NCBI RefSeq assembly: GCF_003814555.1
Contig: NZ_RKQN01000002.1
Coordinates: forward strand, 682,001-746,000
Direction of reading: 5' to 3'
Source of the DNA: Vulcaniibacterium tengchongense
GTDB taxonomy: Bacteria > Pseudomonadota > Gammaproteobacteria > Xanthomonadales > Xanthomonadaceae
DNA length: 64,000 bases
Every line of letters begins with the position of its first letter. The stretch's first letter is position 1. The notes under the pieces are model-generated. The model searched no databases and was not told the origin of the DNA. It was given only the letters and a program-made list of their open reading frames with translations. Positions 1 to 64,000 of this stretch are shown piece by piece. A program made the position numbers and the translations under genes.

Positions 1-696
1 GTCGAGGCGGTCGGGCAGGTGATCGCGCAGTACCGGCCGGACGGCCTGGTGCTGACGCCGCCGCTGACCGACGACGGCGCCCTGCTCGAGCGCCTGCGCC
101 ACCTCGGCGTGCGCTACGCCGGGCTGTCGGCCAAGCCCGGCAACGTCCGCATCGGCGCGGTGCTGGACGAGCGCCGCGCGGTCGCGGAGATGCTCGCCCA
201 CGTGGTCGCGCTCGGCCATCGCCGCATCGGCCACATCACCGGCCACCGCGACCACGGCGCGCGCGCCTGGCGCCTGGCCGGCTACCGCGACGGCCTGCGC
301 CGCGCCGGCATCGCCTACGACCCGGCGCTGGTGGTCGAGGGCCGCCACACCTTCGAGTCCGGCGTCGCCGGCGCGCGCCGCCTGCTCGACCTGGCGCACC
401 CGCCGAGCGCGATCTTCGCCGCCAACGACGACACCGCCGCCGGGGTGATCTTCGAGGCCAGCGAGCGCGGCCTGCGCGTGCCCGACGACCTGTCGGTGTT
501 CGGTTTCGACGACACGCCGTTGTCGCGGCAGATCTGGCCCGGGCTGAGCACCGTGCGCCAGCCCAGCCGCGAGATGGGCCGGATCGCCGCCGAGCAGTTG
601 CTGCGGGAGATCCGCGGCACCGGCACGGGGCGCGTGGTGCGGGTGCCGTACCAGCTGCAGCTGCGCCGCTCCATCGGCCCGCGACGGCGGGCGTGA
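1..696 (+). CDS. LacI-family transcriptional regulator, 3' part
   Basis: The reading frame is open from base 1, so the 5' end, including the helix-turn-helix, lies outside the window. About 231 residues remain and match the periplasmic-binding-protein-like sensor domain of LacI repressors: an LGHRRIGHITG segment, a GYRDGLRRAG segment, an IFAANDDTAAG segment and a GFDDTPLSRQIWPGLSTVRQP segment near the C-terminus occur in the usual order. The family binds a sugar or nucleoside and releases an operator. The effector cannot be read from the sequence. It resembles the full LacI gene at 17860 in the same window (shared VVEG, GARRLL and SRQ/SKQ-WP-L blocks), so it may also be a sugar regulator. It converges with the thioesterase gene at 767. 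Confidence 0.9.
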   Translation, partial: VEAVGQVIAQYRPDGLVLTPPLTDDGALLERLRHLGVRYAGLSAKPGNVRIGAVLDERRAVAEMLAHVVALGHRRIGHITGHRDHGARAWRLAGYRDGLRRAGIAYDPALVVEGRHTFESGVAGARRLLDLAHPPSAIFAANDDTAAGVIFEASERGLRVPDDLSVFGFDDTPLSRQIWPGLSTVRQPSREMGRIAAEQLLREIRGTGTGRVVRVPYQLQLRRSIGPRRRA

Positions 697-766
697 GTGG
701 GCGAAGCGGGGAACCAAGAGAAGCGCGGCCTGCGCCGGCGTCCCCGCTCCTGTCCCCCGCGCCCCG

Positions 767-1213
767 TCATCCGCTCCTCGCCACCACGGCCAGGGTCAGC
801 CGCGACACGCACACCGGCCGGCCGCGTTCGTCCTCGATCCGGATCTCCCAGACCTGGGTGCTGCGGCCGACGTGCAGTGGGCGCGCGGTGCCGGTCACCA
901 CGCCCTCGCGCACGCCGCGCAGGTGGTTGGCGTTGATCTCGATGCCGACCACGCCCTGGCCCTCGCCCACGCACAGGCCGCCGGCGCTGCTGCCGAGCGT
1001 CTCCGCCAGCAGCACCGAGGCGCCGCCGTGGAGCAGACCGTACGGTTGCCGGGTGCGGGCGTCGACCGGCATGGTCGCGCGCAGGTAGTCCGGGCCGAGT
1101 TCGGTGAAGACGATGCCCAGCGGCTCCATCGCGGTGCCGCGGGACAGGGCGTTGAGGTCGTCGAGGGATACGCCGGGGCGGAACAGCGGCGCGGGATCGG
1201 CAGGCGGAGTCAT
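767..1213 (-). CDS. hotdog-fold thioesterase (PaaI/YdiI-like)
   Basis: A 148-residue protein, the normal length for a single-hotdog acyl-CoA thioesterase. The 4HBT signature is clear: a GLLHGGASVLLAE segment around residues 61-73 supplies the HGG turn and the acidic residue used in catalysis, and an INANHLR segment follows. Such enzymes hydrolyse aryl- or acyl-CoA esters in the cytoplasm, and the YdiI/MenI branch acts on menaquinone-pathway intermediates. The substrate here is not determined. The ATG at 1213 is chosen because it precedes the conserved domain at the spacing normal for this family. The gene stands alone between a convergent LacI gene and the two small genes upstream. Confidence 0.88.
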   Translation of the reverse strand: MTPPADPAPLFRPGVSLDDLNALSRGTAMEPLGIVFTELGPDYLRATMPVDARTRQPYGLLHGGASVLLAETLGSSAGGLCVGEGQGVVGIEINANHLRGVREGVVTGTARPLHVGRSTQVWEIRIEDERGRPVCVSRLTLAVVARSG

Positions 1214-1274
1214 CGCCGCACGATAGCCGAGCGCCGCGTCCGGCGGCCAGCCCGGCGGGGCCGGGCGGCGGAAC

Positions 1275-1331
1275 AAAAAGCGGTCCGATCGGGGCGCCGC
1301 CGTGCCGGCGGCCGCTGCGCCATCCGGACCG
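1275..1331 (-). terminator. candidate terminator of the small-gene pair
   Basis: Read on the minus strand, a 7-nt arm (complement of 1325-1331) pairs with its partner at 1281-1287, with a second GC-rich hairpin inside, and five Ts (complement of 1275-1279) follow. It lies just downstream of the small gene ending at 1345. The long interior makes this a moderate call. Confidence 0.35.
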
Positions 1332-1344
1332 GGGGAAACCGGGC

Positions 1345-1539
1345 TCAGGCGCAGCGGAAGCGCGGCTGCATCCACTCGCGCACGTAGCGGCGCTCGCTGG
1401 CGTAGCCGCTGCTGTTGCCGTAGCCGATGCCGAAGTCGCGCTCGCGATGGACGTGGCGGGCCGGCGCGGCGGCCGGCAGGGGCGTGCGCAGGGGCGCGGC
1501 GGCCGGGGCGTTCGGGGCGGAAAGGCGCGGGGCGTTCAT
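1345..1539 (-). CDS. small uncharacterised protein, tandem copy 2
   Basis: A 64-residue protein whose C-terminal half matches the protein encoded just upstream (1567-1746). Both share HRERDFG, GYG, SSGYAS, an R-Y-x-R motif, a Trp and the C-terminal tetrad RFRCA minus one (FRCA). The N-terminus is a loose Ala/Pro-rich stretch. I recognise no family. The pair of conserved blocks in the tail with a variable head, plus a Cys two residues from the end, makes it look like a short conserved peptide family rather than chance. The start ATG at 1539 has a weak purine stretch (GAGAG) upstream. It is probably co-transcribed with the upstream copy, since the gap is 27 bases. Confidence 0.6.
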   Translation of the reverse strand: MNAPRLSAPNAPAAAPLRTPLPAAAPARHVHRERDFGIGYGNSSGYASERRYVREWMQPRFRCA

Positions 1540-1566
1540 GGTCTTGCTCTCGGTGGGAACGGCGGG

Positions 1567-1746
1567 TCAGGCGCAACGGAAGCGCGACGGCGCCCAGTCG
1601 CGGGTATAGCGCGGCACGCTGGCGTAGCCGCTACTGCTGCCGTAGCCGACGCCGAAGTCGCGTTCGCGGTGGGCGCGGCGGGCGGCCAGCAGCACGACGG
1701 GGGCCGGGGCGGCGGGGTGGGTCGGGGCGGGGCGGGAAGCGTTCAT
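1567..1746 (-). CDS. small uncharacterised protein, tandem copy 1
   Basis: A 59-residue protein and the first gene of the tandem pair. Its start at 1746 is preceded by AAGGA at a good ribosome-binding distance. Conserved blocks shared with the next gene are HRERDFG, GYG, SSGYAS, RY-x-R, W and a FRCA end. No signal peptide or membrane segment is visible. The composition is rich in Gly, Ser, Tyr and Arg in the C-terminal half. Function is unknown; a structural, regulatory or modified-peptide role are all open. There is no neighbouring maturation enzyme that would support a modified-peptide reading. Confidence 0.6.
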   Translation of the reverse strand: MNASRPAPTHPAAPAPVVLLAARRAHRERDFGVGYGSSSGYASVPRYTRDWAPSRFRCA

Positions 1747-2240
1747 GGCGGTGTCCTTCGTGGGGTGTGCGTTGGTGTGTTGGTAAAGTACAACACCAGC
1801 TCAATCCCGCCATGGGCCGGAAGTCACCCCACCGAAGACCTAGGCCGGGCGGGTCCGGCGGGGCCGGGGCGGAACACATCGATAGGAGATGGCGCGGCGC
1901 GCCGTTCGGTTGCCATGACCGATGGCCTAGCCGGAGCACGAGGGGAGAGGAACGGGAGAGGCGGAGCGCGGCGTTGCCGTGCTGCACGGCGCCGCCCTTC
2001 CGCCGACGGCTCGCGCGCGCCAAATCAGGGGGATACGGCGCCGGGCGACCAAGGGCACGTTGCCCGGAGCCGGCGCGACGCCCGGATGCGATCTCGGCGC
2101 ATCCGATGGGGCTGGACGACAGGAGGCCGCGGGAAGCGAGCAGGCCGGCGCGCGGTTTCGCTCGAGCGGCTCCCGCCCTTCGTTGCTCGGCGCACGCATG
2201 CCCGCGCCGTCCCGACGATGCGCCCGCGCCGGCGGGCGAG
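1747..2240. other. 494-base gap, no convincing gene
   Basis: The gap lies between the start of the small-gene pair and the stop of the phospholipase-D-like gene. The right-hand part nearest 1747 should hold the promoter of the small genes; on the minus strand a TTGTAC stretch near 1787 could be a -35, but no clear -10 follows. Open frames here lack family resemblance and look like composition artefacts. Nothing else is seen. Confidence 0.5.
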
Positions 2241-4268
2241 TCACAGGATCGGGGCGAGGCCCGCGCCGAAGGCGGTGAAGATGCGGGTGGTCAGGCCCTT
2301 GAGGCCGAGCGCGACCTCGGGGAAGTCCCCGACCGGCCGGTAGCAGGCGCGGAAGTTCGGGTCGCTGGGCAGCAGCGGCTGCGGGCAGTCCGGGCCGGGC
2401 ACGAATTCGTAGCTGGTGGCGTAGCGCATCGGCCAGAAGTCGAGCACCGGCATCGCCTCGAACAGCTTGCCCAGCGAGTAGGTCAGGCCCGACAGCACGA
2501 CCGGCTTGTCGCGCCGTGCGATCACCCAGGAGTTGGCCGGGGCGATGTCGCGGCGGATGCTCGCCGCCAGCGCGCGGGCGAACGCCGGATCCTCGATCAC
2601 CACCGCGCTCTCGGTGTTGTAGTGGTCGCCGCGCGGGTCGAAGTTGTGGGTGCCGACCACGCCGATGCGCTCGTCGATCACCAGCGACTTGGCGTGCAGG
2701 CCGATGCGCACGCCGGCGCGCTTGAGCGGCACCGGCTGGTTGACCCGGCGCGAGGCGTAGCGCAGCGCGCCGTACTCGCGCGACAGCGCGCGCCGGTACT
2801 GCTCGCGCCCGACCACGCTGTTGCGGTCGTAGCGGCGGCGCAGATCGCGCAGCTCGGCGGCGCGGCGCGCCCGGCGCGCAGCCTCGTTCTGGTCCGGTTC
2901 CAGGCCCTCGCCGGTCAGCGCGCGCGCGGGCTCGACCGACTGCGGGTCGGCGTCGCCGCCGAGGTCGTCGAACTCCGGCAACGGCGCGCCGGTCGCGGCC
3001 AGGTCGATCGGCGCGTCGAGCGGGAACGGCTTGTACTCGTAGATGTTGAAGCCGAACTCGCGCAGGTAGCGGCGCTTGTACTTGTACGACAGCGCGTAGG
3101 CGATGAAGGCGTCCGTCGCGGCCAGGCTGTTGGTGGAGACGATCACCCGCGGGCGCCGCTCGGGCGGGCGCCGCCGCAGTTCGCGGAACAGGCCCTGCGC
3201 CGACTTCGACAGCACCAGGTACGGCGTCTGCAGCAGCACCTCCTCCCGCGCCGATTCGATCAGCCCGCGCAACGAGTCCGACGCCGGCGCCTGCGCCTCG
3301 CCGGCGTCGCGGTGCTTGTCCGGGGTGTCGGAGATGTAGCGCACCCGCCCCACCGGCAGCGCCGCCTCGGCCAGCCGCCGCCGCACGGTCTCGCCGTCGG
3401 CCACGTCGCGGCGCAGCGCCTCGGCGCGCTGCGGCCGCTCGAACCGCGCCGGCGGCAGCGCCGGCACGCCGTCCTCGAGGACGCGCCGGCCGACGTCGTT
3501 GAGCCGCTCCACCGGCACGCTGCGGCGGTCGTCCCAGAAGCGGGCGAAGTCCTCGCTCATCTGCCGCGCCACCGGCCCGGCGACCAGCAGGTCGCGGTCG
3601 CGGAAGTTGTATTCGTCGTCCCAGTCGTAATAGTCGTCCTGGTAGTTGCGCCCGCCGGTGATGCCGACCGCGCCGTCGACCAGCAGCAGCTTGGTGTGCA
3701 TGCGCTGGTTCAGGCGCCGCCAGCAGCAGGCCGCGGCGAGGGCGTACTTGGGGTAGCTGATCTGGGCGCGGCCGAGCACCGGGTTGTAGAGGCGCAGCTC
3801 GAAGTTGGCGTGCACCCCGGCCAGCGCGGCCAGGGTGTCGACGTGCTTGAGCGCGGCCAGCTGGTCGATCAGCACCCGCACCCGCACGCCGCGCCGCGCC
3901 GCCGCGATCAGCTCGTCCAGCACCAGCCGGCCGGCGTCGTCCTCGTCGAAGATGTAGGTCTGCAGGTCGATCGCGGTGGTGGCGCTGCGGATCAGGTTGA
4001 CCCGCGCCAGCAGCGCATCCGGGCCCTTGTCCAGGATCAGGGCGTAATGCCGCGGCTGGTCCGGCCGCGATTCGGCGAACGCGCGCGCGGCCAGCTCGCG
4101 CAGCGGCGAGGGCTGCGCGCAGGCGTCGGCGCGGTCGCAGGCCAGCGCCTGCGGGCGCGCCGCGGCGACGATCGCGCCGGCGCGGTCGCGCTGCGCCGGG
4201 CTGAGCGTGGCGCAGGCGGACAGGGCCAGCGCCAGCAGGACGGCCGCGCCGCGTCGCCACAGGCTCAC
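2241..4268 (-). CDS. phospholipase D / cardiolipin-synthase-like lipoprotein
   Basis: A 675-residue protein with two HxK(x4)D phosphatidyltransferase motifs: HTKLLLVD at about residues 191-198, followed by GGRN, and HAKSLVID near residue 524, followed by GTHNF. The two motifs form one active site that moves phosphatidyl groups, as in ClsC-type cardiolipin synthases; a general phosphodiesterase is also possible. A GTG start at 4268 gives a lipoprotein signal ending in the lipobox LSAC, which places the protein in the envelope. It is longer than E. coli ClsC (about 473 residues), with an extra segment between the motifs. The GTG overlaps the YceI stop codon by four bases, so translation of the two genes is probably coupled. 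Confidence 0.88.
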   Translation of the reverse strand: MSLWRRGAAVLLALALSACATLSPAQRDRAGAIVAAARPQALACDRADACAQPSPLRELAARAFAESRPDQPRHYALILDKGPDALLARVNLIRSATTAIDLQTYIFDEDDAGRLVLDELIAAARRGVRVRVLIDQLAALKHVDTLAALAGVHANFELRLYNPVLGRAQISYPKYALAAACCWRRLNQRMHTKLLLVDGAVGITGGRNYQDDYYDWDDEYNFRDRDLLVAGPVARQMSEDFARFWDDRRSVPVERLNDVGRRVLEDGVPALPPARFERPQRAEALRRDVADGETVRRRLAEAALPVGRVRYISDTPDKHRDAGEAQAPASDSLRGLIESAREEVLLQTPYLVLSKSAQGLFRELRRRPPERRPRVIVSTNSLAATDAFIAYALSYKYKRRYLREFGFNIYEYKPFPLDAPIDLAATGAPLPEFDDLGGDADPQSVEPARALTGEGLEPDQNEAARRARRAAELRDLRRRYDRNSVVGREQYRRALSREYGALRYASRRVNQPVPLKRAGVRIGLHAKSLVIDERIGVVGTHNFDPRGDHYNTESAVVIEDPAFARALAASIRRDIAPANSWVIARRDKPVVLSGLTYSLGKLFEAMPVLDFWPMRYATSYEFVPGPDCPQPLLPSDPNFRACYRPVGDFPEVALGLKGLTTRIFTAFGAGLAPIL

Positions 4269-4855
4269 GGCGGCGGCTCCGGGCGCAGGCGCACGCGCAG
4301 GGTGAAGCGGACGCGGTCGAGCAGCGCGAACTGCCAGCCGTCCAGGCCGTAGTCGGCGCGGCTCACGCTGCCGCGGGCGACCACGTCGCAGTCGCGCCCG
4401 GGGCGGGCGCAGCCGGCCGGGTCGATGACGAAGGTCTCGATCCGGCTGACGCCATGCATCGTGAGCTTGCCGCGCAGGCGGCCGCCGTCCTGGACCAGGG
4501 CGTAGGGATGGGGCTCGGACACGAACTCGATCAGCGGGTAACGTTCGGCGTCGAAGAAGCGCGGGCCGCGCGCGAGCCGGGTGTGGCGCTCGGAGTCCCC
4601 CACCCGCACCGCGCCGGTGGCGAGGCGGATCCGCACCGTCCGGCGCCCGTCGGGCAGGGTCTCGACCTCGCCCTCGTACCGCGGGAAGTCGCCGGCCACC
4701 TTCTGCCCCCAGCGGGTGCGCAGCTCGAAGCCGAAGCGCGTGTGCGCCGGGTCGAAGCCCTGCACCGGGGCGGGCTGGGCGGAGTCCGCCGACGCCAGGC
4801 CCGGCAGGGCCAGGGCCGCGCACAGCAGCAGATCGCGTCCAAGGCTTCCGGTCAC
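4265..4855 (-). CDS. YceI-family exported protein
   Basis: A 196-residue protein starting at GTG 4855, which overlaps the SixA stop by four bases. An N-terminal hydrophobic stretch ending near ASA is a likely signal peptide. The rest shows the YceI lipocalin-like barrel pattern: an HTRFGFELRTRWGQKVAG opening, FFDAERYPLIEFVS in the middle and KLTMHGVSR further on. YceI proteins bind amphiphilic or isoprenoid molecules in the periplasm, and the ligand is unknown here. The tight arrangement SixA-YceI-phospholipase suggests one transcript, but the family gives no common pathway. Confidence 0.85.
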   Translation of the reverse strand: MTGSLGRDLLLCAALALPGLASADSAQPAPVQGFDPAHTRFGFELRTRWGQKVAGDFPRYEGEVETLPDGRRTVRIRLATGAVRVGDSERHTRLARGPRFFDAERYPLIEFVSEPHPYALVQDGGRLRGKLTMHGVSRIETFVIDPAGCARPGRDCDVVARGSVSRADYGLDGWQFALLDRVRFTLRVRLRPEPPP

Positions 4856-5340
4856 GGCCACCAGAAGGCGTCGAGCCGCGCGGCGCCGGGTTCCAGCGCC
4901 TGGCCCGGCGGCAGCGACAGCGCGGCGATGCCGGCCGGCGGCATGCCGCGGTAGTCGCCGGACTGGCCGCTGTGCAGCAGCGCCGCCAGCCGCTCCAGCC
5001 CCGGGTTGTGCCCGACCAGCATCAGCCGGCCGGCGTCGCCGTGGGCGTCGGCCAGGGCGATCAGGGTGCCGGGCGTGGCCTCGTAGATGGCCGGTTCGAT
5101 GCGCTGGTCGACGTAGCCGATCACCGCCAGCACCGCCTCGAGGGTCTCGCGGGTGCGCCGCGCCGGCGAGCACAGCACGCAATCGGGCACCAGCTTGTTC
5201 GCGGCGAGCCAGCGCCCGGCGGCTTCGGCTTCGGCCAGGCCCTCGGCCGAGAGCGGCCGGTCCAGGTCCGCCTGGCCGGCGCTTGCCGGCTCGGCGTGGG
5301 CGTGGCGCAGCAGGATCAGTTCGCGCATTCGCGTCGCCAT
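4852..5340 (-). CDS. sixA: phosphohistidine phosphatase SixA-like
   Basis: A 162-residue single-domain histidine phosphatase. The catalytic LRHAHAE motif lies near the N-terminus (residues 11-17), SPARRTRETLE supplies the second Arg cluster near residue 58, and LVGHNPGLERL near residue 108 carries the second catalytic His. SixA removes phosphate from histidine phosphotransfer (HPt) proteins in the cytoplasm. An internal ATG at 5328 would start directly at MRELILLRHAHAE and match the family N-terminus better; neither start has a strong ribosome-binding site. It is the first gene of an overlapping three-gene set. Confidence 0.88.
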   Translation of the reverse strand: MATRMRELILLRHAHAEPASAGQADLDRPLSAEGLAEAEAAGRWLAANKLVPDCVLCSPARRTRETLEAVLAVIGYVDQRIEPAIYEATPGTLIALADAHGDAGRLMLVGHNPGLERLAALLHSGQSGDYRGMPPAGIAALSLPPGQALEPGAARLDAFWWP

Positions 5341-5455
5341 TTCGGAATCCGGCCGGCATTATCCCCGACTCGCGCGCCGCGCCGCGTTAGGCCGACGCGC
5401 ACGGCGTCGGGCACGCCTCCGCCCGCGCGGACCCGCATGCCGGCGCCGCGCGCGC

Positions 5456-6088
5456 TCAGGCCTTCTTCAACCAGCGCAGCAGCGGCTGCCAGTCGGCCTG
5501 GTGCTCGCGCACCTGCAGCGACTGGTAGTCGAACAGGCTTTTGCCCAGCCCGACCAGCACCACGTAGGCCTGGCTGTCGCGCAATTGCGCCACCAGCGGG
5601 TACGGCCAGGCCGCGAGCAGTTCCAGCGCCTGCTGCGTGGCGTTGGTCCAGGGCTTGAGCCGGTTGCCGACCAGGCCGACCCGCAGCTCGCCCCGGCGTA
5701 CCCGCGGATGCCGCGCCAGCGAATCCAGGAACGGCACGCTGGCCTCGATGTCCAGCGCCGAGGGCTGCACCGGCACCACCACCGCGTCGGCCTGCTCCAG
5801 GAACGGTTCCAGGTCCTCGCCCATCGCCCCGGCCGGGGCGTCGATCAGCAGGCGCTGGGCGTCGTCCGGCAATTGTTTGCGCCAGGCCTTGCGGCGGGTG
5901 CCGTCGAGCGGCAGCACCGCGCTGTCCAGCGCGGCCCGGCGCTGCGCCCAGCGGGTGGAGGACCCCTGCGGGTCGGCATCGACCAGGACGGTGCGCAGGC
6001 CGTCGAGCGCCGCCTGCGCGGCGAGATGGGTGACGATCGTGGTCTTGCCGACGCCGCCTTTGGAACTGGCCACCAGGACGGTCTTCAT
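5456..6088 (-). CDS. ParA/MinD-like ATPase, orphan
   Basis: A 210-residue protein with a deviant Walker A motif (KGGVGKTT, residues 10-17), a DADPQGS switch I segment and a LLIDAPAG Walker B-like segment, as in small ParA-family ATPases that position DNA or protein cargo. The start at 6088 follows a GGGGAG ribosome-binding site. No parB-like partner or centromere-like repeats are adjacent, so it is likely a chromosomal orphan ParA. Its cargo cannot be told. The C-terminus contains SLFDYQSLQVREHQADW, typical of the VirC1-like/ParA chromosomal group. Confidence 0.82.
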   Translation of the reverse strand: MKTVLVASSKGGVGKTTIVTHLAAQAALDGLRTVLVDADPQGSSTRWAQRRAALDSAVLPLDGTRRKAWRKQLPDDAQRLLIDAPAGAMGEDLEPFLEQADAVVVPVQPSALDIEASVPFLDSLARHPRVRRGELRVGLVGNRLKPWTNATQQALELLAAWPYPLVAQLRDSQAYVVLVGLGKSLFDYQSLQVREHQADWQPLLRWLKKA

Positions 6089-6224
6089 GCGGACTCCCCT
6101 CTGGATGGAAGCCGCAGCGTACACCGCCGCCAGGGAGCGTGCATGCGGCTGCGGGGAAGGATCGGAGAGGAGCGAGGAAGCGGACGAGCCACCCGCTTTT
6201 GCGCCTCTTCGCTCGCTCCGGGCG

Positions 6225-7130
6225 TCAGCCGCTCCAGTGCGCCCACAGCGGCAGGGTCAGCAGCGACAGCAGCAGGCCGTAGCCCACCATCGCCGCGGCC
6301 AGGCGCGGCACCAGGCCATGGGCGATCGCCAGCGCGCCGGCGGTCACCATCGGCGGCATCGCCGCCTCCAGCACCGTCGCCCGGGCGATCTCGCCGCGCA
6401 GGCCGAGCCACGGCGCCAGCAGCAGCGCCAGCGCCGGCAGCACCGCCAGCTTCAACGCCAGGCCGGCCGCCAGCGGCTTGAGCTCGTCGCGCGGCAGGCT
6501 CAGCCGCACCGACAGGCCGATCGCCAGCATCGCCAGCGGCAGCAACGCATCGGACAGCCGCTGCAGCCCGCCGGCGACCCATGCCGGCGGGTGCGCCGGC
6601 ATCACCGTGAACCCCGCCAGCAGGGCCCACAACGGCGGGAACTTCGCCACGCGCAGCGCGACCTGGCGCAGGCCCGGCGCCTGCTCGCCGCCGTAGCGCG
6701 CCAGCACCCACAGGCCGAACGTCGACAGGACCAGGAAGGTGCCGAACTGGTCGTACACCACCGCGTACGGCAGCGCGTGCTCGCCGATCAGCGCGCGCGT
6801 CAGCGGGTAGCCGAGGAAGCTGGTATTGCCATGCGCGACGGTCAGCAGCAGCACCGCATGCTCCGCGCGGCGGAACTTCAGCCCGCGCGCGGCCAGGCCG
6901 ACCAGCAGCACGGTCGCGCCGAGCAGCAGCCACGGCACCGCGACCACCCCCAGCAGCGCCGGCTCCAGCTGCAGCCGCGGCGCGTAGCGCAGCACCGCCG
7001 CCGGCAGGCACACGTACAGCACCACCAGGTTGAGGGTCTGCGCCGCCTCGGCGGGCAGCGCGCGCAGGCGTTGGAACAGGTAGCCCAGCGCCAGCATCGC
7101 CAGCACCAGGGCGAAGGCGTCGAAAGCCAT
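6225..7130 (-). CDS. AEC-family transporter (auxin efflux carrier-like)
   Basis: A 301-residue inner membrane protein of about ten hydrophobic helices. It starts with a helix, has a central HGNTSFLGYPLTRALIG segment characteristic of bacterial AEC (PF03547) permeases, and ends with a helix. Characterised members move malonate, malate or similar organic acids. The substrate here is unknown. It lies 8 bases downstream of the gamma-glutamyltransferase stop-to-start gap on the same strand, so the two are likely co-transcribed with the transferase gene first. Confidence 0.83.
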   Translation of the reverse strand: MAFDAFALVLAMLALGYLFQRLRALPAEAAQTLNLVVLYVCLPAAVLRYAPRLQLEPALLGVVAVPWLLLGATVLLVGLAARGLKFRRAEHAVLLLTVAHGNTSFLGYPLTRALIGEHALPYAVVYDQFGTFLVLSTFGLWVLARYGGEQAPGLRQVALRVAKFPPLWALLAGFTVMPAHPPAWVAGGLQRLSDALLPLAMLAIGLSVRLSLPRDELKPLAAGLALKLAVLPALALLLAPWLGLRGEIARATVLEAAMPPMVTAGALAIAHGLVPRLAAAMVGYGLLLSLLTLPLWAHWSG

Positions 7131-7138
7131 GATGCCGC

Positions 7139-8854
7139 TCAGTACCCCGCCGCCTGCCCGTCCTTGCGCGACTCGCTGGCGCCGATGTAGCCGCCGTGCG
7201 GGTTGACCATGATCGCCTGGTAGCCGCCGTAGGGGCCGTCGGCGAAGCGCACGCTGTGGCCCTTGCGCATCAGCGCGCGCACGGTCTCGTACGGGAAGCC
7301 GCTCTCCAGGTCGAGCTCGCCGCCGTCGGCCATCGCTTCGTTCTGGCCGGCAGGCTCGGTGGAACCGTCGTGCTGGATGCGCGGCGCGTCGCCGGCCTCC
7401 TGCAGGTTCATGCCGAAGTCGATCAGGTTGAGCAGGATCTGCACGTGGCCCTGCGGCTGCATCGCCCCGCCCATCACGCCGAAGCTCAGCCACGGCTTGC
7501 CGTCCTTGGTCACGAACGCCGGGATGATGGTGTGGAACGGCCGCTTGCCCGGCGCGAACGAGTTCGGGTGCCCTTCCTTCAGCACGAACTGCTCGCCGCG
7601 GTCCTGGAGGATGAAGCCCAGGCCCGGCGGCGCCATGCCGCTGCCCATGCCGCGGTAGTTGGACTGGATCAGCGAGACCATCATGCCGTCCGCGTCGGCG
7701 GTGGCGAGGTAGATGGTGTCGCCTTCGTTGAGCTGCGGGATCACGCCCGGCTCGGCCGCCTTCATCGCCTTGTCCGGCGAGATCAGCTTGCGCCGCTGGC
7801 GCGCGTACTCCTTGGAGATCAGCCTGGCGACCGGCGTCTTGTAGAAGTCCGGATCGGCGTAGGACGCGGCGCGATCGGCGAAGGCCAGCTTCTTGGCCTC
7901 GGCGAACAGGTGCACGTGTTCGGGGCTGCCGAAGCCGTACGACTTCAGGTCGTAGCCCTCCAGGAGGTTGAGCATCTGCAGCGCGGCGATGCCCTGGCCG
8001 TTCGGCGGCAGCTCCCATACGTCGTAGCCGCGGTAGTTGGTGGAGACCGGCTCGACCCACTCGCCGCGGTGCGAGGCGAGGTCCTCGTAGGAGAGGAAGC
8101 CGCCGTTGGCCCTGAAGTAGGCGTCGATGGCGCGGGCGATCTCGCCCTTGTAGAACGCGTCGCGGCCGCCTTGGGCGATCTTCTCCAGGGTGCGGGCCAG
8201 GTTCGGGTTCTTCCAGATCTCGCCGGTGCGCGGCGCGCGCCTGTCCCCCGGCCCGGCGCCGGCGACGGTGAACTGCTCGGCGAAGCCGGGCCACTGGGAC
8301 AGGCGCGGCACCGACAGGTTCCAGTAATAGGCGATGGTCTCGTGGACCGGGTGGCCCTCGCGCGCGTAGCGGATCGCCGGCGCGAGGTCGTCGGCCATCG
8401 CGCGCTTGCCGAAGCGCCCGTGCAGCGCGAACCAGGCGTCGACGGCGCCGGGCACCGTCACCGGCAGCGGCCCGTGCGGCGGCACCTCCTTCAGCCCGCG
8501 CTTCCGGAACTCCGCCAGCGTCAGCGACTTCGGCGAGCGGCCCGAGCCGTTGTAGCCGTACAGCTTGCGGGTCTTCGGGTCCCAGACGATCGCGAACAGG
8601 TCGCCGCCGATGCCGTTGCCGGTGGGTTCCATCAGGCCGAGCGCGGCGTTGGCGGCGATCGCCGCGTCCACCGCGCTGCCGCCCTGCTTCATCACGTCGA
8701 GCGCGATCTGGGTCGCCAGCGGGTGCGAGGTGGCGGCCATCGCGTGCGGGGCGTAGACCTCGCTGCGGGTGGCGAAGGGCTTGCCGGCGATGCGGTCGGC
8801 GCCGGCCGCGGCGACGGGCAGCGACAGCAGCAGGGCGAGAAGCAGCGGACGCAT
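7139..8854 (-). CDS. ggt: gamma-glutamyltransferase, exported
   Basis: A 571-residue Ntn-hydrolase precursor with a signal peptide ending near AAAGA. The nucleophile is the Thr of a GDTIYLATADADG segment around residue 380, where autoprocessing would split the large and small subunits. An SLIQSNYRGMGSGM segment and a GGAMQPQGHVQILLNLIDFGM segment, both conserved in the family, follow. The enzyme would hydrolyse or transfer gamma-glutamyl groups of glutathione-like peptides in the periplasm. The DTIYL form groups it with the YwrD-like branch rather than the classical TTH form, so hydrolase or acylase activity is also possible. Confidence 0.9.
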   Translation of the reverse strand: MRPLLLALLLSLPVAAAGADRIAGKPFATRSEVYAPHAMAATSHPLATQIALDVMKQGGSAVDAAIAANAALGLMEPTGNGIGGDLFAIVWDPKTRKLYGYNGSGRSPKSLTLAEFRKRGLKEVPPHGPLPVTVPGAVDAWFALHGRFGKRAMADDLAPAIRYAREGHPVHETIAYYWNLSVPRLSQWPGFAEQFTVAGAGPGDRRAPRTGEIWKNPNLARTLEKIAQGGRDAFYKGEIARAIDAYFRANGGFLSYEDLASHRGEWVEPVSTNYRGYDVWELPPNGQGIAALQMLNLLEGYDLKSYGFGSPEHVHLFAEAKKLAFADRAASYADPDFYKTPVARLISKEYARQRRKLISPDKAMKAAEPGVIPQLNEGDTIYLATADADGMMVSLIQSNYRGMGSGMAPPGLGFILQDRGEQFVLKEGHPNSFAPGKRPFHTIIPAFVTKDGKPWLSFGVMGGAMQPQGHVQILLNLIDFGMNLQEAGDAPRIQHDGSTEPAGQNEAMADGGELDLESGFPYETVRALMRKGHSVRFADGPYGGYQAIMVNPHGGYIGASESRKDGQAAGY

Positions 8855-8993
8855 GGCGAGAATCCCCGGGAGCGAGGCCCGCATCCTAGCGCCTGGGCCG
8901 CCGGCGCCGCACCTCGATTTCCATCCGCATTTCACCCGGGCCGGTCGCGGCGACGGCCGCTTTGCGGACGACGGGCGGCGCCCGCGGCGCGGC

Positions 8994-9623
8994 TTACGGC
9001 CAGGCCGGCGGATCCTGCGCCCAGGCGGCCTGCACCTCGGCCAGGGCCGCGCGCTCGGAGTCGCGCCAGTCCGGCAACAGCTGCGCGTAGCGGTCCGGCG
9101 TGCGCCACAGCTGCGGCTCGCTGCGCACCGCGGCGGCGTACCACTGCACCGCCTCGTCCTTGCGCCCGAGCGTCCACAGCGCCAAGGCCAAGGTCGGCGG
9201 CATCCACGACGCGGTGATGTTGCGCGACTCGACCAGCGCGCGCCATTGCGCCAGCGCGCCCTCGGCGTCGCCGGCGCGGAACAGGTCCCAGCCGTAGTTC
9301 CAGGCGAGCGAGCGCCACAGGCCATGGCTGCGGTCGATGTTGCCCAGCACCCGCGCATACAGCTGGCGGCCGAGGTCGACGCGCCCGGCCGCCATCGCGA
9401 TGTGGGCCAGTTGCGCGGTGGCCTCGTGCGCGCGCGGGTCGCGCTCGACCAGGCGGACCAGCTTGTCCGTGGCGGCGTCGCCGCTCTCCTTGACCGCGAC
9501 GATGGCGCGCGCGGTGTTGGCGTCCTGGTCGAAGTAGAACTCGGCCGGCTTGGGCAAGGACTGCGCGGACGCGGCGCCGGCCACGGCGAGCAGCGCGGAC
9601 AGAAGCGAACGACGGTACGGCAT
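8994..9623 (-). CDS. exported TPR-like protein of unknown function
   Basis: A 209-residue protein. The ATG at 9623 sits behind GGGGGA and gives a clean signal peptide (MPYRRSLLSALLAVAGAASA). The mature part reads as paired helices with repeated Ala/Trp/Leu spacing (for example LAHIAMAAGRVDLGRQLYARVLG, LGRKDEAVQWYAAAV), a pattern of degenerate tetratricopeptide repeats. An alternative ATG at 9653 also has a good ribosome-binding site and would add ten residues. Function is unknown; such proteins usually serve as periplasmic scaffolds. It runs in the same direction as the transferase, 139 bases upstream of it. Confidence 0.7.
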   Translation of the reverse strand: MPYRRSLLSALLAVAGAASAQSLPKPAEFYFDQDANTARAIVAVKESGDAATDKLVRLVERDPRAHEATAQLAHIAMAAGRVDLGRQLYARVLGNIDRSHGLWRSLAWNYGWDLFRAGDAEGALAQWRALVESRNITASWMPPTLALALWTLGRKDEAVQWYAAAVRSEPQLWRTPDRYAQLLPDWRDSERAALAEVQAAWAQDPPAWP

Positions 9624-9794
9624 GCTGCGGATCCCCCTGTACAACTCCCTCATGCTACCCCCTTTGCCACCGCCGCGTGACGCGCGTGTGGCGGCGGGAC
9701 GGACGCACAGGGTCGCAGACCGCGGACGCCGGCGCACGGCCGGACCATGCTGGATCCGGCCGCCGAATCGCCCCATCCGGGCGGAAAGCCGGCG

Positions 9795-12164
9795 CTACCG
9801 CGGCAGCAGCGCCACCTCGTCGATCGCCCACAGCGGGTCGTGACCGCCGCTGGCGAAGACGAAGCACAGGTCGTGGCGGCCGCCGCCCGGCGGCAGCGGC
9901 GCGCGCAGCACGGTCAGGCCGTCGCGGCCCTGGGCCGGCGCCAGCGGCAGGCGCAGCGCGGCCGCGCCGTCGCAACCGTCCAGCCGCACCTCCAGCGCGC
10001 CGCCGGGCAGCGACGCCGGCCGCGCCACCACCCGTGAGGCGTCCTTCCACAGCTGGAAATTGTGCGGCAGCTGGCCGACGCGCACTTCCAGCGTGCGCGC
10101 CGCACCCAGGTCGGCGTCGGGGTAGATCCAGCACGGGTCGAACACGTCCGCCACCAGCAACGCGCGCTCGTCGGCGCCGCGCTCGGCGCCGGCCACCCCG
10201 GCCGGCGCGTCGTCCTCCATCCGCAGCACCAGGTCGCCGCGGCAGGAGCGCAACGCGTGGCCGCCGCGCGCGCGCAGGCTGCGCGCGTCGAGCACGAAGC
10301 GGCGCGGCGCGCCCAGCGGCCGCCCGCCGGCGAAGGCCGCGGCGGTCACCGTGGCCGGCAGCGGCAACGCCAGCGGGCGCGCGTATTCCGGCGAGGCCGC
10401 GTCCGGCGCGCGGCCGTCGAGGGTGTAGCGGATCGTGCCGAAGCCGGTCTGGTTGCGCAGGCGCACTTCGGCGCGGCCGCCGCCGACGGGCCGGGCCTCG
10501 AAGCGCACCGCGAAGGCGCTGTCGGAGGCGGCGAAGCCGGCGGCGCGGTAGCGCGCCATCTGCGGCGCCAGGCGGCGCAGGAAATCGTCCCAGTCGCGGC
10601 GCGGCTCCGGCGTCCACACCGCCTCGGCCAGCGCCGCCGCGCGCGGGAACAGCGAACGCTGCACGCGCTCGTTGGTGCGCTGGTGTTCGGTCCAGAGGTT
10701 GACCTGTGCGCCGAGCACGCGCCGGGCCTGGTCCGGGTTCAGCTGCGGCGGCACCGGCCGGAACGCGTACACGTCCTTCAGCGCGATCACGCCCAGCCGG
10801 CCCGGGGTCTCGTCGCCGGCGTCGCTCTGCAGGTGGTCGAGGTACAGGTCCGGCGCCGGCGACAGCACCACGTCGTGGCCGGCGCGCGCGGCTTCGATCG
10901 CGCCGTCGACGCCGCGCCAGGACATCACCGTCGCGTCCGCCGGCGGGCCGCCTTCCAGGATCTCGTCCCAGCCGACCAGGCGCTTGCCCTTGCCTTCCAG
11001 GTAGCGGCCGAGCCGGCCCATGAACCAGCTCTGCAGCTGCATCTCGTCCTTCAGGCCGAGCTCGCGCATCCGCGCCTGCACCTTCGGCGAGCGCTGCCAC
11101 TGGTCCTTCGCCGCTTCGTCGCCGCCGAGATGGAAGTAGCGGCCCGGAAACAGCGGCACCACTTCGTCGAGGACGTGCTGCAGGAACGCGAACGTGCTTT
11201 CGTCGACGTTGAACAGCCAGGTGTGCACGCCCCAGTCCGGCGACACCGGCGGCCGCCGCCCGGTGACGCCGAGTTCCGGGTAGGCCGCGATCGCCGCCTG
11301 CGCGTGGCCCGGCAGGTCGATCTCCGGCACCACCGCGATGTAGCGCTCGGCGGCGTAGCGCACCACCTCGCGGATCTCGTCCTGGGTGTAGAAGCCGCAG
11401 TACGGCCTGGGCTTGCCGTTTTCGTCGCGCCCCGCCGCGCCGGCGGGGATGCGGCAGGCCCCGACTTCGGTGAGCCGGGGATAGCGTTCGATCTCGATGC
11501 GCCAGCCCTGGTCGTCGGTCAGGTGCCAATGGAAGGTGTTGAGCTTGTGCAGCGCCATCTGGTCGAGCAGCGCCTTGACCTCGTCCACCGTGCGGAAGTG
11601 GCGCGCCACGTCCAGCATCAGCCCGCGCCAGGCGAAGCGCGGCGCGTCCTCGATGCGCTGTGCGGCGATCGTCGCGGGGCCGCTGCCGCCCTCGGCGGTG
11701 GCCAGCTGCCACAGCGTCACCGCGCCGTAGAACAGGCCGGCCGGGGCGCGGGCCGCGATCCGCGCGCCCTGCGGCGCGATCTCCAGCACGTAGGCCTCGT
11801 CGCCGGCGGGCGCGATGCCCGGGTCGAGCGCCAGCACCACGGCGGCGCCGGCGGGCGGCCCGCCGACTTGCGGCGCGAAACCGCGCGCCTGCTGCAGCCG
11901 CGAGGCCAGGTCGCGGGCGATGCGCAGCGCCTCGGCGTTCCCGCCCGCCACCGCGATGCGCGCCTGCGGGCCGAGCACGAAGCGGCCCTCGCGTACTTCG
12001 ACCTGCGCCGGGCGCGGGATCACCGGCGCGGCAACGGCTTCGGCCGGGGATACGGCCTGCCTTGCCGGGCCGGCGTCCTCCGAGCCGGCGCCGCTCCGGC
12101 ACGCGCCCAGTACCGCAACCAACGCCACCCACGCCCAGTTGCGCAACGCGGTTCTTGGATTCAT
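9795..12164 (-). CDS. beta-N-acetylhexosaminidase (GH20), lipoprotein
   Basis: A 789-residue glycoside hydrolase family 20 enzyme. The catalytic pair is in HLGGDEA around residues 344-350, and upstream segments GLMLDVARHF and LHKLNTFHWHLTDDQGWR are typical of the family. A chitobiase C-terminal beta domain (GTIRYTLDGRAPD) and a further beta-sandwich of unknown type follow. It would release GlcNAc from chitin oligomers or peptidoglycan-derived sugars. The ATG at 12164 follows GAGGAAGAGGTGG and gives a signal with lipobox VLGAC, so the enzyme is probably anchored in the outer membrane. It is the last gene of the glk-receptor-hexosaminidase set, behind a hairpin that may reduce its expression. 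Confidence 0.92.
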   Translation of the reverse strand: MNPRTALRNWAWVALVAVLGACRSGAGSEDAGPARQAVSPAEAVAAPVIPRPAQVEVREGRFVLGPQARIAVAGGNAEALRIARDLASRLQQARGFAPQVGGPPAGAAVVLALDPGIAPAGDEAYVLEIAPQGARIAARAPAGLFYGAVTLWQLATAEGGSGPATIAAQRIEDAPRFAWRGLMLDVARHFRTVDEVKALLDQMALHKLNTFHWHLTDDQGWRIEIERYPRLTEVGACRIPAGAAGRDENGKPRPYCGFYTQDEIREVVRYAAERYIAVVPEIDLPGHAQAAIAAYPELGVTGRRPPVSPDWGVHTWLFNVDESTFAFLQHVLDEVVPLFPGRYFHLGGDEAAKDQWQRSPKVQARMRELGLKDEMQLQSWFMGRLGRYLEGKGKRLVGWDEILEGGPPADATVMSWRGVDGAIEAARAGHDVVLSPAPDLYLDHLQSDAGDETPGRLGVIALKDVYAFRPVPPQLNPDQARRVLGAQVNLWTEHQRTNERVQRSLFPRAAALAEAVWTPEPRRDWDDFLRRLAPQMARYRAAGFAASDSAFAVRFEARPVGGGRAEVRLRNQTGFGTIRYTLDGRAPDAASPEYARPLALPLPATVTAAAFAGGRPLGAPRRFVLDARSLRARGGHALRSCRGDLVLRMEDDAPAGVAGAERGADERALLVADVFDPCWIYPDADLGAARTLEVRVGQLPHNFQLWKDASRVVARPASLPGGALEVRLDGCDGAAALRLPLAPAQGRDGLTVLRAPLPPGGGRHDLCFVFASGGHDPLWAIDEVALLPR

Positions 12165-12206
12165 CGCCACCTCTTCCTCAGGCCTAGGCCGGCCGACCTT
12201 CGTCAA

Positions 12207-12236
12207 ACGACGGGCCCGGTGGTCCGGGCCCGTCGT
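12207..12236 (-). terminator. strong hairpin between receptor and hexosaminidase
   Basis: Two perfect 13-nt arms (12207-12219 and 12224-12236) with a 4-nt loop. Read on the minus strand, the stem is followed by TTTGAC, a very short T run. It sits 25 bases after the receptor stop. It may be a terminator, an attenuator or an mRNA-end protector that lowers hexosaminidase expression relative to the receptor. Confidence 0.55.
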
Positions 12237-12261
12237 GTCGCCGCGAGCGACCGCCCCACGG

Positions 12262-14961
12262 TCAGAACTTGAACTGGAACGACGCCATGTAGCGGCGGCC
12301 CGTCGTATAGCGGTTCAACGGATGGGTCTTGTCCAGCTTGCCCGACGCGTCGACCTGGTACTGGCCGTATTCCTCGTCGGTCAGGTTCATCGCGTCGAAC
12401 GAGATCGAGTAGTGGTCGTTGAACCTCCAGCCCAGGCTGAGGCCCACGTCGGTGTAGTCGTCCACCGCCGCCGGCGGCGCGCCGGCGACATAGCCGCCGG
12501 CGAGGTACTCGTCGCGCCAGTTGTAGGTCACGCGCGCCGTGAACGGCCCCTTCTCGTAGTACGGGCTGATGTTGACGGTGTTCTCCGACAGGTACGGCAT
12601 CCCGGTGCCGGCGTCGGTTTCGCCGTCCGCGTAGGTGTAGTTGGCGCTCAGGCCGAAGCCGGTGTCGGCGAAGGGCTGCTGGTAGCTGAGCGTGATGCCC
12701 TTGACCTCGGCGCCGCCGGCGTTGAACGGCCGCTGGATGCTGTAGTCGCAGAAGCCATCCGCGGTGCAGCCGGTGGTCGGGTTGTTGGCGTAATTGGCCT
12801 GCCAGTTGGCCGGATCGTTGTCGCGGATCGAGTTGTACCAGCGTTCGGTGGTGGCTTCCTGGTCGATATAGTTGCTGACGTCCTTGTAGAACAGCGTCGC
12901 CGCGAGCACCGCCTCATCGGCGAAGTACCATTCCACCGAAGCGTTGTAGTTGTACGACTCGTACGGCTCGAGCTCGGCGTTGCCGCCTGCGCCGGTGAGC
13001 GTGCTGTCGTTGAGGAAGGTGTTGTTCACCATCTGGTTGTACGGCGCCCACGCGATGACCTTCGCGCCGGACAGGCGGAACAGCACGTCCGCTCCGGTGT
13101 CGAACACGACGTTGAACGACGGCAGCAGGAAATCGTGGTCGCTGCTCCTGGTCTGCCACGAGCCGGCGGGCGGCGGCAGCACCGGCGCGCCGCCGTAGTT
13201 GTAGCCGGTGGCGTCGATGTCCGTGGTCACGTAGCGCAGGCCGAAGTTGCCGCGCACCAGGTCGTTGGCGAAATTCAGTTGGACGTAGCCGGCGGTGTTG
13301 TCCTGCCGCAGCGCCCAGGTGTTGTTCAGATGGCTGCCAGGATCGCCGCCGCTGGCGAAGTCGATCGGGCTGCCTTCGACCCAGTTCCTGACGTTGCCGC
13401 GGCCCACGTAGATGTGCCGCCCGTGGTCCGGCGAGAAACCGCCGAAGCCGTCGAGGATGTCGACATATCCGATGGTGCCCACGTCCGCCAGGCTGGCGCC
13501 CGCGCGCACGCCGCCGTATACGTTCAGCTGGAAATTCTCCTCGTGCTCGTTGTAGCGCACGCCGACCAGCAACTGGTTGAAGAACCCGCCGCCGAGATTC
13601 CTGGTCCAGTCGAGTTGGCCGTAGGTGTCCTTGGCCTCGACCTGGAAGACGCCGGTGTTGCCCATCCAATCGGTGCCGCGCCAGTTGGCCGGGTCGCGCG
13701 CGGCGGCCGGATCGTCGAAGGTGATGCCCCGGTCGATGTCCCAGCTGTAGCCGCCCTGGTAAACCGGCTCGATGAACCACTGCTGCATCCGCGGGTTCTT
13801 GGACTTGCTGGCGCCGATTTGGCCGCTCAGTTCCCAGTCGCCCGCATCGAAGCTGGCGCGTGCGTCCAGACCCTTGGTGGTCACTTCGGACGACCGCACG
13901 TTGTTGTCGTAGAACGTGTTGCTGCCCGCGCCGGCATGGCCGCTGGTGACCACGCCGCCGGCGCCGACGTCGAGGCGGTCCGTCGTGCCCGGCGTGTTGG
14001 TCAGGAAGTTGTACATCGACTGGTTGTAGTTGTCGAAGCTTTCCTTGATGTACAGGCCGCTCAGCTGGAACTCCAACTCGTCGGTCGGCTTGCTCTGCAG
14101 GTTCAGCATCACGCTGTCGCGCTTGCGCTCCTGCTGGAACCAGGCGGCATTGATGAAGTTGGGCACGTCGGCGTCCGCGGGCGCGCCGACCTGGTTCGGC
14201 AGGTCGCTGGCCTTCACGTAGCCGAATACCTCGATGCCTTGCCGGTCCACCTGCTCCTCGTGGTGCTGGGCGGCGATCGTGAGGCCGAAGGTTTCGTCCG
14301 CATTCTTCCAGCTGTAGAGCAACGAGGCGTTCGGTTGCCCTTCGCTGGCCTGGTCGTTGTAGTTGTAGCCGACGGAACCGTTGATCGTGTTGGCCTCCAG
14401 GTCCAGCGGCTGGCGGCTGTGCATCAGCACCGTGCCGCCGAGGCTGCCTTCCGGCAAACGCGCCTCGGGGGACTTGTACACCTCCAGGCGCCCGATGATC
14501 TCGGACGCGATCAAGGTATGGTCGAAGCCGCGGCTCGGATTCTCGCCGTACAGCCAGATCGTCTGCGCGACCGGATGGCCGTCGAGGAAGGTCAGGTTGA
14601 GGCTCGGGTCCGTGCCGTCGATGCTGACGCGCTCGCCTTGGCCGAAGCGGCGGTCGAGCGTGACGCCCGGGATTTGCGCCATCGCCTCGGCGACGTTCGT
14701 GTTCGGGAAGTCGCCGATGTCCTCGGCGGTCAAGGCCTCGACGACGGCGTCGGCGTTGCGCTTGGTCTCCAGCGACTTCATCAGGCTGGCGCGGATGCCG
14801 GTGACGACGATGGTGTCCAGGTCGGTCGGGTCCTGGTCGGCCGCGGCGGGCTGCGCCGCGGTGGCCTGGGGCGCAGCGGCCTGCTGCGCGGTCGCGGTGC
14901 CGGCGACGCCGGCGAGGGCCGCGAGGATACTGGCCGATAGCAAGGTCTTGCGGACGTTCAT
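12262..14961 (-). CDS. TonB-dependent outer membrane receptor, likely chito-oligosaccharide/GlcNAc
   Basis: An 899-residue receptor with a signal peptide ending at ATAQ, a TonB-box-like DTIVVTGIRASL segment near residue 50, a plug domain (SLETKRNADAVVEALTAEDIGDFPNTNVAEAMAQIPGV) and a 22-strand barrel ending in Phe (FQFKF), as outer membrane proteins do. The plug type is that of the xanthomonad/Caulobacter carbohydrate receptors. Its place between a glucokinase-family gene and a hexosaminidase, in a locus with nagP and a LacI repressor, points to GlcNAc or chitin oligomers as substrate; this is inference from context. The start at 14961 follows GGGAGAGAG. The gap to the upstream kinase gene is 70 bases. 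Confidence 0.93.
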   Translation of the reverse strand: MNVRKTLLSASILAALAGVAGTATAQQAAAPQATAAQPAAADQDPTDLDTIVVTGIRASLMKSLETKRNADAVVEALTAEDIGDFPNTNVAEAMAQIPGVTLDRRFGQGERVSIDGTDPSLNLTFLDGHPVAQTIWLYGENPSRGFDHTLIASEIIGRLEVYKSPEARLPEGSLGGTVLMHSRQPLDLEANTINGSVGYNYNDQASEGQPNASLLYSWKNADETFGLTIAAQHHEEQVDRQGIEVFGYVKASDLPNQVGAPADADVPNFINAAWFQQERKRDSVMLNLQSKPTDELEFQLSGLYIKESFDNYNQSMYNFLTNTPGTTDRLDVGAGGVVTSGHAGAGSNTFYDNNVRSSEVTTKGLDARASFDAGDWELSGQIGASKSKNPRMQQWFIEPVYQGGYSWDIDRGITFDDPAAARDPANWRGTDWMGNTGVFQVEAKDTYGQLDWTRNLGGGFFNQLLVGVRYNEHEENFQLNVYGGVRAGASLADVGTIGYVDILDGFGGFSPDHGRHIYVGRGNVRNWVEGSPIDFASGGDPGSHLNNTWALRQDNTAGYVQLNFANDLVRGNFGLRYVTTDIDATGYNYGGAPVLPPPAGSWQTRSSDHDFLLPSFNVVFDTGADVLFRLSGAKVIAWAPYNQMVNNTFLNDSTLTGAGGNAELEPYESYNYNASVEWYFADEAVLAATLFYKDVSNYIDQEATTERWYNSIRDNDPANWQANYANNPTTGCTADGFCDYSIQRPFNAGGAEVKGITLSYQQPFADTGFGLSANYTYADGETDAGTGMPYLSENTVNISPYYEKGPFTARVTYNWRDEYLAGGYVAGAPPAAVDDYTDVGLSLGWRFNDHYSISFDAMNLTDEEYGQYQVDASGKLDKTHPLNRYTTGRRYMASFQFKF

Positions 14962-15031
14962 TGCGCTCTCTCCCACTGGCTGTGTGCGATCCCGCGGTCC
15001 CGGTCTTGGCGCCGGCGTGGCGGGTCCGGTT

Positions 15032-16093
15032 TCAATCCGTGTCTTCCCGCGCGGGCGCCGGCCGGTCGTCGCCGACCGGCGCGCTTGGGCGCTCGTGCGC
15101 GTGCTCCAGGTACCAGCTGGCGGCGCCGATCACCCCCAGCCGGTCGTTCTCGATCAGCCGCACCGGCACGCGCTCCAGCGCGGCGCGCATCACGCCCTTG
15201 TCGAGCAGGCGCGCGTGGAACGCGCTGTGCGGCAGGAAATCCTTCAGCTGCGGCACGATGCCGCCGGCGATGAACACCGCGCGCGCGCTGCTGAGCACCG
15301 CCAGGTCGCCGATCACGCTGCCGAGCAGGGCGCAGAAGGTCTGCACCGCTTCGGCCGCGGCCGGGTCGCCGGCGCGCGCGGCGGCGCTGATCGCGGCCGG
15401 CGCGCGCAGCGTGGCCACGGCGCCGTCGAGCGCGCAGATCGCCTGGTACAGGTTGACCAGGCCCGGGCCGGACACCGCCTGCTCGGTGGCCACGTGCGTG
15501 CCGCCGCCGCGCCGCTGCAGCCAGTGCAGGATCGCGATCTCGCGCGCGGTGCCCGGCGCGAACGCGGTGTGCCCGGCCTCGGTCGGCAGCACCACGACCT
15601 CGCCGCGGTGCGGGATGCGCACCGCCGCGCCCAGGCCGGTGCCGGGGCCGACCACCAGCACCGGCCCCGGCGCCGCCGTGTCGATGCCGGGCGTCAGCAG
15701 CGTCGCCTCGTCGGCGTTCATGCACTGGGCCGCGTGGGCGGCGGCCTGGAAGTCGTTGACGAAGCGCAGCTCGCGCAGGCCGAGCCCGCGCCGCAGTTCG
15801 GACAGGCGGATCGGCCAGAGCAGGTTGGCGTTGACCACCTCGTCGTCGAGCGCCACGCCGGCGCAGGCGACCGCGACCCGGTCGACGCCGGCGCTGCCCG
15901 GTTCGGAGTCGATGAAGTCGGCGAGGATCGCGGCCAGCCCCGGATGGTCGGCGCAGGCGTACTTGCGGTGGGCGAGCACCTCGATGCGGCCGCCCGCGCC
16001 CGGCCGCACCAGGCCGACCCGGGTATGGGTGCCGCCGACGTCGGCGGCGAGGAAGCGGGCGTCGCCGTGGCGCGCCTGGGTGCGGGCGTTCAT
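15032..16093 (-). CDS. glk: glucokinase-family sugar kinase (glucose or GlcNAc)
   Basis: A 353-residue protein of the Glk (PF02685) type: LAADVGGTHTR is the phosphate-binding loop near residues 15-25, FVNDFQAAAHA carries the catalytic Asp, VVGPGTGLGAA is the second phosphate loop, and TEAGHTAFAP matches the GEGGHVDFAP segment of E. coli Glk. It would phosphorylate glucose, or GlcNAc given the neighbours, using ATP. An upstream ATG at 16126 with GGAG four bases ahead would add an Arg-rich dozen residues; I prefer 16093 because the domain starts soon after. It is the first gene of the minus operon and is read from the operator region shared with nagP. Confidence 0.88.
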   Translation of the reverse strand: MNARTQARHGDARFLAADVGGTHTRVGLVRPGAGGRIEVLAHRKYACADHPGLAAILADFIDSEPGSAGVDRVAVACAGVALDDEVVNANLLWPIRLSELRRGLGLRELRFVNDFQAAAHAAQCMNADEATLLTPGIDTAAPGPVLVVGPGTGLGAAVRIPHRGEVVVLPTEAGHTAFAPGTAREIAILHWLQRRGGGTHVATEQAVSGPGLVNLYQAICALDGAVATLRAPAAISAAARAGDPAAAEAVQTFCALLGSVIGDLAVLSSARAVFIAGGIVPQLKDFLPHSAFHARLLDKGVMRAALERVPVRLIENDRLGVIGAASWYLEHAHERPSAPVGDDRPAPAREDTD

Positions 16094-16220
16094 CGGCGCG
16101 CGCCGCTGCCTGCGCGTGGTGCGCATCGGCTCCACCGGTACCGCGCCGCCCTGGACTGCCACCGCATGCTTCCTCCGTCGCACCGGCTCCCCGCCGGCGC
16201 GGCCGAGAGTGCGGCGCCGA

Positions 16221-16234
16221 TGACAACGTTGTCA
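16221..16234. promoter_or_regulatory. LacI-type operator, perfect palindrome
   Basis: TGACAACGTTGTCA is a perfect 14-base palindrome with the central CG typical of LacI-family operators. It lies in the gap between glk and nagP, next to a locus that encodes a LacI repressor (17860). On the minus strand the sequence TTGACA (complement of 16230-16235) overlaps it and would make a consensus -35 for glk, so repressor binding would block polymerase directly. The matching -10 is poor. Confidence 0.75.
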
Positions 16235-16378
16235 ACAGAGGCCCAGAATCGACGCGGCGAATTCCGCGTACAAGGCGACGAACGGTCGAATCCTGCTGCG
16301 GCGCAACACGCCCCTGCGTGGCTTCGAGGCCGCCACGGCCGCGGCCCAGGGCTGGCGCTGGCGCACCGCGGCGACATG

Positions 16379-16392
16379 TGACAACGTTGGCC
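16379..16392. promoter_or_regulatory. second, imperfect LacI-type operator
   Basis: TGACAACGTTGGCC matches 12 of 14 bases of the perfect operator at 16221 and keeps the whole left half-site and centre. It lies 50 bases before the nagP start. The spacing of 158 bases between the two left edges would allow either independent control of both promoters or looping. Confidence 0.6.
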
Positions 16393-16441
16393 CCGGAGCG
16401 CCGCACGGGTCATCGGCGCCGCACATCTCGGGAGGGAGCAC

Positions 16442-17761
16442 ATGAGCACCGCACCGGCCGCCGCGCCGCGCTACGGGTCGATCGCGATCGTCGGCCTGCT
16501 GTTCTTCATCTTCGGCTTCGTCACCTGGCTCAACGGCCCGCTGATCGCCTTCGCCCAGCTCGCCTTCGACGTGAGCGAAAGCGCCGCGTTCCTGATCCCG
16601 TCCGCGTTCTACATCTCCTACTTCTGCCTGGCCCTGCCCTCGTCGCTGATCCTCAAGCGCACCGGCATGAAAAAGGGCATGGCCCTGGGCCTGCTGCTGA
16701 TGGCCGCCGGCGCGGCGGTGTTCGGCCAGTACACGACGCAGCGCTGGTATCCGGGCGCGGTCGGCGGCGTCTTCGTGATCGGCGCCGGCCTGGCGATCCT
16801 GCAGACCGCGGTCAATCCCTACATCAGCATCCTCGGCCCGATCGAAGGCGCGGCGCAGCGCATCGCGGTGATGGGCATCTGCAACAAGGTCGCCGGCGTG
16901 CTGGCGCCGTTCGTGATCGGCAAACTGGTGCTGCACGGCATGGGCGACCTGTCCAGCCAGGTCGCCGGCGCCGACCCGGCGACCAAGCAGGCGCTGCTGG
17001 ACGAGTTCGCCGCGCGCATCCACGACCCGTACCTGCTGATGGCCGGGCTGCTGGCGCTGCTGGGGGTGGCGATGCTGTTCTCGCCGCTGCCGGAAATCCG
17101 CGCCGAGGAGGCCAATGCGGCGCCGGCGGACGACGGGAGCATGGGGGCGTCCGGCGCCAAGGCGAGCCTGTTCCAGTTCCCGCACGTGTGGCTGGGCGCG
17201 CTGTGCATCTTCGTCTACGTCGGCGTGGAGGTGATCGCCGGCGACGCGATCGGCGTGTACGGCCAGGCGCTCGGCCTGCCGCTGGACGAAACCAAGTTCT
17301 TCACCTCGTTCACCCTCGCGGCGATGCTGCTGGGCTACCTGGTCGGCCTGGTGGCGATCCCGCGCTTCGTCTCGCAGCAGGCCTACCTGCGCTGGTCGGC
17401 GATCCTGGGCGTGCTGCTGGTGCTGGGCGCATCGGCGACGGACGGCTACGTCTCGGTCGGCTTCGTCGCCGCGCTGGGCTTCGCCAACGCGATGATGTGG
17501 CCGGCGATCTTCCCGCTGGCGATCGCCGGGCTCGGCCGCTTCACCGAGTACGGCTCGGCGCTGCTGATCATGGGCATCGCCGGCGGCGCGGTGATCCCGC
17601 AGCTGTTCGTCTGGCTCAAGCAGCACCACCATTTCCAGGCGGTGTTCGCCCTGCTGATGATCCCGTGCTACCTGTACATCCTGTATTTCGCGGTGCGCGG
17701 CCACCGCGCCGGCCTGGCGCGCACGCCTGCGGCGGCGGCCGCGGCCGCGCCGCACGGATGA
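16442..17761 (+). CDS. nagP: FucP/NagP-like MFS sugar permease
   Basis: A 439-residue inner membrane permease with 12 likely helices. The opening FFIFGFVTWLNGPLIAFAQ, the ISYFCLALPSSLILKRTGMKKGMALGLLLMAAGA loop and AVNPYISILGP are characteristic of the glucose/galactose (FucP, GluP) branch of the major facilitator family, which includes the GlcNAc permease NagP of Xanthomonas and Shewanella. It would bring GlcNAc into the cytoplasm with protons. A strong GGGAGGGAG site precedes the start. It is followed by the LacI gene after 98 bases. The symbol rests on context; glucose or another hexose cannot be excluded. Confidence 0.86.
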   Translation: MSTAPAAAPRYGSIAIVGLLFFIFGFVTWLNGPLIAFAQLAFDVSESAAFLIPSAFYISYFCLALPSSLILKRTGMKKGMALGLLLMAAGAAVFGQYTTQRWYPGAVGGVFVIGAGLAILQTAVNPYISILGPIEGAAQRIAVMGICNKVAGVLAPFVIGKLVLHGMGDLSSQVAGADPATKQALLDEFAARIHDPYLLMAGLLALLGVAMLFSPLPEIRAEEANAAPADDGSMGASGAKASLFQFPHVWLGALCIFVYVGVEVIAGDAIGVYGQALGLPLDETKFFTSFTLAAMLLGYLVGLVAIPRFVSQQAYLRWSAILGVLLVLGASATDGYVSVGFVAALGFANAMMWPAIFPLAIAGLGRFTEYGSALLIMGIAGGAVIPQLFVWLKQHHHFQAVFALLMIPCYLYILYFAVRGHRAGLARTPAAAAAAAPHG

Positions 17762-17859
17762 GCGTTCCACACGCCGCCGTAGGTCGCTCGCGGCGCGCCC
17801 GCGGCTGGTAGGCTAACCGCCGAGTCGCCGCGCCGTTCCCCGCGGCGCGTTCGCCGGCA

Positions 17860-18903
17860 ATGCGAGGCAACGTGCGCAGACCCACCATCAAAGACGTCGC
17901 CGAGCGCGCCGCGGTGTCGCTCAAGACCGTCTCGCGCGTGATCAACGACGAACCCAGCGTGCAGGCGCGCACCCGCGACCGGGTGCAGCAGGCGATCGCC
18001 GAGCTCGGCTACCAGCCCGACCCGTCCGCGCGCAGCCTGCGCAGCGCGCAGCCGTACGCGCTCGGCCTGGTCTACGACAACCCCAACCCGTACTACGTGA
18101 TCGCGGTGCAGAACGGCGTGCTGTCGGTGTGCCGCGAGACCGGCTACGGCCTGCAGATCCATCCCTGCGATTCGTCCTCGCCGAATTTGGCGCAGGAGCT
18201 GATCGGGCTGGTCCGGTACTCGCGCCTGGCCGGGCTGGTGCTGGCGCCGCCGATGTCCGAGCGCCACGCCCTGGTCGAGGAACTGGTCGCGCACGGCGTG
18301 CGCCTGGTGCGCATCGTCTCCGCGGCCAGCGACCCGCAGGACGGCAGCGCCTGCGTGTTCGTCGACGACCGCGACGCCGCCTACGACATCACCGAGCACC
18401 TGATCCAACTTGGCCACGCGCGCATCGGCTTCCTCTGGGGCGGCAAGTCGCACGGCTCCTCGTGGGAGCGCTACAAGGGCTACGAGGACGCGCTGCGCGA
18501 CTACGGCATCGCCCTGGATCCGGAGCTGGTGGTCGAGGGCGACTACTCGTTCGACGACGGCTTCCGCGGCGCGCGCCGGCTGCTGGCGCTGCCGCGGCCG
18601 CCGACCGCGATCTTCGGCAGCAACGACGAGATCGCCGCCGGCGTGCTGGCCGCGGCCAAGTCCAGCGGCCTCAACGTGCCCTACGACCTGTCGATCGCCG
18701 GGTTCGAGGACAGCCCGTTCTCCAAGCAGAGCTGGCCGGCGCTGACCACCGCCAAGCAGGCCACCGAGGAGATCGCCCGCCACGCCGCGCGCCGCCTGCT
18801 GCAGGAGATCCGCGAGCAGCCCGCGCGCAAGCCCCTGGCCAACGAAGGCTTCAGCCCCGAACTGGTGGTGCGCGGCTCGACCGCGCCGCCGCGGCCGCGC
18901 TAG
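17860..18903 (+). CDS. nagQ: LacI-family repressor, probable NagQ
   Basis: A complete 347-residue LacI regulator: helix-turn-helix TIKDVAERAAVSLKTVSRVIN at residues 9-29, the hinge helix ending at SARSLRS, and a sugar-binding domain with GLVYDNPNPYYV, LGHARIGFLWGG and IFGSNDEIAAG segments. It is the obvious reader of the operators at 16221 and 16379. Position and neighbours match the GlcNAc repressor NagQ of xanthomonads. The ATG at 17860 has no ribosome-binding site, whereas a GTG at 17872 (VRRPTIKDV) has GAGG four bases ahead and may be the true start. The effector would be GlcNAc or GlcNAc-6-phosphate by analogy, not shown here. Confidence 0.88.
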   Translation: MRGNVRRPTIKDVAERAAVSLKTVSRVINDEPSVQARTRDRVQQAIAELGYQPDPSARSLRSAQPYALGLVYDNPNPYYVIAVQNGVLSVCRETGYGLQIHPCDSSSPNLAQELIGLVRYSRLAGLVLAPPMSERHALVEELVAHGVRLVRIVSAASDPQDGSACVFVDDRDAAYDITEHLIQLGHARIGFLWGGKSHGSSWERYKGYEDALRDYGIALDPELVVEGDYSFDDGFRGARRLLALPRPPTAIFGSNDEIAAGVLAAAKSSGLNVPYDLSIAGFEDSPFSKQSWPALTTAKQATEEIARHAARRLLQEIREQPARKPLANEGFSPELVVRGSTAPPRPR

Positions 18904-18925
18904 CGGGCGGATGAAGGCGCCCGCT
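18902..18925 (+). terminator. hairpin overlapping the end of nagQ
   Basis: Eight-nt arms AGCGGGCG (18902-18909) and CGCCCGCT (18918-18925) with an 8-nt loop begin inside the stop codon. No T run follows, so it may end transcription with help from Rho or only protect the mRNA end. Confidence 0.35.
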
Positions 18926-18969
18926 GAGGCGCATGCGCTTGGGAGATCTGAGCCGAATGTACAGGGGCG

Positions 18970-19624
18970 CTAAAGCCGCGCTGCGACGTGCCTCCGGGGG
19001 AAGCCGGGGCAGCTCACGAGGCACGTCAGTCGCCGTTGAAGCTGGCTCGCATCGTAGTTCCGGAACCCGTTCTGCCAGATCCCGCTCTCCGCATCGTAGT
19101 ACCGCCCAGGAAAGCCCAGGTTCAGCCCGCCGATGCCGTCCTGGACGACGACCCGGCCGAACGCGTAGTTGTTCGCACGGCACACGTTCGCTTTCGCGGC
19201 GTGGGACACCCGCTCCGGCCGGCCCAGATGATCGGTGGGCACCGCGTAGACCTGATTGTCGCCGCTGTTCACCAGGCCGACCAGCTCGCTGCCCAGCCGC
19301 AGGTAGTTCCTCCAGGCGTTGCGGCTCCAGTCGTACTCGGCCGGCAGCTGCCCGTCCACGCCGCAGATGAAGCCCGTCGCGTTCGGGCTGCCGCGGGTCC
19401 TGTACGTGCGCCGGCCCAATGCGTTGACCCAGTAGTACGTCGTCGTACCGTCCTTGGTCGCACTCGCCAGGCGATTGAACCCGTCGTAGGTGTAGGTCGC
19501 ATCGCCGTTGGCGGTGACGTTGCCGTTCGCGTCCAAGGCGAAATTCCGCGGCCGCGCGCCCGTCATCGCCAGCAGCTTGTTGCTGGCGTAGTCGACCGTG
19601 TTGCGCCGCGAGCCGCTGCGCCGG
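18970..19624 (-). pseudogene. Rhs/YD-repeat core remnant
   Basis: The minus-strand frame encodes the C-terminal half of an Rhs core: NTVDYASNKLLA, LDANGNVTANGDATYTYDGFNRLAS, YYWVNALGRRTYR, VPTDHLGRPERVS, NNYAFGRVV and FPGRYYDAESGIWQNGFRNYD are all hallmark blocks. After RNYDAS the expected Y-x-Q-SDPIGL end is lost and replaced by about 20 unrelated residues before a TAG. The frame runs in from eda with no start of its own: Rhs-like residues begin within a few codons of the eda stop at 19625. It is thus a broken internal fragment of a normally giant polymorphic-toxin or wall protein gene. Lower GC at codon ends than the neighbours suggests later arrival. Confidence 0.8.
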
Positions 19625-20251
19625 TTACGCCCGCAGCATCGACGCCGCGCGGGCGAGGGCCTCGATGGCGCCCCATTCCCCGGCGGCCAGCAGCTTGGAC
19701 GGGGTCAGCCAGGAGCCGCCGACGCAGGCGACGTTGGGCGTGGCGAGGTAGTCGCGGGCGTTGTGCGCGCCGATGCCGCCGGTGGCGCAGAAGCGGATCT
19801 CCGGCAGCGGGCCGTGCAGCGCGCGCAGCGCGGCGGCGCCGCCGGCGGCCTCGGCGGGGAAGAACTTCTGGAACACGAAGCCCTGCTCGGCCAGCGTCAT
19901 CGCTTCGCTGGCGGTGCCGGCGCCGGGCAGCCACGGCAGCGCGGACGCCTGCGCCGCGGCGACGAGGGCGGGCGTCGCGCCGGGCGACACCGCGAACTTG
20001 GCCCCGGCCTTTTCCGCGTCGGCCAGGTCCTGCGGCTTGCGCACCGTGCCGACGCCGACGATCGCGCCTTCGACTTCGCCGGCGATCGCGCGCACCGCGT
20101 CCAGCGCGGCGCGGGTGCGCAGGGTGATCTCGATCGCCGGGATGCCGCCGGCGACCAGCGCGCGCGCCAGCGCCACCGCATGCCTGGCGTCTTCGATCAC
20201 CACCACCGGCATCACCGGCGACACGTGCAGCACGTTTTCGAGCAGGCCCAT
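19625..20251 (-). CDS. eda: KDPG aldolase
   Basis: A 208-residue class I aldolase. The Schiff-base lysine is in [12 protein letters not shown] near residue 130, the active Glu is in AIEITLRT near residue 45, and the phosphate site lies in CATGGIG. It splits 2-keto-3-deoxy-6-phosphogluconate to pyruvate and glyceraldehyde-3-phosphate, the last Entner-Doudoroff step. The ATG at 20251 has TTGGAG ahead. It is the last intact gene of the zwf-pgl-edd-HAD-eda series; the Rhs remnant begins right at its stop codon, so the original downstream sequence is gone. Confidence 0.93.
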
Positions 20252-20436
20252 CTTGGTCTCCAAGGTTGACGGCGCCGCGGCGGGGTGCCGGGCGCGGGAA
20301 TGCGGTGCGGTAGCCGCGCCGGTTCGCGGCCCGGCATGCGCCGCGCCCGGTCGCGCCTCCTGATCGGCGGGCACGCGGGCGCGCGGGCCTTCGCCAGGCC
20401 GCGCGCGGACGCGGGCATGTCTCCGGTCGCGTTCGC

Positions 20437-21117
20437 TCACGGCCGCGACACGACCTCGTCCAGGCTGCGCAGCAGATCGCCGGGATCCTCGTACACCCGG
20501 TAAGCGCCGGCGCGTTCGAGTTCGTCGCGGCCGTAGCCGCCGGACAGCAGGCCGACGCCGAGCGCGCGGGCGCGCTGCGCGGCGAGCAGGTCCCAGATGC
20601 TGTCGCCGACGACCACGGTGTGCTCGATCGGCACGCCGAGGCGCCCGGCCGCGGCCAGGAACAGGTCCGGGTCGGGCTTGGCGTGGCGCACCTGGTCGCG
20701 GGTCACCACCGGCACGCGCTGCGGGTCGACGCCGAGCGCCTCGAGGTTGTGCCGCGCGGTCTCCATGCGGCCGCTGGTGGCGATCGCCCAGGCGGTGCCG
20801 GTCTCGGTCAGCTGGCGCAGCAGCTCGCGCGCGCCGGGCAGCGGCCGCACCGAGGCGGACAGCCGCGCATAGGCCTCGGCGTGGCGCCGGCGCATGCGTT
20901 CCAGGCGCGCCTCGTCGAGGTCGTGGCCGATCTCACGCAGCAGCATGCGCGCGAACAGGCCGCCGCTCATGCCGATCTTGCGGTGGATGCGCCAGATCGA
21001 CAGTTCGATGCCTTCGGCGTCGAGCGCCTCCTTCCACGCCAGCACGTGCTGGTAGACGCTGTCCACCAGGGTGCCGTCGAGATCGAACAGGAAGCTGTTG
21101 CGCATCGCGGGGCTCAT
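20437..21117 (-). CDS. HAD-superfamily phosphatase (Gph/beta-PGM-like)
   Basis: A 226-residue HAD IA hydrolase: motif [13 protein letters not shown] (nucleophile Asp near residue 12), motif II ATSGR, Lys in HAKPDPDLF and motif [14 protein letters not shown]. The cap region [10 protein letters not shown] resembles phosphatases of the Gph and sugar-phosphatase type. It probably dephosphorylates a small phosphorylated sugar or acid. Its place between edd and eda suggests clearing of a side product of Entner-Doudoroff intermediates, but that is inference. A start at 21117 has AGGAG eight bases ahead; MRNSF at 21105 is the alternative. Confidence 0.82.
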
Positions 21118-21263
21118 CGTGCGTTCTCCTCGTGTCGCGGCTCGCGCGCCGGACCGCTGCGGCCCATTGGGCCGCAGGCGGCGTCGAACGGGCGAGAAAG
21201 CGCGGCCGACCGCGGCCGGCGCCGGAGCGGGGAGCGCTCGGGAACGGCGCGCATCCGCCCGCC

Positions 21264-23081
21264 TCAGAACACGCTGGCGCCGCGGTCGGCGGCGCCGACC
21301 GCTTCGCGGAACAGCGCGAACAGTTCGCGGCCCATGCCGCTGCCGTGCGCGGACAGGTCGGCGGTGGCCGGCGCGCGCGCGGCCCATTCGGCGGCGTCGA
21401 CCCGGGCCTCGAGCGTGCCCGCGCGCGCGTCCAGGCGCACCACGTCGCCGTCGCACAGGCGCGCGAGCGGGCCGCCGCTGGCCGCCTCGGGGCTGACGTG
21501 GATCGCCGCCGGCACCTGGCCCGAAGCGCCGGACATGCGCCCGTCGGTGACCAGGGCGACGCGGTGGCCGCGCTTCTGCAGCACGCCCAGGATCGGGGTG
21601 AGCTGGTGCAGCTCGGGCATGCCGTTGGCCTTGGGGCCCTGGAAGCGCACGACGACGACCACGTCGCGGTCGAGCTCGCCGCGTTCGAAGGCCTGCTTGA
21701 CCTCGCGCTGCTCGGAGAAGATCCGGCACGGCGCCTCGATCGCGAGGCGGTCCTCCGGCACCGCCGAGACCTTGATCGCGGCGGTGCCGAGATTGCCGCG
21801 CAGCACGCGCAGGCCGCCGTCGCGGCGGAACGGCTCGGCGACAGGGCGCAGCACGTCCGGATCGGCGCTTCGCTTCGCCGCCGGCACGAACTCGACGCGG
21901 CCGTCGGCGCCGAGCCGCGCCTCGACGCGGTAGCGCGCGAGGCCGGGGCCGGCGATCGTCTCGACGTCGGCGTGCAGCAGGCCGGCGTCGAGCAGTTCGC
22001 CGACCAGGAAACCGAGCCCGCCGGCGGCGTGGAAGTGGTTCACGTCGGCGCTGCCGTTCGGGTACACGCGGGCCAGCAGCGGCACCACCGCGGACAGCGC
22101 GTCGAAATCCTCCAGGCGCAGTTCGATGCCGGCGGCGGCGGCGATCGCCACCAGGTGCAGCAGGTGGTTGGTCGAGCCGCCGGTGGCGTGCAGGCCGATC
22201 ACGCCGTTGACGATGGCGCGCTCGTCGACGATGCGGCCGATCGGGCGGTAGTCGTCGCCGAGCGCGGTGATCGCCGCGGCGCGGCGCGCGGCCTCGCGGG
22301 TCAGCGCGTCGCGCAGCGGCGTGTTCGGATGGACGAAGCTGCTGCCCGGCAGGTGCAGGCCCATCAGCTCCATCAGCATCTGGTTGGAATTGGCGGTGCC
22401 GTAGAAGGTGCAGGTGCCGGGGCCGTGGTAGCTGCGCGCCTCGGCTTCGAGCAATTCCTCGCGCGTGGCCTTGCCCTCGGCGTAGCGCTGGCGCACGCGC
22501 GACTTCTCGTCGTTGGGCAGGCCCGAGGTCATCGGGCCCGCGGGCACGAAGATCGCCGGCAGGTGGCCGAAGCCGAGCGCGCCGATCATCAGGCCCGGCA
22601 CGATCTTGTCGCACACGCCCAGGTACAGCGCGGCGTCGAACATGTCGTGCGACAGCGCGACCGCGGTGGACAGGGCGATCACCTCGCGCGAGAACAGCGA
22701 CAGTTCCATGCCGTCGCGGCCCTGGGTCACGCCGTCGCACATCGCCGGCACGCCGCCGGCGACCTGCGCGGTGGCGCCGGCCTCGCGCGCGGCGTCCTTG
22801 ATCAGCGCCGGGAAACGCTCCAGCGGCTGGTGCGCGGAGAGCATGTCGTTGTAGGCGGTGACGATGCCGAGGTTCGGCGCGACGCCGCCGCGCAGCATGG
22901 CCTTGTCCGCAGCGGGGCAGGCGGCGAAGCCGTGGGCGAGGTTGCCGCAGGCCAGCCGCGCGCGGTGCGGGCCGCGCCCGGCGGCCGCGTCGATGCGCGC
23001 CAGGTAGGCGGCGCGGCGCTCGCGGCTGCGTTCGCGGATGCGTTGGGTGACTTCGGCGATGACGGGATGCAGGGGGGACAT
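21264..23081 (-). CDS. edd: 6-phosphogluconate dehydratase
   Basis: A 605-residue IlvD/Edd-family dehydratase, the usual length for Edd. Segments typical of the family are present: [42 protein letters not shown] with a cluster-ligand Cys, [23 protein letters not shown] with a second Cys, [16 protein letters not shown], and [23 protein letters not shown] near the C-terminus. It makes KDPG from 6-phosphogluconate with an iron-sulfur cluster. The start at 23081 is preceded by a weak GAG; an open frame extends upstream into the repeat region but has no family match. Confidence 0.94.
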
Positions 23082-23100
23082 GCGAAGCTCTGTCTCTATC

Positions 23101-23124
23101 CCCTCCCCCGCCTGCGGGGGAGGG
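23101..23124. repeat. 24-base palindrome between pgl and edd
   Basis: Eleven-base arms starting CCCTCCCCCG pair across a CT spacer. It belongs to a group of GC-rich CCCTCnCCC...GGGnGAGGG elements seen also at 28004 and in part at 39079. It lies in the 160-base gap of an operon and could fold in the mRNA, altering pgl to edd expression ratio. Confidence 0.6.
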
Positions 23125-23241
23125 CCAGGGTGGGCGCGGACGAAGCGCCGATGCCGCGTGCGCACTGGAACGTTGCGGGCGCCTTGCCCCTGGCCCCGCT
23201 TTCGCCCGCGCGCGGGAGCAGGGGCCCGGGGCGCGGTGCGG

Positions 23242-23989
23242 TCACGGGCACCAGTACAGCAGCGGCGGCTGCGGCGCGCCGGCCAGCACCGCGCGGATCG
23301 GCAACGGCGAGCGCGGGTCGCGGGCGGCGCCGTCGAGCACCTCGCGCTTCTTCGCGCCCTCGATGTGCAGGTACAGCGCCGGCGCGGTGAACAGCGCGCT
23401 CAGGGTCAGGGTCATGCGCGGCTCCGGCATGGCCGCGGTGCGCACCGCCAGCACCGGCGCGCGGCCGCTCGGCTGCAGGCCGATCTCGCGCAGGCCGGGC
23501 CGGTCCGCGCCGAGGTCGGGGAACAGCGAGGCGGTGTGGCCGTCCTCGCCCATGCCGAGCACCGCCACGTCCAGCGGCAACGCGCGGTTGGCGACCTCGG
23601 TCAGCACCGGCAGCAGCGCCGCTTCCGGGCCCGGCGCCGGCCGCCACAACGGCAGCAGCGTGGCCTGGGCGGCGGCGCCCTGCAGCAGGGTCTCGCGCAG
23701 CAGGCGCGCGTTGGCGCGCGGATGCTCCGGCGGCACCCAGCGCTCGTCCGCGGGCACCACCCGCACGCGCGTCCAGTCCAGCGTCTGCCTCGACAGCTCG
23801 GCGAGGAACGCGCGCGGCGTGTTGCCGCCGGACAGGGCGATGCGCGCCTCGCCGCGGCGGGCGATGGCGCCGCGCAGGTCGGCGGCGACCGCGCGCGCCA
23901 GCGCCGCGGCCAGGGCGGCGCCGTCGTCGAACAGGTGTTCGCGCAACGGCAGCGGATCGGGCGTCAGCACGGTCAGTCGCTCCGCGGTC

Positions 23990-24006
<17 letters not shown>
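23242..24006 (-). CDS. pgl: 6-phosphogluconolactonase
   Basis: A 254-residue NagB/DevB-fold protein. [44 protein letters not shown] and [15 protein letters not shown] are the classic blocks of Pgl, the last carrying the catalytic His. It hydrolyses 6-phosphogluconolactone to 6-phosphogluconate. The start at 24006 lies 17 bases inside the zwf 3' end, so the two are translationally linked. Length and motifs separate it from GlcN-6-P deaminase of the NagB type. Confidence 0.92.
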
Positions 24007-25471
<1,465 letters not shown>

Positions 25472-25491
25472 GGAGCTCTCCAGCGGACTTG

Positions 25492-25531
25492 AGACCAGTA
25501 GCATACCAGCGACGATACCACTGCAATACCA
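25492..25531 (-). promoter_or_regulatory. TGGTAT repeat array upstream of zwf
   Basis: Read on the minus strand, four copies of TGGTAT (the last TGGTCT) start at steps of 11, 12 and 11 bases. Coordinates of the complements are 25526-25531, 25515-25520, 25503-25508 and 25492-25497. The third copy forms TGGTATGCT, an extended -10-like sequence. One-turn spacing fits binding of several regulator subunits on one face. The same motif pair occurs at the nagR promoter (25913-25929), so the GntR protein is the likely reader. Confidence 0.7.
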
Positions 25532-25902
25532 GCGGCGCAATCGCGCAACCAGGAGGAGCCCGGCAAAGAGACGAGGAAGGGCTGCTTCGCCCGCTCCGCC
25601 GTCTCCCGCGAGGGCGGGAACCCCAGGCCGTATGCCTCTGGGCGCCCCGCTGCCCACTAGCAGGAATGACCGCAGGCCGGGCGCCCCTGCTGCGTACGGG
25701 GCGGCCGCAGGCGAACGCCTTCCAGGGAGAGGGGGGGCACCGGTGACCACGGAATAGGCTTGCCTGCGATCAGGTCGCGAAGCCACCGGCGCCCCGCGGC
25801 CGCGGAACGACGGTGCCCCACGCAAGCCCTGCTCGCCCCCTGGTTCCTCCGCTCCGTTCCTCCGCACCCGTTCCTCTTCATCCTCCCCGCCGTTCACGCC
25901 GC
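25532..25902. other. intergenic gap between zwf and nagR, repeats only
   Basis: The stretch contains a degenerate copy of the dispersed TCCCGCGA...GCGGGAA repeat (25599-25626) and G-rich, low-complexity sequence. No gene is supported. Open frames reading into nagR through this region have no family match upstream of its ATG. Confidence 0.5.
25599..25626. repeat. dispersed repeat, TCCCGCGA-type, copy 1
   Basis: An inverted repeat with arms TCCCGC and GCGGGA around GAG, followed by ACCCC. It matches the copies at 33721, 48991 and 61765, all in intergenic DNA. Confidence 0.55.
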
Positions 25903-25932
25903 TTGCCGCCTCTGGTATCTAACTGGTATTAT
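25903..25932 (+). promoter_or_regulatory. nagR promoter with two TGGTAT boxes
   Basis: A -35-like TTGCCG (25903-25908) and an extended -10 TGGTATTAT (TATTAT at 25927-25932) are 18 bases apart. Two TGGTAT copies at 25913-25918 and 25924-25929 are 11 bases apart, the second forming part of the -10. Transcription from this promoter would begin at or next to the nagR ATG, giving a leaderless message; no ribosome-binding site is present. Binding of NagR to the boxes would cover the -10. Confidence 0.65.
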
Positions 25933-25939
25933 CTCGCCG

Positions 25940-26683
25940 ATGCAGGCCTATCTGGTCAACGAGTTCCGCCGCCAGTGCGCCGCGCGCCGCGCGCCGGCCT
26001 ACGAGCACCTGCGCCGCACCCTCCAGCACGCGATCGAGAACGGCGAGGCCGCGCCGGGCCAGGCGCTGCCGGGCGAGCGCGAGCTCGGCAAGCTGCTCGA
26101 GCTGTCGCGGGTCACGGTGCGCAAGGCGATCGCCGGCCTGGTCGCCGACGGCCTGCTGGTGCAGCGCCAGGGCGCCGGCACCTTCGTCGCCGAGCGCATC
26201 GTCAAGTCGTTCTCCAAGCTGACCAGCTTCACCGACGACCTGCGCGCGCGCGGGCTGGATCCGAAGTCGGTGTTCCTCGAGCGCGGCACCGGCGAGGTCA
26301 CGCCCGACGAGGCGATGGCGCTGAACCTGTCGCCGGGCGCGCAGGTGGTGCGCTACTACCGCCTGCGCGTGGCCAACGGCCAGGCGCTGGCGCTGGAGCG
26401 CACCGTGGTGCCGCAGAGCGTGCTGTCCGATCCGGCGCTGGTCGAGAACTCGCTGTACGAGGCCTTCGCCAGGCTCGGCCTGCGCCCCACCCGCGCCCTG
26501 CAACGGCTGCGCGCGATCGCGTTCGACGCCGAACAGGCGCGGCTGATGCAGCTGGCCGAGGGCAGCCCCGGCTTGTTCATCGAGCGCCGCACCTTCCTCG
26601 ACGACGGCCGCGTGGTCGAATACACCCGCTCGTTCTACCGCGGCGACGCGTACGACTTCGTCGCCGAACTGCAAAGCGAATAG
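25940..26683 (+). CDS. nagR: GntR/HutC-family regulator, probable NagR
   Basis: A 247-residue regulator. The N-terminal winged helix (AYEHLRRTLQHAIENGEAAPGQALPGERELGKLLELSRVTVRKAIAGLVADGLLVQRQGAGTFVA, condensed here as the whole block at residues 19-85) is standard GntR, and the C-terminal UTRA domain carries VVRYYRLRVANG, ALERTVVP and TRSFYRGDAYDF. UTRA domains sense phosphorylated amino sugars such as GlcNAc-6-P in NagR/YvoA. It heads the nagR-nagB-nagA set and probably controls itself and zwf through the TGGTAT boxes. There is no ribosome-binding site, in line with a leaderless transcript. Confidence 0.9.
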   Translation: MQAYLVNEFRRQCAARRAPAYEHLRRTLQHAIENGEAAPGQALPGERELGKLLELSRVTVRKAIAGLVADGLLVQRQGAGTFVAERIVKSFSKLTSFTDDLRARGLDPKSVFLERGTGEVTPDEAMALNLSPGAQVVRYYRLRVANGQALALERTVVPQSVLSDPALVENSLYEAFARLGLRPTRALQRLRAIAFDAEQARLMQLAEGSPGLFIERRTFLDDGRVVEYTRSFYRGDAYDFVAELQSE

Positions 26684-26811
26684 CGCGGGATGAGGGGACG
26701 AAGCGAGGGACCAGAAAGGCGGGGCGGCTTCCTCGGCCTCGCCCCGCCCGTCCCTCGCCTTCCTCCGCCCCCCGCTTCTCACCCACTTCACTTCCCGTTT
26801 CCCACTCCTCG

Positions 26812-27846
26812 ATGAAGACGCCGACCGCGACCCGCATGTACGCCGAAGCGCAGGAGGCGGCCGCGGCCGTCGCGCGCCAGTTCGACGCCAACGCCGCCGC
26901 GGTCGAGGCGCTGGCCGCGCGGCTGCGCGCCCAACCGCCGCGCTTTATCGTCACCTGCGCGCGCGGCAGCTCCGACCATGCCGCCACCTACGGCAAGTAC
27001 CTGTTCGAGACCACGCTCGGCCTGGTCACCGCCTCGGCCTCGCCGTCGGTGGGCTCGGTGTACGCGGTGCGGCCAAAGCTGGACGGCGCGCTGTTCGTCG
27101 CGATCTCGCAGTCGGGCAAGAGCCCGGACCTGCTGCGCAACGCCGAGATCGCCAAGGAGGCCGGCGCGCACGTGCTCGCCCTGGTCAACGTCGAGGATTC
27201 GCCGCTGGCGCGGCTGGCCGATACCGTGCTGCCGCTGCACGCGGGCCCGGAAACCAGCGTGGCGGCGACCAAGAGCTACCTGTGCTCGCTGGCGGCCTTG
27301 CTGCAGCTGGCCTCGCGCTGGTGCGGCGACGCCGCGCTGCGCGAGGCCGAGGCCGGCCTGGCGGACGCGCTCGCCGACGCCTGGGCGCAGGACTGGTCGG
27401 CGCTGGTCGGCGGCCTGCGCGCGGCGCGCAACCTGTTCGTGCTCGGGCGCGGGCTCGGCCTCGGCGCCGCGCAGGAGGCGGCGCTGAAGTTCAAGGAAAC
27501 CTGCGGCCTGCATGCGGAGGCCTTCAGCAGCGCCGAGGTCAGGCACGGGCCGATGGCGATCGTCGGCCCCGGCTTCCCGGTGCTGGCCTTCGCCCAGGAC
27601 GACGACACCGGCGCCGGCACCGCGGCGGTGGCCGAGGAGTTCCGCGCCCGCGGCGCGCCGGTGTGGCTGGCGCGGCCGGGCGCGCCGGGCGCCGGCGTGC
27701 TGCCGCTGCCGGCGTCGGCGCACCCGGCCTGCACGCCCCTGCTGACCGTGCAGAGCTTCTACAAGGCCGCCAACGCGCTGGCCTGCGCGCGCGGGCACGA
27801 CCCGGACGTGCCGCCGCATCTGAACAAGGTGACCGAGACGGTGTGA
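26812..27846 (+). CDS. nagB: SIS-domain glucosamine-6-phosphate deaminase (NagB-II)
   Basis: A 344-residue protein with two sugar isomerase (SIS) domains: the first has TCARGSSDHAATYGKYLFE, AISQSGKSPDLLRNAEIAKEAGA and AATKSYLCSLAALLQLA; the second has FVLGRGLGLGAAQEAALKFKETCGLHAEAFSSAEVRHGPMA. It resembles the isomerase half of GlmS and the NagB-II enzymes of Shewanella and xanthomonads, which convert glucosamine-6-phosphate to fructose-6-phosphate and ammonia. It has no glutaminase domain, which rules out GlmS. No clear ribosome-binding site precedes the ATG. It lies between nagR and nagA on the same strand. Confidence 0.9.
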   Translation: MKTPTATRMYAEAQEAAAAVARQFDANAAAVEALAARLRAQPPRFIVTCARGSSDHAATYGKYLFETTLGLVTASASPSVGSVYAVRPKLDGALFVAISQSGKSPDLLRNAEIAKEAGAHVLALVNVEDSPLARLADTVLPLHAGPETSVAATKSYLCSLAALLQLASRWCGDAALREAEAGLADALADAWAQDWSALVGGLRAARNLFVLGRGLGLGAAQEAALKFKETCGLHAEAFSSAEVRHGPMAIVGPGFPVLAFAQDDDTGAGTAAVAEEFRARGAPVWLARPGAPGAGVLPLPASAHPACTPLLTVQSFYKAANALACARGHDPDVPPHLNKVTETV

Positions 27847-28003
27847 TGCCGACGCGCCTGCGTGCAAGCGAAGGCGCGCGGGGCGGACGCGCCCGCCGTG
27901 CGCCGGGGATCGCCGCGGCGTCCGCCCCCGCCCTCGCGCGCACGCGGGCAGCGGCCCCGGGCGCTCCCGTTCTCTCCACACGCGGGAGCCGGGAGAATTC
28001 CAG

Positions 28004-28025
28004 CCCTCTCCCGCACGGGAGAGGG
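28004..28025. repeat. 22-base palindrome between nagB and nagA
   Basis: Ten-base arms CCCTCTCCCG and CGGGAGAGGG flank CA. The following stretch has two similar runs (GGGGAGCCGATG and GAGGAGCCGATG) 50 bases apart, as if the nagA ribosome-binding region had been duplicated; the second copy serves nagA. Confidence 0.55.
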
Positions 28026-28078
28026 GAGCCGATGAATGCCAGCCCGCTCGCGCGCGCGGGAGAAGAGGAGCCGATGCC

Positions 28079-29221
28079 ATGACCGCCACCGCCTTCGTCA
28101 ACGGCCGCGTCCTCACCGAGCGCGGCTTCGAATCCGACCTCAGCGTGATCGTCGAGGACGGCCGCATCGTTGCGGTGCTGCCGGGGCCGGCGCCGCGCGG
28201 CGCGCGCACGGTCGACCTGCAGGGCCGCCATCTCGCGCCGGGGTTCGTCGACACCCAGGTCAACGGCGGCGGCGACGTGCTGTTCAACGACGAGCCGACC
28301 GTCGACGGCCTGCGCCGGATCGCCGCCGCGCACCGCCGCTTCGGCACCACCGGGCTGCTGCCGACGCTGATCAGCGACGGCAACGCGACCATGTGCCGGG
28401 CGATCGCCGCGGTGCGCGAGGCGATCGCGCAGGGCGTGCCGGGCATCCTCGGCATCCACCTGGAAGGGCCGTATCTGAACCAGGCGCGCAAGGGCGTGCA
28501 CGACCCGGCGCAGTTCCGCGTGCCCGACGCGGCCGAGCTCGACCTGGTCGCCTCGCTCGACAACGGCAAGACCCTGCTGACCCTGGCGCCGGAGCGCTTC
28601 GACCGCGTCACCCTGCAGGCGCTGGCCGCGCGCGGCGTGATCCTCAGCGCCGGCCACACCGCCGCGGACTACGCGCAGATGCGCGCCGGTTTCGCGGCCG
28701 GCGTCCGCGGCGTCACCCACCTGTTCAACGCGATGACCCCGCTGGGGAGCCGCGAGCCGGGCGCGGTCGGCGCCGCGCTCGACGACGCCGAGGCCTGGTG
28801 CGGGCTGATCGTCGACGGCCACCACGTGCACGACGCGACGCTGCGGGTGGCGATCGCCGCGCGCCCGCGCGGCAGGATGATCCTGGTCACCGATGCGATG
28901 CCGCCGGTCGGCGGCGAGCGCGAGGACTTCGCGCTGTACGGCGTGCGCATGACCTGCCGCGACGGCAAGTGCAGCACCGCCGACGGCACGCTGGCCGGTT
29001 CGGCGCTGGACATGGCCTCGGCGGTGCGCAACACCGTGCGCCGGCTCGGCCTGCCGCTGGACGAGGCCTGCCGGATGGCCGCGCAGTACCCGGCCGAGTT
29101 CCTCGGCCTGGGCGGCGAACTCGGGCGCATCGCGCCGGGCTACCGCGCCGACCTGGTCGCCTTCGACGACGACGTGCGGGTGCGCGGCACCTGGATCGGC
29201 GGCGTCGGCGGGAGCGAGTAA
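28079..29221 (+). CDS. nagA: N-acetylglucosamine-6-phosphate deacetylase
   Basis: A 380-residue amidohydrolase-fold enzyme. PGFVDTQVNGGGDVLFND, GIHLEGPYLNQARKGVH, ILSAGHTAADYAQM, VTHLFNAMTPLGSREPG and LVTDAMPP carry the metal-binding Glu and His residues, substrate-binding His and catalytic Asp in the usual order. It removes acetate from GlcNAc-6-phosphate in the cytoplasm. GAGGAG lies ahead of the ATG. The 232-base gap to nagB contains a palindrome but no gene. Confidence 0.94.
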   Translation: MTATAFVNGRVLTERGFESDLSVIVEDGRIVAVLPGPAPRGARTVDLQGRHLAPGFVDTQVNGGGDVLFNDEPTVDGLRRIAAAHRRFGTTGLLPTLISDGNATMCRAIAAVREAIAQGVPGILGIHLEGPYLNQARKGVHDPAQFRVPDAAELDLVASLDNGKTLLTLAPERFDRVTLQALAARGVILSAGHTAADYAQMRAGFAAGVRGVTHLFNAMTPLGSREPGAVGAALDDAEAWCGLIVDGHHVHDATLRVAIAARPRGRMILVTDAMPPVGGEREDFALYGVRMTCRDGKCSTADGTLAGSALDMASAVRNTVRRLGLPLDEACRMAAQYPAEFLGLGGELGRIAPGYRADLVAFDDDVRVRGTWIGGVGGSE

Positions 29222-29416
29222 GGCGGGACGAAAAGCGAGCGGGCGCGCTCCGTCGTTCCCGTTCCGCTTCGTTCGTCCCGGCCCGCCGGGCGCGGGCGGG
29301 CCCGCTGCTACAATTCCGCCGTCTCCCCACGCCCGAACGCCCGCGCCGCAACCGCGCCGCGGCGCCGCCGGGTGCCCGCAGCCCATCCGCGGCCCCCGGT
29401 CGCGACGAGCCACGCC

Positions 29417-32400
29417 ATGACCCGCACCGCCGAACCCCGCTCGCCGTCCCCGGCCGACACCGCCCCGACCCGCAGCCTGCCCGACGCCGACTACACCCTC
29501 GAGCACAAGTACACCCGCGAGCGCGGCCGCATCTATCTCAGCGGCGTGCAGGCGCTGGTGCGGCTGCCGCTGATGCAGCGGCTGCGCGACCGCGCCGCCG
29601 GCCTGAACACCGCCGGCTTCGTCTCCGGCTACCGCGGCAGCCCGCTCGGCGGCTTCGACCTGGAACTGTGGCGCGCGCGCAAGCTGCTGGAGGACGCGAA
29701 CGTGAGGTTCACCCCCGGCCTCAACGAGGACCTGGGCGCGACCATGGTCTGGGGCACGCAGCAGGTGGGGCTGTTCCCCGGCGCCAAGGTCGATGGCGTG
29801 TACGGCATGTGGTACGGCAAGGGCCCGGGCGTGGACCGCTGCGGCGACGTGTTCAAGCACGCCAATGCCGCCGGCACCTCGAAGCACGGCGGCGTGCTCG
29901 CCCTGGCCGCCGACGACCACGCCTGCCGCAGCTCGACCCTGCCGCACGGCAGCGAGCACGAATTCGTCAGCGCGATGATGCCGATCCTCAACCCGGCGGG
30001 CGTGCAGGACATCCTCGACCTCGGCCTGGTCGGCTGGGCGATGAGCCGCTTCACCGGACGCTGGGTCGGCTTCAAGACGATCGCCGAGACGGTGGAGTCC
30101 TCGGCCTCGGTCGAGGTCGATCCGCTGGCGCTGCGGATCGTGCCGCCCGAGGACTTCGAGCTGCCGCCGGGCGGGCTCAACATCCGCTGGCCGGACCCGC
30201 CGCTGGAGCAGGAGCTGCGCCTGCACCGCTATGCGGTGAAGGCGGCGCAGGCCTTCGCCCGCGCCAACCGCGTCGACCGCACGGTGATCGACTCGCCGCG
30301 CGCGCGGCTGGGCATCGTCACCACCGGCAAGAGCTACCTCGACGTGCTGCAGGCGCTGGAATACCTCGGCCTGGACGAGCGCGCCTGCGCCGAGCTCGGC
30401 CTGCGCGTGTACAAGGTCGGCATGACCTGGCCGCTGGAGCCGCTGGGCATTCGCGCCTTCGCCCGGGGCCTGGACGACATCGTCGTGGTCGAGGAGAAGC
30501 ACGCCTTCATCGAAAGCCAGATGAAGGAGCTGTTCTACAACTTCGAGGGCCCGCGCCCGTCGATCGTCGGCAAGTACGACGAGGCCGGCGCCTGGATCCT
30601 GCCGTCCACCGGCGAGCTGACCCCGGCGACGATCGCCGGCGTGATCGGCCGCCGCGCGCTGCGCCTGGGCCTGATCGAAGGCACCGCCGCCGAGCGCATC
30701 GAGAACGTGCTGCGCTGGATGGCCGAGAAGGAATCCGAACTGGCCCTGCCGCGCGCGCAGTTCCCGCGCGTGCCGCACTACTGCTCCGGCTGCCCGCACA
30801 ACACCTCGACGGTGGTGCCGGAAGGCAGCCGCGCGCTGGCCGGCATCGGCTGCCACTACATGGTCACGTGGATGGACCGCCGCACCGACACCTTCACCCA
30901 CATGGGCGGCGAAGGCGTGACCTGGGCGGGGCAGGCGCCGTTCACCGAGACCCCGCACGTGTTCCAGAACCTCGGCGACGGCACCTACTTCCACAGCGGC
31001 TCGCTGGCGATCCGCCAGTCGATCGCGGCCGGGGTCAACATCACCTACAAGATCCTCTACAACGACGCGGTGGCGATGACCGGCGGCCAGCCGGTGGACG
31101 GCAGCCTGAGCGTGCCGCAGATCGCGCACCAGGTGCGCGCCGAGGGCGTGCGGACCATCGTCGTGGTGTCCGACGACATCGCCAAGTGGAGCAAGCGCGA
31201 GATCTTCCCGGAAGGCGTGGAGTTCTTCGACCGCAAGGCGCTGGACGCGGTGCAGAAGCGCCTGCGCGACACGCCCGGCGTGACCGTGCTGATCTACGAC
31301 CAGACCTGCGCCACCGAGAAGCGGCGCCGGCGCAAGCGCGGCAAGATGCCCGACCCCGCCAAGCGCGTGCTGATCAACTCGCTGGTCTGCGAAGGCTGCG
31401 GCGACTGCGGCAGGAAGTCGTTCTGCGTGTCGGTGCTGCCGAAGGAGACCGAGTTCGGCCGCAAGCGCGAGATCGACCAGTCCAACTGCAACAAGGACTT
31501 CTCCTGCGTGGGCGGCTTCTGCCCGAGCTTCGTCACCGTCGAGGGCGGCGGCCTGCGCAAGCGCAAGGGCGCAAGCGCGAAGGACCGCCTCGCCGACCTG
31601 CCGATGCCGCAGGTCGCCAGCGACCTCGCCCAGCCCTGGAACATCCTGATCACCGGCGTCGGCGGCACCGGCGTGGTCACCATCGGCGCGCTGCTGGGCA
31701 TGGCCGGGCACCTGGAAGGCAAGGGCGCCACCGTGCTCGACCAGACCGGCCTGGCGCAGAAGGGCGGCGCGGTCACCACCCACGTGCGCATCGCCCGCGC
31801 GCCGGATCGACTGCACGCGGTGCGCATCGCCGCGGGCGAGGCGGACCTGGTGCTGGGCTGCGACATGGTGGTGGTCAACGACTACTGGGCGCTGTCGAAG
31901 ATCCGCGCCGGCCGCTCGCACGTGGTGCTGAACAGCTACGAGGCGATGCCGGGCACCTTCACCACCCGCCCGGACATGCAGTTCCCGGCCGCCGACATCG
32001 TCGCCGCGGTGAAGCTCGCGCTCGGCGGGCGGGCGCCGATGCTGGTCGACGCGACCCAGCTCGCCACCGCGCTGATGGGCGACGCGATCGCGACCAACCT
32101 GTTCATCCTCGGCTACGCCTGGCAGCAGGGCCTGGTGCCGCTGTCGCTGGAGGCGCTGATGCGCGCGATCGAACTCAACGGCGCCGCGGTGGAGATGAAC
32201 AAGACCGCGTTCGCCTGGGGCCGGCTGGCCGCGATCGACCCCGGCGCCGTCGCCGACGCCGCCGGCCTGGTGCGCACCCCGCCGCCCGCGGCCGAGGCCG
32301 CGCCCGGCGCGCTGCCGATGCTGGCGCCGCGGCCTTGGGAAGGCACCGAGTGGGGCGCGACCTCGGCGCCGCGCGACGCCGGCGGCGAAGACCCGTTGCG

Positions 32401-33139
32401 CCACCCGCCGCTCGCGGGCGAGGACCGGGGCGCGGCCGCCGGCGGCCTCGCCTTCCTGCCGCTGGACGACGAGCGCCTGTCGCGTTCGCTGGACGAGCTG
32501 GTCGCGCGCCGCGCCGCCTTCCTCACCGAGTACCAGAACGCGGGCTACGCCAAGCGCTACGCCGACCTGGTCGCGCGGGTGCGCGCCGCCGAGCAGGCGC
32601 GCGCGCCCGGCAGCACCGCGTTGGCCGAAGCGGTGGCGCGCTACGCGTTCAAGCTGATGGCCTACAAGGACGAGTACGAGGTGGCGCGGCTGTACACCAG
32701 CGGCGAGTTCCAGCGCCGCCTGCAGCAGCAGTTCGAGGGCGACTACCGGCTCAAGTTCCATCTCGCCCCGCCGCTGCTGGCCAAGCGCGATGCGCAGGGC
32801 CGCCTGGTCAAGCGCGAGTACGGCCCGTGGGTGTTCACCGCGTTCAAGTGGCTGGCGAAGCTGCGTTTCCTGCGCGGCACCGCGCTCGACCCGTTCGGCC
32901 GCACCGAGGAGCGGCGCACCGAGCGGCGGCTGATCGAGGACTACTTCCGCACCGTCGAACGCCTGCTGGCGCAGCTCGGCCCCGGCAATGTCGCCCTGGC
33001 CGCGGAGATCGCCTCGGTCCCCGAGCACATCCGCGGCTACGGCCACGTCAAGGAGGAGCACCTGCGCCGGGCCAAGGCGCGCGAGGCCGAATTGCTGAAG
33101 CGCTGGGACGAGCCGCTGCGGCTCGCCGCGGCGGCTTGA
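29417..33139 (+). CDS. single-chain indolepyruvate ferredoxin oxidoreductase
   Basis: A 1240-residue fusion of the pyruvate-oxidoreductase type domains. The N-terminal half has FVSGYRGSPLGGFDLEL and a TPP-binding part with CSGCPHNTSTVVPEGS near residue 455; a four-Cys iron-sulfur segment CEGCGDCGRKSFC follows near residue 657; the gamma domain starts with GVGGTGVVTIGALLG near residue 747; and the C-terminal 180 residues form a DUF6537-like region. It would decarboxylate indolepyruvate or other aryl/branched 2-oxo acids to acyl-CoA, giving electrons to ferredoxin. Anaerobes split this among IorA and IorB; aerobic proteobacteria use this long chain. It stands alone. Confidence 0.9.
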   Translation: MTRTAEPRSPSPADTAPTRSLPDADYTLEHKYTRERGRIYLSGVQALVRLPLMQRLRDRAAGLNTAGFVSGYRGSPLGGFDLELWRARKLLEDANVRFTPGLNEDLGATMVWGTQQVGLFPGAKVDGVYGMWYGKGPGVDRCGDVFKHANAAGTSKHGGVLALAADDHACRSSTLPHGSEHEFVSAMMPILNPAGVQDILDLGLVGWAMSRFTGRWVGFKTIAETVESSASVEVDPLALRIVPPEDFELPPGGLNIRWPDPPLEQELRLHRYAVKAAQAFARANRVDRTVIDSPRARLGIVTTGKSYLDVLQALEYLGLDERACAELGLRVYKVGMTWPLEPLGIRAFARGLDDIVVVEEKHAFIESQMKELFYNFEGPRPSIVGKYDEAGAWILPSTGELTPATIAGVIGRRALRLGLIEGTAAERIENVLRWMAEKESELALPRAQFPRVPHYCSGCPHNTSTVVPEGSRALAGIGCHYMVTWMDRRTDTFTHMGGEGVTWAGQAPFTETPHVFQNLGDGTYFHSGSLAIRQSIAAGVNITYKILYNDAVAMTGGQPVDGSLSVPQIAHQVRAEGVRTIVVVSDDIAKWSKREIFPEGVEFFDRKALDAVQKRLRDTPGVTVLIYDQTCATEKRRRRKRGKMPDPAKRVLINSLVCEGCGDCGRKSFCVSVLPKETEFGRKREIDQSNCNKDFSCVGGFCPSFVTVEGGGLRKRKGASAKDRLADLPMPQVASDLAQPWNILITGVGGTGVVTIGALLGMAGHLEGKGATVLDQTGLAQKGGAVTTHVRIARAPDRLHAVRIAAGEADLVLGCDMVVVNDYWALSKIRAGRSHVVLNSYEAMPGTFTTRPDMQFPAADIVAAVKLALGGRAPMLVDATQLATALMGDAIATNLFILGYAWQQGLVPLSLEALMRAIELNGAAVEMNKTAFAWGRLAAIDPGAVADAAGLVRTPPPAAEAAPGALPMLAPRPWEGTEWGATSAPRDAGGEDPLRHPPLAGEDRGAAAGGLAFLPLDDERLSRSLDELVARRAAFLTEYQNAGYAKRYADLVARVRAAEQARAPGSTALAEAVARYAFKLMAYKDEYEVARLYTSGEFQRRLQQQFEGDYRLKFHLAPPLLAKRDAQGRLVKREYGPWVFTAFKWLAKLRFLRGTALDPFGRTEERRTERRLIEDYFRTVERLLAQLGPGNVALAAEIASVPEHIRGYGHVKEEHLRRAKAREAELLKRWDEPLRLAAAA

Positions 33140-33296
33140 CCGCCCGACCGCCGACCGCGGTCGGACCCATGGCCCGGGTCTTCGGCGCGCGGGCTCGCCC
33201 TGCGCGGCGGCCGGGCGGCGGCTCCTGGCGCGCCACTGCTGACGCCAGGCTGGCAGCAGCGCGCGCGAGAATCGCAGCGCCCACGACGAGCCCGCC

Positions 33297-33668
33297 ATGG
33301 ACACCGAACAGCTCAAGCGTTTCTGCGCCCGCCTTCCCGGCGCCGCGGCGGTGCTGCACGGCCCGCCGGCGAACATCCTGGTCTACGCGGTCGACGGCAA
33401 GACCTTCGCCTACTTCAAGACCAGCGCGCCGGAACGCTGGCGCTTCAGCGTCAGGGTCACGCCGGAGCGGTTCGTCGAACTGACCGACCAGCCCGGCATC
33501 AAGCCGGCGCGCTGGCTGGGCCGCTACCGCTGGGTCACCATCGTCGACGTGCGCGCGATGCCGGCGGACTACCTGCGCGAACTGGTGCGGTGGTCGCATG
33601 CGCAGGCGCTGGCGAAGCTGAGCCGCAGGCGGCGCGCGGCCCTGGGCCTGCAGGAAGCGGCCGAATGA
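33297..33668 (+). CDS. MmcQ/YjbR-family protein
   Basis: A 123-residue protein of the MmcQ/YjbR (CyaY-like fold) family: a short opening helix (LKRFCARLPGA), KTFAYFKTS, RFSVRVTPERFVELTDQPGIKPARWLGRYRWVTI and a final helix with LRELVRWSHAQALAKLSRR. The family is often called DNA-binding but no molecular role is established. It is the normal size for the family. It follows the oxidoreductase after 157 bases with no shared function visible. Confidence 0.82.
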   Translation: MDTEQLKRFCARLPGAAAVLHGPPANILVYAVDGKTFAYFKTSAPERWRFSVRVTPERFVELTDQPGIKPARWLGRYRWVTIVDVRAMPADYLRELVRWSHAQALAKLSRRRRAALGLQEAAE

Positions 33669-33720
33669 TTGCCGTCCGCGTAGCTGCCGTCATCGCCGGG
33701 CAGTGGTCGCCGTCCCCATG

Positions 33721-33746
33721 TCGTCATCCCGGCGAAGTCCGGGACC
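33721..33746. repeat. dispersed repeat, TCCCGCGA-type, copy 2
   Basis: CGTCATCCCGGCGAAGTCCGGGACCC-like sequence: arms CCCGG and CCGGG around CGAAGT, in the 278-base gap before the amidohydrolase gene. It is related to copies at 25599, 48991 and 61765. The rest of the gap holds no gene. Confidence 0.55.
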
Positions 33747-33946
33747 CGGCGGCTTCGCGTCATCGGACGCCAAAGCCGCGGACGCCCGCCTTCGCGGCAA
33801 AGCCGGGTCGTTCGCTCGCTTGCCTCGCGCGGCGCGACGACGGACATCGCCTTCCAGGCGGCCACAACCGTGGCGGCCTCCGAGGTCCGCGGCTTTCGCC
33901 GCGGCACGCCTGCTAGCATCGGCCCCGTCTTCCACGGAGCCCGTCG

Positions 33947-35263
33947 ATGCGTCCCCTGCTGTTGCCTGCCCTGATCGCCAGCCTGCTGGCTTCGCCCGCG
34001 CTCGCGCAGAACGCGCAGCGCCCCGAGGTCGCCGCGGCCGCCGCGGCGCTGCGCGACGAGGTCGTCGCCTGGCGCCGCGACTTCCACCAGCGTCCGGAGC
34101 TGTCCAACCGCGAGGAACGTACCGCCGCCAAGGTCGCCGAGCGGCTGCGCGCGCTCGGGCTGAAGCCGAGGACCGGCATCGCCCACCACGGCGTCGTGGC
34201 GATCATCGAGGGCGGCAAGCCGGGGCCGAGGATCGCCCTGCGCGCGGACATGGACGCGCTGCCGGTGACCGAGCAGACGGGCCTGCCGTTCGCCTCGAAG
34301 GTCACCACCTCCTTCCGCGGCGAGACCGTCGGCGTGATGCACGCCTGCGGCCACGACGCGCACACCGCGATCCTGCTCGGCGTGGCCGAGGCGCTGGCGA
34401 AGCGCAAGGCGGAGCTGCCCGGTTCGGTGATGCTGATCTTCCAGCCGGCCGAGGAAGGCGCGCCGGATGGCGAAGAAGGCGGCGCCGAGCTGATGCTGAA
34501 GGAAGGCCTGTTCCGCGACTTCAGGCCGGAGGCGGTGTTCGGCCTGCATGTGTTCTCGACCCTGCCGGCCGGCACCCTCGGCGTGCGCCAGGGCCCGCTG
34601 ATGGCGGCCTCGGACAAGTTCACGATCAAGGTGAAGGGCCGGCAGACGCACGGCTCGCGGCCGTGGGGCGGGATCGACCCGATCGTCGCCGCCGCCGACC
34701 TGGTCGGCAGCGCGCAGACCGTGGTCAGCCGCCGCACCGACATCGCCAAGCTGCCGGCGGTGGTCAGCTTCGGCGCGATCAAGGGCGGCATCCGCTACAA
34801 CATCATTCCCGACGAGGTCGAACTGGTCGGCACCATCCGCACCTTCGACGAGGCGATGCGGCAGAAGATCTTCGCCGACCTGAAGAACGTGGCCGAGCAC
34901 GTCAGCGCCGCGCACGGCGCCAGCGCCGAGGCCAGCGTGCCGGACCGCGACGGCAATCCGGTCACCGCCAACGATCCGGCGCTGACCGCGCGCATGCTGC
35001 CCAGCCTGCGGGCGGTGGCCGGGGCGGACAAGGTGGTCGAGCCGCCGCTGCAGATGGGCGCGGAGGACTTCTCGTTCTACGCGCGCGAGGTGCCGGCGAT
35101 GTTCTTCTTCGTCGGCGCGACCGCGCCCGGCATCGATCCCGCGACCGCCCCGGGCAACCATTCGCCGAAGTTCACCCTCGACGAATCCGCACTCGACCTC
35201 GGCCTGCGCGCGCTGCTCCAGGTCGCCCTCGACTACCTGCATTCGCCGCCCGCGCGGGGCTGA
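33947..35263 (+). CDS. exported M20-family amidohydrolase/peptidase
   Basis: A 438-residue metallohydrolase with a signal peptide ending SPALAQ. Metal-binding and catalytic residues are visible: RADMDALPVTEQ, HACGHDAHTA, FQPAEEGAPDGEEGG (bases and ligands), GLHVF, and GNHSPKFTLDE near the end; the dimerisation lid sits between. It matches the AmhX/carboxypeptidase-Ss1/IAA-amino acid hydrolase branch and would act in the periplasm on N-acyl amino acids, though the substrate is unknown. No operon partner is visible. Confidence 0.9.
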   Translation: MRPLLLPALIASLLASPALAQNAQRPEVAAAAAALRDEVVAWRRDFHQRPELSNREERTAAKVAERLRALGLKPRTGIAHHGVVAIIEGGKPGPRIALRADMDALPVTEQTGLPFASKVTTSFRGETVGVMHACGHDAHTAILLGVAEALAKRKAELPGSVMLIFQPAEEGAPDGEEGGAELMLKEGLFRDFRPEAVFGLHVFSTLPAGTLGVRQGPLMAASDKFTIKVKGRQTHGSRPWGGIDPIVAAADLVGSAQTVVSRRTDIAKLPAVVSFGAIKGGIRYNIIPDEVELVGTIRTFDEAMRQKIFADLKNVAEHVSAAHGASAEASVPDRDGNPVTANDPALTARMLPSLRAVAGADKVVEPPLQMGAEDFSFYAREVPAMFFFVGATAPGIDPATAPGNHSPKFTLDESALDLGLRALLQVALDYLHSPPARG

Positions 35264-35305
35264 ACCCCGCCGCCGGCGCGGACGCTCCGCCCGGTTCGTT
35301 GCCGG

Positions 35306-35869
35306 GTCCGGGTCGATCGAGTACGGATGGGTCTCGGCAAGGTGGCCCGGCTGCGCCCGCACCCGCGCGAGCCAGGCCCGGACGTGCGGGTGCGCGGCGA
35401 GGTCGAAGCCGGCCTCGTCGGCGCGGCTGGCGTAGGCGAACACGGCGATGTCGGCGATCCCGTAACCCGCGCCGGCGGCGCGCCTGGCCTCGACCAGCGC
35501 CGCCGGGCGCCGCGCCAGCTTGCCGGTCAGCCGCCAGCGGCGCAGCGCGCCGATCCGGCTCCCGATCCGCTCCGGCTCGAACGACAGCCACTGCCAGACC
35601 TTGGCCCGGCCGAACCCGTCCCCGGGCAGGTACGGCGTGCCCTCGGCGAGGAACATCAGGATCGCGTTCGATTCGGCCAGGGTGCGGCCGTCGTCCAGGC
35701 GGATCGCCGGCACCGTGCCGGTGGGGCTGATCGCGCGGTACTCCGGGCGCCGGCCTTTGCCGCGGAAGATCGCGACCGGTTCGCGGCGATAGGGCCGGCC
35801 GAGGTGGTGCAGCCATGGCCGCACCTTCCAGGCGTTCTGCGAGGGCAGGTAGTCGTAAAGCGTGAGCAT
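35306..35869 (-). pseudogene. glutathione S-transferase-like, internally deleted, no own stop
   Basis: The N-terminal thioredoxin-like domain is intact (LPSQNAWKVR, NPTG replaced by SPTG then TVPAIRLDDGRTLAESNAILMFLAE). In the helical domain, EARRAAGAG runs directly into YGIADIAVFAY, whereas relatives have about 20 more residues here (the helix before the T-IAD motif). After HPYSIDPD the frame should stop, but stays open for over 570 codons antisense to the M20 gene until 33569. An in-frame deletion plus loss of the stop suggests decay. A truncated but working protein or an assembly error cannot be excluded. The coordinates cover the recognisable domain only. Confidence 0.65.
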
Positions 35870-35991
35870 CGGGGCGCTCCGGCGGGGAGGGCGCCAGTGT
35901 CGGCCGCGGCACGGCGCGGCGATATCCGCGTCTTGCGGCCAGACACGCCGCGGTCGGAAAGCGTTGGGACGCGCCCCGCTAGAATGCGCGC

Positions 35992-36801
35992 ATGACCCAG
36001 GAACTGCCGCTCGGCCGCCACGTCGACTACCCGCGCGAGTACGACGCCGCGCTGCTGTTCCCGATCGCGCGCGCGCTCGGCCGCGACCCTCTCGGCCTCG
36101 ACGCCGGCGCGCCGCCCTTCGTCGGCGAGGACCGCTGGCACGCCTACGAGCTGAGCTGGCTGGACGGCCGCGGCAAGCCGTGCGTGGCCACCGCGACGAT
36201 CACCGTGCCCGCCGCCTCGCCGCGGCTGATCGAATCCAAGTCGCTCAAGCTGTACCTGAACTCGTTCAACGCGACCCGCTTCGCCGACGCCGAGGCGGTG
36301 CGCGCGCGCATCGCCGCGGACCTGTCGCAGGCGGCGGGGGCCGGGGTCGCGGTGGCGTTCGGGCTGCCGCCGGTGGATGCGGCGGCGAACGGCACCGACA
36401 TCGACGCGCTCGAGATCGACATCGACGACTACGGCCCGCCCAACCCCGCGCACCTGCGCGCGGACGCCGGCGCGCCGGTCGAGGAAACCCTGAGCAGCGC
36501 GCTGCTGAAGTCGAACTGCCCGGTCACCGGCCAGCCGGACTGGGCGCGGGTCCGCATCGCCTACCGCGGGCCGCGGCTGGACCGCGCCGGGCTGCTGCGC
36601 TACCTGGTCTCGTTCCGCGACCATGCCGAGTTCCACGAACAGTGCGTGGAGCGGATCTTCGTCGACCTGCTGCGGCATGCGCGGCCCGAGGCGCTGTCGG
36701 TGGAGGCGCGCTACACCCGCCGCGGCGGCCTCGACATCAACCCCTGGCGGGCCACGCCGGGGCACCCGCGGCCGCCGGTCGGCCGCGACGAGCGGCAGTG
36801 A
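35992..36801 (+). CDS. queF: NADPH-dependent 7-cyano-7-deazaguanine reductase
   Basis: A 269-residue QueF of the long (bimodular, YqcD) type. The substrate Glu and the [13 protein letters not shown] segment lie near residue 80, and the catalytic Cys is in [11 protein letters not shown] near residue 173, followed by [10 protein letters not shown] with the second Glu. It reduces preQ0 to preQ1 in queuosine synthesis for tRNA. No riboswitch-like structure precedes it. The decayed transferase gene is divergent from it across 122 bases. Confidence 0.95.
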
Positions 36802-36892
36802 ACCGTGGCGCCGGTTTTCACGCCGCGGTAATCCTTTGCTAACAAGTCGCGTGTCATGGTGGCTCCCGCCCAACGGCAGGAGCCCGCGATCC

Positions 36893-37195
36893 ATGACCAC
36901 CCCGGACCCGAAAGCCGATTTCTCCGGCGTCAGCGCCAAGGTCGACACCACCGAGGAGAAGGTGGAGAAGGCCGACTTCTCCGGCGTCAGCGCCCGCGTC
37001 GACAGCACGGAAGAAAAGGTCGGCGAGCAGACCTACACCGTGGCCCAGGGCGACACCCTCTCCCACATCGCCCAGCGCTTCTACGGCAAGGCCAGCCGGT
37101 GGAAGGCGATCTTCGAGGCCAACCGCGACCAGCTGGACGACCCGGACAGGATCCGCCCCGGCCAGGTGCTGAAGATCCCCGCGCTCGACGACTGA
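36893..37195 (+). CDS. small LysM protein with two 19-residue repeats
   Basis: A 100-residue protein. Residues 7-44 are two back-to-back copies of a 19-residue unit ([19 protein letters not shown] and a copy differing at three sites). Residues 47-98 form a LysM domain ([32 protein letters not shown] and VLKIPAL). The layout is like Kbp/YgaU, a potassium-binding protein with a BON domain before LysM, but here the BON domain is replaced by the short repeats. There is no signal peptide, as in Kbp, so it may be cytoplasmic. AGGAG lies ten bases before the ATG. It is followed after 29 bases by a lipoprotein gene. Confidence 0.85.
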
Positions 37196-37224
37196 ACCCG
37201 CCGCATTCCAAGGAGAGTGTGCCC

Positions 37225-37710
37225 ATGACGATCCGCCCGCTGCACTACGCCGTCGCCGCCGCCCTGCTCGCCATCGCCGCGGCCGGCTGCAAGAAGCAGG
37301 ACGAACCGCCCGCCGCCACGCCCCCGGCCGCGACCGAACCGGCGCCCGCGCCGCCGGCTTCGCCGCCCGCGCCGGCCGCCGCGGAAGTCCGCGTCACCGG
37401 CGTCACCCTCGGCAACGCGGCCAACGCCGACAAGCAGATCGCCGCGCCGACCGCGAGCTTCGCGCCGAAGGACAAGATCATCGTCTCGGTCGCCACCGAC
37501 GGCACCGCGAGCAACGCCGAGCTCGGCGCGCGCCTGGTCTACCAGGACGGCCAGACCGCCGGCGAGCAGAAGCAGGCGCTCAACACCTCCGGCACCGGCA
37601 CCACCAACATCGAATTCACCAATGCCAACCCGTGGCCGGCCGGCAAGTACAAGGCCGAGGTCACGCTCAACGGCAACGTGGTCGAGACCCGCGAGTTCGA
37701 GGTCAAGTAA
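37225..37710 (+). CDS. lipoprotein of unknown function
   Basis: A 161-residue protein with a lipobox (AAAGC, Cys at residue 23), a Pro/Ala-rich linker of about 30 residues and a beta-rich domain ([57 protein letters not shown]). The end pattern resembles small immunoglobulin-like exported domains. Function is not known. A strong AAGGAGAG precedes the ATG. It is probably co-transcribed with the LysM gene and ends in a good terminator. Confidence 0.8.
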
Positions 37711-37740
37711 CCCCTCTCTCCACCGCTGGGTGGGCAAGCC

Positions 37741-37773
37741 GGGCGCGCCGCGCATGCGACGCGCCCTTTTTTT
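37741..37773 (+). terminator. Rho-independent terminator
   Basis: GGGCGCG (37741-37747) pairs with CGCGCCC (37760-37766), with a further CGC/GCG inner pairing, and seven Ts follow at once. It ends the LysM-lipoprotein transcript, 31 bases after the stop. Confidence 0.9.
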
Positions 37774-37787
37774 CGCGCGGCCGCCGC

Positions 37788-38180
37788 TCAGCGCCGCGGG
37801 AAGGCGCCGTCGAGGTAGTACCAGCGCCCGTCTTCGCGCACGAAGCGGCTGATCTCGTGCAGCCGCGCCGCGGAGCCGCCGCCGACGACCCGGTAGCGGG
37901 CGACGAACTCGACCGTGGCGCGGTCGCCGTCCGGCACGTGCCGCTTCACTTCCAGCCCGAGCCAGCGCGTGGCCGCGGCGTCGCCCAGCTCGAGCGCGTC
38001 CGGGCGCGTGGACGGATGCCAGCTCGCGCGCAGGTAGCCGGCATCGCCGCGCACGTAGGCGCTGTAGCGCGCGCGCATCAGCGCTTCGGCGGTGTCGGCG
38101 GGAGCGCCGGCGTGCAGGCGGCCGCAGCAGTCGGCATGGGCGCGGGCGGAGCCGCAGGGGCAGGGGTCGGCAGGGGGCAT
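37788..38180 (-). CDS. YchJ-family (UPF0225) SEC-C protein
   Basis: A 130-residue protein: an N-terminal zinc-binding SEC-C motif ([15 protein letters not shown], residues 6-20) followed by an NTF2-like fold with [28 protein letters not shown] and VEFVARYRV, then an [16 protein letters not shown] end. The family is conserved, with no proven role. The ATG at 38180 directly precedes the SEC-C motif. It is divergent from a second SEC-C gene at 38343. Confidence 0.87.
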
Positions 38181-38342
38181 GCGGGCGGTTCCTCGGCACC
38201 GCATTCTGGCGGAAACGGGCGGTCCGCCGAACCTCGATCCGCAAACACGCCGACGGCCGCGACACGGCGCGCGCGGCGGGATTGCCGGCGCGCGCACGCG
38301 ATCCCGACTACCATGCGCATCCCGCCTTCGCCGCGAGTGCCG

Positions 38343-39050
<708 letters not shown>

Positions 39051-39185
39051 GGGCTCGATCGCGTCTTCGCGCCTGAGGCCCTCTCCCGCTTGCGCAAGGG
39101 ACGAAGGCCGGGGCCGGCAGGCCCGCGATGCCGCGCCAGTCGGCGGGGCCCGCGCGCGCCATACCGCTGCGTTCTGTGGGCATGA

Positions 39186-41555
<2,370 letters not shown>

Positions 41556-41569
41556 GGCCCGGGCGCTTT

Positions 41570-41601
41570 CCTCGCCTCTCCCGTTCGCGGCGGAGGCGAG
41601 G
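41570..41601 (+). terminator. hairpin after icd
   Basis: Nine-base arms CCTCGCCTC (41570-41578) and GAGGCGAGG (41593-41601) with a 14-base loop start 15 bases after the icd stop. No T run follows. The rest of the 257-base gap to 41813 shows no gene. Confidence 0.45.
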
Positions 41602-41812
41602 AGCGGGCCTCGATCGCCCCGTTGCCCGGTCCCGGACCGGGCGAAGCGAAGCGCGCGCGGCAGCGGGCGGGCGCCGGCCCGCGCCGGGCCGGGCATGCGA
41701 GCCGCAGCGCGGGGCCCGTCGCCGCCGGACGAAACGCGCTCCCGGCGCAGCGCGCCCCGGCATCGCGTTCGACCGGCGGCGGCAGGGCCGGCCGCCGGAA
41801 CGCGGCCGACGC

Positions 41813-42196
41813 TCAGCTGCGGTCGACGAGGCGGGCGATGCGGCCGTCGCGGAACACGAACTCCGACTCGCCCTGCAGCTCGATCGTCGCGCCCGCGGCC
41901 GGGCCGCCGGGCAGGTCCGTGGCCAGGCGGCCGCGGTAGGCGATGCCGGCGACCGCGCGGTCGCCGTCGACCCGCAGCGCGGTCACGCGCTGCTCGCGCT
42001 CCACGAACAGCGCCTTCGCCCGTTCCGCCAGCGCGCGGAATTCCTCGATGCCCCGCGCCGAGGCGGTGAGCACGCCGCCGGAGTAGTTCTCGAACACCAC
42101 GTCCGCGCGCAACAGCGCCAGCATGCCGTCCACGTCGAAGGCGTTGTACGCGGCGAGGTAGCGTTCGATCAGGTTGGCGGGGTTCGCGTCGTTCAT
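41813..42196 (-). CDS. SnoaL/NTF2-like protein
   Basis: A 127-residue protein of the NTF2-like fold: [48 protein letters not shown] and VAGIAYRGR followed by a terminal beta pair ending VDRS. Such small proteins are often ketosteroid-isomerase-like with very varied roles, so no specific function can be given. The ATG at 42196 opens the domain directly. Confidence 0.78.
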
Positions 42197-42320
42197 CGCT
42201 TCGCTCCGGGCGTCGGTCGTGTCTGCAAGGATAGGCCGGGCCCGCCAGGCCGGGCAGGCGCGGTTCGCCCGCGCATCGGCCGGCATCGGCGTTCGGCCCC
42301 TGATGCGGCGGTTACGGCGG

Positions 42321-43361
42321 TCAGGGCGCGCCGGCGTCGCCGCGCAGGTACGGCGCGGCGCCGTTGCGCTCGCGCTCGCGCTGCTGCTTCTCGAAGAAGC
42401 GCGTCGCCTCGGCCTCGGTCATCTCGTACTTCGGCGCCAGGTGCGGCAGCAGCAGCCGCAGCCAGGCGCGGCTGAGCTTCCGCGTCTCGCGCGGGCAGGC
42501 CGCGGCGCGCGCCTGCGGCAGGTCGCCGTCGACGACGATGCCGACGTACTTGGCCGGGTCGGTGCCGTAGATCAGGCACTGCAGGTTGAAGTAGCGCTGC
42601 TCGCCGAGCGCGTGCTCGTCGGCGTAGGCGTCGAGGTTGTAGGCGCCGGTGCCGTGGGCGAGCATCCAGTCCGCCGCCATGCGCAGATTCCCGACGGTCT
42701 GCGCCGGGGTCTCGTCGAGGCCGGCGAAGCGCAGCATCAGCATCGCCGCGAGCTGGTCCACCGCGTCCTCCTCGCGGCCGGTGATCGGCAGGTCGAGCAG
42801 GTCGACCAGGGCGTGGCCGGTCTCGTGCAGCACGATGAAGCGCACGTTGGCGCGGGTGTAGCGCAACGGGAATTCGGCGTCGAGCTTGCCGGCCTCGCGC
42901 TGCTCCTCGCCGCGCTCGTACAGCGTCTTCAGCGTCTCGTAGCACAGCACCACTTCGGCGGTCTCGGGCACGTAGAAGGCGCCGGACTGGCCGCATTCGG
43001 CGGTCACGTAGCGCAGCCGCCGCGGCAGCAGGAACAGGCCGTCGATCGCGTGCACTTCCGGCAGCTCGCGCAGCAGGTCGGCGTCGCGCACGCGCTCGTG
43101 GACCGGCCGCAGCCCGGGCGAGCGCGGCGCGACGTACTCGTACTCGAACGCCGGGCCGGCCGGCTTTTCCGCCTCGCCCGCCGCGACCGGCCGCGGCCGC
43201 ACCACGCTGCGCGGCGGCGGCGGCGCGGGTGCCGGTGCCGCGGCCGCGGTGCGCGGCGACGGCAGCTGCACCACGATGCCGCGCGACCAGAGCGCGTAGC
43301 CGTAGGCCCCCGCCGCGGCCGCGGCGGCCAGCGTCAACAGCGCCAACGATCCCCTGAGCAT
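42321..43361 (-). CDS. DUF4344 putative metallopeptidase, membrane-anchored
   Basis: A 346-residue protein with one N-terminal hydrophobic segment (residues 4-24) that is a signal or anchor, a Pro-rich linker, and a gluzincin-type [14 protein letters not shown] motif near residue 180 followed by [12 protein letters not shown] with the third metal ligand region. This is the layout of the DUF4344 family, presumed periplasmic zinc peptidases without known substrate. C-terminal segments [14 protein letters not shown] and [16 protein letters not shown] are also family-like. AAGGGACGG precedes the start at 43361. Confidence 0.82.
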
Positions 43362-43432
43362 GCGCGGTCCGTCCCTTCCCCCGACGATGGCGCGATGGTA
43401 GCAGCGGCATCGCGCCGCGCCGGCGCGCCCGC

Positions 43433-44389
43433 TCAGGGGGTCGGGTCGGCGACGGCGGACGCCGCGGGCCGGGCCCGCAGCGCCCACGCGACGCCGACCA
43501 CCAGCAGGCCGATGCCGAGCAGCGTCGCCGGCTCCGGCATGCGCCCGCGGTGCAGGTAGGCGTAGGCGAGCGCGGCGAGGGTCTCGAACACGATCAGCTG
43601 ACCGGCGGTCGCGGTCGGCAGGCGCCGGCTGGCCTCGTTCCAGCACAGCGTGCCGAGCCAGGACGCGAACAGGCCGATCGCCGCCATCAGCCCGACGAAA
43701 AACAGCGGCCGCGGCCCGAACGGCATCGCGAACCCGCTACCGCTTGCCGCCAGGCCCAGCCACAGCAGCGCGTAGCCGGCCAGCGCCAACGGCAGCGTGG
43801 CCACGCCTTGCGCGGTGGCCCAGGTGCGCGGGCTGCGGCCCGGATGCGCGCGCAACCAGTCGGCGTTGCGCAGCGGATACCAGGTCCAGCACGCGACCGC
43901 GCCGGCCGCGAGCAGCGCGCCCTGGGCGTAGCGCCACGGCTCGGCGTGCGGATCGGCGCGCAGCGCGCGCAGTTCGACCCGGTTGACGCAGGCGATGCCG
44001 AGCGCGATCAGCGCCAGCGACGGCAGCAGCCGGCGCCACGGCAGGCGGCCGTCGCGGCGGTTCGCGCACAGCGCGATCACCACCGGCAGCGTGCCGATGA
44101 TCATGGTCGGCAACGGCGCGCCGGCGCGCTGGATCGCCGCGGCCAGGCACAGGTAGTACAGCAGGTTGCCGACCGCGGCCAGCTTGAGCGCCTCGATCCA
44201 ATCGGCGCGGCCCAACCCGCGCAGCGCGGCGCGGTCGAGCCAGGCCAGCGGCAGCGCGATCAAACCGAAGGCGAGATAGCGCCCGACCGACTGCAGCGCC
44301 GCCGGGTACTCCGGCAGCAGCAGCGGCGCGAGGAACACCAGGCCCCACATCAGGCCGGCGGCGAGGGCATAGAGGGTGCCGATCCACAT
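43433..44389 (-). CDS. EamA/DMT-family permease
   Basis: A 318-residue inner membrane protein with about ten helices in two EamA repeats: GLMWGLVFLAPLLLP, LLYYLCLAAAIQRAGAPLPTMIIGTLPVVIAL in the first, FFVGLMAAIGLFASWLGTLCWNEASRRLP in the second. Relatives export amino acids or other metabolites. It lies downstream of the AraC-type regulator gene on the same strand, 71 bases apart, which may control it. Confidence 0.85.
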   Translation of the reverse strand: MWIGTLYALAAGLMWGLVFLAPLLLPEYPAALQSVGRYLAFGLIALPLAWLDRAALRGLGRADWIEALKLAAVGNLLYYLCLAAAIQRAGAPLPTMIIGTLPVVIALCANRRDGRLPWRRLLPSLALIALGIACVNRVELRALRADPHAEPWRYAQGALLAAGAVACWTWYPLRNADWLRAHPGRSPRTWATAQGVATLPLALAGYALLWLGLAASGSGFAMPFGPRPLFFVGLMAAIGLFASWLGTLCWNEASRRLPTATAGQLIVFETLAALAYAYLHRGRMPEPATLLGIGLLVVGVAWALRARPAASAVADPTP

Positions 44390-44460
44390 GGCCGCCAGCC
44401 TCGCGCATGCGCAGGCCGCGCGTCTTGTACGAGATTGCGGTCGTTCGCCGCGTCCGGCCC

Positions 44461-45285
44461 TCAGCCGCGCACCTGCCGCCGGTAGCGCGCGGGGGTCACG
44501 CCGTAGCGGCGGACGAACGCCCGCGTCAGGTGCGCCTGGTCGGCCAGGCCGACGCCGGCCGCGGCCCGCGCCGGCGTCTCGCCGGCGGCGAGCAGGCGCT
44601 TGGCCCGGTGTAGGCGCAACGCCATCAGCATCTGCTGCGGGGTGGCGTGGTACTGGGCGCGGAACCGGCGCAGGAAATGGAACGGGCTCAATCCCGCCAC
44701 GGCCGCCAGTTCCTCCAGCGTCAGCCGCTCCTGCAGGTGCGCGTGCAGGTAGTCGAGCACCGGGGCGAAGCGCGGCGCGGCGCCGTCGGCCGCCGGGCGC
44801 GCGATCCGCGCCTGGCCGCGGAACTCGTCCAGCAACTGCAGCAGCAAGCCGTCGAACGCCAGCGGCTCCCCGGCCGACCACAGCCGATCCAGCAGCAGCG
44901 AGATGCGGCGCGCGCGCGGCGGGTCGTGGTGCACGGCCGCGTCGAACCACCAGCCGCGCTCGCCGCTGACCGTCTCGACCGCCTCGGGGTCGAGATAGAT
45001 CATCCGGTAGCGCCAGCCTTCCGTGGTTTCGGCGCGGCCGGTGTGCAGCGCGTCGGGGTTCATCAGCACCAGCGAGCCGGGCGCGGCGAGGTGGTCGCTG
45101 CCGCGGTAGCGGAAACGCTCGACGCCGGATTCGATCGCGCCCAGGCCGTAGGCCTCGTGGGTGTGCGGCTCGAACGCGTGGCGGACGATGTGCGCGCGGT
45201 ACAGCTCGACGCCGGGCCGATGCGCCGGGCGGCGGTACTCCGCGCGGTCCTGCGGGTGCTCGAAACGGGCCGGGACGCCTTGCAT
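44461..45285 (-). CDS. AraC-family regulator
   Basis: A 274-residue regulator. The N-terminal cupin-like arm (HIVRHAFEPHTHEAYGLGAIESG) is that of AraC proteins found beside LysE/EamA exporters, and the C-terminal pair of helix-turn-helices includes LTLEELAAVAGLSPFHFLRRFRAQYHATPQQML and ARAAAGVGLADQAHLTRAFVRRYGVTPARYRRQ. The following EamA gene is the likely target. The ligand is unknown. Confidence 0.88.
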   Translation of the reverse strand: MQGVPARFEHPQDRAEYRRPAHRPGVELYRAHIVRHAFEPHTHEAYGLGAIESGVERFRYRGSDHLAAPGSLVLMNPDALHTGRAETTEGWRYRMIYLDPEAVETVSGERGWWFDAAVHHDPPRARRISLLLDRLWSAGEPLAFDGLLLQLLDEFRGQARIARPAADGAAPRFAPVLDYLHAHLQERLTLEELAAVAGLSPFHFLRRFRAQYHATPQQMLMALRLHRAKRLLAAGETPARAAAGVGLADQAHLTRAFVRRYGVTPARYRRQVRG

Positions 45286-45488
45286 GGGGCGATGATGCCA
45301 CCGCGGGAGCGATGCGCCCGCCGCCTGCCTGCCGCGCGGAAGCGATCGCGCTGCGGGCACGGCCCGAGTCGGCCCGTGCCGGCCGCGGCAGCGAAACGGG
45401 GCCTCGCCGGGCCCCCGGAAGCCAGGCCCCCTCGCCCTCGGCGACGCGGCGTCGCCGGTTCCGCTTTCGCGCGCCGGACGGCGCGCGG

Positions 45489-46589
45489 TCAGGCCCTGCC
45501 GGGTCCCCGCGCCAGCCAGTGCAACGCCTGCGCGGCCCATTCCCGCGTCAGCACGCCCGCCGGCCGCTCCTGCGCCAGGGCCGCGGCCTGGCCGGCCCAT
45601 AGCGGCTGGAAGTCGGCCGCGCCGGCTGCCTCGGCGCGGGCGCGCAGCGGCGCCAGCGCGGCAGCGGCCAACGGGAACGGCGGCACGTCCTCGCCCATGG
45701 GCCCGAGTTCGCGCATCAGCCGGTTGAGCAGGCCGCGCGCCGGCCGGCCGGTGAACAGGTTGGTCAGCGCGGTCGCGTCGTCGCGCGCCTCGCGCAAGGC
45801 GGCGCGGTGCAGCGGCGCGGTGGTCGCCTCCGGCGTGCGCAGGTAGGCGGTGCCGATCTGCACGCCGGCGGCGCCGAGCGCGAACGCGGCGGCGATGCCG
45901 CGCGCGGCGGCGATGCCGCCGGCGGCGATCACCGGCACCGCCACCGCATCGGCGACCTGCGGCAGCAGCGCGAACAGGCCGGGCTGCGTCGCCACGTCCA
46001 GGTCCAGGAAACAGCCGCGATGGCCGCCGGCTTCCGCGCCTTGCGCGACCACCGCGTCGCAGCCGCGCTCGGCCAGCCAGCGCGCCTCGGCCACGGTGGT
46101 CGCCGAGGCCAGCACCTTGGCACCGCTGCGGCGCACCCGCGCCAGCAGCGCGGGCCCGGGCAGGCCGAAGTGGAAGCTGACCACCTCCGGCCGCAGTTCC
46201 TCGACCAGCGCGCACAGCGTGGCGTCGAACGGCGCACGGCCGCCGCCGCCGGCATCGCCGGCGTCCACGCCGAGCTCGGCGTAGTAGCGCGCCAGCCGCT
46301 TGCGCCAGCGCGCCAGCGCCTCGGCGTCGGCGCGCGGCGGCGCGTGCGCGAAGAAGTTGAGGTTGAGCGGCGCGGCGGCCGCGGCGCGGAAGCGCGCCAC
46401 TTCGGCGCGGATCCGCTCGGGGTCCAGGGTCGCGCACGGGATCGCGCCCAGCCCGCCCGCCTGCGCCACCGCGATCGCCAGCGCCGCATCGTTCGACCCC
46501 GCCATCGGCGCCTGCAGGATCGGCACGGCGATGCCGAGCAGGTCGAGCGCGCGGCGGTCGGGCCAGGCCGCATCCGCTTGCATGCTCAT
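45489..46589 (-). CDS. nitronate monooxygenase-like flavoprotein
   Basis: A 366-residue TIM barrel of the COG2070 family. VPILQAPMAGSNDAALAIAVAQAGGLGAIPC, PLNLNFFAH, VSFHFGLPGP, DAVVAQGAEAGGHRG (with the catalytic His), [32 protein letters not shown] and TNLFTGRPARGL are all standard FMN- and substrate-binding parts. It would oxidise propionate-3-nitronate or similar nitronates. The ATG at 46589 overlaps the stop of the SGNH gene (ATGA), so the two are translated together. Confidence 0.9.
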   Translation of the reverse strand: MSMQADAAWPDRRALDLLGIAVPILQAPMAGSNDAALAIAVAQAGGLGAIPCATLDPERIRAEVARFRAAAAAPLNLNFFAHAPPRADAEALARWRKRLARYYAELGVDAGDAGGGGRAPFDATLCALVEELRPEVVSFHFGLPGPALLARVRRSGAKVLASATTVAEARWLAERGCDAVVAQGAEAGGHRGCFLDLDVATQPGLFALLPQVADAVAVPVIAAGGIAAARGIAAAFALGAAGVQIGTAYLRTPEATTAPLHRAALREARDDATALTNLFTGRPARGLLNRLMRELGPMGEDVPPFPLAAAALAPLRARAEAAGAADFQPLWAGQAAALAQERPAGVLTREWAAQALHWLARGPGRA

Positions 46590-47473
46590 CCGCGCTTCTG
46601 CTCCGGCAGCAGGCGCCGGATCGCCGGCCGCAGCTTCGCCGCCAGCGCGTGGAAGCCGGCGCCGGTCGGGTGCATCTCGTCGAACCACAGCCCGGGCGAG
46701 GCGAGCGTGCCGCGCAGGTCGGCGTAGTGGAACCCGGCGTGCTCGCGCCGCAGCGGTTCCAGCACGCGCTCGACGAAGGCGTCGATCAGCAGCGCGGCGA
46801 AGCGCCGCTGCGCCTGCGGCTGCGGCAACGCACGCGCCATCGGCTGCGCGATCCACGGCCCGAGCCGGTCCTGCAGCAGCGCCGCCAGGCCGACGTTTTC
46901 GACCGTCAGCCGCGCCGGCACGCCAAGCCGCTGCGGGTAGTCGTAGCTGTGCGCCAGGATCGGCGTGCCCGGGCGCAGCGCGCGGAAGCGCGCGATCATC
47001 CGCGCATAGGCCGCGCGCACCTGCTCGAAGCGGCCGGACGCCTCGACCCGGGCCAGCGCCGCCTCCGGCGTGGTCGGCTGCGCGCGGGCGAACAACCGCG
47101 CGAGGAAGGCGCCGACGAAGTCGTTGCCGCCGGCGCTGACCAGCACCAGGTCGAACTCGAACGCGCCGTACCAGCCGGCGAGGTCGGCCAGCGCGCGCGG
47201 CGCGAACATCCCGGTGGCCAGGTCGCCGCTGTCCTCGGCGCGGAAGAACAGCCCGCCGGCGCCGGCCAGCGGCACGCCGCGGGCCTCGTCCTCCGGGGTC
47301 GGGTACACCAGCCAGTCCAGCAGGTTCATCGCCAGCGGCGTGGAGAACCAGGAGTCGCCCTCGCAGAACAGCACCGGCGTGCGCGCGAACAGCGCGGGGC
47401 GGCGGCGCAGTTCGCGGTACAGGCGGCGGAACTCGCCGCGCCGGGTGGTCATCACCGACGGGGATGCGGGCAT
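46586..47473 (-). CDS. SGNH/GDSL-type hydrolase
   Basis: A 295-residue protein with block I CEGDSWF near residue 39 (nucleophile Ser), block III SAGGNDFVGAF, and the terminal DEMHPTGAGF with the catalytic Asp and His. Such enzymes are esterases or lipases. There is no signal peptide, so it acts in the cytoplasm. The start at 47473 has GAGGAGAG at the right distance; ATGs at 47515 and 47452 are alternatives. Coupling to nitronate monooxygenase by an ATGA overlap is unusual, and no common pathway is known to me. Confidence 0.82.
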   Translation of the reverse strand: MPASPSVMTTRRGEFRRLYRELRRRPALFARTPVLFCEGDSWFSTPLAMNLLDWLVYPTPEDEARGVPLAGAGGLFFRAEDSGDLATGMFAPRALADLAGWYGAFEFDLVLVSAGGNDFVGAFLARLFARAQPTTPEAALARVEASGRFEQVRAAYARMIARFRALRPGTPILAHSYDYPQRLGVPARLTVENVGLAALLQDRLGPWIAQPMARALPQPQAQRRFAALLIDAFVERVLEPLRREHAGFHYADLRGTLASPGLWFDEMHPTGAGFHALAAKLRPAIRRLLPEQKRG

Positions 47474-47584
47474 CGGGCTCTCCTCGGCCGCGCCGCGGCG
47501 GCGCGCAGCGGCCATGATGCCCGCTGCCGGCGGCGCGCGTTACCGCCGCGGCATGTTGCGCGTGCCGGCCCGGCCGGCAGCGCC

Positions 47585-47758
47585 TCAGGCGCAGCCGGCG
47601 GTGCAGTCGCGCTCGGCCGGCGCCGGCGCGCGCGGTTCGCGGCGCGGCGCCGGCGCGGCCGCGGCGTCGGCTTCGGCCGCGGCCGGTGCCGTGTCCTCGA
47701 ACAGCTCCGGGTGGACGATGTGGCCGTGCAGGAACAACAGGCTCTTGAACAGGTTCAT
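47585..47758 (-). CDS. small uncharacterised protein ending in CTAGCA
   Basis: A 57-residue protein: an opening MNLFKSLLFLHGHIVHPELFED block, an Ala/Pro-rich linker, and a tail with two Cys (DCTAGCA). The start is preceded by CGGAG. There is no recognised family. The conserved-looking head, two C-terminal Cys and good codon use suggest a real gene. It is divergent from the LysR gene at 47874 across 115 bases. Confidence 0.55.
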   Translation of the reverse strand: MNLFKSLLFLHGHIVHPELFEDTAPAAAEADAAAAPAPRREPRAPAPAERDCTAGCA

Positions 47759-47873
47759 GGCGCGCTCCGGCTGCGGGGCCCGTGGACAAATACTTGAGTG
47801 ATTCGCAAGATAGGCCCGGCCGCCGCGCCGAAAAAGCGAGGCTTTTGCAAGCCTGACTTGAGCCAGGATCAAG

Positions 47874-48827
47874 ATGAGCCGCCCACCCCTGTACGCCCTG
47901 CTGGGCTTCGCCGCGGCCGCGCGCAACGGCAACCTGACCCGCGCCGCCGAGTCGCTGCACCTGACCGTCAGCGCGCTCAGCCACCAGATCCGCACCCTCG
48001 AGGAGCGCCTCGGCCGGCGCCTGTTCGAACGCGGCCCGCGCGGCGTGCGCCTCACCGCCGACGGCGAACGGCTGTGGGCGCGGGTCGCGCCGCACCTGGA
48101 GGCGCTGGAGCGCGCGCTGCGCCCGTACGGGCCGCGCCGCGACGAGGTGCTGACCCTCAGCCTGATGCCGTCGATGGCCTCGGCCTGGCTGGTGCCGCGG
48201 CTGGGCGGCTTCCTCGCCCGGCACCCGCAGCTGGAGCTCAACCTGCTGTCGAGCATCGACCTGGTCGACTTCGAGCGCGAGACCGGGGTCGATGCCGCGC
48301 TGCGCGGCGGCTACGGGCGCTGGCCGGGGCTGGTCGTCGAGCATCTGTTCAACGAGACCCTGGTGCCGGTGGCCAGCCCGGCGCTGATCCAGCGCATGGG
48401 CGGGCGGGTGCCGCGCCTGCAGGATCTGGGGCAGTGGCCGCTGCTCGGCGATCCGAGCCAGCACTGGCAGGACTGGTTCGCCGAGCACGGCGGCGAGCCG
48501 CCGGCGCGCTACGTCGCCCACTTCGACGACTCCGAGACCATGCATCGCGCCGCGGTCGAGGGCCTCGGCGTGGCGCTGGCGCGGCTGGCGCGCACGCGGC
48601 TGCTGATCGAGGCCGGGCAACTGGTGCCGCTGACCCGGGCGCGGCTGACCACCGACTACGCGCACTACCTGGTCTATCCGCCGCGCTCGGCCGACCATGC
48701 CGGCCTGCTCGCGTTCCGCGACTGGGTGCACGCGCAGGCGCGCGAGTACGTCGCCGGGATCGAGGCCGCGCCGAGGCCGCGCGCCGACACCGCCGCACGC
48801 AAGCTCTGCCCCGAGCCGCCGGGCTGA
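47874..48827 (+). CDS. LysR-family regulator, GcvA-like
   Basis: A 317-residue regulator. The helix-turn-helix (LLGFAAAARNGNLTRAAESLHLTVSALSHQIRTLEERLG, residues 9-48) and LFERGPRGVRLTADGERL are typical, and the effector domain with DFERETGVDAALRGGYGRWPGLVVEHLFNETLVPVASPAL is that of the GcvA group. Its target is not clear: the divergent 57-residue gene or the SGNH-nitronate monooxygenase pair behind it are the candidates, because LysR proteins often control the divergent neighbour. CAGGATCAAG precedes the ATG. Confidence 0.88.
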   Translation: MSRPPLYALLGFAAAARNGNLTRAAESLHLTVSALSHQIRTLEERLGRRLFERGPRGVRLTADGERLWARVAPHLEALERALRPYGPRRDEVLTLSLMPSMASAWLVPRLGGFLARHPQLELNLLSSIDLVDFERETGVDAALRGGYGRWPGLVVEHLFNETLVPVASPALIQRMGGRVPRLQDLGQWPLLGDPSQHWQDWFAEHGGEPPARYVAHFDDSETMHRAAVEGLGVALARLARTRLLIEAGQLVPLTRARLTTDYAHYLVYPPRSADHAGLLAFRDWVHAQAREYVAGIEAAPRPRADTAARKLCPEPPG

Positions 48828-49255
48828 GCGGATGCGCGGGCGCGCGCCCGGCCGATGCCCGCGTCTGCGCGGCGGCCCGCCGGTTCGCGAATGCGACCAA
48901 TGCACGGCGCCCGCCACGGTGCGCGGCTCCGCCCGGACCGGCGCGCCGCTTCGGGCGTTTCCGGACAAGGGCGAACCGCGCGACCTTGCTGTCCTTCCCG
49001 CGAGAGCGGGGATCCGGAGACTTGCCTGCCGGATGGACCGGACCCCGGAAACCCTGGATTTCGCGGACGGCGACCGGATGTTTCGGCGGAAAGATCGAGC
49101 CGATGGTCCGCCGCCACGGAACGCCGAAACCGACGGCTGCGACTGCGAGGCGGACGGCACGCGCTGATGGCCATGCGCCCGCCGCCCGTTCTTCCGGCAC
49201 ATGGCCCGCCGCGGCGATGCGCTAGGCTGGCGCTTCCCGAATCGGAGGACGCCCC
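48828..49255. other. 428-base gap, repeat relics only
   Basis: The stretch holds a copy of the dispersed TCCCGCGA-type repeat (48991-49017) and flanking sequence with lower coding bias. No open frame in either strand resembles a protein family. The right end should hold the promoter of the methyltransferase-like gene. Confidence 0.5.
48991..49017. repeat. dispersed repeat, TCCCGCGA-type, copy 3
   Basis: TTCCCGC and GCGGGGATCC arms around GAGA, in line with the copies at 25599, 33721 and 61765. Confidence 0.6.
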
Positions 49256-50119
49256 GTGACCCGGACCCGACTGCCGCTCGCCGCCGCCCTGTTGCCCGCG
49301 CTGCTCGCCGCCTGCGCCGCCACCGGCGCGCCCGCCACGAACGATGCGCCGGGCCGGGCGATGCCGGCCGACGCCGCCGGCGCCGCGCTGGACGAGGCGA
49401 TCGGCGGCGCCTGGCGCACGCCGGCCAACGTCGCCCGCGACCGCTACCGCCACCCGAAGGAGACGCTCGGCTACTTCGGCGTGCGGCCGGACCAGACCGT
49501 GGTCGAGATCACCCCGGGCGGCGGCTGGTACGCCGAGATCCTGGCGCCGTACCTGCGCGAGCGGGGCCGCTACGTCGCCGCGGTCTGGGACGACGCGATC
49601 CCCGGCCAGCCCAAGTACCGCTACACGCTCAACGACCAGCTGCGCGCCAAGTTCGCCGCGAGCCCGGCGGTGTACGGCACGCCGGAGGTGCGCACGTTCG
49701 ATCCGCAGGCGCCGGACTTCGGCCCGCCGGCCTCGGCCGATGCGGTGCTGACCTTCCGCAACGCCCACAACTGGGTGTCCGACGGCAACGCCGAGGCCTA
49801 CTTCAAGGCGTTCTTCGACGTGCTCAAGCCGGGCGGCACGCTCGGCGTGGTCGACCACCGCGCCAAGCCCGGCACGCCGCTGGAGGCGATGAAGAAGTCC
49901 GGCTACCTGACCGAGGCGCTGGTGATCGGGCTGGCGCAGGACGCCGGCTTCGTGCTCGACGGCAAGAGCGAGATCAACGCCAACCCGAAGGACACCGCCG
50001 ACCACCCCAACGGCGTGTGGACCCTGCCGCCGAGCAACCGCCACGACCCGGCCGACGCGGCCCAGTACCAAGCCATCGGCGAGAGCGACCGGATGACGCT
50101 GCGGTTCCGCAAGCCTTGA
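49256..50119 (+). CDS. exported lipoprotein with class I methyltransferase fold
   Basis: A 287-residue protein from a GTG start with CGGAGGAC ahead. A lipobox LLAAC ends the signal near residue 20. The mature part has a SAM-type Rossmann fold: VVEITPGGGWYAEILAPYL (motif I form) near residue 79, AVLTFRNAHNW, and FFDVLKPGGTLGVVDHRA. This is the COG4798 'predicted methyltransferase' group. The oddity is a cytoplasmic-cofactor fold on a lipoprotein, since SAM is not known to be available in the periplasm. Either the fold binds another ligand or the export signal has another use. Confidence 0.82.
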   Translation: MTRTRLPLAAALLPALLAACAATGAPATNDAPGRAMPADAAGAALDEAIGGAWRTPANVARDRYRHPKETLGYFGVRPDQTVVEITPGGGWYAEILAPYLRERGRYVAAVWDDAIPGQPKYRYTLNDQLRAKFAASPAVYGTPEVRTFDPQAPDFGPPASADAVLTFRNAHNWVSDGNAEAYFKAFFDVLKPGGTLGVVDHRAKPGTPLEAMKKSGYLTEALVIGLAQDAGFVLDGKSEINANPKDTADHPNGVWTLPPSNRHDPADAAQYQAIGESDRMTLRFRKP

Positions 50120-50400
50120 GCGGGATCCGGGCGGGCGGAGCCCGGGCCCTCGTCCGGCTCCGCAAGGGACGGGGCTGCCGCCGCTCCTCTTCGCCCCGGG
50201 CGGGCGCAGCGCCGGTCGCGGACCGCGTCGCCCGAGATCAAGGCCGGCGCGCTTGCGATCGCGCGGCGATTCGCGCGCGATCGGGCGCCCGTGCCGTTCG
50301 ACGCGGCCGCGATCGCGGGCAGTCCCGCCTCCGGGAGTGAGCGGCGCGCGGAACACGGCCTCCTCTACGATTCGCGTCCGCCCCCCTTTCGCCTCCACGC

Positions 50401-50937
50401 GTGCTGATCGCCCTCAACAAACCCTACGGCGTGCTCTGCCAGTTCACCGACCGCAGCGTGCCGCCGCGGCGCACCCTGGCCGAGTTCGGCCTGCCCGCCG
50501 ACGTGTACCCGGCCGGCCGGCTCGACCACGACAGCGAGGGCCTGCTGCTGCTCACCGACGACGGCGGCCTCGCCCATCGGCTGACCGATCCGCGCCACAA
50601 GCAGCCCAAGACCTACTGGGTGCAGGTCGAAGGCGATCCCGACGACGCCCAGCTGGCCGCATTGCGCGACGGCGTCGTCCTCAACGACGGCCCGACCCGG
50701 CCGGCGCAGGTGCAGCGCATCGACGCCCCGCCGCTGTGGCCGCGCGACCCGCCGGTGCGCTATCGCAAGAGCGTGCCCGACGCCTGGCTGCAACTGACGA
50801 TCCGCGAAGGCCGCAACCGCCAGGTGCGGCGGATGACCGCCGCGGTCGGCCTGCCGACGCTGCGGTTGGTGCGGGTCGCGATCGGCGGCCACCGGCTCGG
50901 CGAGCTCGCCCCGGGCCAGTGGCGCCGCTGCGATTGA
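50401..50937 (+). CDS. rluE: 23S rRNA pseudouridine synthase, RluE-like
   Basis: A 178-residue RsuA/RluB-type pseudouridine synthase lacking an S4 domain, as in Rlu[30 protein letters not shown] with the catalytic Asp near residue 43, TYWVQVEG and [28 protein letters not shown] are the family blocks. It would modify U2457 of 23S rRNA by analogy to E. coli. The start is GTG at 50401. The 281-base gap upstream has no gene. Confidence 0.9.
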
Positions 50938-51066
50938 ATCGCGCTGCCTGAGTCGCGCCGCTGCCACGCGACCGCGCCGCACACCCGGCGCATCGCCCAG
51001 TCGCGCCGCCGTGCCGCGTCGCCGAGCAGCAGTGCTGCAGCCGCGCCATCGCGCCGCGCATGCCGC

Positions 51067-51094
51067 TTGCAGCCGCGCGCGATCGGAGTAGCAT
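51067..51094 (+). promoter_or_regulatory. candidate nadM promoter
   Basis: TTGCAG (51067-51072) and TAGCAT (51089-51094) are 16 bases apart. Transcription would start near 51101, which puts the 51103 hairpin at the very 5' end of the leader. Confidence 0.45.
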
Positions 51095-51102
51095 GAAGCC
51101 GA

Positions 51103-51123
51103 GCCGACGGACAGACCGTCGGC
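51103..51123 (+). promoter_or_regulatory. ACAGA-loop hairpin in the nadM leader
   Basis: Arms GCCGACGG (51103-51110) and CCGTCGGC (51116-51123) enclose the loop ACAGA (51111-51115). The hairpin ends 23 bases before the nadM ATG. The same hairpin, with one compensated pair (A-U changed to G-C) and the same loop, stands before nadV at 52211. The covariation argues for a conserved RNA structure, though a palindromic protein site is not excluded. Confidence 0.7.
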
Positions 51124-51146
51124 CACCACCACCGTGAGGGAGCCTC

Positions 51147-52196
51147 ATGGATTTCGATTACCTGGTCTTCATCGGCCGCTTCGAGCCGTTCCACAACGGC
51201 CACGCCGCCGTCGCCCGCCACGCGCTGGAGCGGGCGCGCAAAGTGATCTTCCTGGTCGGCTCCGCCGACACCCCGCGCACGATCAAGAACCCGTTCACCG
51301 TCGCCGAGCGCGCGGTGATGATCCAGTCCGCGCTGAGCGACGCCGCCGACCGCCTGCTGGTGCGGCCGCTGCGCGACCACCTGTACAACGAGAGCCAATG
51401 GATCGCCGCGGTGCAGCGCGCGGTCGCCGAGGCGGTCGCCGCCGACGGCGGGACCGAGGCGGCGCGGATCGGCCTGATCGGCCAGGACAAGGACGCCTCC
51501 AGCTATTACCTGCGCGAGTTCCCCCAGTGGCCGCTGGTCGACGTGCGGCATACGGAGACGCTGTCGGCGACCGAGTTGCGCCGCTACCTGTTCGAGGCCA
51601 ACCGGCTCGACAGCCACGGCGGCCTGATGCTGATCCGCGCCAACGTGCCCGGTCCGGTCTACGACATGCTCGACGCGTTCCGGCGCAACTCGCCTGCGTT
51701 CGCCCAGCTGGTCGCCGAGTACCGCTTCATCGAGCAGTACCGCGCCGCCTGGGCCGAGGCGCCGTATCCGCCGACCTTCGTCACCACCGACGCGGTGGTG
51801 GTGCATTCCGGCCACGTGCTGCTGGTGCGCCGCCGCGCCGAGCCGGGCAAGGGCCTGTGGGCGCTGCCGGGCGGCTTCGTCGGCCAGCACGAAGGGCTGC
51901 TCGAGGCCTGCCTGCGCGAACTGCGCGAGGAGACCCGGCTGAAGCTGCCGCTGCCGGTGCTGAAGGGCTCGCTGAAGCACCGCGAGGTGTTCGACCACCC
52001 CGAGCGCAGCCTGCGCGGGCGCACCATCACCCACGCCTTCCATTTCGAGATCCCGCAGGGCGAGCTGCCGCCGGTGCGCGGCGGCGACGACGCCGACAAG
52101 GCGCGCTGGTTCCCGGTCGCGCAGGCGCTGGACATGGGCCCGCAGCTGTACGAGGACCACCTGCACATCCTCGAATACTTCCTCGGCCGCGGTTGA
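51147..52196 (+). CDS. nadM: bifunctional NMN adenylyltransferase / Nudix hydrolase
   Basis: A 349-residue fusion. Residues 1-180 are an archaeal-type NadM nucleotidyltransferase: GRFEPFHNGH near residue 10 and LSATELRRYLF near residue 142. Residues 200-349 are a Nudix domain with the box GGFVGQHEGLLEACLRELREETRL. As in cyanobacterial Slr0787, the first domain makes NAD from NMN and ATP and the second hydrolyses ADP-ribose. It has no winged helix, so it is not the NrtR repressor. GAGGGAGCC precedes the ATG. It is followed by nadV after 61 bases, making a two-step nicotinamide salvage operon. Confidence 0.95.
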   Translation: MDFDYLVFIGRFEPFHNGHAAVARHALERARKVIFLVGSADTPRTIKNPFTVAERAVMIQSALSDAADRLLVRPLRDHLYNESQWIAAVQRAVAEAVAADGGTEAARIGLIGQDKDASSYYLREFPQWPLVDVRHTETLSATELRRYLFEANRLDSHGGLMLIRANVPGPVYDMLDAFRRNSPAFAQLVAEYRFIEQYRAAWAEAPYPPTFVTTDAVVVHSGHVLLVRRRAEPGKGLWALPGGFVGQHEGLLEACLRELREETRLKLPLPVLKGSLKHREVFDHPERSLRGRTITHAFHFEIPQGELPPVRGGDDADKARWFPVAQALDMGPQLYEDHLHILEYFLGRG

Positions 52197-52205
52197 ACCG
52201 CGGCC
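52185..52205 (+). promoter_or_regulatory. palindrome around the nadM stop codon
   Basis: Ten-base arms GGCCGCGGTT and AACCGCGGCC around a central G, with the TGA stop in the middle. A hairpin here would sit just before the 52211 hairpin, giving two stacked stems in the nadM-nadV gap. Confidence 0.5.
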
Positions 52206-52210
52206 TCCCC

Positions 52211-52231
52211 GCCGGCGGACAGACCGCCGGC
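52211..52231 (+). promoter_or_regulatory. ACAGA-loop hairpin in front of nadV
   Basis: Arms GCCGGCGG (52211-52218) and CCGCCGGC (52224-52231) enclose ACAGA. It ends 26 bases before the nadV ATG. Compared with the 51103 hairpin only one base pair differs and it changes on both sides, keeping pairing. Confidence 0.7.
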
Positions 52232-52257
52232 CTTCCCGACGCGAAGGAGCTTCCGTC

Positions 52258-53682
52258 ATGCAATGCCTCGACAACCTGCTGCTCAACACCGACAGCTACA
52301 AGGCCAGCCACTGGCTGCAGTACCCGCCCGGCACCGACGCCACGTTCTTCTACGTCGAATCGCGCGGCGGCACCTACGACCGCACGGTGTTCTTCGGCCT
52401 GCAGGCGATCCTCAAGCAGTACCTGGGCCGGCCCATCACCGGCGCCGACATCGACGAGGCGCGCGAGCTGTTCGCCGCCCACGGCGAGCCGTTCAACGAA
52501 GCCGGCTGGCGCTACATCCTGCAGCGCCACGGCGGCCGCCTGCCGCTGCGGATCCGCGCGGTGCCGGAGGGCACGGTGGTGCCGACCCACCAGGCGCTGG
52601 TGACGATCGAATCGACCGATCCGCAGGCGTTCTGGGTGCCCTCGTATCTGGAAACCCTGTTGCTGCGGCTGTGGTACCCGGTCACCGTGGCGACGATCAG
52701 CTGGCACGTCAAGCAGACCCTGCGCCAGTTCCTCGAGCGCACCAGCGACGATCCGGAGGCGCAGCTGCCGTTCAAGCTGCACGACTTCGGCGCGCGCGGC
52801 GTGTCCAGCGCGGAATCGGCCGCGCTCGGCGGGATGGCGCACCTGGTCAATTTCCTCGGCACCGACACCGTGTCCGGCCTGCTCGCCGCACGCACCTACT
52901 ACGACGAGCCGATGGCCGGCTATTCGATCCCGGCCGCCGAGCACAGCACGATCACCAGCTGGGGCCGCGAGCGCGAGGTCGACGCCTACCGCAACATGCT
53001 GGCGCGCTTCGCCAAGCCGGGCGCGATCGTCGCGGTGGTATCGGACAGCTACGACATCTACCAGGCGATCAGCGAGCACTGGGGCCGCACGCTGCGCGAG
53101 GAGGTGATCGCCTCCGGCGCGACGGTGGTGATCCGGCCCGACTCCGGCGACCCGGTCGAAGTCGTGCACCAGTGCCTGAGCCGGCTCGACGAAGCCTTCG
53201 GCCACACCGTCAACGGCAAGGGCTACAAGGTGCTGAACCACGTGCGGGTGATCCAGGGCGATGGCGTCAACCCGACCAGCATCCGCGCGATCCTCGAACG
53301 CGCGACCAGCTTCGGCTACGCCACCGACAACCTCGCCTTCGGCATGGGCGGCGCGCTGCTGCAACGGCTCGACCGCGACACCCAGAAGTTCGCCCTGAAG
53401 TGCTCGGCGGCGCGCGTCGACGGCCGCTGGATCGACGTCTACAAGGACCCGGTGATCGACAAGGGCAAGGCCAGCAAGCGCGGCCGGATGACCCTGGCGC
53501 GGCACCTGGAGTACGGCCACTACAAGACCCTGCCGCTGGCCGGCGAGGCGGTCGCGCTGGAGCCCGCGCAGGCGCCGCTGGGCTATGCCGACGCGCTGGA
53601 AACGGTGTGGGAGGACGGCGAGCTGCGCCGCGACTGGCGCTTCGCGCAGGTGCGCGAGCGCGCCGACGCCGCGCGGCTGTGA
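52258..53682 (+). CDS. nadV: nicotinamide phosphoribosyltransferase
   Basis: A 474-residue NAMPT/NadV: NTDSYKASHWLQYPPGTDATFFYVESRGG opens the protein, KLHDFGARGVSSAESAALGGMAHLVNFLGTDT and PAAEHSTITSWGREREVDAYRNML are the substrate-binding parts, VVSDSYDIYQAI and VIRPDSGDPVEVV hold the phosphoribosyl site, and NLAFGMGGALLQ follows. It joins nicotinamide to PRPP, making the NMN used by NadM just upstream. CGAAGGAGC is the ribosome-binding site. Confidence 0.95.
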   Translation: MQCLDNLLLNTDSYKASHWLQYPPGTDATFFYVESRGGTYDRTVFFGLQAILKQYLGRPITGADIDEARELFAAHGEPFNEAGWRYILQRHGGRLPLRIRAVPEGTVVPTHQALVTIESTDPQAFWVPSYLETLLLRLWYPVTVATISWHVKQTLRQFLERTSDDPEAQLPFKLHDFGARGVSSAESAALGGMAHLVNFLGTDTVSGLLAARTYYDEPMAGYSIPAAEHSTITSWGREREVDAYRNMLARFAKPGAIVAVVSDSYDIYQAISEHWGRTLREEVIASGATVVIRPDSGDPVEVVHQCLSRLDEAFGHTVNGKGYKVLNHVRVIQGDGVNPTSIRAILERATSFGYATDNLAFGMGGALLQRLDRDTQKFALKCSAARVDGRWIDVYKDPVIDKGKASKRGRMTLARHLEYGHYKTLPLAGEAVALEPAQAPLGYADALETVWEDGELRRDWRFAQVRERADAARL

Positions 53683-53703
53683 GCCGCCGCAGCGCGGCGC
53701 CGC

Positions 53704-54660
53704 TCAGTCGGCGTCGCGCTCGCCCTGGCCGGCGGTGGCCGCGACCGGCACCGAGTTCGCCGCCGGCCGGGTCAGCAGCCACACCCCGGCCAGCACCACC
53801 GCGGTGCCGAGCAGCTGCACCGCGGTGATCGCCTCGCCGAGCAACCAGGCGCCGAGGAACACCAGCGACACCGGGCCGATCACCGCCAGCTGCGCCGCGG
53901 TACCGGCGCCGAGGCGCGCCACCGCGCCCATCGTGAAGGTCACCGGCAGGAAGGTGCAGAACACCGCGTTGGCCAGCGCCAGCGCGTAGGCGGTCGGGCT
54001 CAGCTGCAGCAGGTGCGCCGGATCGCGCACCAGCAGGTAGTGGACCGCCGTCGCCGCGGTCGACACGCACATCGCCCAGGCGACCAGGCGCAGCGAGCCG
54101 ATCCGCTTCAGCAGCTGCCCCGACAACGCCAGGTACAGCGCGTAGCTCAACGCCGCCAGCAGCACCAGCGCGCTGCCCAGCAGTACGTGTTCGCCCTCGA
54201 CCCGCAGGTTCTCGACGAACACCAGGGCGACGCCGGCGTAGCTGACCGCCAGCGCGATCCACTCGCGCCGCGCGACCCGGCGGGCGAACGCGAACACGCC
54301 GATCAGCAGCACGAAGGTGGGGTTGAGGAACAGGATCAGCCGCTCCAGCGACACCGGCACGTATTCCAGGCCCCAGAAGTCGAGCAGGCTGGAGAGGTAG
54401 TAGCCGAGCACGCCGAGGATCACGATCAGGCCGAAGTCGCGCCGGCCGATCGGCGCCAGCCCGGGGCGGCGCGCCTCGCGCACGCCCAGCAGCAGGAACA
54501 GCGGCAGCGAGAACAGCATCCGCAGCGCCAGCACGTCGAGCGCGTCCAGCCCGTGGCGGTACTGGAACTTGGCCAGGATCGCCTTGGCCGAGAACAGCAC
54601 CGCGCCGGCCGCGCCGAGGGCCAGGCCGAGCCGGCGCGCGCCGGCGGGGGAGGACGTCAC
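53704..54660 (-). CDS. EamA/DMT-family permease
   Basis: A 318-residue membrane protein with about ten helices and two EamA repeats: GLALGAAGAVLFSAKAILAKFQYRHGLDAL, LLDFWGLEYVPVSLERLILFLNPTFVLLIG and AVFCTFLPVTFTMGAVARLGAGTAAQLAVIGPVSLVFLGAWLLGEAIT. The GTG at 54660 is the most upstream likely start and has no good ribosome-binding site. Substrate unknown. It converges with nadV, so it is probably not part of NAD salvage. Confidence 0.85.
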   Translation of the reverse strand: MTSSPAGARRLGLALGAAGAVLFSAKAILAKFQYRHGLDALDVLALRMLFSLPLFLLLGVREARRPGLAPIGRRDFGLIVILGVLGYYLSSLLDFWGLEYVPVSLERLILFLNPTFVLLIGVFAFARRVARREWIALAVSYAGVALVFVENLRVEGEHVLLGSALVLLAALSYALYLALSGQLLKRIGSLRLVAWAMCVSTAATAVHYLLVRDPAHLLQLSPTAYALALANAVFCTFLPVTFTMGAVARLGAGTAAQLAVIGPVSLVFLGAWLLGEAITAVQLLGTAVVLAGVWLLTRPAANSVPVAATAGQGERDAD

Positions 54661-54927
54661 GTCGATGGGGTCGGACGGGAGGGGAGAGCGCCATGATAGC
54701 GGCCGCGCCCGCACGCGCCCTTGCCCGGCTTGGCCGCCGCGCGGCGTCGTACGTATCGGCAGACACGCGGCGGCCGCATTCGCGGCATAGCCTGGCGGGG
54801 CCGCTTTCGGCAAACGGTTCAGGCTGGACCGCCGGCTCCGTGCCCGGTCCGCGCAGGTTCTGCTAACGTCGGCGTAACCGCGGGTGGCGCGACAGGGGGC
54901 GCCGCTTCCAGGGACAGAGAGAAAGGC

Positions 54928-56040
54928 ATGGGCGCAACCACCAGCAGCACCGGCAGGATCCTCGTCGTCGACGACCAAGCGGCGAACCTGCGCGTGGTGG
55001 GCACGCTGCTGTCGCGCCAGGGCTTCGAGGTGGTCACCGCCAGCGGCGGCGAGGAAGCGCTGCGCCTGCTCGACGACCAGGCCGCGCCGGACCTGGTGCT
55101 GCTCGACATGATGATGCCGGGCATGGACGGCTTCGACGTGCTCGCCGCGATGCGCGGCCGCGGCATCACCCAGGTGCCGGTGGTCTTCGTCACCGCCGCC
55201 CACGACCGCGACCTGCTGCTGCGCGCGTTCGACGCCGGCGTGGTCGACTACGTGACCAAGCCGTTCCTGCCGGAGGAACTGCTCGCCCGGGTCAACGCCC
55301 ACATCGGCCTCAAGCTGACCCGCGACCGCCTGGAGCGGGTCGCGCGCGAGCGCGAGGAACTGGTCAACCTGGTCGCGCACGATCTCAAGAACCCGATCAG
55401 CAGCGTGCTGTTCGCCAGCCAGCTGCTGCGCGACGGCCTGTGCAAGCCCGAGCGGGTGCCGCGCTACCTGCGCATGATCCACGACAGCGCCACCGACGCG
55501 CTCGACTACATCCGCCATTACCTGGAAAGCCAGGCCGCCGGGCGCCGCGCGAAGACCGCCGACGGCGAGCGCGCCGACCTCGGCGAGACCCTGCAGTGGC
55601 TGGCCCAGCGCTACGAGGTGCAGCTGGAGGCGCACGGCATCCAGCTGCAGGTGCTGCCGCCGGCGATCCCGGCGGCGGTGGCGATCAGCCCGCGCGTGCT
55701 GCGCCAGGTGGCCGAGAACCTGGTCACCAACGCGATGAAGTACGCACCGGACACCGAACTGCTGCTGGCCGCGCGCGCCGGCGCGCCGGGCTACTGGCGC
55801 CTGATCGTCGCCGACCGCGGGCCCGGCATTCCGCCCGAGCGCGAACGCGAACTGTTCAAGCCGTTCGTGCGCCTGCACGAGGCCAGCGACGGCCGCTCCA
55901 ACGGCCTGGGCCTGGCGCTGGCCAGGCGCATCGTCGCCAACGCCGGCGGCCAGCTCTGGTACGAGCCGCGCCGGCACGGCGGCGCGCGCTTCATCGTCGA
56001 ACTGCCCGAGGCGCCGGCGGCGGAAGAGCCGGCCGGCTGA
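54928..56040 (+). CDS. response regulator - histidine kinase hybrid
   Basis: A 370-residue protein with a receiver domain first (DD at 15-16, phosphate-accepting Asp60, Thr89, Lys111) and then a kinase core: H-box LVAHDLKNPISSVL with His151, N-box VAENLVTNAMKYAP, DRGPGIPP and SNGLGLALARRIV. The family of receiver-first kinases often feeds from a second kinase or senses directly through partners. There is no membrane segment or sensor domain, so it is soluble. GAGAGAAAGG is ahead of the ATG. It is an orphan, and no target is evident. Confidence 0.88.
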   Translation: MGATTSSTGRILVVDDQAANLRVVGTLLSRQGFEVVTASGGEEALRLLDDQAAPDLVLLDMMMPGMDGFDVLAAMRGRGITQVPVVFVTAAHDRDLLLRAFDAGVVDYVTKPFLPEELLARVNAHIGLKLTRDRLERVAREREELVNLVAHDLKNPISSVLFASQLLRDGLCKPERVPRYLRMIHDSATDALDYIRHYLESQAAGRRAKTADGERADLGETLQWLAQRYEVQLEAHGIQLQVLPPAIPAAVAISPRVLRQVAENLVTNAMKYAPDTELLLAARAGAPGYWRLIVADRGPGIPPERERELFKPFVRLHEASDGRSNGLGLALARRIVANAGGQLWYEPRRHGGARFIVELPEAPAAEEPAG

Positions 56041-56046
56041 GCGCCG

Positions 56047-56451
56047 CTACTGCGGACCGGCGTGGGTTTCGCTGCGGCCGCCACCGCGGCGCGTGCCGGT
56101 GCGCGCGCGCGCGCCGCCGTTGCTGCGTTCGGCGCGGCGCGCGTCGATCCGGCGCGCGCTGCCCTCGAGCGCCTCGGCGTCGTCGCCCTGTGCGGCGAGC
56201 CGCTGGCGGCGCCGGTGCGCGGCGTACCAGAGCAGGCCGGCGCCGGCCACGGCCGCGGCCACCAGCACCGGGTTGCGGCGTACGAACATGCCGGCCGCGC
56301 GCGCGCCGGTCTTGACCGCGCCGATCGTGGCGCCGGTCTCGATCCAGCGCCCGGTGTGGCGGCCGACCGCCGGCATCGCCTGGCGGATGTTCTCCCCGAC
56401 CGCACCGGCCAGTTCCATCGCGCGTTCGGGCAACGAGGTGAGCTTGCTCAT
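56047..56451 (-). CDS. small membrane-anchored protein of unknown function
   Basis: A 134-residue protein with a helix-rich head, a single hydrophobic segment near residues 60-78 (NPVLVAAAVAGAGLLWYAAH) and a long Arg-rich, low-complexity tail. The layout MSKLTSLPERAMELAGAVGENIRQA...GAARAAGMFVRRNPVL resembles small proteins linked to DUF883/ElaB-like ribosome- or stress-associated types, but the match is weak. It is convergent with the hybrid kinase and ends a few bases after it. Confidence 0.65.
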   Translation of the reverse strand: MSKLTSLPERAMELAGAVGENIRQAMPAVGRHTGRWIETGATIGAVKTGARAAGMFVRRNPVLVAAAVAGAGLLWYAAHRRRQRLAAQGDDAEALEGSARRIDARRAERSNGGARARTGTRRGGGRSETHAGPQ

Positions 56452-56611
56452 GGTCGAACCCCTTCGTTGGCGGCGTCCAGTGTCGCCGCGGTCTCGTTGA
56501 AACAGCGTGAGCGCGGCTGGCGGTCTCCGGCTCGGCGCTGAACGCCGCGGGTGCCCGCGGGCGCGGCGCAGCGCGATCGCGCCGCGCGCGCCCGGCCCCC
56601 GGGTTCCGGGC

Positions 56612-59131
56612 CTAGGTGCCGCGCGGCTTGGCGCGGTGGGTCGCGGCGGCGGTCCAGGGGTCGTCGGGCCAGGGATGCTTCGGGTAGCGGCCCTTCATTT
56701 CCTTCTTCACCTCCGGGTAGGTGCGGTCCCAGAACCCCTTCAGGTCCTGGGTGATCTGCAGCGGCTTGCCGCCCGGCGAGAGCAGGTGCAGGGTCAGCGG
56801 CACGCGGCCGTCGGCGATGCGCGGGGTGTCGGCCAGGCCGAACAGCTCCTGCAGCTTGACCGCCAGCACCGGCGCGCGCGGCGCGTCGGCCGCGTCGTCG
56901 TAGCCGTATTCGATGCGCCGCTCCAATCCCGACGGCACCACGATCCGGGTCGGCGCCAGCGCGTCGATCCGCTGCCGCGCCGTCCAGTCGACGCGCGACC
57001 TCAGCGCCTCGCCGAGCTCCTGCTCGCCGAGCGCGTCGAGCCGGGTCTTGCCGCTCAGCGCCGGCTTCAGCCAGTCCTCCAGCGTCGCCCGCAGCGCGGC
57101 GTCGGACAGGTCGGGCAGGGCCTGCACACCGGTCGCGTACTCCGGCAACCAGGCGCGCAGACAGCGCACGCGCGCGCGCCACTGCCGCAGCGATTCGGTC
57201 CACGGCAGCGCGTCCAGGCCGAGCTGCCGCACCGCGTCGACCAGCGCATCGGCGTAGCGCGCCGGGTCGGGCCTGGCCAGCGGCCGGCTGTCGATGACGA
57301 TGCGGTCGTAGCGGGTCTCGCGCACCGCGGCGATGGCGCGCGCGGCGGCGTCCCAGACCACCCGGTCCTCGACCACGAAGCGCTGCGGGAATTCGCGCCG
57401 CAGCCGCACCTCGTCCAGCGGCGCGGCGCGCAGCACGCGCGCGTCGCGGGCCTCGTCGCGCAGCTCGGCGACCACGATCCACGGCTCGCCGTACAGCGCG
57501 CTGTCGTCGAACAGCTTCGCGCTGCGGCCGTTGGCGAGCTGGTAGCGGTAGGGATCGCCCGGATGCTGGCGGCCGATGCGGTCGGGGAAGGCGTGCAGCA
57601 GCACGTCGCCGATCAGATGCGCCGGCGCGTCCGCGGGCGGCGCGAGGTCCAGGCGCAGGCGGCGGCGCCATTGCTTGGCCGCCTGGTCGAGCGCGGCCAG
57701 CGCCGAACGCGACGCGTCCGCCGGCGCGCGCCCGGCGCGGAACGCGGCCAGCGCCTGCCAGCGCTCGGCCAGCGCGTCGCTGCGGCTGCGCAGCGGGTCG
57801 CGCGCCTCGATCAGCGCGGCCAGGTCGCAGGCCAGCGCGCGTTCGTGCGGCTCCTCCGCCGCCAGCAGCATCGCCGCCAGCCGCGGATGGGTGCCGAGCG
57901 CGAGCATGCGCCGGCCGAGCGCGGTGATCGCGCCGCCTTCGAGCGCGCCGAGGCGCTGCAGCAGCTCGCGCGCGGCGGCCAGCGCGCCGGGCGGCGGCGG
58001 GTCGAGGAAGCGCAGCTGCGCCTCGCCCCAGGCCGCCAGTTCCAGCGCCAGGCCGGCCAGTTCGACCTGGGCGATCTCCGGCCGCCGCTGCGGTTCCAGC
58101 CGCTGCGATTCCGGCCACAGCCGGTAGGCCCAGCCTTCGGCGACGCGCCCGGCGCGGCCGGCGCGCTGGTCGGCCGAGGCCTGGGCGATGGCGACCACGT
58201 CCAGCCGCGAGAAGCCGCTGTTGGGGTCGTAGCGCGGCTCGCGGGCGAGGCCGGAATCGATCACCACGCGCACCCCGGGCAGGGTGACGCTGGACTCGGC
58301 GACGTTGGTCGCCAGCACCACGCGGCGGCGGCCGTCGGGATCGGGCTGCAGCACCCGCGCCTGCTGCTCCACCGGCAGCTCGCCGTGCAGGCTCAGCACC
58401 TCGGCGGCGCCCGCCGCGGCGCCCGCGGCCAACGCCGCCTCGCAGCGCGCGATCTCGCGTTGCCCGGGCAGGAACACCAGCACGTCGCCCGGGTGCGCGG
58501 CCAGCGCCTGCTCGACCGCGCGCCGCACCTGCTGCTCCAGCGCCTCCTCGCGCCGCGCCGGGAAATGCGCCACCGTCACCGGAAAGCCGCGCCCGGCGCT
58601 GCCCAGCCGCGGCGCGTCGAGGAACTGCGCCAGCCGCTCGCCGTCGAGCGTGGCCGACATCACCACGACGCGCAGGTCGGGCCGCACCTGCGCCTGTACG
58701 TCCAGCGCCAGCGCCAGGCCGAGGTCGGCCGACAGGTGGCGCTCGTGGAACTCGTCGAACAGCAGCGCGCCGACGCCTTCCAGCATCGGGTCGTCCTGCA
58801 GCATCCGGGTGAGGATGCCCTCGGTGACCACCTCGATGCGGGTGCGCGCGGAGGTCTTGTTCTCGAAGCGGATGCGGTAGCCCACGGTCTCGCCCACCGC
58901 CTCGCCGCGCTGCCGCGCCATGAAGCCGGCGGCCGCGCGCGCGGCGACGCGGCGCGGCTCCAGCATCACGATGCGGCCGCCGCCGAGCCAGGCCTCGTCG
59001 AGCAGCGCCGGCGGCACCTGCGTGGTCTTGCCGGCGCCGGGCGGCGCCTCCAGCACCAGCCGCGGATGCGCGGCGAGCGAAGCGCGGATGCGCGGCAGCA
59101 GTTCGTCGATCGGAAAGGTCGGGCGATTCAC
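56612..59131 (-). CDS. hrpB: ATP-dependent helicase HrpB
   Basis: An 839-residue DEAH-type helicase: Walker A GAGKTT at residues 32-37, DEFH at 126-129, TLDGERLAQFLDAPRL and QRAGRAGRV (motif VI) further on, and the HrpB C-terminal domain with RTWPEVKKEMKGRYPKHPW close to the end, a hallmark of the family. It is a putative RNA helicase of unclear substrate. The start is GTG at 59131, 56 bases from the divergent TatD gene. Confidence 0.92.
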   Translation of the reverse strand: MNRPTFPIDELLPRIRASLAAHPRLVLEAPPGAGKTTQVPPALLDEAWLGGGRIVMLEPRRVAARAAAGFMARQRGEAVGETVGYRIRFENKTSARTRIEVVTEGILTRMLQDDPMLEGVGALLFDEFHERHLSADLGLALALDVQAQVRPDLRVVVMSATLDGERLAQFLDAPRLGSAGRGFPVTVAHFPARREEALEQQVRRAVEQALAAHPGDVLVFLPGQREIARCEAALAAGAAAGAAEVLSLHGELPVEQQARVLQPDPDGRRRVVLATNVAESSVTLPGVRVVIDSGLAREPRYDPNSGFSRLDVVAIAQASADQRAGRAGRVAEGWAYRLWPESQRLEPQRRPEIAQVELAGLALELAAWGEAQLRFLDPPPPGALAAARELLQRLGALEGGAITALGRRMLALGTHPRLAAMLLAAEEPHERALACDLAALIEARDPLRSRSDALAERWQALAAFRAGRAPADASRSALAALDQAAKQWRRRLRLDLAPPADAPAHLIGDVLLHAFPDRIGRQHPGDPYRYQLANGRSAKLFDDSALYGEPWIVVAELRDEARDARVLRAAPLDEVRLRREFPQRFVVEDRVVWDAAARAIAAVRETRYDRIVIDSRPLARPDPARYADALVDAVRQLGLDALPWTESLRQWRARVRCLRAWLPEYATGVQALPDLSDAALRATLEDWLKPALSGKTRLDALGEQELGEALRSRVDWTARQRIDALAPTRIVVPSGLERRIEYGYDDAADAPRAPVLAVKLQELFGLADTPRIADGRVPLTLHLLSPGGKPLQITQDLKGFWDRTYPEVKKEMKGRYPKHPWPDDPWTAAATHRAKPRGT

Positions 59132-59187
59132 CCGCGCAAGGATACGGGACGCGCGGGGCGCCGCTCGGCCGTTGCTAAACTGCGCGC

Positions 59188-59988
59188 ATGGATTTGATCG
59201 ACATCGGCGTCAACCTCACCCACGACTCGTTCGACCGCGACCGCGACGCGGTGCTGCAGCGCGCGCGCGCGGCCGGCGTGGCGCAGATGGTGGTGACCGG
59301 CGCCAGCCGCGAGCACTCGCCCAAGGCGCTGGAGCTGGCGCGCGCGCATCCGGGCGTGCTGTTCGCCACCGCCGGCGTGCACCCGCACCACGCCGTGGAA
59401 TACACCGCCGAGTGCGACGCCGAGATGCGCGCGCTGCACCGCCATCCCGAGGTGGTCGCGGTGGGCGAATGCGGCCTGGACTACTTCCGCGACTTCTCGC
59501 CGCGCCCGGCGCAGCGCAAGGCGTTCGAGCGCCAGCTGGAGATCGCCGCCGAAACCGGCAAGCCGCTGTTCCTGCACCAGCGCGACGCGCACGCCGACTT
59601 CATGGCGATCCTGCGCGGCTTCGACGGCCGCCTCGGCCCGGCGGTGGTGCACTGCTTCACCGGCACGCGCGAGGAGCTGTTCGACTACCTCGACCGGGAC
59701 TGGCACGTCGGCATCACCGGCTGGCTGTGCGACGAGCGCCGCGGCCGCCACCTGCGCGAGCTGGCCAAGAGCATCCCGGCGGAGCGCCTGATGGTCGAGA
59801 CCGACGCACCCTACCTGCTGCCGCGCACCCTCGACCCGATGCCGAAGGATCGCCGCAACGAGCCGGCGTTCCTGCCGCACATCGTCGCCGAGCTGGCGCG
59901 CGACCGCGGCGAGGACGCCGCCGTCACCGCCGCGCGGACCACCGCCACCGCGCGCGCGTTCTTCCGCCTGCCGGCGCCGGCGGGCTGA
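59188..59988 (+). CDS. TatD-family metal-dependent DNase
   Basis: A 266-residue TIM-barrel hydrolase: DIGVNLTHDSF, ATAGVHPHHAVEYT, VAVGECGLDYFRDFSPRPAQRKAFERQLEIA and VETDAPYLLPRTL hold the metal-binding His, Glu and Asp residues of the TatD group. It would degrade DNA with a 3'-5' polarity. NLTHDSFDRDRDAVLQRARAAGVAQMVVTG is closer to TatD proper than to YcfH or YjjV. Divergent from hrpB. Confidence 0.92.
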   Translation: MDLIDIGVNLTHDSFDRDRDAVLQRARAAGVAQMVVTGASREHSPKALELARAHPGVLFATAGVHPHHAVEYTAECDAEMRALHRHPEVVAVGECGLDYFRDFSPRPAQRKAFERQLEIAAETGKPLFLHQRDAHADFMAILRGFDGRLGPAVVHCFTGTREELFDYLDRDWHVGITGWLCDERRGRHLRELAKSIPAERLMVETDAPYLLPRTLDPMPKDRRNEPAFLPHIVAELARDRGEDAAVTAARTTATARAFFRLPAPAG

Positions 59989-59994
59989 GCGGGC

Positions 59995-60933
59995 TCAACC
60001 GCGCGCCGCGCGCCCGGCCTGGTACGCCTGCAGGTGGCACCACGCCGCCGCCAGCAGCGGCGCGGGATGCCCGGCGGCGCGGGCGCGCCGCAGCATGTCG
60101 CCGACGATCTGCTCGGCCTCGACCGCGCCGCCGGCTTCCAGGTCGCGCAGCATCGAGGCTTTCAGCGAAGAGCCCGGTTGGGTCAGCGTCTCCAATGCCT
60201 GCCGCCGCGACGGCTCCGGCACCGGCTCGCCGGCCGCGTCGGCCGCCGCCAGGCATTCGGCGTACAGCGCCTGCATCAGCTCGCGGCCGCCCTCGGCGGC
60301 GACGATGGTGCCGACGTCGGCGCGCATCAGGCAGGTGCCGGCCGCAAGCGCGGCCAGGAACGCGAACTTGGTCCACTGCTCGCGGGCGATGCGCGGCGAA
60401 TGCACGTGGTCGAGCCCGGCCTGCGCGCACGCGGCGGCGAACGCGCGGGTGCGCGCGCTGTCCGGATCGCCGGAGCGCTCGCCGAAGGTGATCGACGCCG
60501 GGCGGCCCAGGTGCAGCACCTCGCCGTCCGCGCCCAGCGCCGCGCTGATGAAGCACAGCCCGCCGAGCACGCGCCCGGCGCCGAAACGCGCATCGAGCGC
60601 GGCGTAGTGGCGCAGCCCGTTGAGGATCGGCAGCAGCGCCGCGCCGGCGTGCGCCATCGCCGGCGCGACCGCTTCGATCGCGCTGTCGAGGTCGTAGGCC
60701 TTGCAGCTCAGCAGCACCAGGTCGAACGGCGGCTGCGCGGGCAGCTGAGCGGCGGCGATCGCCGCGACCGGCAGATCGGCGTCGCCCAGCGGGCTGCGGA
60801 TGCGCAGGCCGCGCTCGCGCAGCAGCGCCGCGCGCGCCGGCCTGACCAGGAAGGTGACGTCGGCGCCGGACTGCGCCAGGCGCCCGCCGAAGTAGCCGCC
60901 GGTGCCGCCGGCGCCGAGGACCAGGATCCGCAT
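59995..60933 (-). CDS. ketopantoate reductase-like protein (PanE/ApbA)
   Basis: A 312-residue 6-phosphogluconate-dehydrogenase-like fold: NADP loop LGAGGTGGYFGGRLAQSGADV at the N-terminus, LSCKAYDLDSAIEA with the key Lys, ILNGLRHY, and EQWTKFAFLAALAAGTCLMRADVG with the second Lys. It could reduce 2-dehydropantoate, but many relatives act on other substrates. It starts 8 bases upstream of nothing shared: the next gene (ABC permease) ends 7 bases after its start, so the three genes may be one transcript with ABC subunits first. Confidence 0.85.
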   Translation of the reverse strand: MRILVLGAGGTGGYFGGRLAQSGADVTFLVRPARAALLRERGLRIRSPLGDADLPVAAIAAAQLPAQPPFDLVLLSCKAYDLDSAIEAVAPAMAHAGAALLPILNGLRHYAALDARFGAGRVLGGLCFISAALGADGEVLHLGRPASITFGERSGDPDSARTRAFAAACAQAGLDHVHSPRIAREQWTKFAFLAALAAGTCLMRADVGTIVAAEGGRELMQALYAECLAAADAAGEPVPEPSRRQALETLTQPGSSLKASMLRDLEAGGAVEAEQIVGDMLRRARAAGHPAPLLAAAWCHLQAYQAGRAARG

Positions 60934-60940
60934 CGCCGCC

Positions 60941-61741
60941 TCAGCTGCGCAGGCCCACGCCGCGCTTGAGCAGCCACAGGCCGAGCGCGGCCAGGGCCGC
61001 GGCGAAGCCGAGCATCAGCGCGTAGGCGATCCACAGCGGCACGTCGGACACGCCGAGCAGGCCGTAGCGGAACGCGTTGACCATGTAGAAGATCGGATTG
61101 AGATGGGTCGCGGTCTCGGCCCAGTCCGGCAGCAGCTTGACCGAGTAGAACACGCCGCCGAGGTAGGTCAGCGGGGTGAGGATGAACGTCGGCACGATCG
61201 CGATGTCGTCGAACTTCTTCGCGTACACCGCGTTGACGAAGCCGGCCAGCGAGAAGATGGTCGCGCCCAGCAGCACCGTGGTCAGGGTGACCAGCGGGTG
61301 CGGCAGGCGCACCTTGGTGAACAGCATCGCGATCGCCAGCACGATCGCGCCGACCATCAGCCCGCGCAGCACTGCGCCGGCGACGTAGCCGGTCAGGATC
61401 ACCCAGTTCGGCATCGGGCTGACCAGCAGCTCCTCGACGTGGCGGCCGAACTTGGCGCCGAAGAAGCTGGAGGAGATGTTGCCGTAGCTGTTCTGGATCA
61501 CGCTCATCATCACCAGGCCGGGGACGATGAAGTCCATGTACTTGATCCCGTCCATGGTGCCGACGCGCGAGCCGATCAGGCCGCCGAAGATCAGGAAGTA
61601 CAGGGTCATGGTGATCGCCGGCGGCACCAGGGTCTGGCCCCAGATGCGCAGGATGCGGTTGACCTCGCGGCGGACGACGGTGCCCAGCGCGGTGAGATTG
61701 CGATGGGCGACGGTGGGTTCGGAGGGGGCGGCTTGGTTCAT
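60941..61741 (-). CDS. ABC-2 type transporter permease, YadH-like
   Basis: A 266-residue membrane protein with six helices and the ABC-2 pattern: LIFGGLIGSRVGTMDGIKYMDFIVPGLVMMSVIQNSYGNISSSFFGAKFG near the N-terminal half and TPLTYLGGVFYSVKLLPDWAETATHLNPIFYMVNAFRYGLLG later. It pairs with the ATPase gene 142 bases upstream, as yadG-yadH do in E. coli. It probably exports a lipid or drug-like substrate. Confidence 0.9.
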   Translation of the reverse strand: MNQAAPSEPTVAHRNLTALGTVVRREVNRILRIWGQTLVPPAITMTLYFLIFGGLIGSRVGTMDGIKYMDFIVPGLVMMSVIQNSYGNISSSFFGAKFGRHVEELLVSPMPNWVILTGYVAGAVLRGLMVGAIVLAIAMLFTKVRLPHPLVTLTTVLLGATIFSLAGFVNAVYAKKFDDIAIVPTFILTPLTYLGGVFYSVKLLPDWAETATHLNPIFYMVNAFRYGLLGVSDVPLWIAYALMLGFAAALAALGLWLLKRGVGLRS

Positions 61742-61764
61742 TGGATGCTCGTATCGCCTGATCT

Positions 61765-61792
61765 CGTCGTTCCCGCGAAGGCGGGAATCCAG
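61765..61792. repeat. dispersed repeat, TCCCGCGA-type, copy 4
   Basis: TTCCCGC and GCGGGAA arms around GAAG, followed by TCCAG. It is the best-preserved copy of the family also found at 25599, 33721 and 48991, and lies inside the ABC operon gap. Confidence 0.65.
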
Positions 61793-61850
61793 TGGCTTTC
61801 GACTCTGCAGAAGGCGACGAGGCGATCTGCCGGCCCGCGCGCCCTCAGCC

Positions 61851-61872
61851 GCCCGCTCCCGCGGGAGCGGGC
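61851..61872. repeat. 22-base perfect palindrome before the ABC permease
   Basis: Eleven-base arms beginning GCCCGCTCCCG, fully self-complementary, 12 bases after the ATPase stop. On the minus strand it would form a hairpin between ATPase and permease. Confidence 0.6.
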
Positions 61873-61883
61873 TCAGCGTGGCG

Positions 61884-62885
61884 CTAGGCCACCTGCTCCG
61901 GCACCGGCTGCGCGGTGCCGTCCTGGGCGTTCTCGCCGGTCAGGCGCACGAACAGCTCCTCCAGGCGGTTGGACTTGGTGCGCATCGACCGCACCCGGAT
62001 GCCGGCCTCGCCGAGCGCGGCGAACACCCGGTTGAGGTCCATCGCCCGCGGCATTTCCAGGTCGAGGGTGTGGTCGTCCGCGGCGACCAGCGTCGCGCCC
62101 GGGATCGCCGGCAGCGCCTGCGGCAGCCCGCCGTCGATGTCGAGCAGGAAGCCCTCGACGTCCAGCTTGGCCAGCAGCGCCTTCATCGGCCCCTGCTCGA
62201 CGATGCGGCCGCGGTCGATGATGGCGAGGTTGCGACACAGGCTCTCGGCTTCCTCGAGGTAGTGCGTGGTCAGGATGATCGTGGTGCCGGCGGCGTTGAT
62301 GTCCTTGAGCGTCTTCCACATGCCGCGGCGGATCTCGATGTCGACGCCGGCGGTGGGTTCGTCGAGGATCAGCAGCCGGGGCCGGGTCATCATCGCCCGC
62401 GCGATCATCAGCCGCCGCTTCATGCCGCCGGACAGCGTGCGCGACATCTTCTCGGCCTTGTCCCACAGCTGCGCGCGCTTGAGCTCCTCCTCGGCGCGCT
62501 GCAGCGCCTCGGCGCGCGGAATGCCGTAGAAGCCGGCGTAGTTGACCAGGATGTCGATCGGCTTCTCGAACATGTTGAAGTTCAGCTCCTGCGGCACCAG
62601 GCCGATCAGGCGCATCGCCTCGTCGCGCCGGCGCTGCAGGTCGACGCCGAAGATCGAGACCGAACCGGAACTGAGGTTGACCAGCGAGCTGACGATGCCG
62701 ATCAGCGTGGACTTGCCGGCGCCGTTGGGCCCGAGCAGGGCGAAGAAGTCGCCCGGCGCGACTTCGAGGGTCACGCCCTTGAGCGCCTCGACCCCGGTCT
62801 TGTGGGCGCCGCCGTCGTAGGTCTTGCGCAGATCGCGCACCGACAGGGCGGGAACGGCGGCGGGCGCCGCGACGGTCTGGTTCAT
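61884..62885 (-). CDS. ABC transporter ATPase, YadG-like
   Basis: A 333-residue ATPase: Walker A LLGPNGAGKST near residue 52, Q-loop LVPQELNF, signature LSGGMKRRLMIARAM, Walker B LLILDEPTAGVD and H-loop TTHYLEEAESLC. The C-terminal extension (SNRLEELFVRLTGEN) is family-typical. It powers the ABC-2 permease gene downstream. Start at 62885. Confidence 0.92.
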   Translation of the reverse strand: MNQTVAAPAAVPALSVRDLRKTYDGGAHKTGVEALKGVTLEVAPGDFFALLGPNGAGKSTLIGIVSSLVNLSSGSVSIFGVDLQRRRDEAMRLIGLVPQELNFNMFEKPIDILVNYAGFYGIPRAEALQRAEEELKRAQLWDKAEKMSRTLSGGMKRRLMIARAMMTRPRLLILDEPTAGVDIEIRRGMWKTLKDINAAGTTIILTTHYLEEAESLCRNLAIIDRGRIVEQGPMKALLAKLDVEGFLLDIDGGLPQALPAIPGATLVAADDHTLDLEMPRAMDLNRVFAALGEAGIRVRSMRTKSNRLEELFVRLTGENAQDGTAQPVPEQVA

Positions 62886-62988
62886 GGGAAGTGAAGCCTG
62901 CGCCGCGAGCCGCGCGGCGATCGGCGCTAGTATAGGCGCCCCCGTGGCGACGCTCCGGCCACGCACTGTTGCAGGTTCCGTCCGCTCC

Positions 62989-63744
62989 GTGGCCATCCAG
63001 CACTTTCCGCTCAAGCTCGTCTCGCGCCGCATGCTGGCCCCCTCGGTCGGGCACTACACCTTCGTCCGCGACGACGGCGAGCCGCTCGACTTCGTGCCGG
63101 GCCAGTTCATCCAGGTGCATTTCCGGTACGCCGACGGCACGCCGACCAAGCGCAGCTATTCGCTGGCCACGGTCCACGACCACGCGCTCGGCCCCGGCGA
63201 GGCGGTCGAGATCGCGGTCAGCTACGTGCCGGGCGGCGCCGCGACCGCGCTGTTCGAGGGCCTGGAACCCGGCGACCGGGTCGACGCCAGCGGCCCGTTC
63301 GGCCGCTTCTGCCTGATGCCGAACGACCGCAACCCGCGCTATCTGCTGATCGCCACCGGCACCGGGGTGACGCCGTACCGGTCGATGCTGCCGCAGCTGG
63401 AAGCGCTGATCCGCGAGCGCGACCTGCGCGTGGTGCTGCTGTTCGGCGCGCGCACGCCCGCCGAGCTGCTCTACGGCGAGGAGTTCTACGCCTTCGCCGC
63501 GCGCCATCCGCGCAACTTCCGCTTCGTGCCGTGCTTCTCGCGCGAGCTGCCGGCCGAACCGCACCCCGACGTGCGCCACGGCTACGTGCAGCAGTTCCTC
63601 GACGAGTTCGCGCCGAACCCGCAGGAGGACGTGGCCTACCTGTGCGGCAACCCGAACATGGTCGACGCCTGCTTCGAGGCGCTGAAGGGCCACGGCCTGC
63701 CGGTGGCGCAGATCCGGCGCGAGAAGTACGTCAGCAGCAAGTAG
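62989..63744 (+). CDS. fpr: ferredoxin/flavodoxin-NADP reductase
   Basis: A 251-residue FAD protein: the RSYS FAD motif (TKRSYSLATV near residue 45), VSYVPGGAATALFEGLEPGD, the NADP-binding ATGTGVTPYRSMLPQLEAL, and the terminal AYLCGNPNMVDACFEALKGHGLPVAQIRREKYVSSK. It passes electrons between NADPH and ferredoxin. The GTG at 62989 is preceded by no strong site and gives the family N-terminus. Divergent from the ABC ATPase gene. Confidence 0.92.
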   Translation: MAIQHFPLKLVSRRMLAPSVGHYTFVRDDGEPLDFVPGQFIQVHFRYADGTPTKRSYSLATVHDHALGPGEAVEIAVSYVPGGAATALFEGLEPGDRVDASGPFGRFCLMPNDRNPRYLLIATGTGVTPYRSMLPQLEALIRERDLRVVLLFGARTPAELLYGEEFYAFAARHPRNFRFVPCFSRELPAEPHPDVRHGYVQQFLDEFAPNPQEDVAYLCGNPNMVDACFEALKGHGLPVAQIRREKYVSSK

Positions 63745-63837
63745 GCGCGCGGACCGCGCGCCCGGGTCGAGTCGCGGGCGACGGTTCCTCCGGCACCGTC
63801 GCCGCGAGGCGGTGGCGCGTTCGCCGCGGCAACGGGT

Positions 63838-64000
63838 TCAGCGCGGCGTTTCCCCGGCGACGAGGCCGCCTGCCAACAGTGTCCAGCTGCCTGTGCTCGG
63901 CTTCGCCGGCCGGGCCATGCCGGGCACGCTCTCGACGATCCCGTTCCCCGGCAAGACCGCATCTCGCAGCGAGGGCCGCTCGGGAGGCCGGCAGGATTCC
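63838..64000 (-). CDS. possible 3' end of a minus-strand gene, partial
   Basis: From the right edge the minus-strand frame is open for 54 codons to a TGA at 63838, reading a plausible protein tail (DAVLPGNGIVESVPGMARPAK ... WTLLAGGLVAGETPR) with mostly G/C third bases. It has no family match. Its reality depends on the sequence beyond the window. The gap 63745-63837 shows nothing. Confidence 0.3.
   Translation of the reverse strand, partial: ESCRPPERPSLRDAVLPGNGIVESVPGMARPAKPSTGSWTLLAGGLVAGETPR

Follow-up and report, generated by a model that had tools for sequence, protein, structure and literature searches.

A two-hairpin RNA element before the NAD-salvage genes nadM and nadV of Xanthomonadales, other Proteobacteria and phages: a candidate translational switch

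Introduction

Guanidine-II (mini-ykkC) riboswitches lie in mRNA leaders as stem-loops near the ribosome-binding site, joined by a linker of variable length. They are described as two small stem-loops that dimerize by loop–loop contact (PMC5486947), and the element reported here, a pair of small hairpins (HP1 and HP2) before the NAD-salvage genes nadM and nadV, resembles them in design. The guanidine-II loops, however, are alike and read ACGR, whereas here HP1 carries AYAGA and HP2 carries GGANN, the second loop is the Shine-Dalgarno sequence itself, and the genes are those of NAD salvage. Membership in guanidine-II, with ACGR in both loops, was rejected from the loop counts of HP1 and HP2. A different precedent is the operator of phage MS2, in which the coat protein binds a hairpin around the replicase start codon that covers both the Shine-Dalgarno sequence and the start codon. 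HP2 of nadM has the same layout over these two signals; the element differs from the operator in having a pair of hairpins, in serving metabolic genes and in carrying its conserved loop in the upstream one.

Leader RNAs of NAD genes have been described as the NAD+-I (nadA motif) and NAD+-II (pnuC motif) riboswitches, the former with two tandem domains of which the second lies near the ribosome-binding site (PMC7297122, PMC7708056), features that the present element shares. NAD+-I differs in being built of bulged stem-loops with a ACANCCCC bulge, and NAD+-II in its three helices and long-range pseudoknot (PMC10085692), whereas the element here consists of two plain hairpins with AYAGA. NAD genes of Proteobacteria are also described as regulated by NrtR and NadQ, transcription factors with DNA operators, the NadQ site having the consensus ATRCTC-N5-GAGYAT (PMC5343134); the element here, in contrast, is RNA. 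A section heading of one study states that the NAMPT pathway functions in Xanthomonas campestris; a term search of its main text yields no operon, nadM or riboswitch (PMC10907753).

Results and Discussion

The nadM–nadV leaders of Vulcaniibacterium tengchongense

The window is a stretch of 64,000 nt (NZ_RKQN01000002.1, positions 682,001–746,000, forward strand), to which all coordinates in Table 1 refer. An earlier note on this DNA had described two 21-nt hairpins with ACAGA loops before nadM and nadV that differ by one compensated pair. Both were found exactly as described: GCCGACGG-ACAGA-CCGTCGGC stands 23 nt 5' of the nadM ATG and GCCGGCGG-ACAGA-CCGCCGGC stands 26 nt 5' of the nadV ATG, direct comparison confirms the single compensated pair as their sole difference, and both are present in the predicted folds of the leaders. 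When up to three mismatches are allowed, the two strands of the window together hold five HP1 matches, where shuffled sequence gives 0.42 on average, and the two exact sense-strand copies among the five are those of nadM and nadV. Across the whole 3.58-Mb genome GCCGNCGG-N5-CCGNCGGC occurs at 15 sites, with the ACAGA loop in only the two HP1, and a hairpin covariance model places the same two at E 3.2e-4 and 0.0028, the next match being at E 0.42. Pattern and covariance model thus give just two good copies in place of the many identical ones genome-wide that the note had named as speaking against a regulatory element, and a dispersed repeat is ruled out.

Table 1. Features of the nadM–nadV locus in the window
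Feature	Coordinates	Strand	Description and basis
Putative promoter of the nadM–nadV operon	51067..51094	+	TTGCAG 51067–51072, 16 nt, TAGCAT 51089–51094; read from sequence
HP1 of nadM	51103..51123	+	8-bp stem, loop ACAGA at 51111–51115; pattern search, predicted fold, covariation
HP2 of nadM	51132..51150	+	CCGTGAGGGAGCCTCATGG (also written CCGUGAGGGAGCCUCAUGG); GGA in loop, start codon in 3' arm; predicted fold, Shine-Dalgarno-hairpin control, covariation of second helix
nadM	51147..52196	+	Bifunctional NMN adenylyltransferase/Nudix hydrolase, 349 aa; NF003788, 699.6 bits
HP1 of nadV	52211..52231	+	8-bp stem, loop ACAGA at 52219–52223; pattern search, predicted fold, covariation
HP2 of nadV	52238..52257	+	GACGCGAAGGAGCTTCCGTC (also written GACGCGAAGGAGCUUCCGUC); GGA in apical loop; predicted fold, Shine-Dalgarno-hairpin control
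nadV	52258..53682	+	Nicotinamide phosphoribosyltransferase (Nampt-type), 474 aa; NF006629, Pfam NAMPT_N

The putative promoter, likewise proposed in the note, is plausible. Among 86 nadM leaders of relatives, 84 show TTGNNN-N15-19-TANNNT no more than 60 nt 5' of HP1, and 70 have 8 or 9 nt between a TAG[CG]AT box and the HP1 stem; neither pattern is seen in any of the 87 nadV leaders. Because promoter boxes precede the nadM HP1 and are absent at nadV, the nadM HP1 probably opens the mRNA, with the nadV HP1 internal to it. A hairpin at the mRNA 5' end is what one would look for in a passive structure, a 5' stabilizer or ribosome standby hairpin that balances translation of the two genes and senses nothing. 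Such a structure would need neither an operon-internal copy nor the same AYAGA loop and G–C closing pair in bacteria and phages, and we consider it improbable.

Conservation within Xanthomonadales

Public genomes were scanned with a NadM alignment. The best 80 of 489 relatives were kept and seven orthologue loci added, giving 87 loci from, among others, Lysobacter, Xanthomonas, Stenotrophomonas, Luteimonas, Arenimonas, Pseudoxanthomonas, Dyella and Frateuria; at least two of the seven duplicate places among the 80, and within the 87 at least two places occur twice (L017 and L053, identical; L019 and L108, on contigs of equal length and overlapping in range). One minus-strand locus, L020, was excluded from the 87; its nadM element is in alignment A5 (see below), and its nadV element is also present. 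The HP1 core, an AYAGA loop closed by G–C (pattern GGANNGAC[C/T]), precedes nadM in 86 of the 87 loci and nadV in all 87, so that the hairpin is found at the same position in related genomes, the check that the note had set. The sole nadM miss, L125, is on a contig that starts 77 bp before the match, too near the gene to tell.

A search of 397 genomes of the order with the two-hairpin model R1 matched 107 at E ≤ 0.05. Among the matches listed, 61 genomes reach E ≤ 2.5e-4. Two matches of this strength are present in 55 of them, on one contig about 1.1–1.4 kb apart, as two genes require, in 54 genomes and on two contigs in the other (G677). The remaining six (G749, G606, G678, G773, G742 and G037) have a strong match before nadV or nadM, with a second match at E 0.0038 in G037. 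In one relative (G022; L021, about 2600–2760) the nadM–nadV spacer is lengthened by inverted GGTGGGTCTTGACCCACC-like repeats, and HP1 still adjoins nadV.

The orientation of the hairpins is fixed. Cores GGANNGACC with at least four of six further pairs lie on the coding strand in 156 of 162 instances in the best 80 loci, the other six lying at a distance from the nadM and nadV genes, and in phages all 103 matches to model R3 within the best 80 of 277 nadV loci have sense orientation. Occurrence on one strand only, together with change of the whole stem sequence while complementarity is kept, argues that the element is RNA and not a DNA operator. The 21 bp are nearly palindromic, and the note had offered a palindromic operator, as for a transcription factor such as NrtR or NadQ, as an alternative to a cis-acting RNA; this we rejected as extremely improbable, since it is contradicted by the single orientation, the freedom of the stem sequence and the absence of promoter boxes at the nadV copy. 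A search with an NrtR model is a weak test, because its cut-off was passed by none of 22 genomes and none of 14 controls. Below the cut-off, the sole match in the V. tengchongense genome is the Nudix domain of NadM itself, and near-full-length matches occur in G358, with the element (197.9 bits), and in G281, without it (154.9 bits).

Covariation and loop conservation

Among 116 distinct HP1 sequences 91.2% of cells pair, and covariation is 0.383 compared with at most 0.139 for a slid partner, a value reached by none of 500 shuffles. In alignment A5, which comprises 58 two-hairpin sequences with other families added, covariation is 0.811 against at most 0.196 in slid controls, both helices contain pairs changed on both sides, and both are recovered by RNAalifold; HP2 positions in A5 were picked by longest stem, which biases them toward pairing, and a count by fixed rule (see below) serves as control. 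For alignment A7, 35 HP1 of phages, Cupriavidus, Burkholderia, Azospirillum and G860, the corresponding values are 0.858 and at most 0.278, although these rows lean toward the R3 structure because the R3 model found them. L288 nadV, L301, L304 nadV and L307, which are without the core pattern, are omitted from A7; the nadM leaders of L049 and L058 were removed from alignment A4 as misaligned, and duplicate HP1 rows were removed before HP1 sets were analyzed. Across bacteria and phages HP1 stems are replaced wholly while pairing persists.

In contrast to the stem, the innermost G–C pair and the loop A-Y-A-G-A are nearly invariant across aligned HP1, partly as a consequence of search patterns that fixed most of these positions and left the loop Y and the outer stem free. 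The 209 distinct aligned sequences selected by the core pattern have the loops ATAGA (103), ACAGA (98), AGAGA (5), ACTGA (2) and AAAGA (1). Pair 9–17 is GC in 46 sequences of A5, AU in 6, GU in 5 and UG in 1, and in A7 it is GC in 20, CG in 8, AU in 6 and GU in 1. In several lineages the second base of the core GGAYAGACC becomes A, U or C with a compensating change, and AYAGA stays.

A second hairpin that presents the Shine-Dalgarno sequence

A second conserved hairpin, HP2, which the earlier note did not mention, lies 3' of each HP1 and directly before the start codon; its loop presents the Shine-Dalgarno GGA. Most HP2 loops read GGANN, and in the aligned set HP2 lies about 8–19 nt 3' of HP1. 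For the control we applied a fixed rule (GGA 5–19 nt before ATG, a 5-nt loop starting there, at least three uninterrupted pairs) and counted only ORF starts that possess such a GGA. By this rule a Shine-Dalgarno hairpin is found at 71 of 71 distinct ORF starts with HP1 20–75 nt upstream, against 9 of 115 other ORF starts in the same loci, and in phage loci at 53 of 58 nadV genes against 11 of 149 other ORFs; as the sequences are related, these counts are a contrast and not independent events. Inspection by eye revealed no evident loop–loop pairing between HP1 and HP2.

A hairpin loop that displays GGA at the ribosome-binding site is also what a host protein of the CsrA/RsmA type could bind, at HP2 and at HP1, to repress translation, and the note had allowed for such a site at the GGA of HP1. 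There the proposal fails, because GGA becomes AGA, UGA or CGA with compensation while AYAGA stays, and its GG pairs with CC; the GGA of HP2 is needed as Shine-Dalgarno sequence anyway. We give repression by such a protein a slim chance.

Specificity and known RNA families

The NAD+-I and NAD+-II riboswitches are among the 4227 models of Rfam. Release 15 gave no match at E ≤ 1 in positions 50000–54500 of the window, and in ten related loci it gave only four sub-threshold microRNA-type matches, all in L191 and far below gathering scores, which begin inside nadM and end in the nadM–nadV spacer. The element seems new, in that neither an Rfam family nor a description of the two hairpins was found in Rfam or in literature text searches, to which subscription papers were mostly closed.

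Outside carriers, the best R3 match in the class search (33.9 bits, E 2.9e-6, in G379) sits inside a 725-codon open frame, so E-values of this model are optimistic for GC-rich DNA; the next match is at E 0.0017. In the class sample, the weak R1 matches found beyond the order do not stand before NAD genes. Nor do the weak matches inspected in three of 28 genomes searched more sensitively (E ≤ 0.04), which lie inside open frames (G006), in a terminator-like hairpin (G823) and opposite an open frame (G807). By these comparisons the element is nearly restricted to NAD-salvage operons.

Reach into other bacteria

Beyond Xanthomonadales, two other gammaproteobacterial families possess the two-hairpin element, as do Cupriavidus, Burkholderia and Azospirillum. 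A search of 369 genomes of the class detects nadM in 15 at E ≤ 1e-40. Thirteen of these orthologues are outside Xanthomonadales; three of them (L173, L174, L175) carry the element and ten lack it. The order of one carrier has nadM in 26 of 63 genomes; a script finds HP1 and HP2 before the gene in 20 of the 26, one (L204) has a variant with a 6-nt loop, seen by eye, and five (L206, L210–L213) are without the element. Unlike those of Xanthomonadales, the stems in this order are AT-rich, for example GUUUGG-AUAGA-CCAAAC followed by UCAGUAAGGAGUUUACUGA.

Four of 296 genomes of the phylum were matched at E ≤ 0.002, namely V. tengchongense itself (G000), G046, G860 and G906. G860, which lies outside the class, has the element before both nadM and nadV, and the weak match in G906 is without the HP1 core. 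An extra potential hairpin is seen in G860 between HP1 and the Shine-Dalgarno hairpin (L314, 1501–1570 and 2829–2900; AGGGGUG-UCU-CACCCCU before nadV). Because linker length varies and G860 seems to hold this extra hairpin, a fixed tertiary fold is not evident.

On Azospirillum plasmids the element precedes the NAD+ synthase gene nadE (L317:3610–3651, L319:6114–6155) in addition to nadM, and no element was found in these two loci before the nicotinate phosphoribosyltransferase gene 3' of nadE. Three further alphaproteobacterial loci without R3 match, from Methylosinus pOB3b3 (L318, before 3977 and 5117), Rhodobacteraceae S2214 (L320, before 3977 and 5172) and Novosphingobium p2 (L321, before 3992 and 5116), show by eye hairpins upstream of nadM and nadV with the loop GGAGU or GAGGU, followed in some cases by a Shine-Dalgarno hairpin; these may represent an additional loop class of the element.

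Phages and plasmids

Among 22 named phage and plasmid records chosen for encoding nadM or nadV, eight have an R3 match at E ≤ 0.001 and 14 do not. The eight comprise Xanthomonas phage LucasX, Rhodobacter phage RcXuper, Bacteriophage DSS3_MAL1 and Phaeobacter phage MD18, and on the bacterial side Cupriavidus metallidurans CH34, Burkholderia cenocepacia, Azospirillum sp. B510 and A. oryzae. In IMG/VR 17 of 27 nadM loci match at E ≤ 0.01, and of the best 80 of 277 nadV loci 65 match at E ≤ 1, 57 have the match directly before nadV, and 15 are without any; these contigs include several near-copies, and the nadV and nadM sets partly overlap. In seven phage loci, one of them (L396) a weak match, the element precedes nadV and no NadM is encoded within the 5–6 kb examined, though NadM may lie elsewhere on the contig.

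Variants of HP1 occur in phages. Before nadV in L301, L302 and L307, and within 75 nt of it in L340, L353, L355 and L376, HP1 variants have the closing pair turned to C–G and the loop AGAGA, AGUGA or GGAGA, followed in L353, L355 and L376 by a Shine-Dalgarno hairpin, AUAC-GGAGA-GUAU. Stenotrophomonas phage Marzo (L280, before 2480 and 3560) and phage DLP_6 (L282, before 2489 and 3680) have nadM and nadV with leaders that resemble the Shine-Dalgarno hairpin, such as GAGAAGGAGUUUCUC, and have no HP1.

A possible mechanism

Both helices, the conserved loop, the sense orientation and the position before nadM and nadV are demonstrated by comparison, and on conserved position, covariation and restriction to the sense strand at genes the earlier suggestion of a cis-acting RNA tied to NAD salvage holds. 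The element looks like an undescribed switch controlling the amount of the NadM and NadV enzymes. It most likely acts on translation, given that the Shine-Dalgarno sequence is in the HP2 loop, the start codon is in or beside the stem, and one mRNA holds one copy per gene. HP1 would be the recognition part, a stem of nearly any sequence with a G–C-closed pentaloop AYAGA (rarely AGAGA, ACUGA or AAAGA), and HP2 the expression platform, holding the Shine-Dalgarno GGA in its own 5-nt loop, with the start codon within its 3' arm or immediately beyond it. A factor that recognizes HP1, with or without HP2, would alter access of the ribosome to HP2, and this access would set translation of nadM and nadV, each through its own copy of the element on the one mRNA.

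As to the factor, phages that infect unrelated hosts have the element alongside nadM–nadV genes of their own, which suggests that the sensor travels with the module and is self-contained, and hence is the RNA itself, our first choice, or a protein of the module. The second option is the main rival of a riboswitch: NadM, which has a Nudix domain, or NadV would bind the AYAGA hairpin and repress its own mRNA, in the manner of the MS2 coat protein. Hairpins recognized by proteins typically combine a variable stem with a short conserved loop and closing pair, and HP1 matches this pattern. In bacteria and phages alike the element is found with nadM and/or nadV, so that the binder would always be present. 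Against autogenous control stand the copy before nadE in Azospirillum, the seven phage loci with no NadM in the examined stretch, where it may lie elsewhere on the contigs, and at least ten nadM orthologues that exist without the element. The first two of these tilt the balance toward RNA and metabolite over NadM as sensor, and we regard autogenous control as rather doubtful.

We therefore favor, at a probability of roughly one half, a translational two-hairpin cis-regulatory RNA of guanidine-II-like design in which the sensor is most likely the RNA itself, binding a metabolite of the NAD pathway; NAD+, NMN, nicotinamide and ADP-ribose are candidate ligands. That phage and bacterial modules carry the element with unrelated stem sequences speaks for this reading, as do the conserved position, the covariation, the contrast in Shine-Dalgarno hairpins between target and other ORFs, and the operon-internal nadV copy that lacks promoter boxes. 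Against it, HP1 alone is small for an aptamer, many nadM and nadV genes are without the element (10 of the 13 orthologues, 14 of the 22 records and 15 of the 80 phage nadV loci, the best 80 of 277), and two Stenotrophomonas phages have the Shine-Dalgarno hairpin without HP1. A broader proposal, which we put forward more tentatively, is that the element may form a new minimal two-hairpin riboswitch class that senses NAD+ or a precursor in Xanthomonadales, other Proteobacteria and many of their phages, with the AYAGA, AGWGA and, in some alphaproteobacteria, GGAGU/GAGGU loops as subclasses in the same gene context, and that in phages it tunes NAD-rebuilding operons able to counter NAD-depleting immunity.

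The element suggests a regulator through which Xanthomonas, Stenotrophomonas, Lysobacter, Cupriavidus, Burkholderia and others would control NAD salvage, and an RNA of 50 nt, present in one copy per gene, might reveal how these operons monitor the NAD pool. Reconstitution of NAD+ by phages is a known counter-defense against NAD+ depletion, described for another pathway, NARP1 (PMC12774641), and the element is present in phage nadM–nadV operons.

Neighboring genes in phage operons

In some phage operons the element stands before a small gene of unknown function that itself precedes nadM. Such genes include L328:1113–1439, L358:252–581 and L351:120–446 (the first two phrog_12218), L341:87–443 with its relatives (no family), and L397:932–1390 (phrog_7661). 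Other phage operons contain a gene beginning LKHTKGNLLDLAEAG, which PHROGs annotates as a phosphatase and which has no Pfam match; its product looks macrodomain-like.
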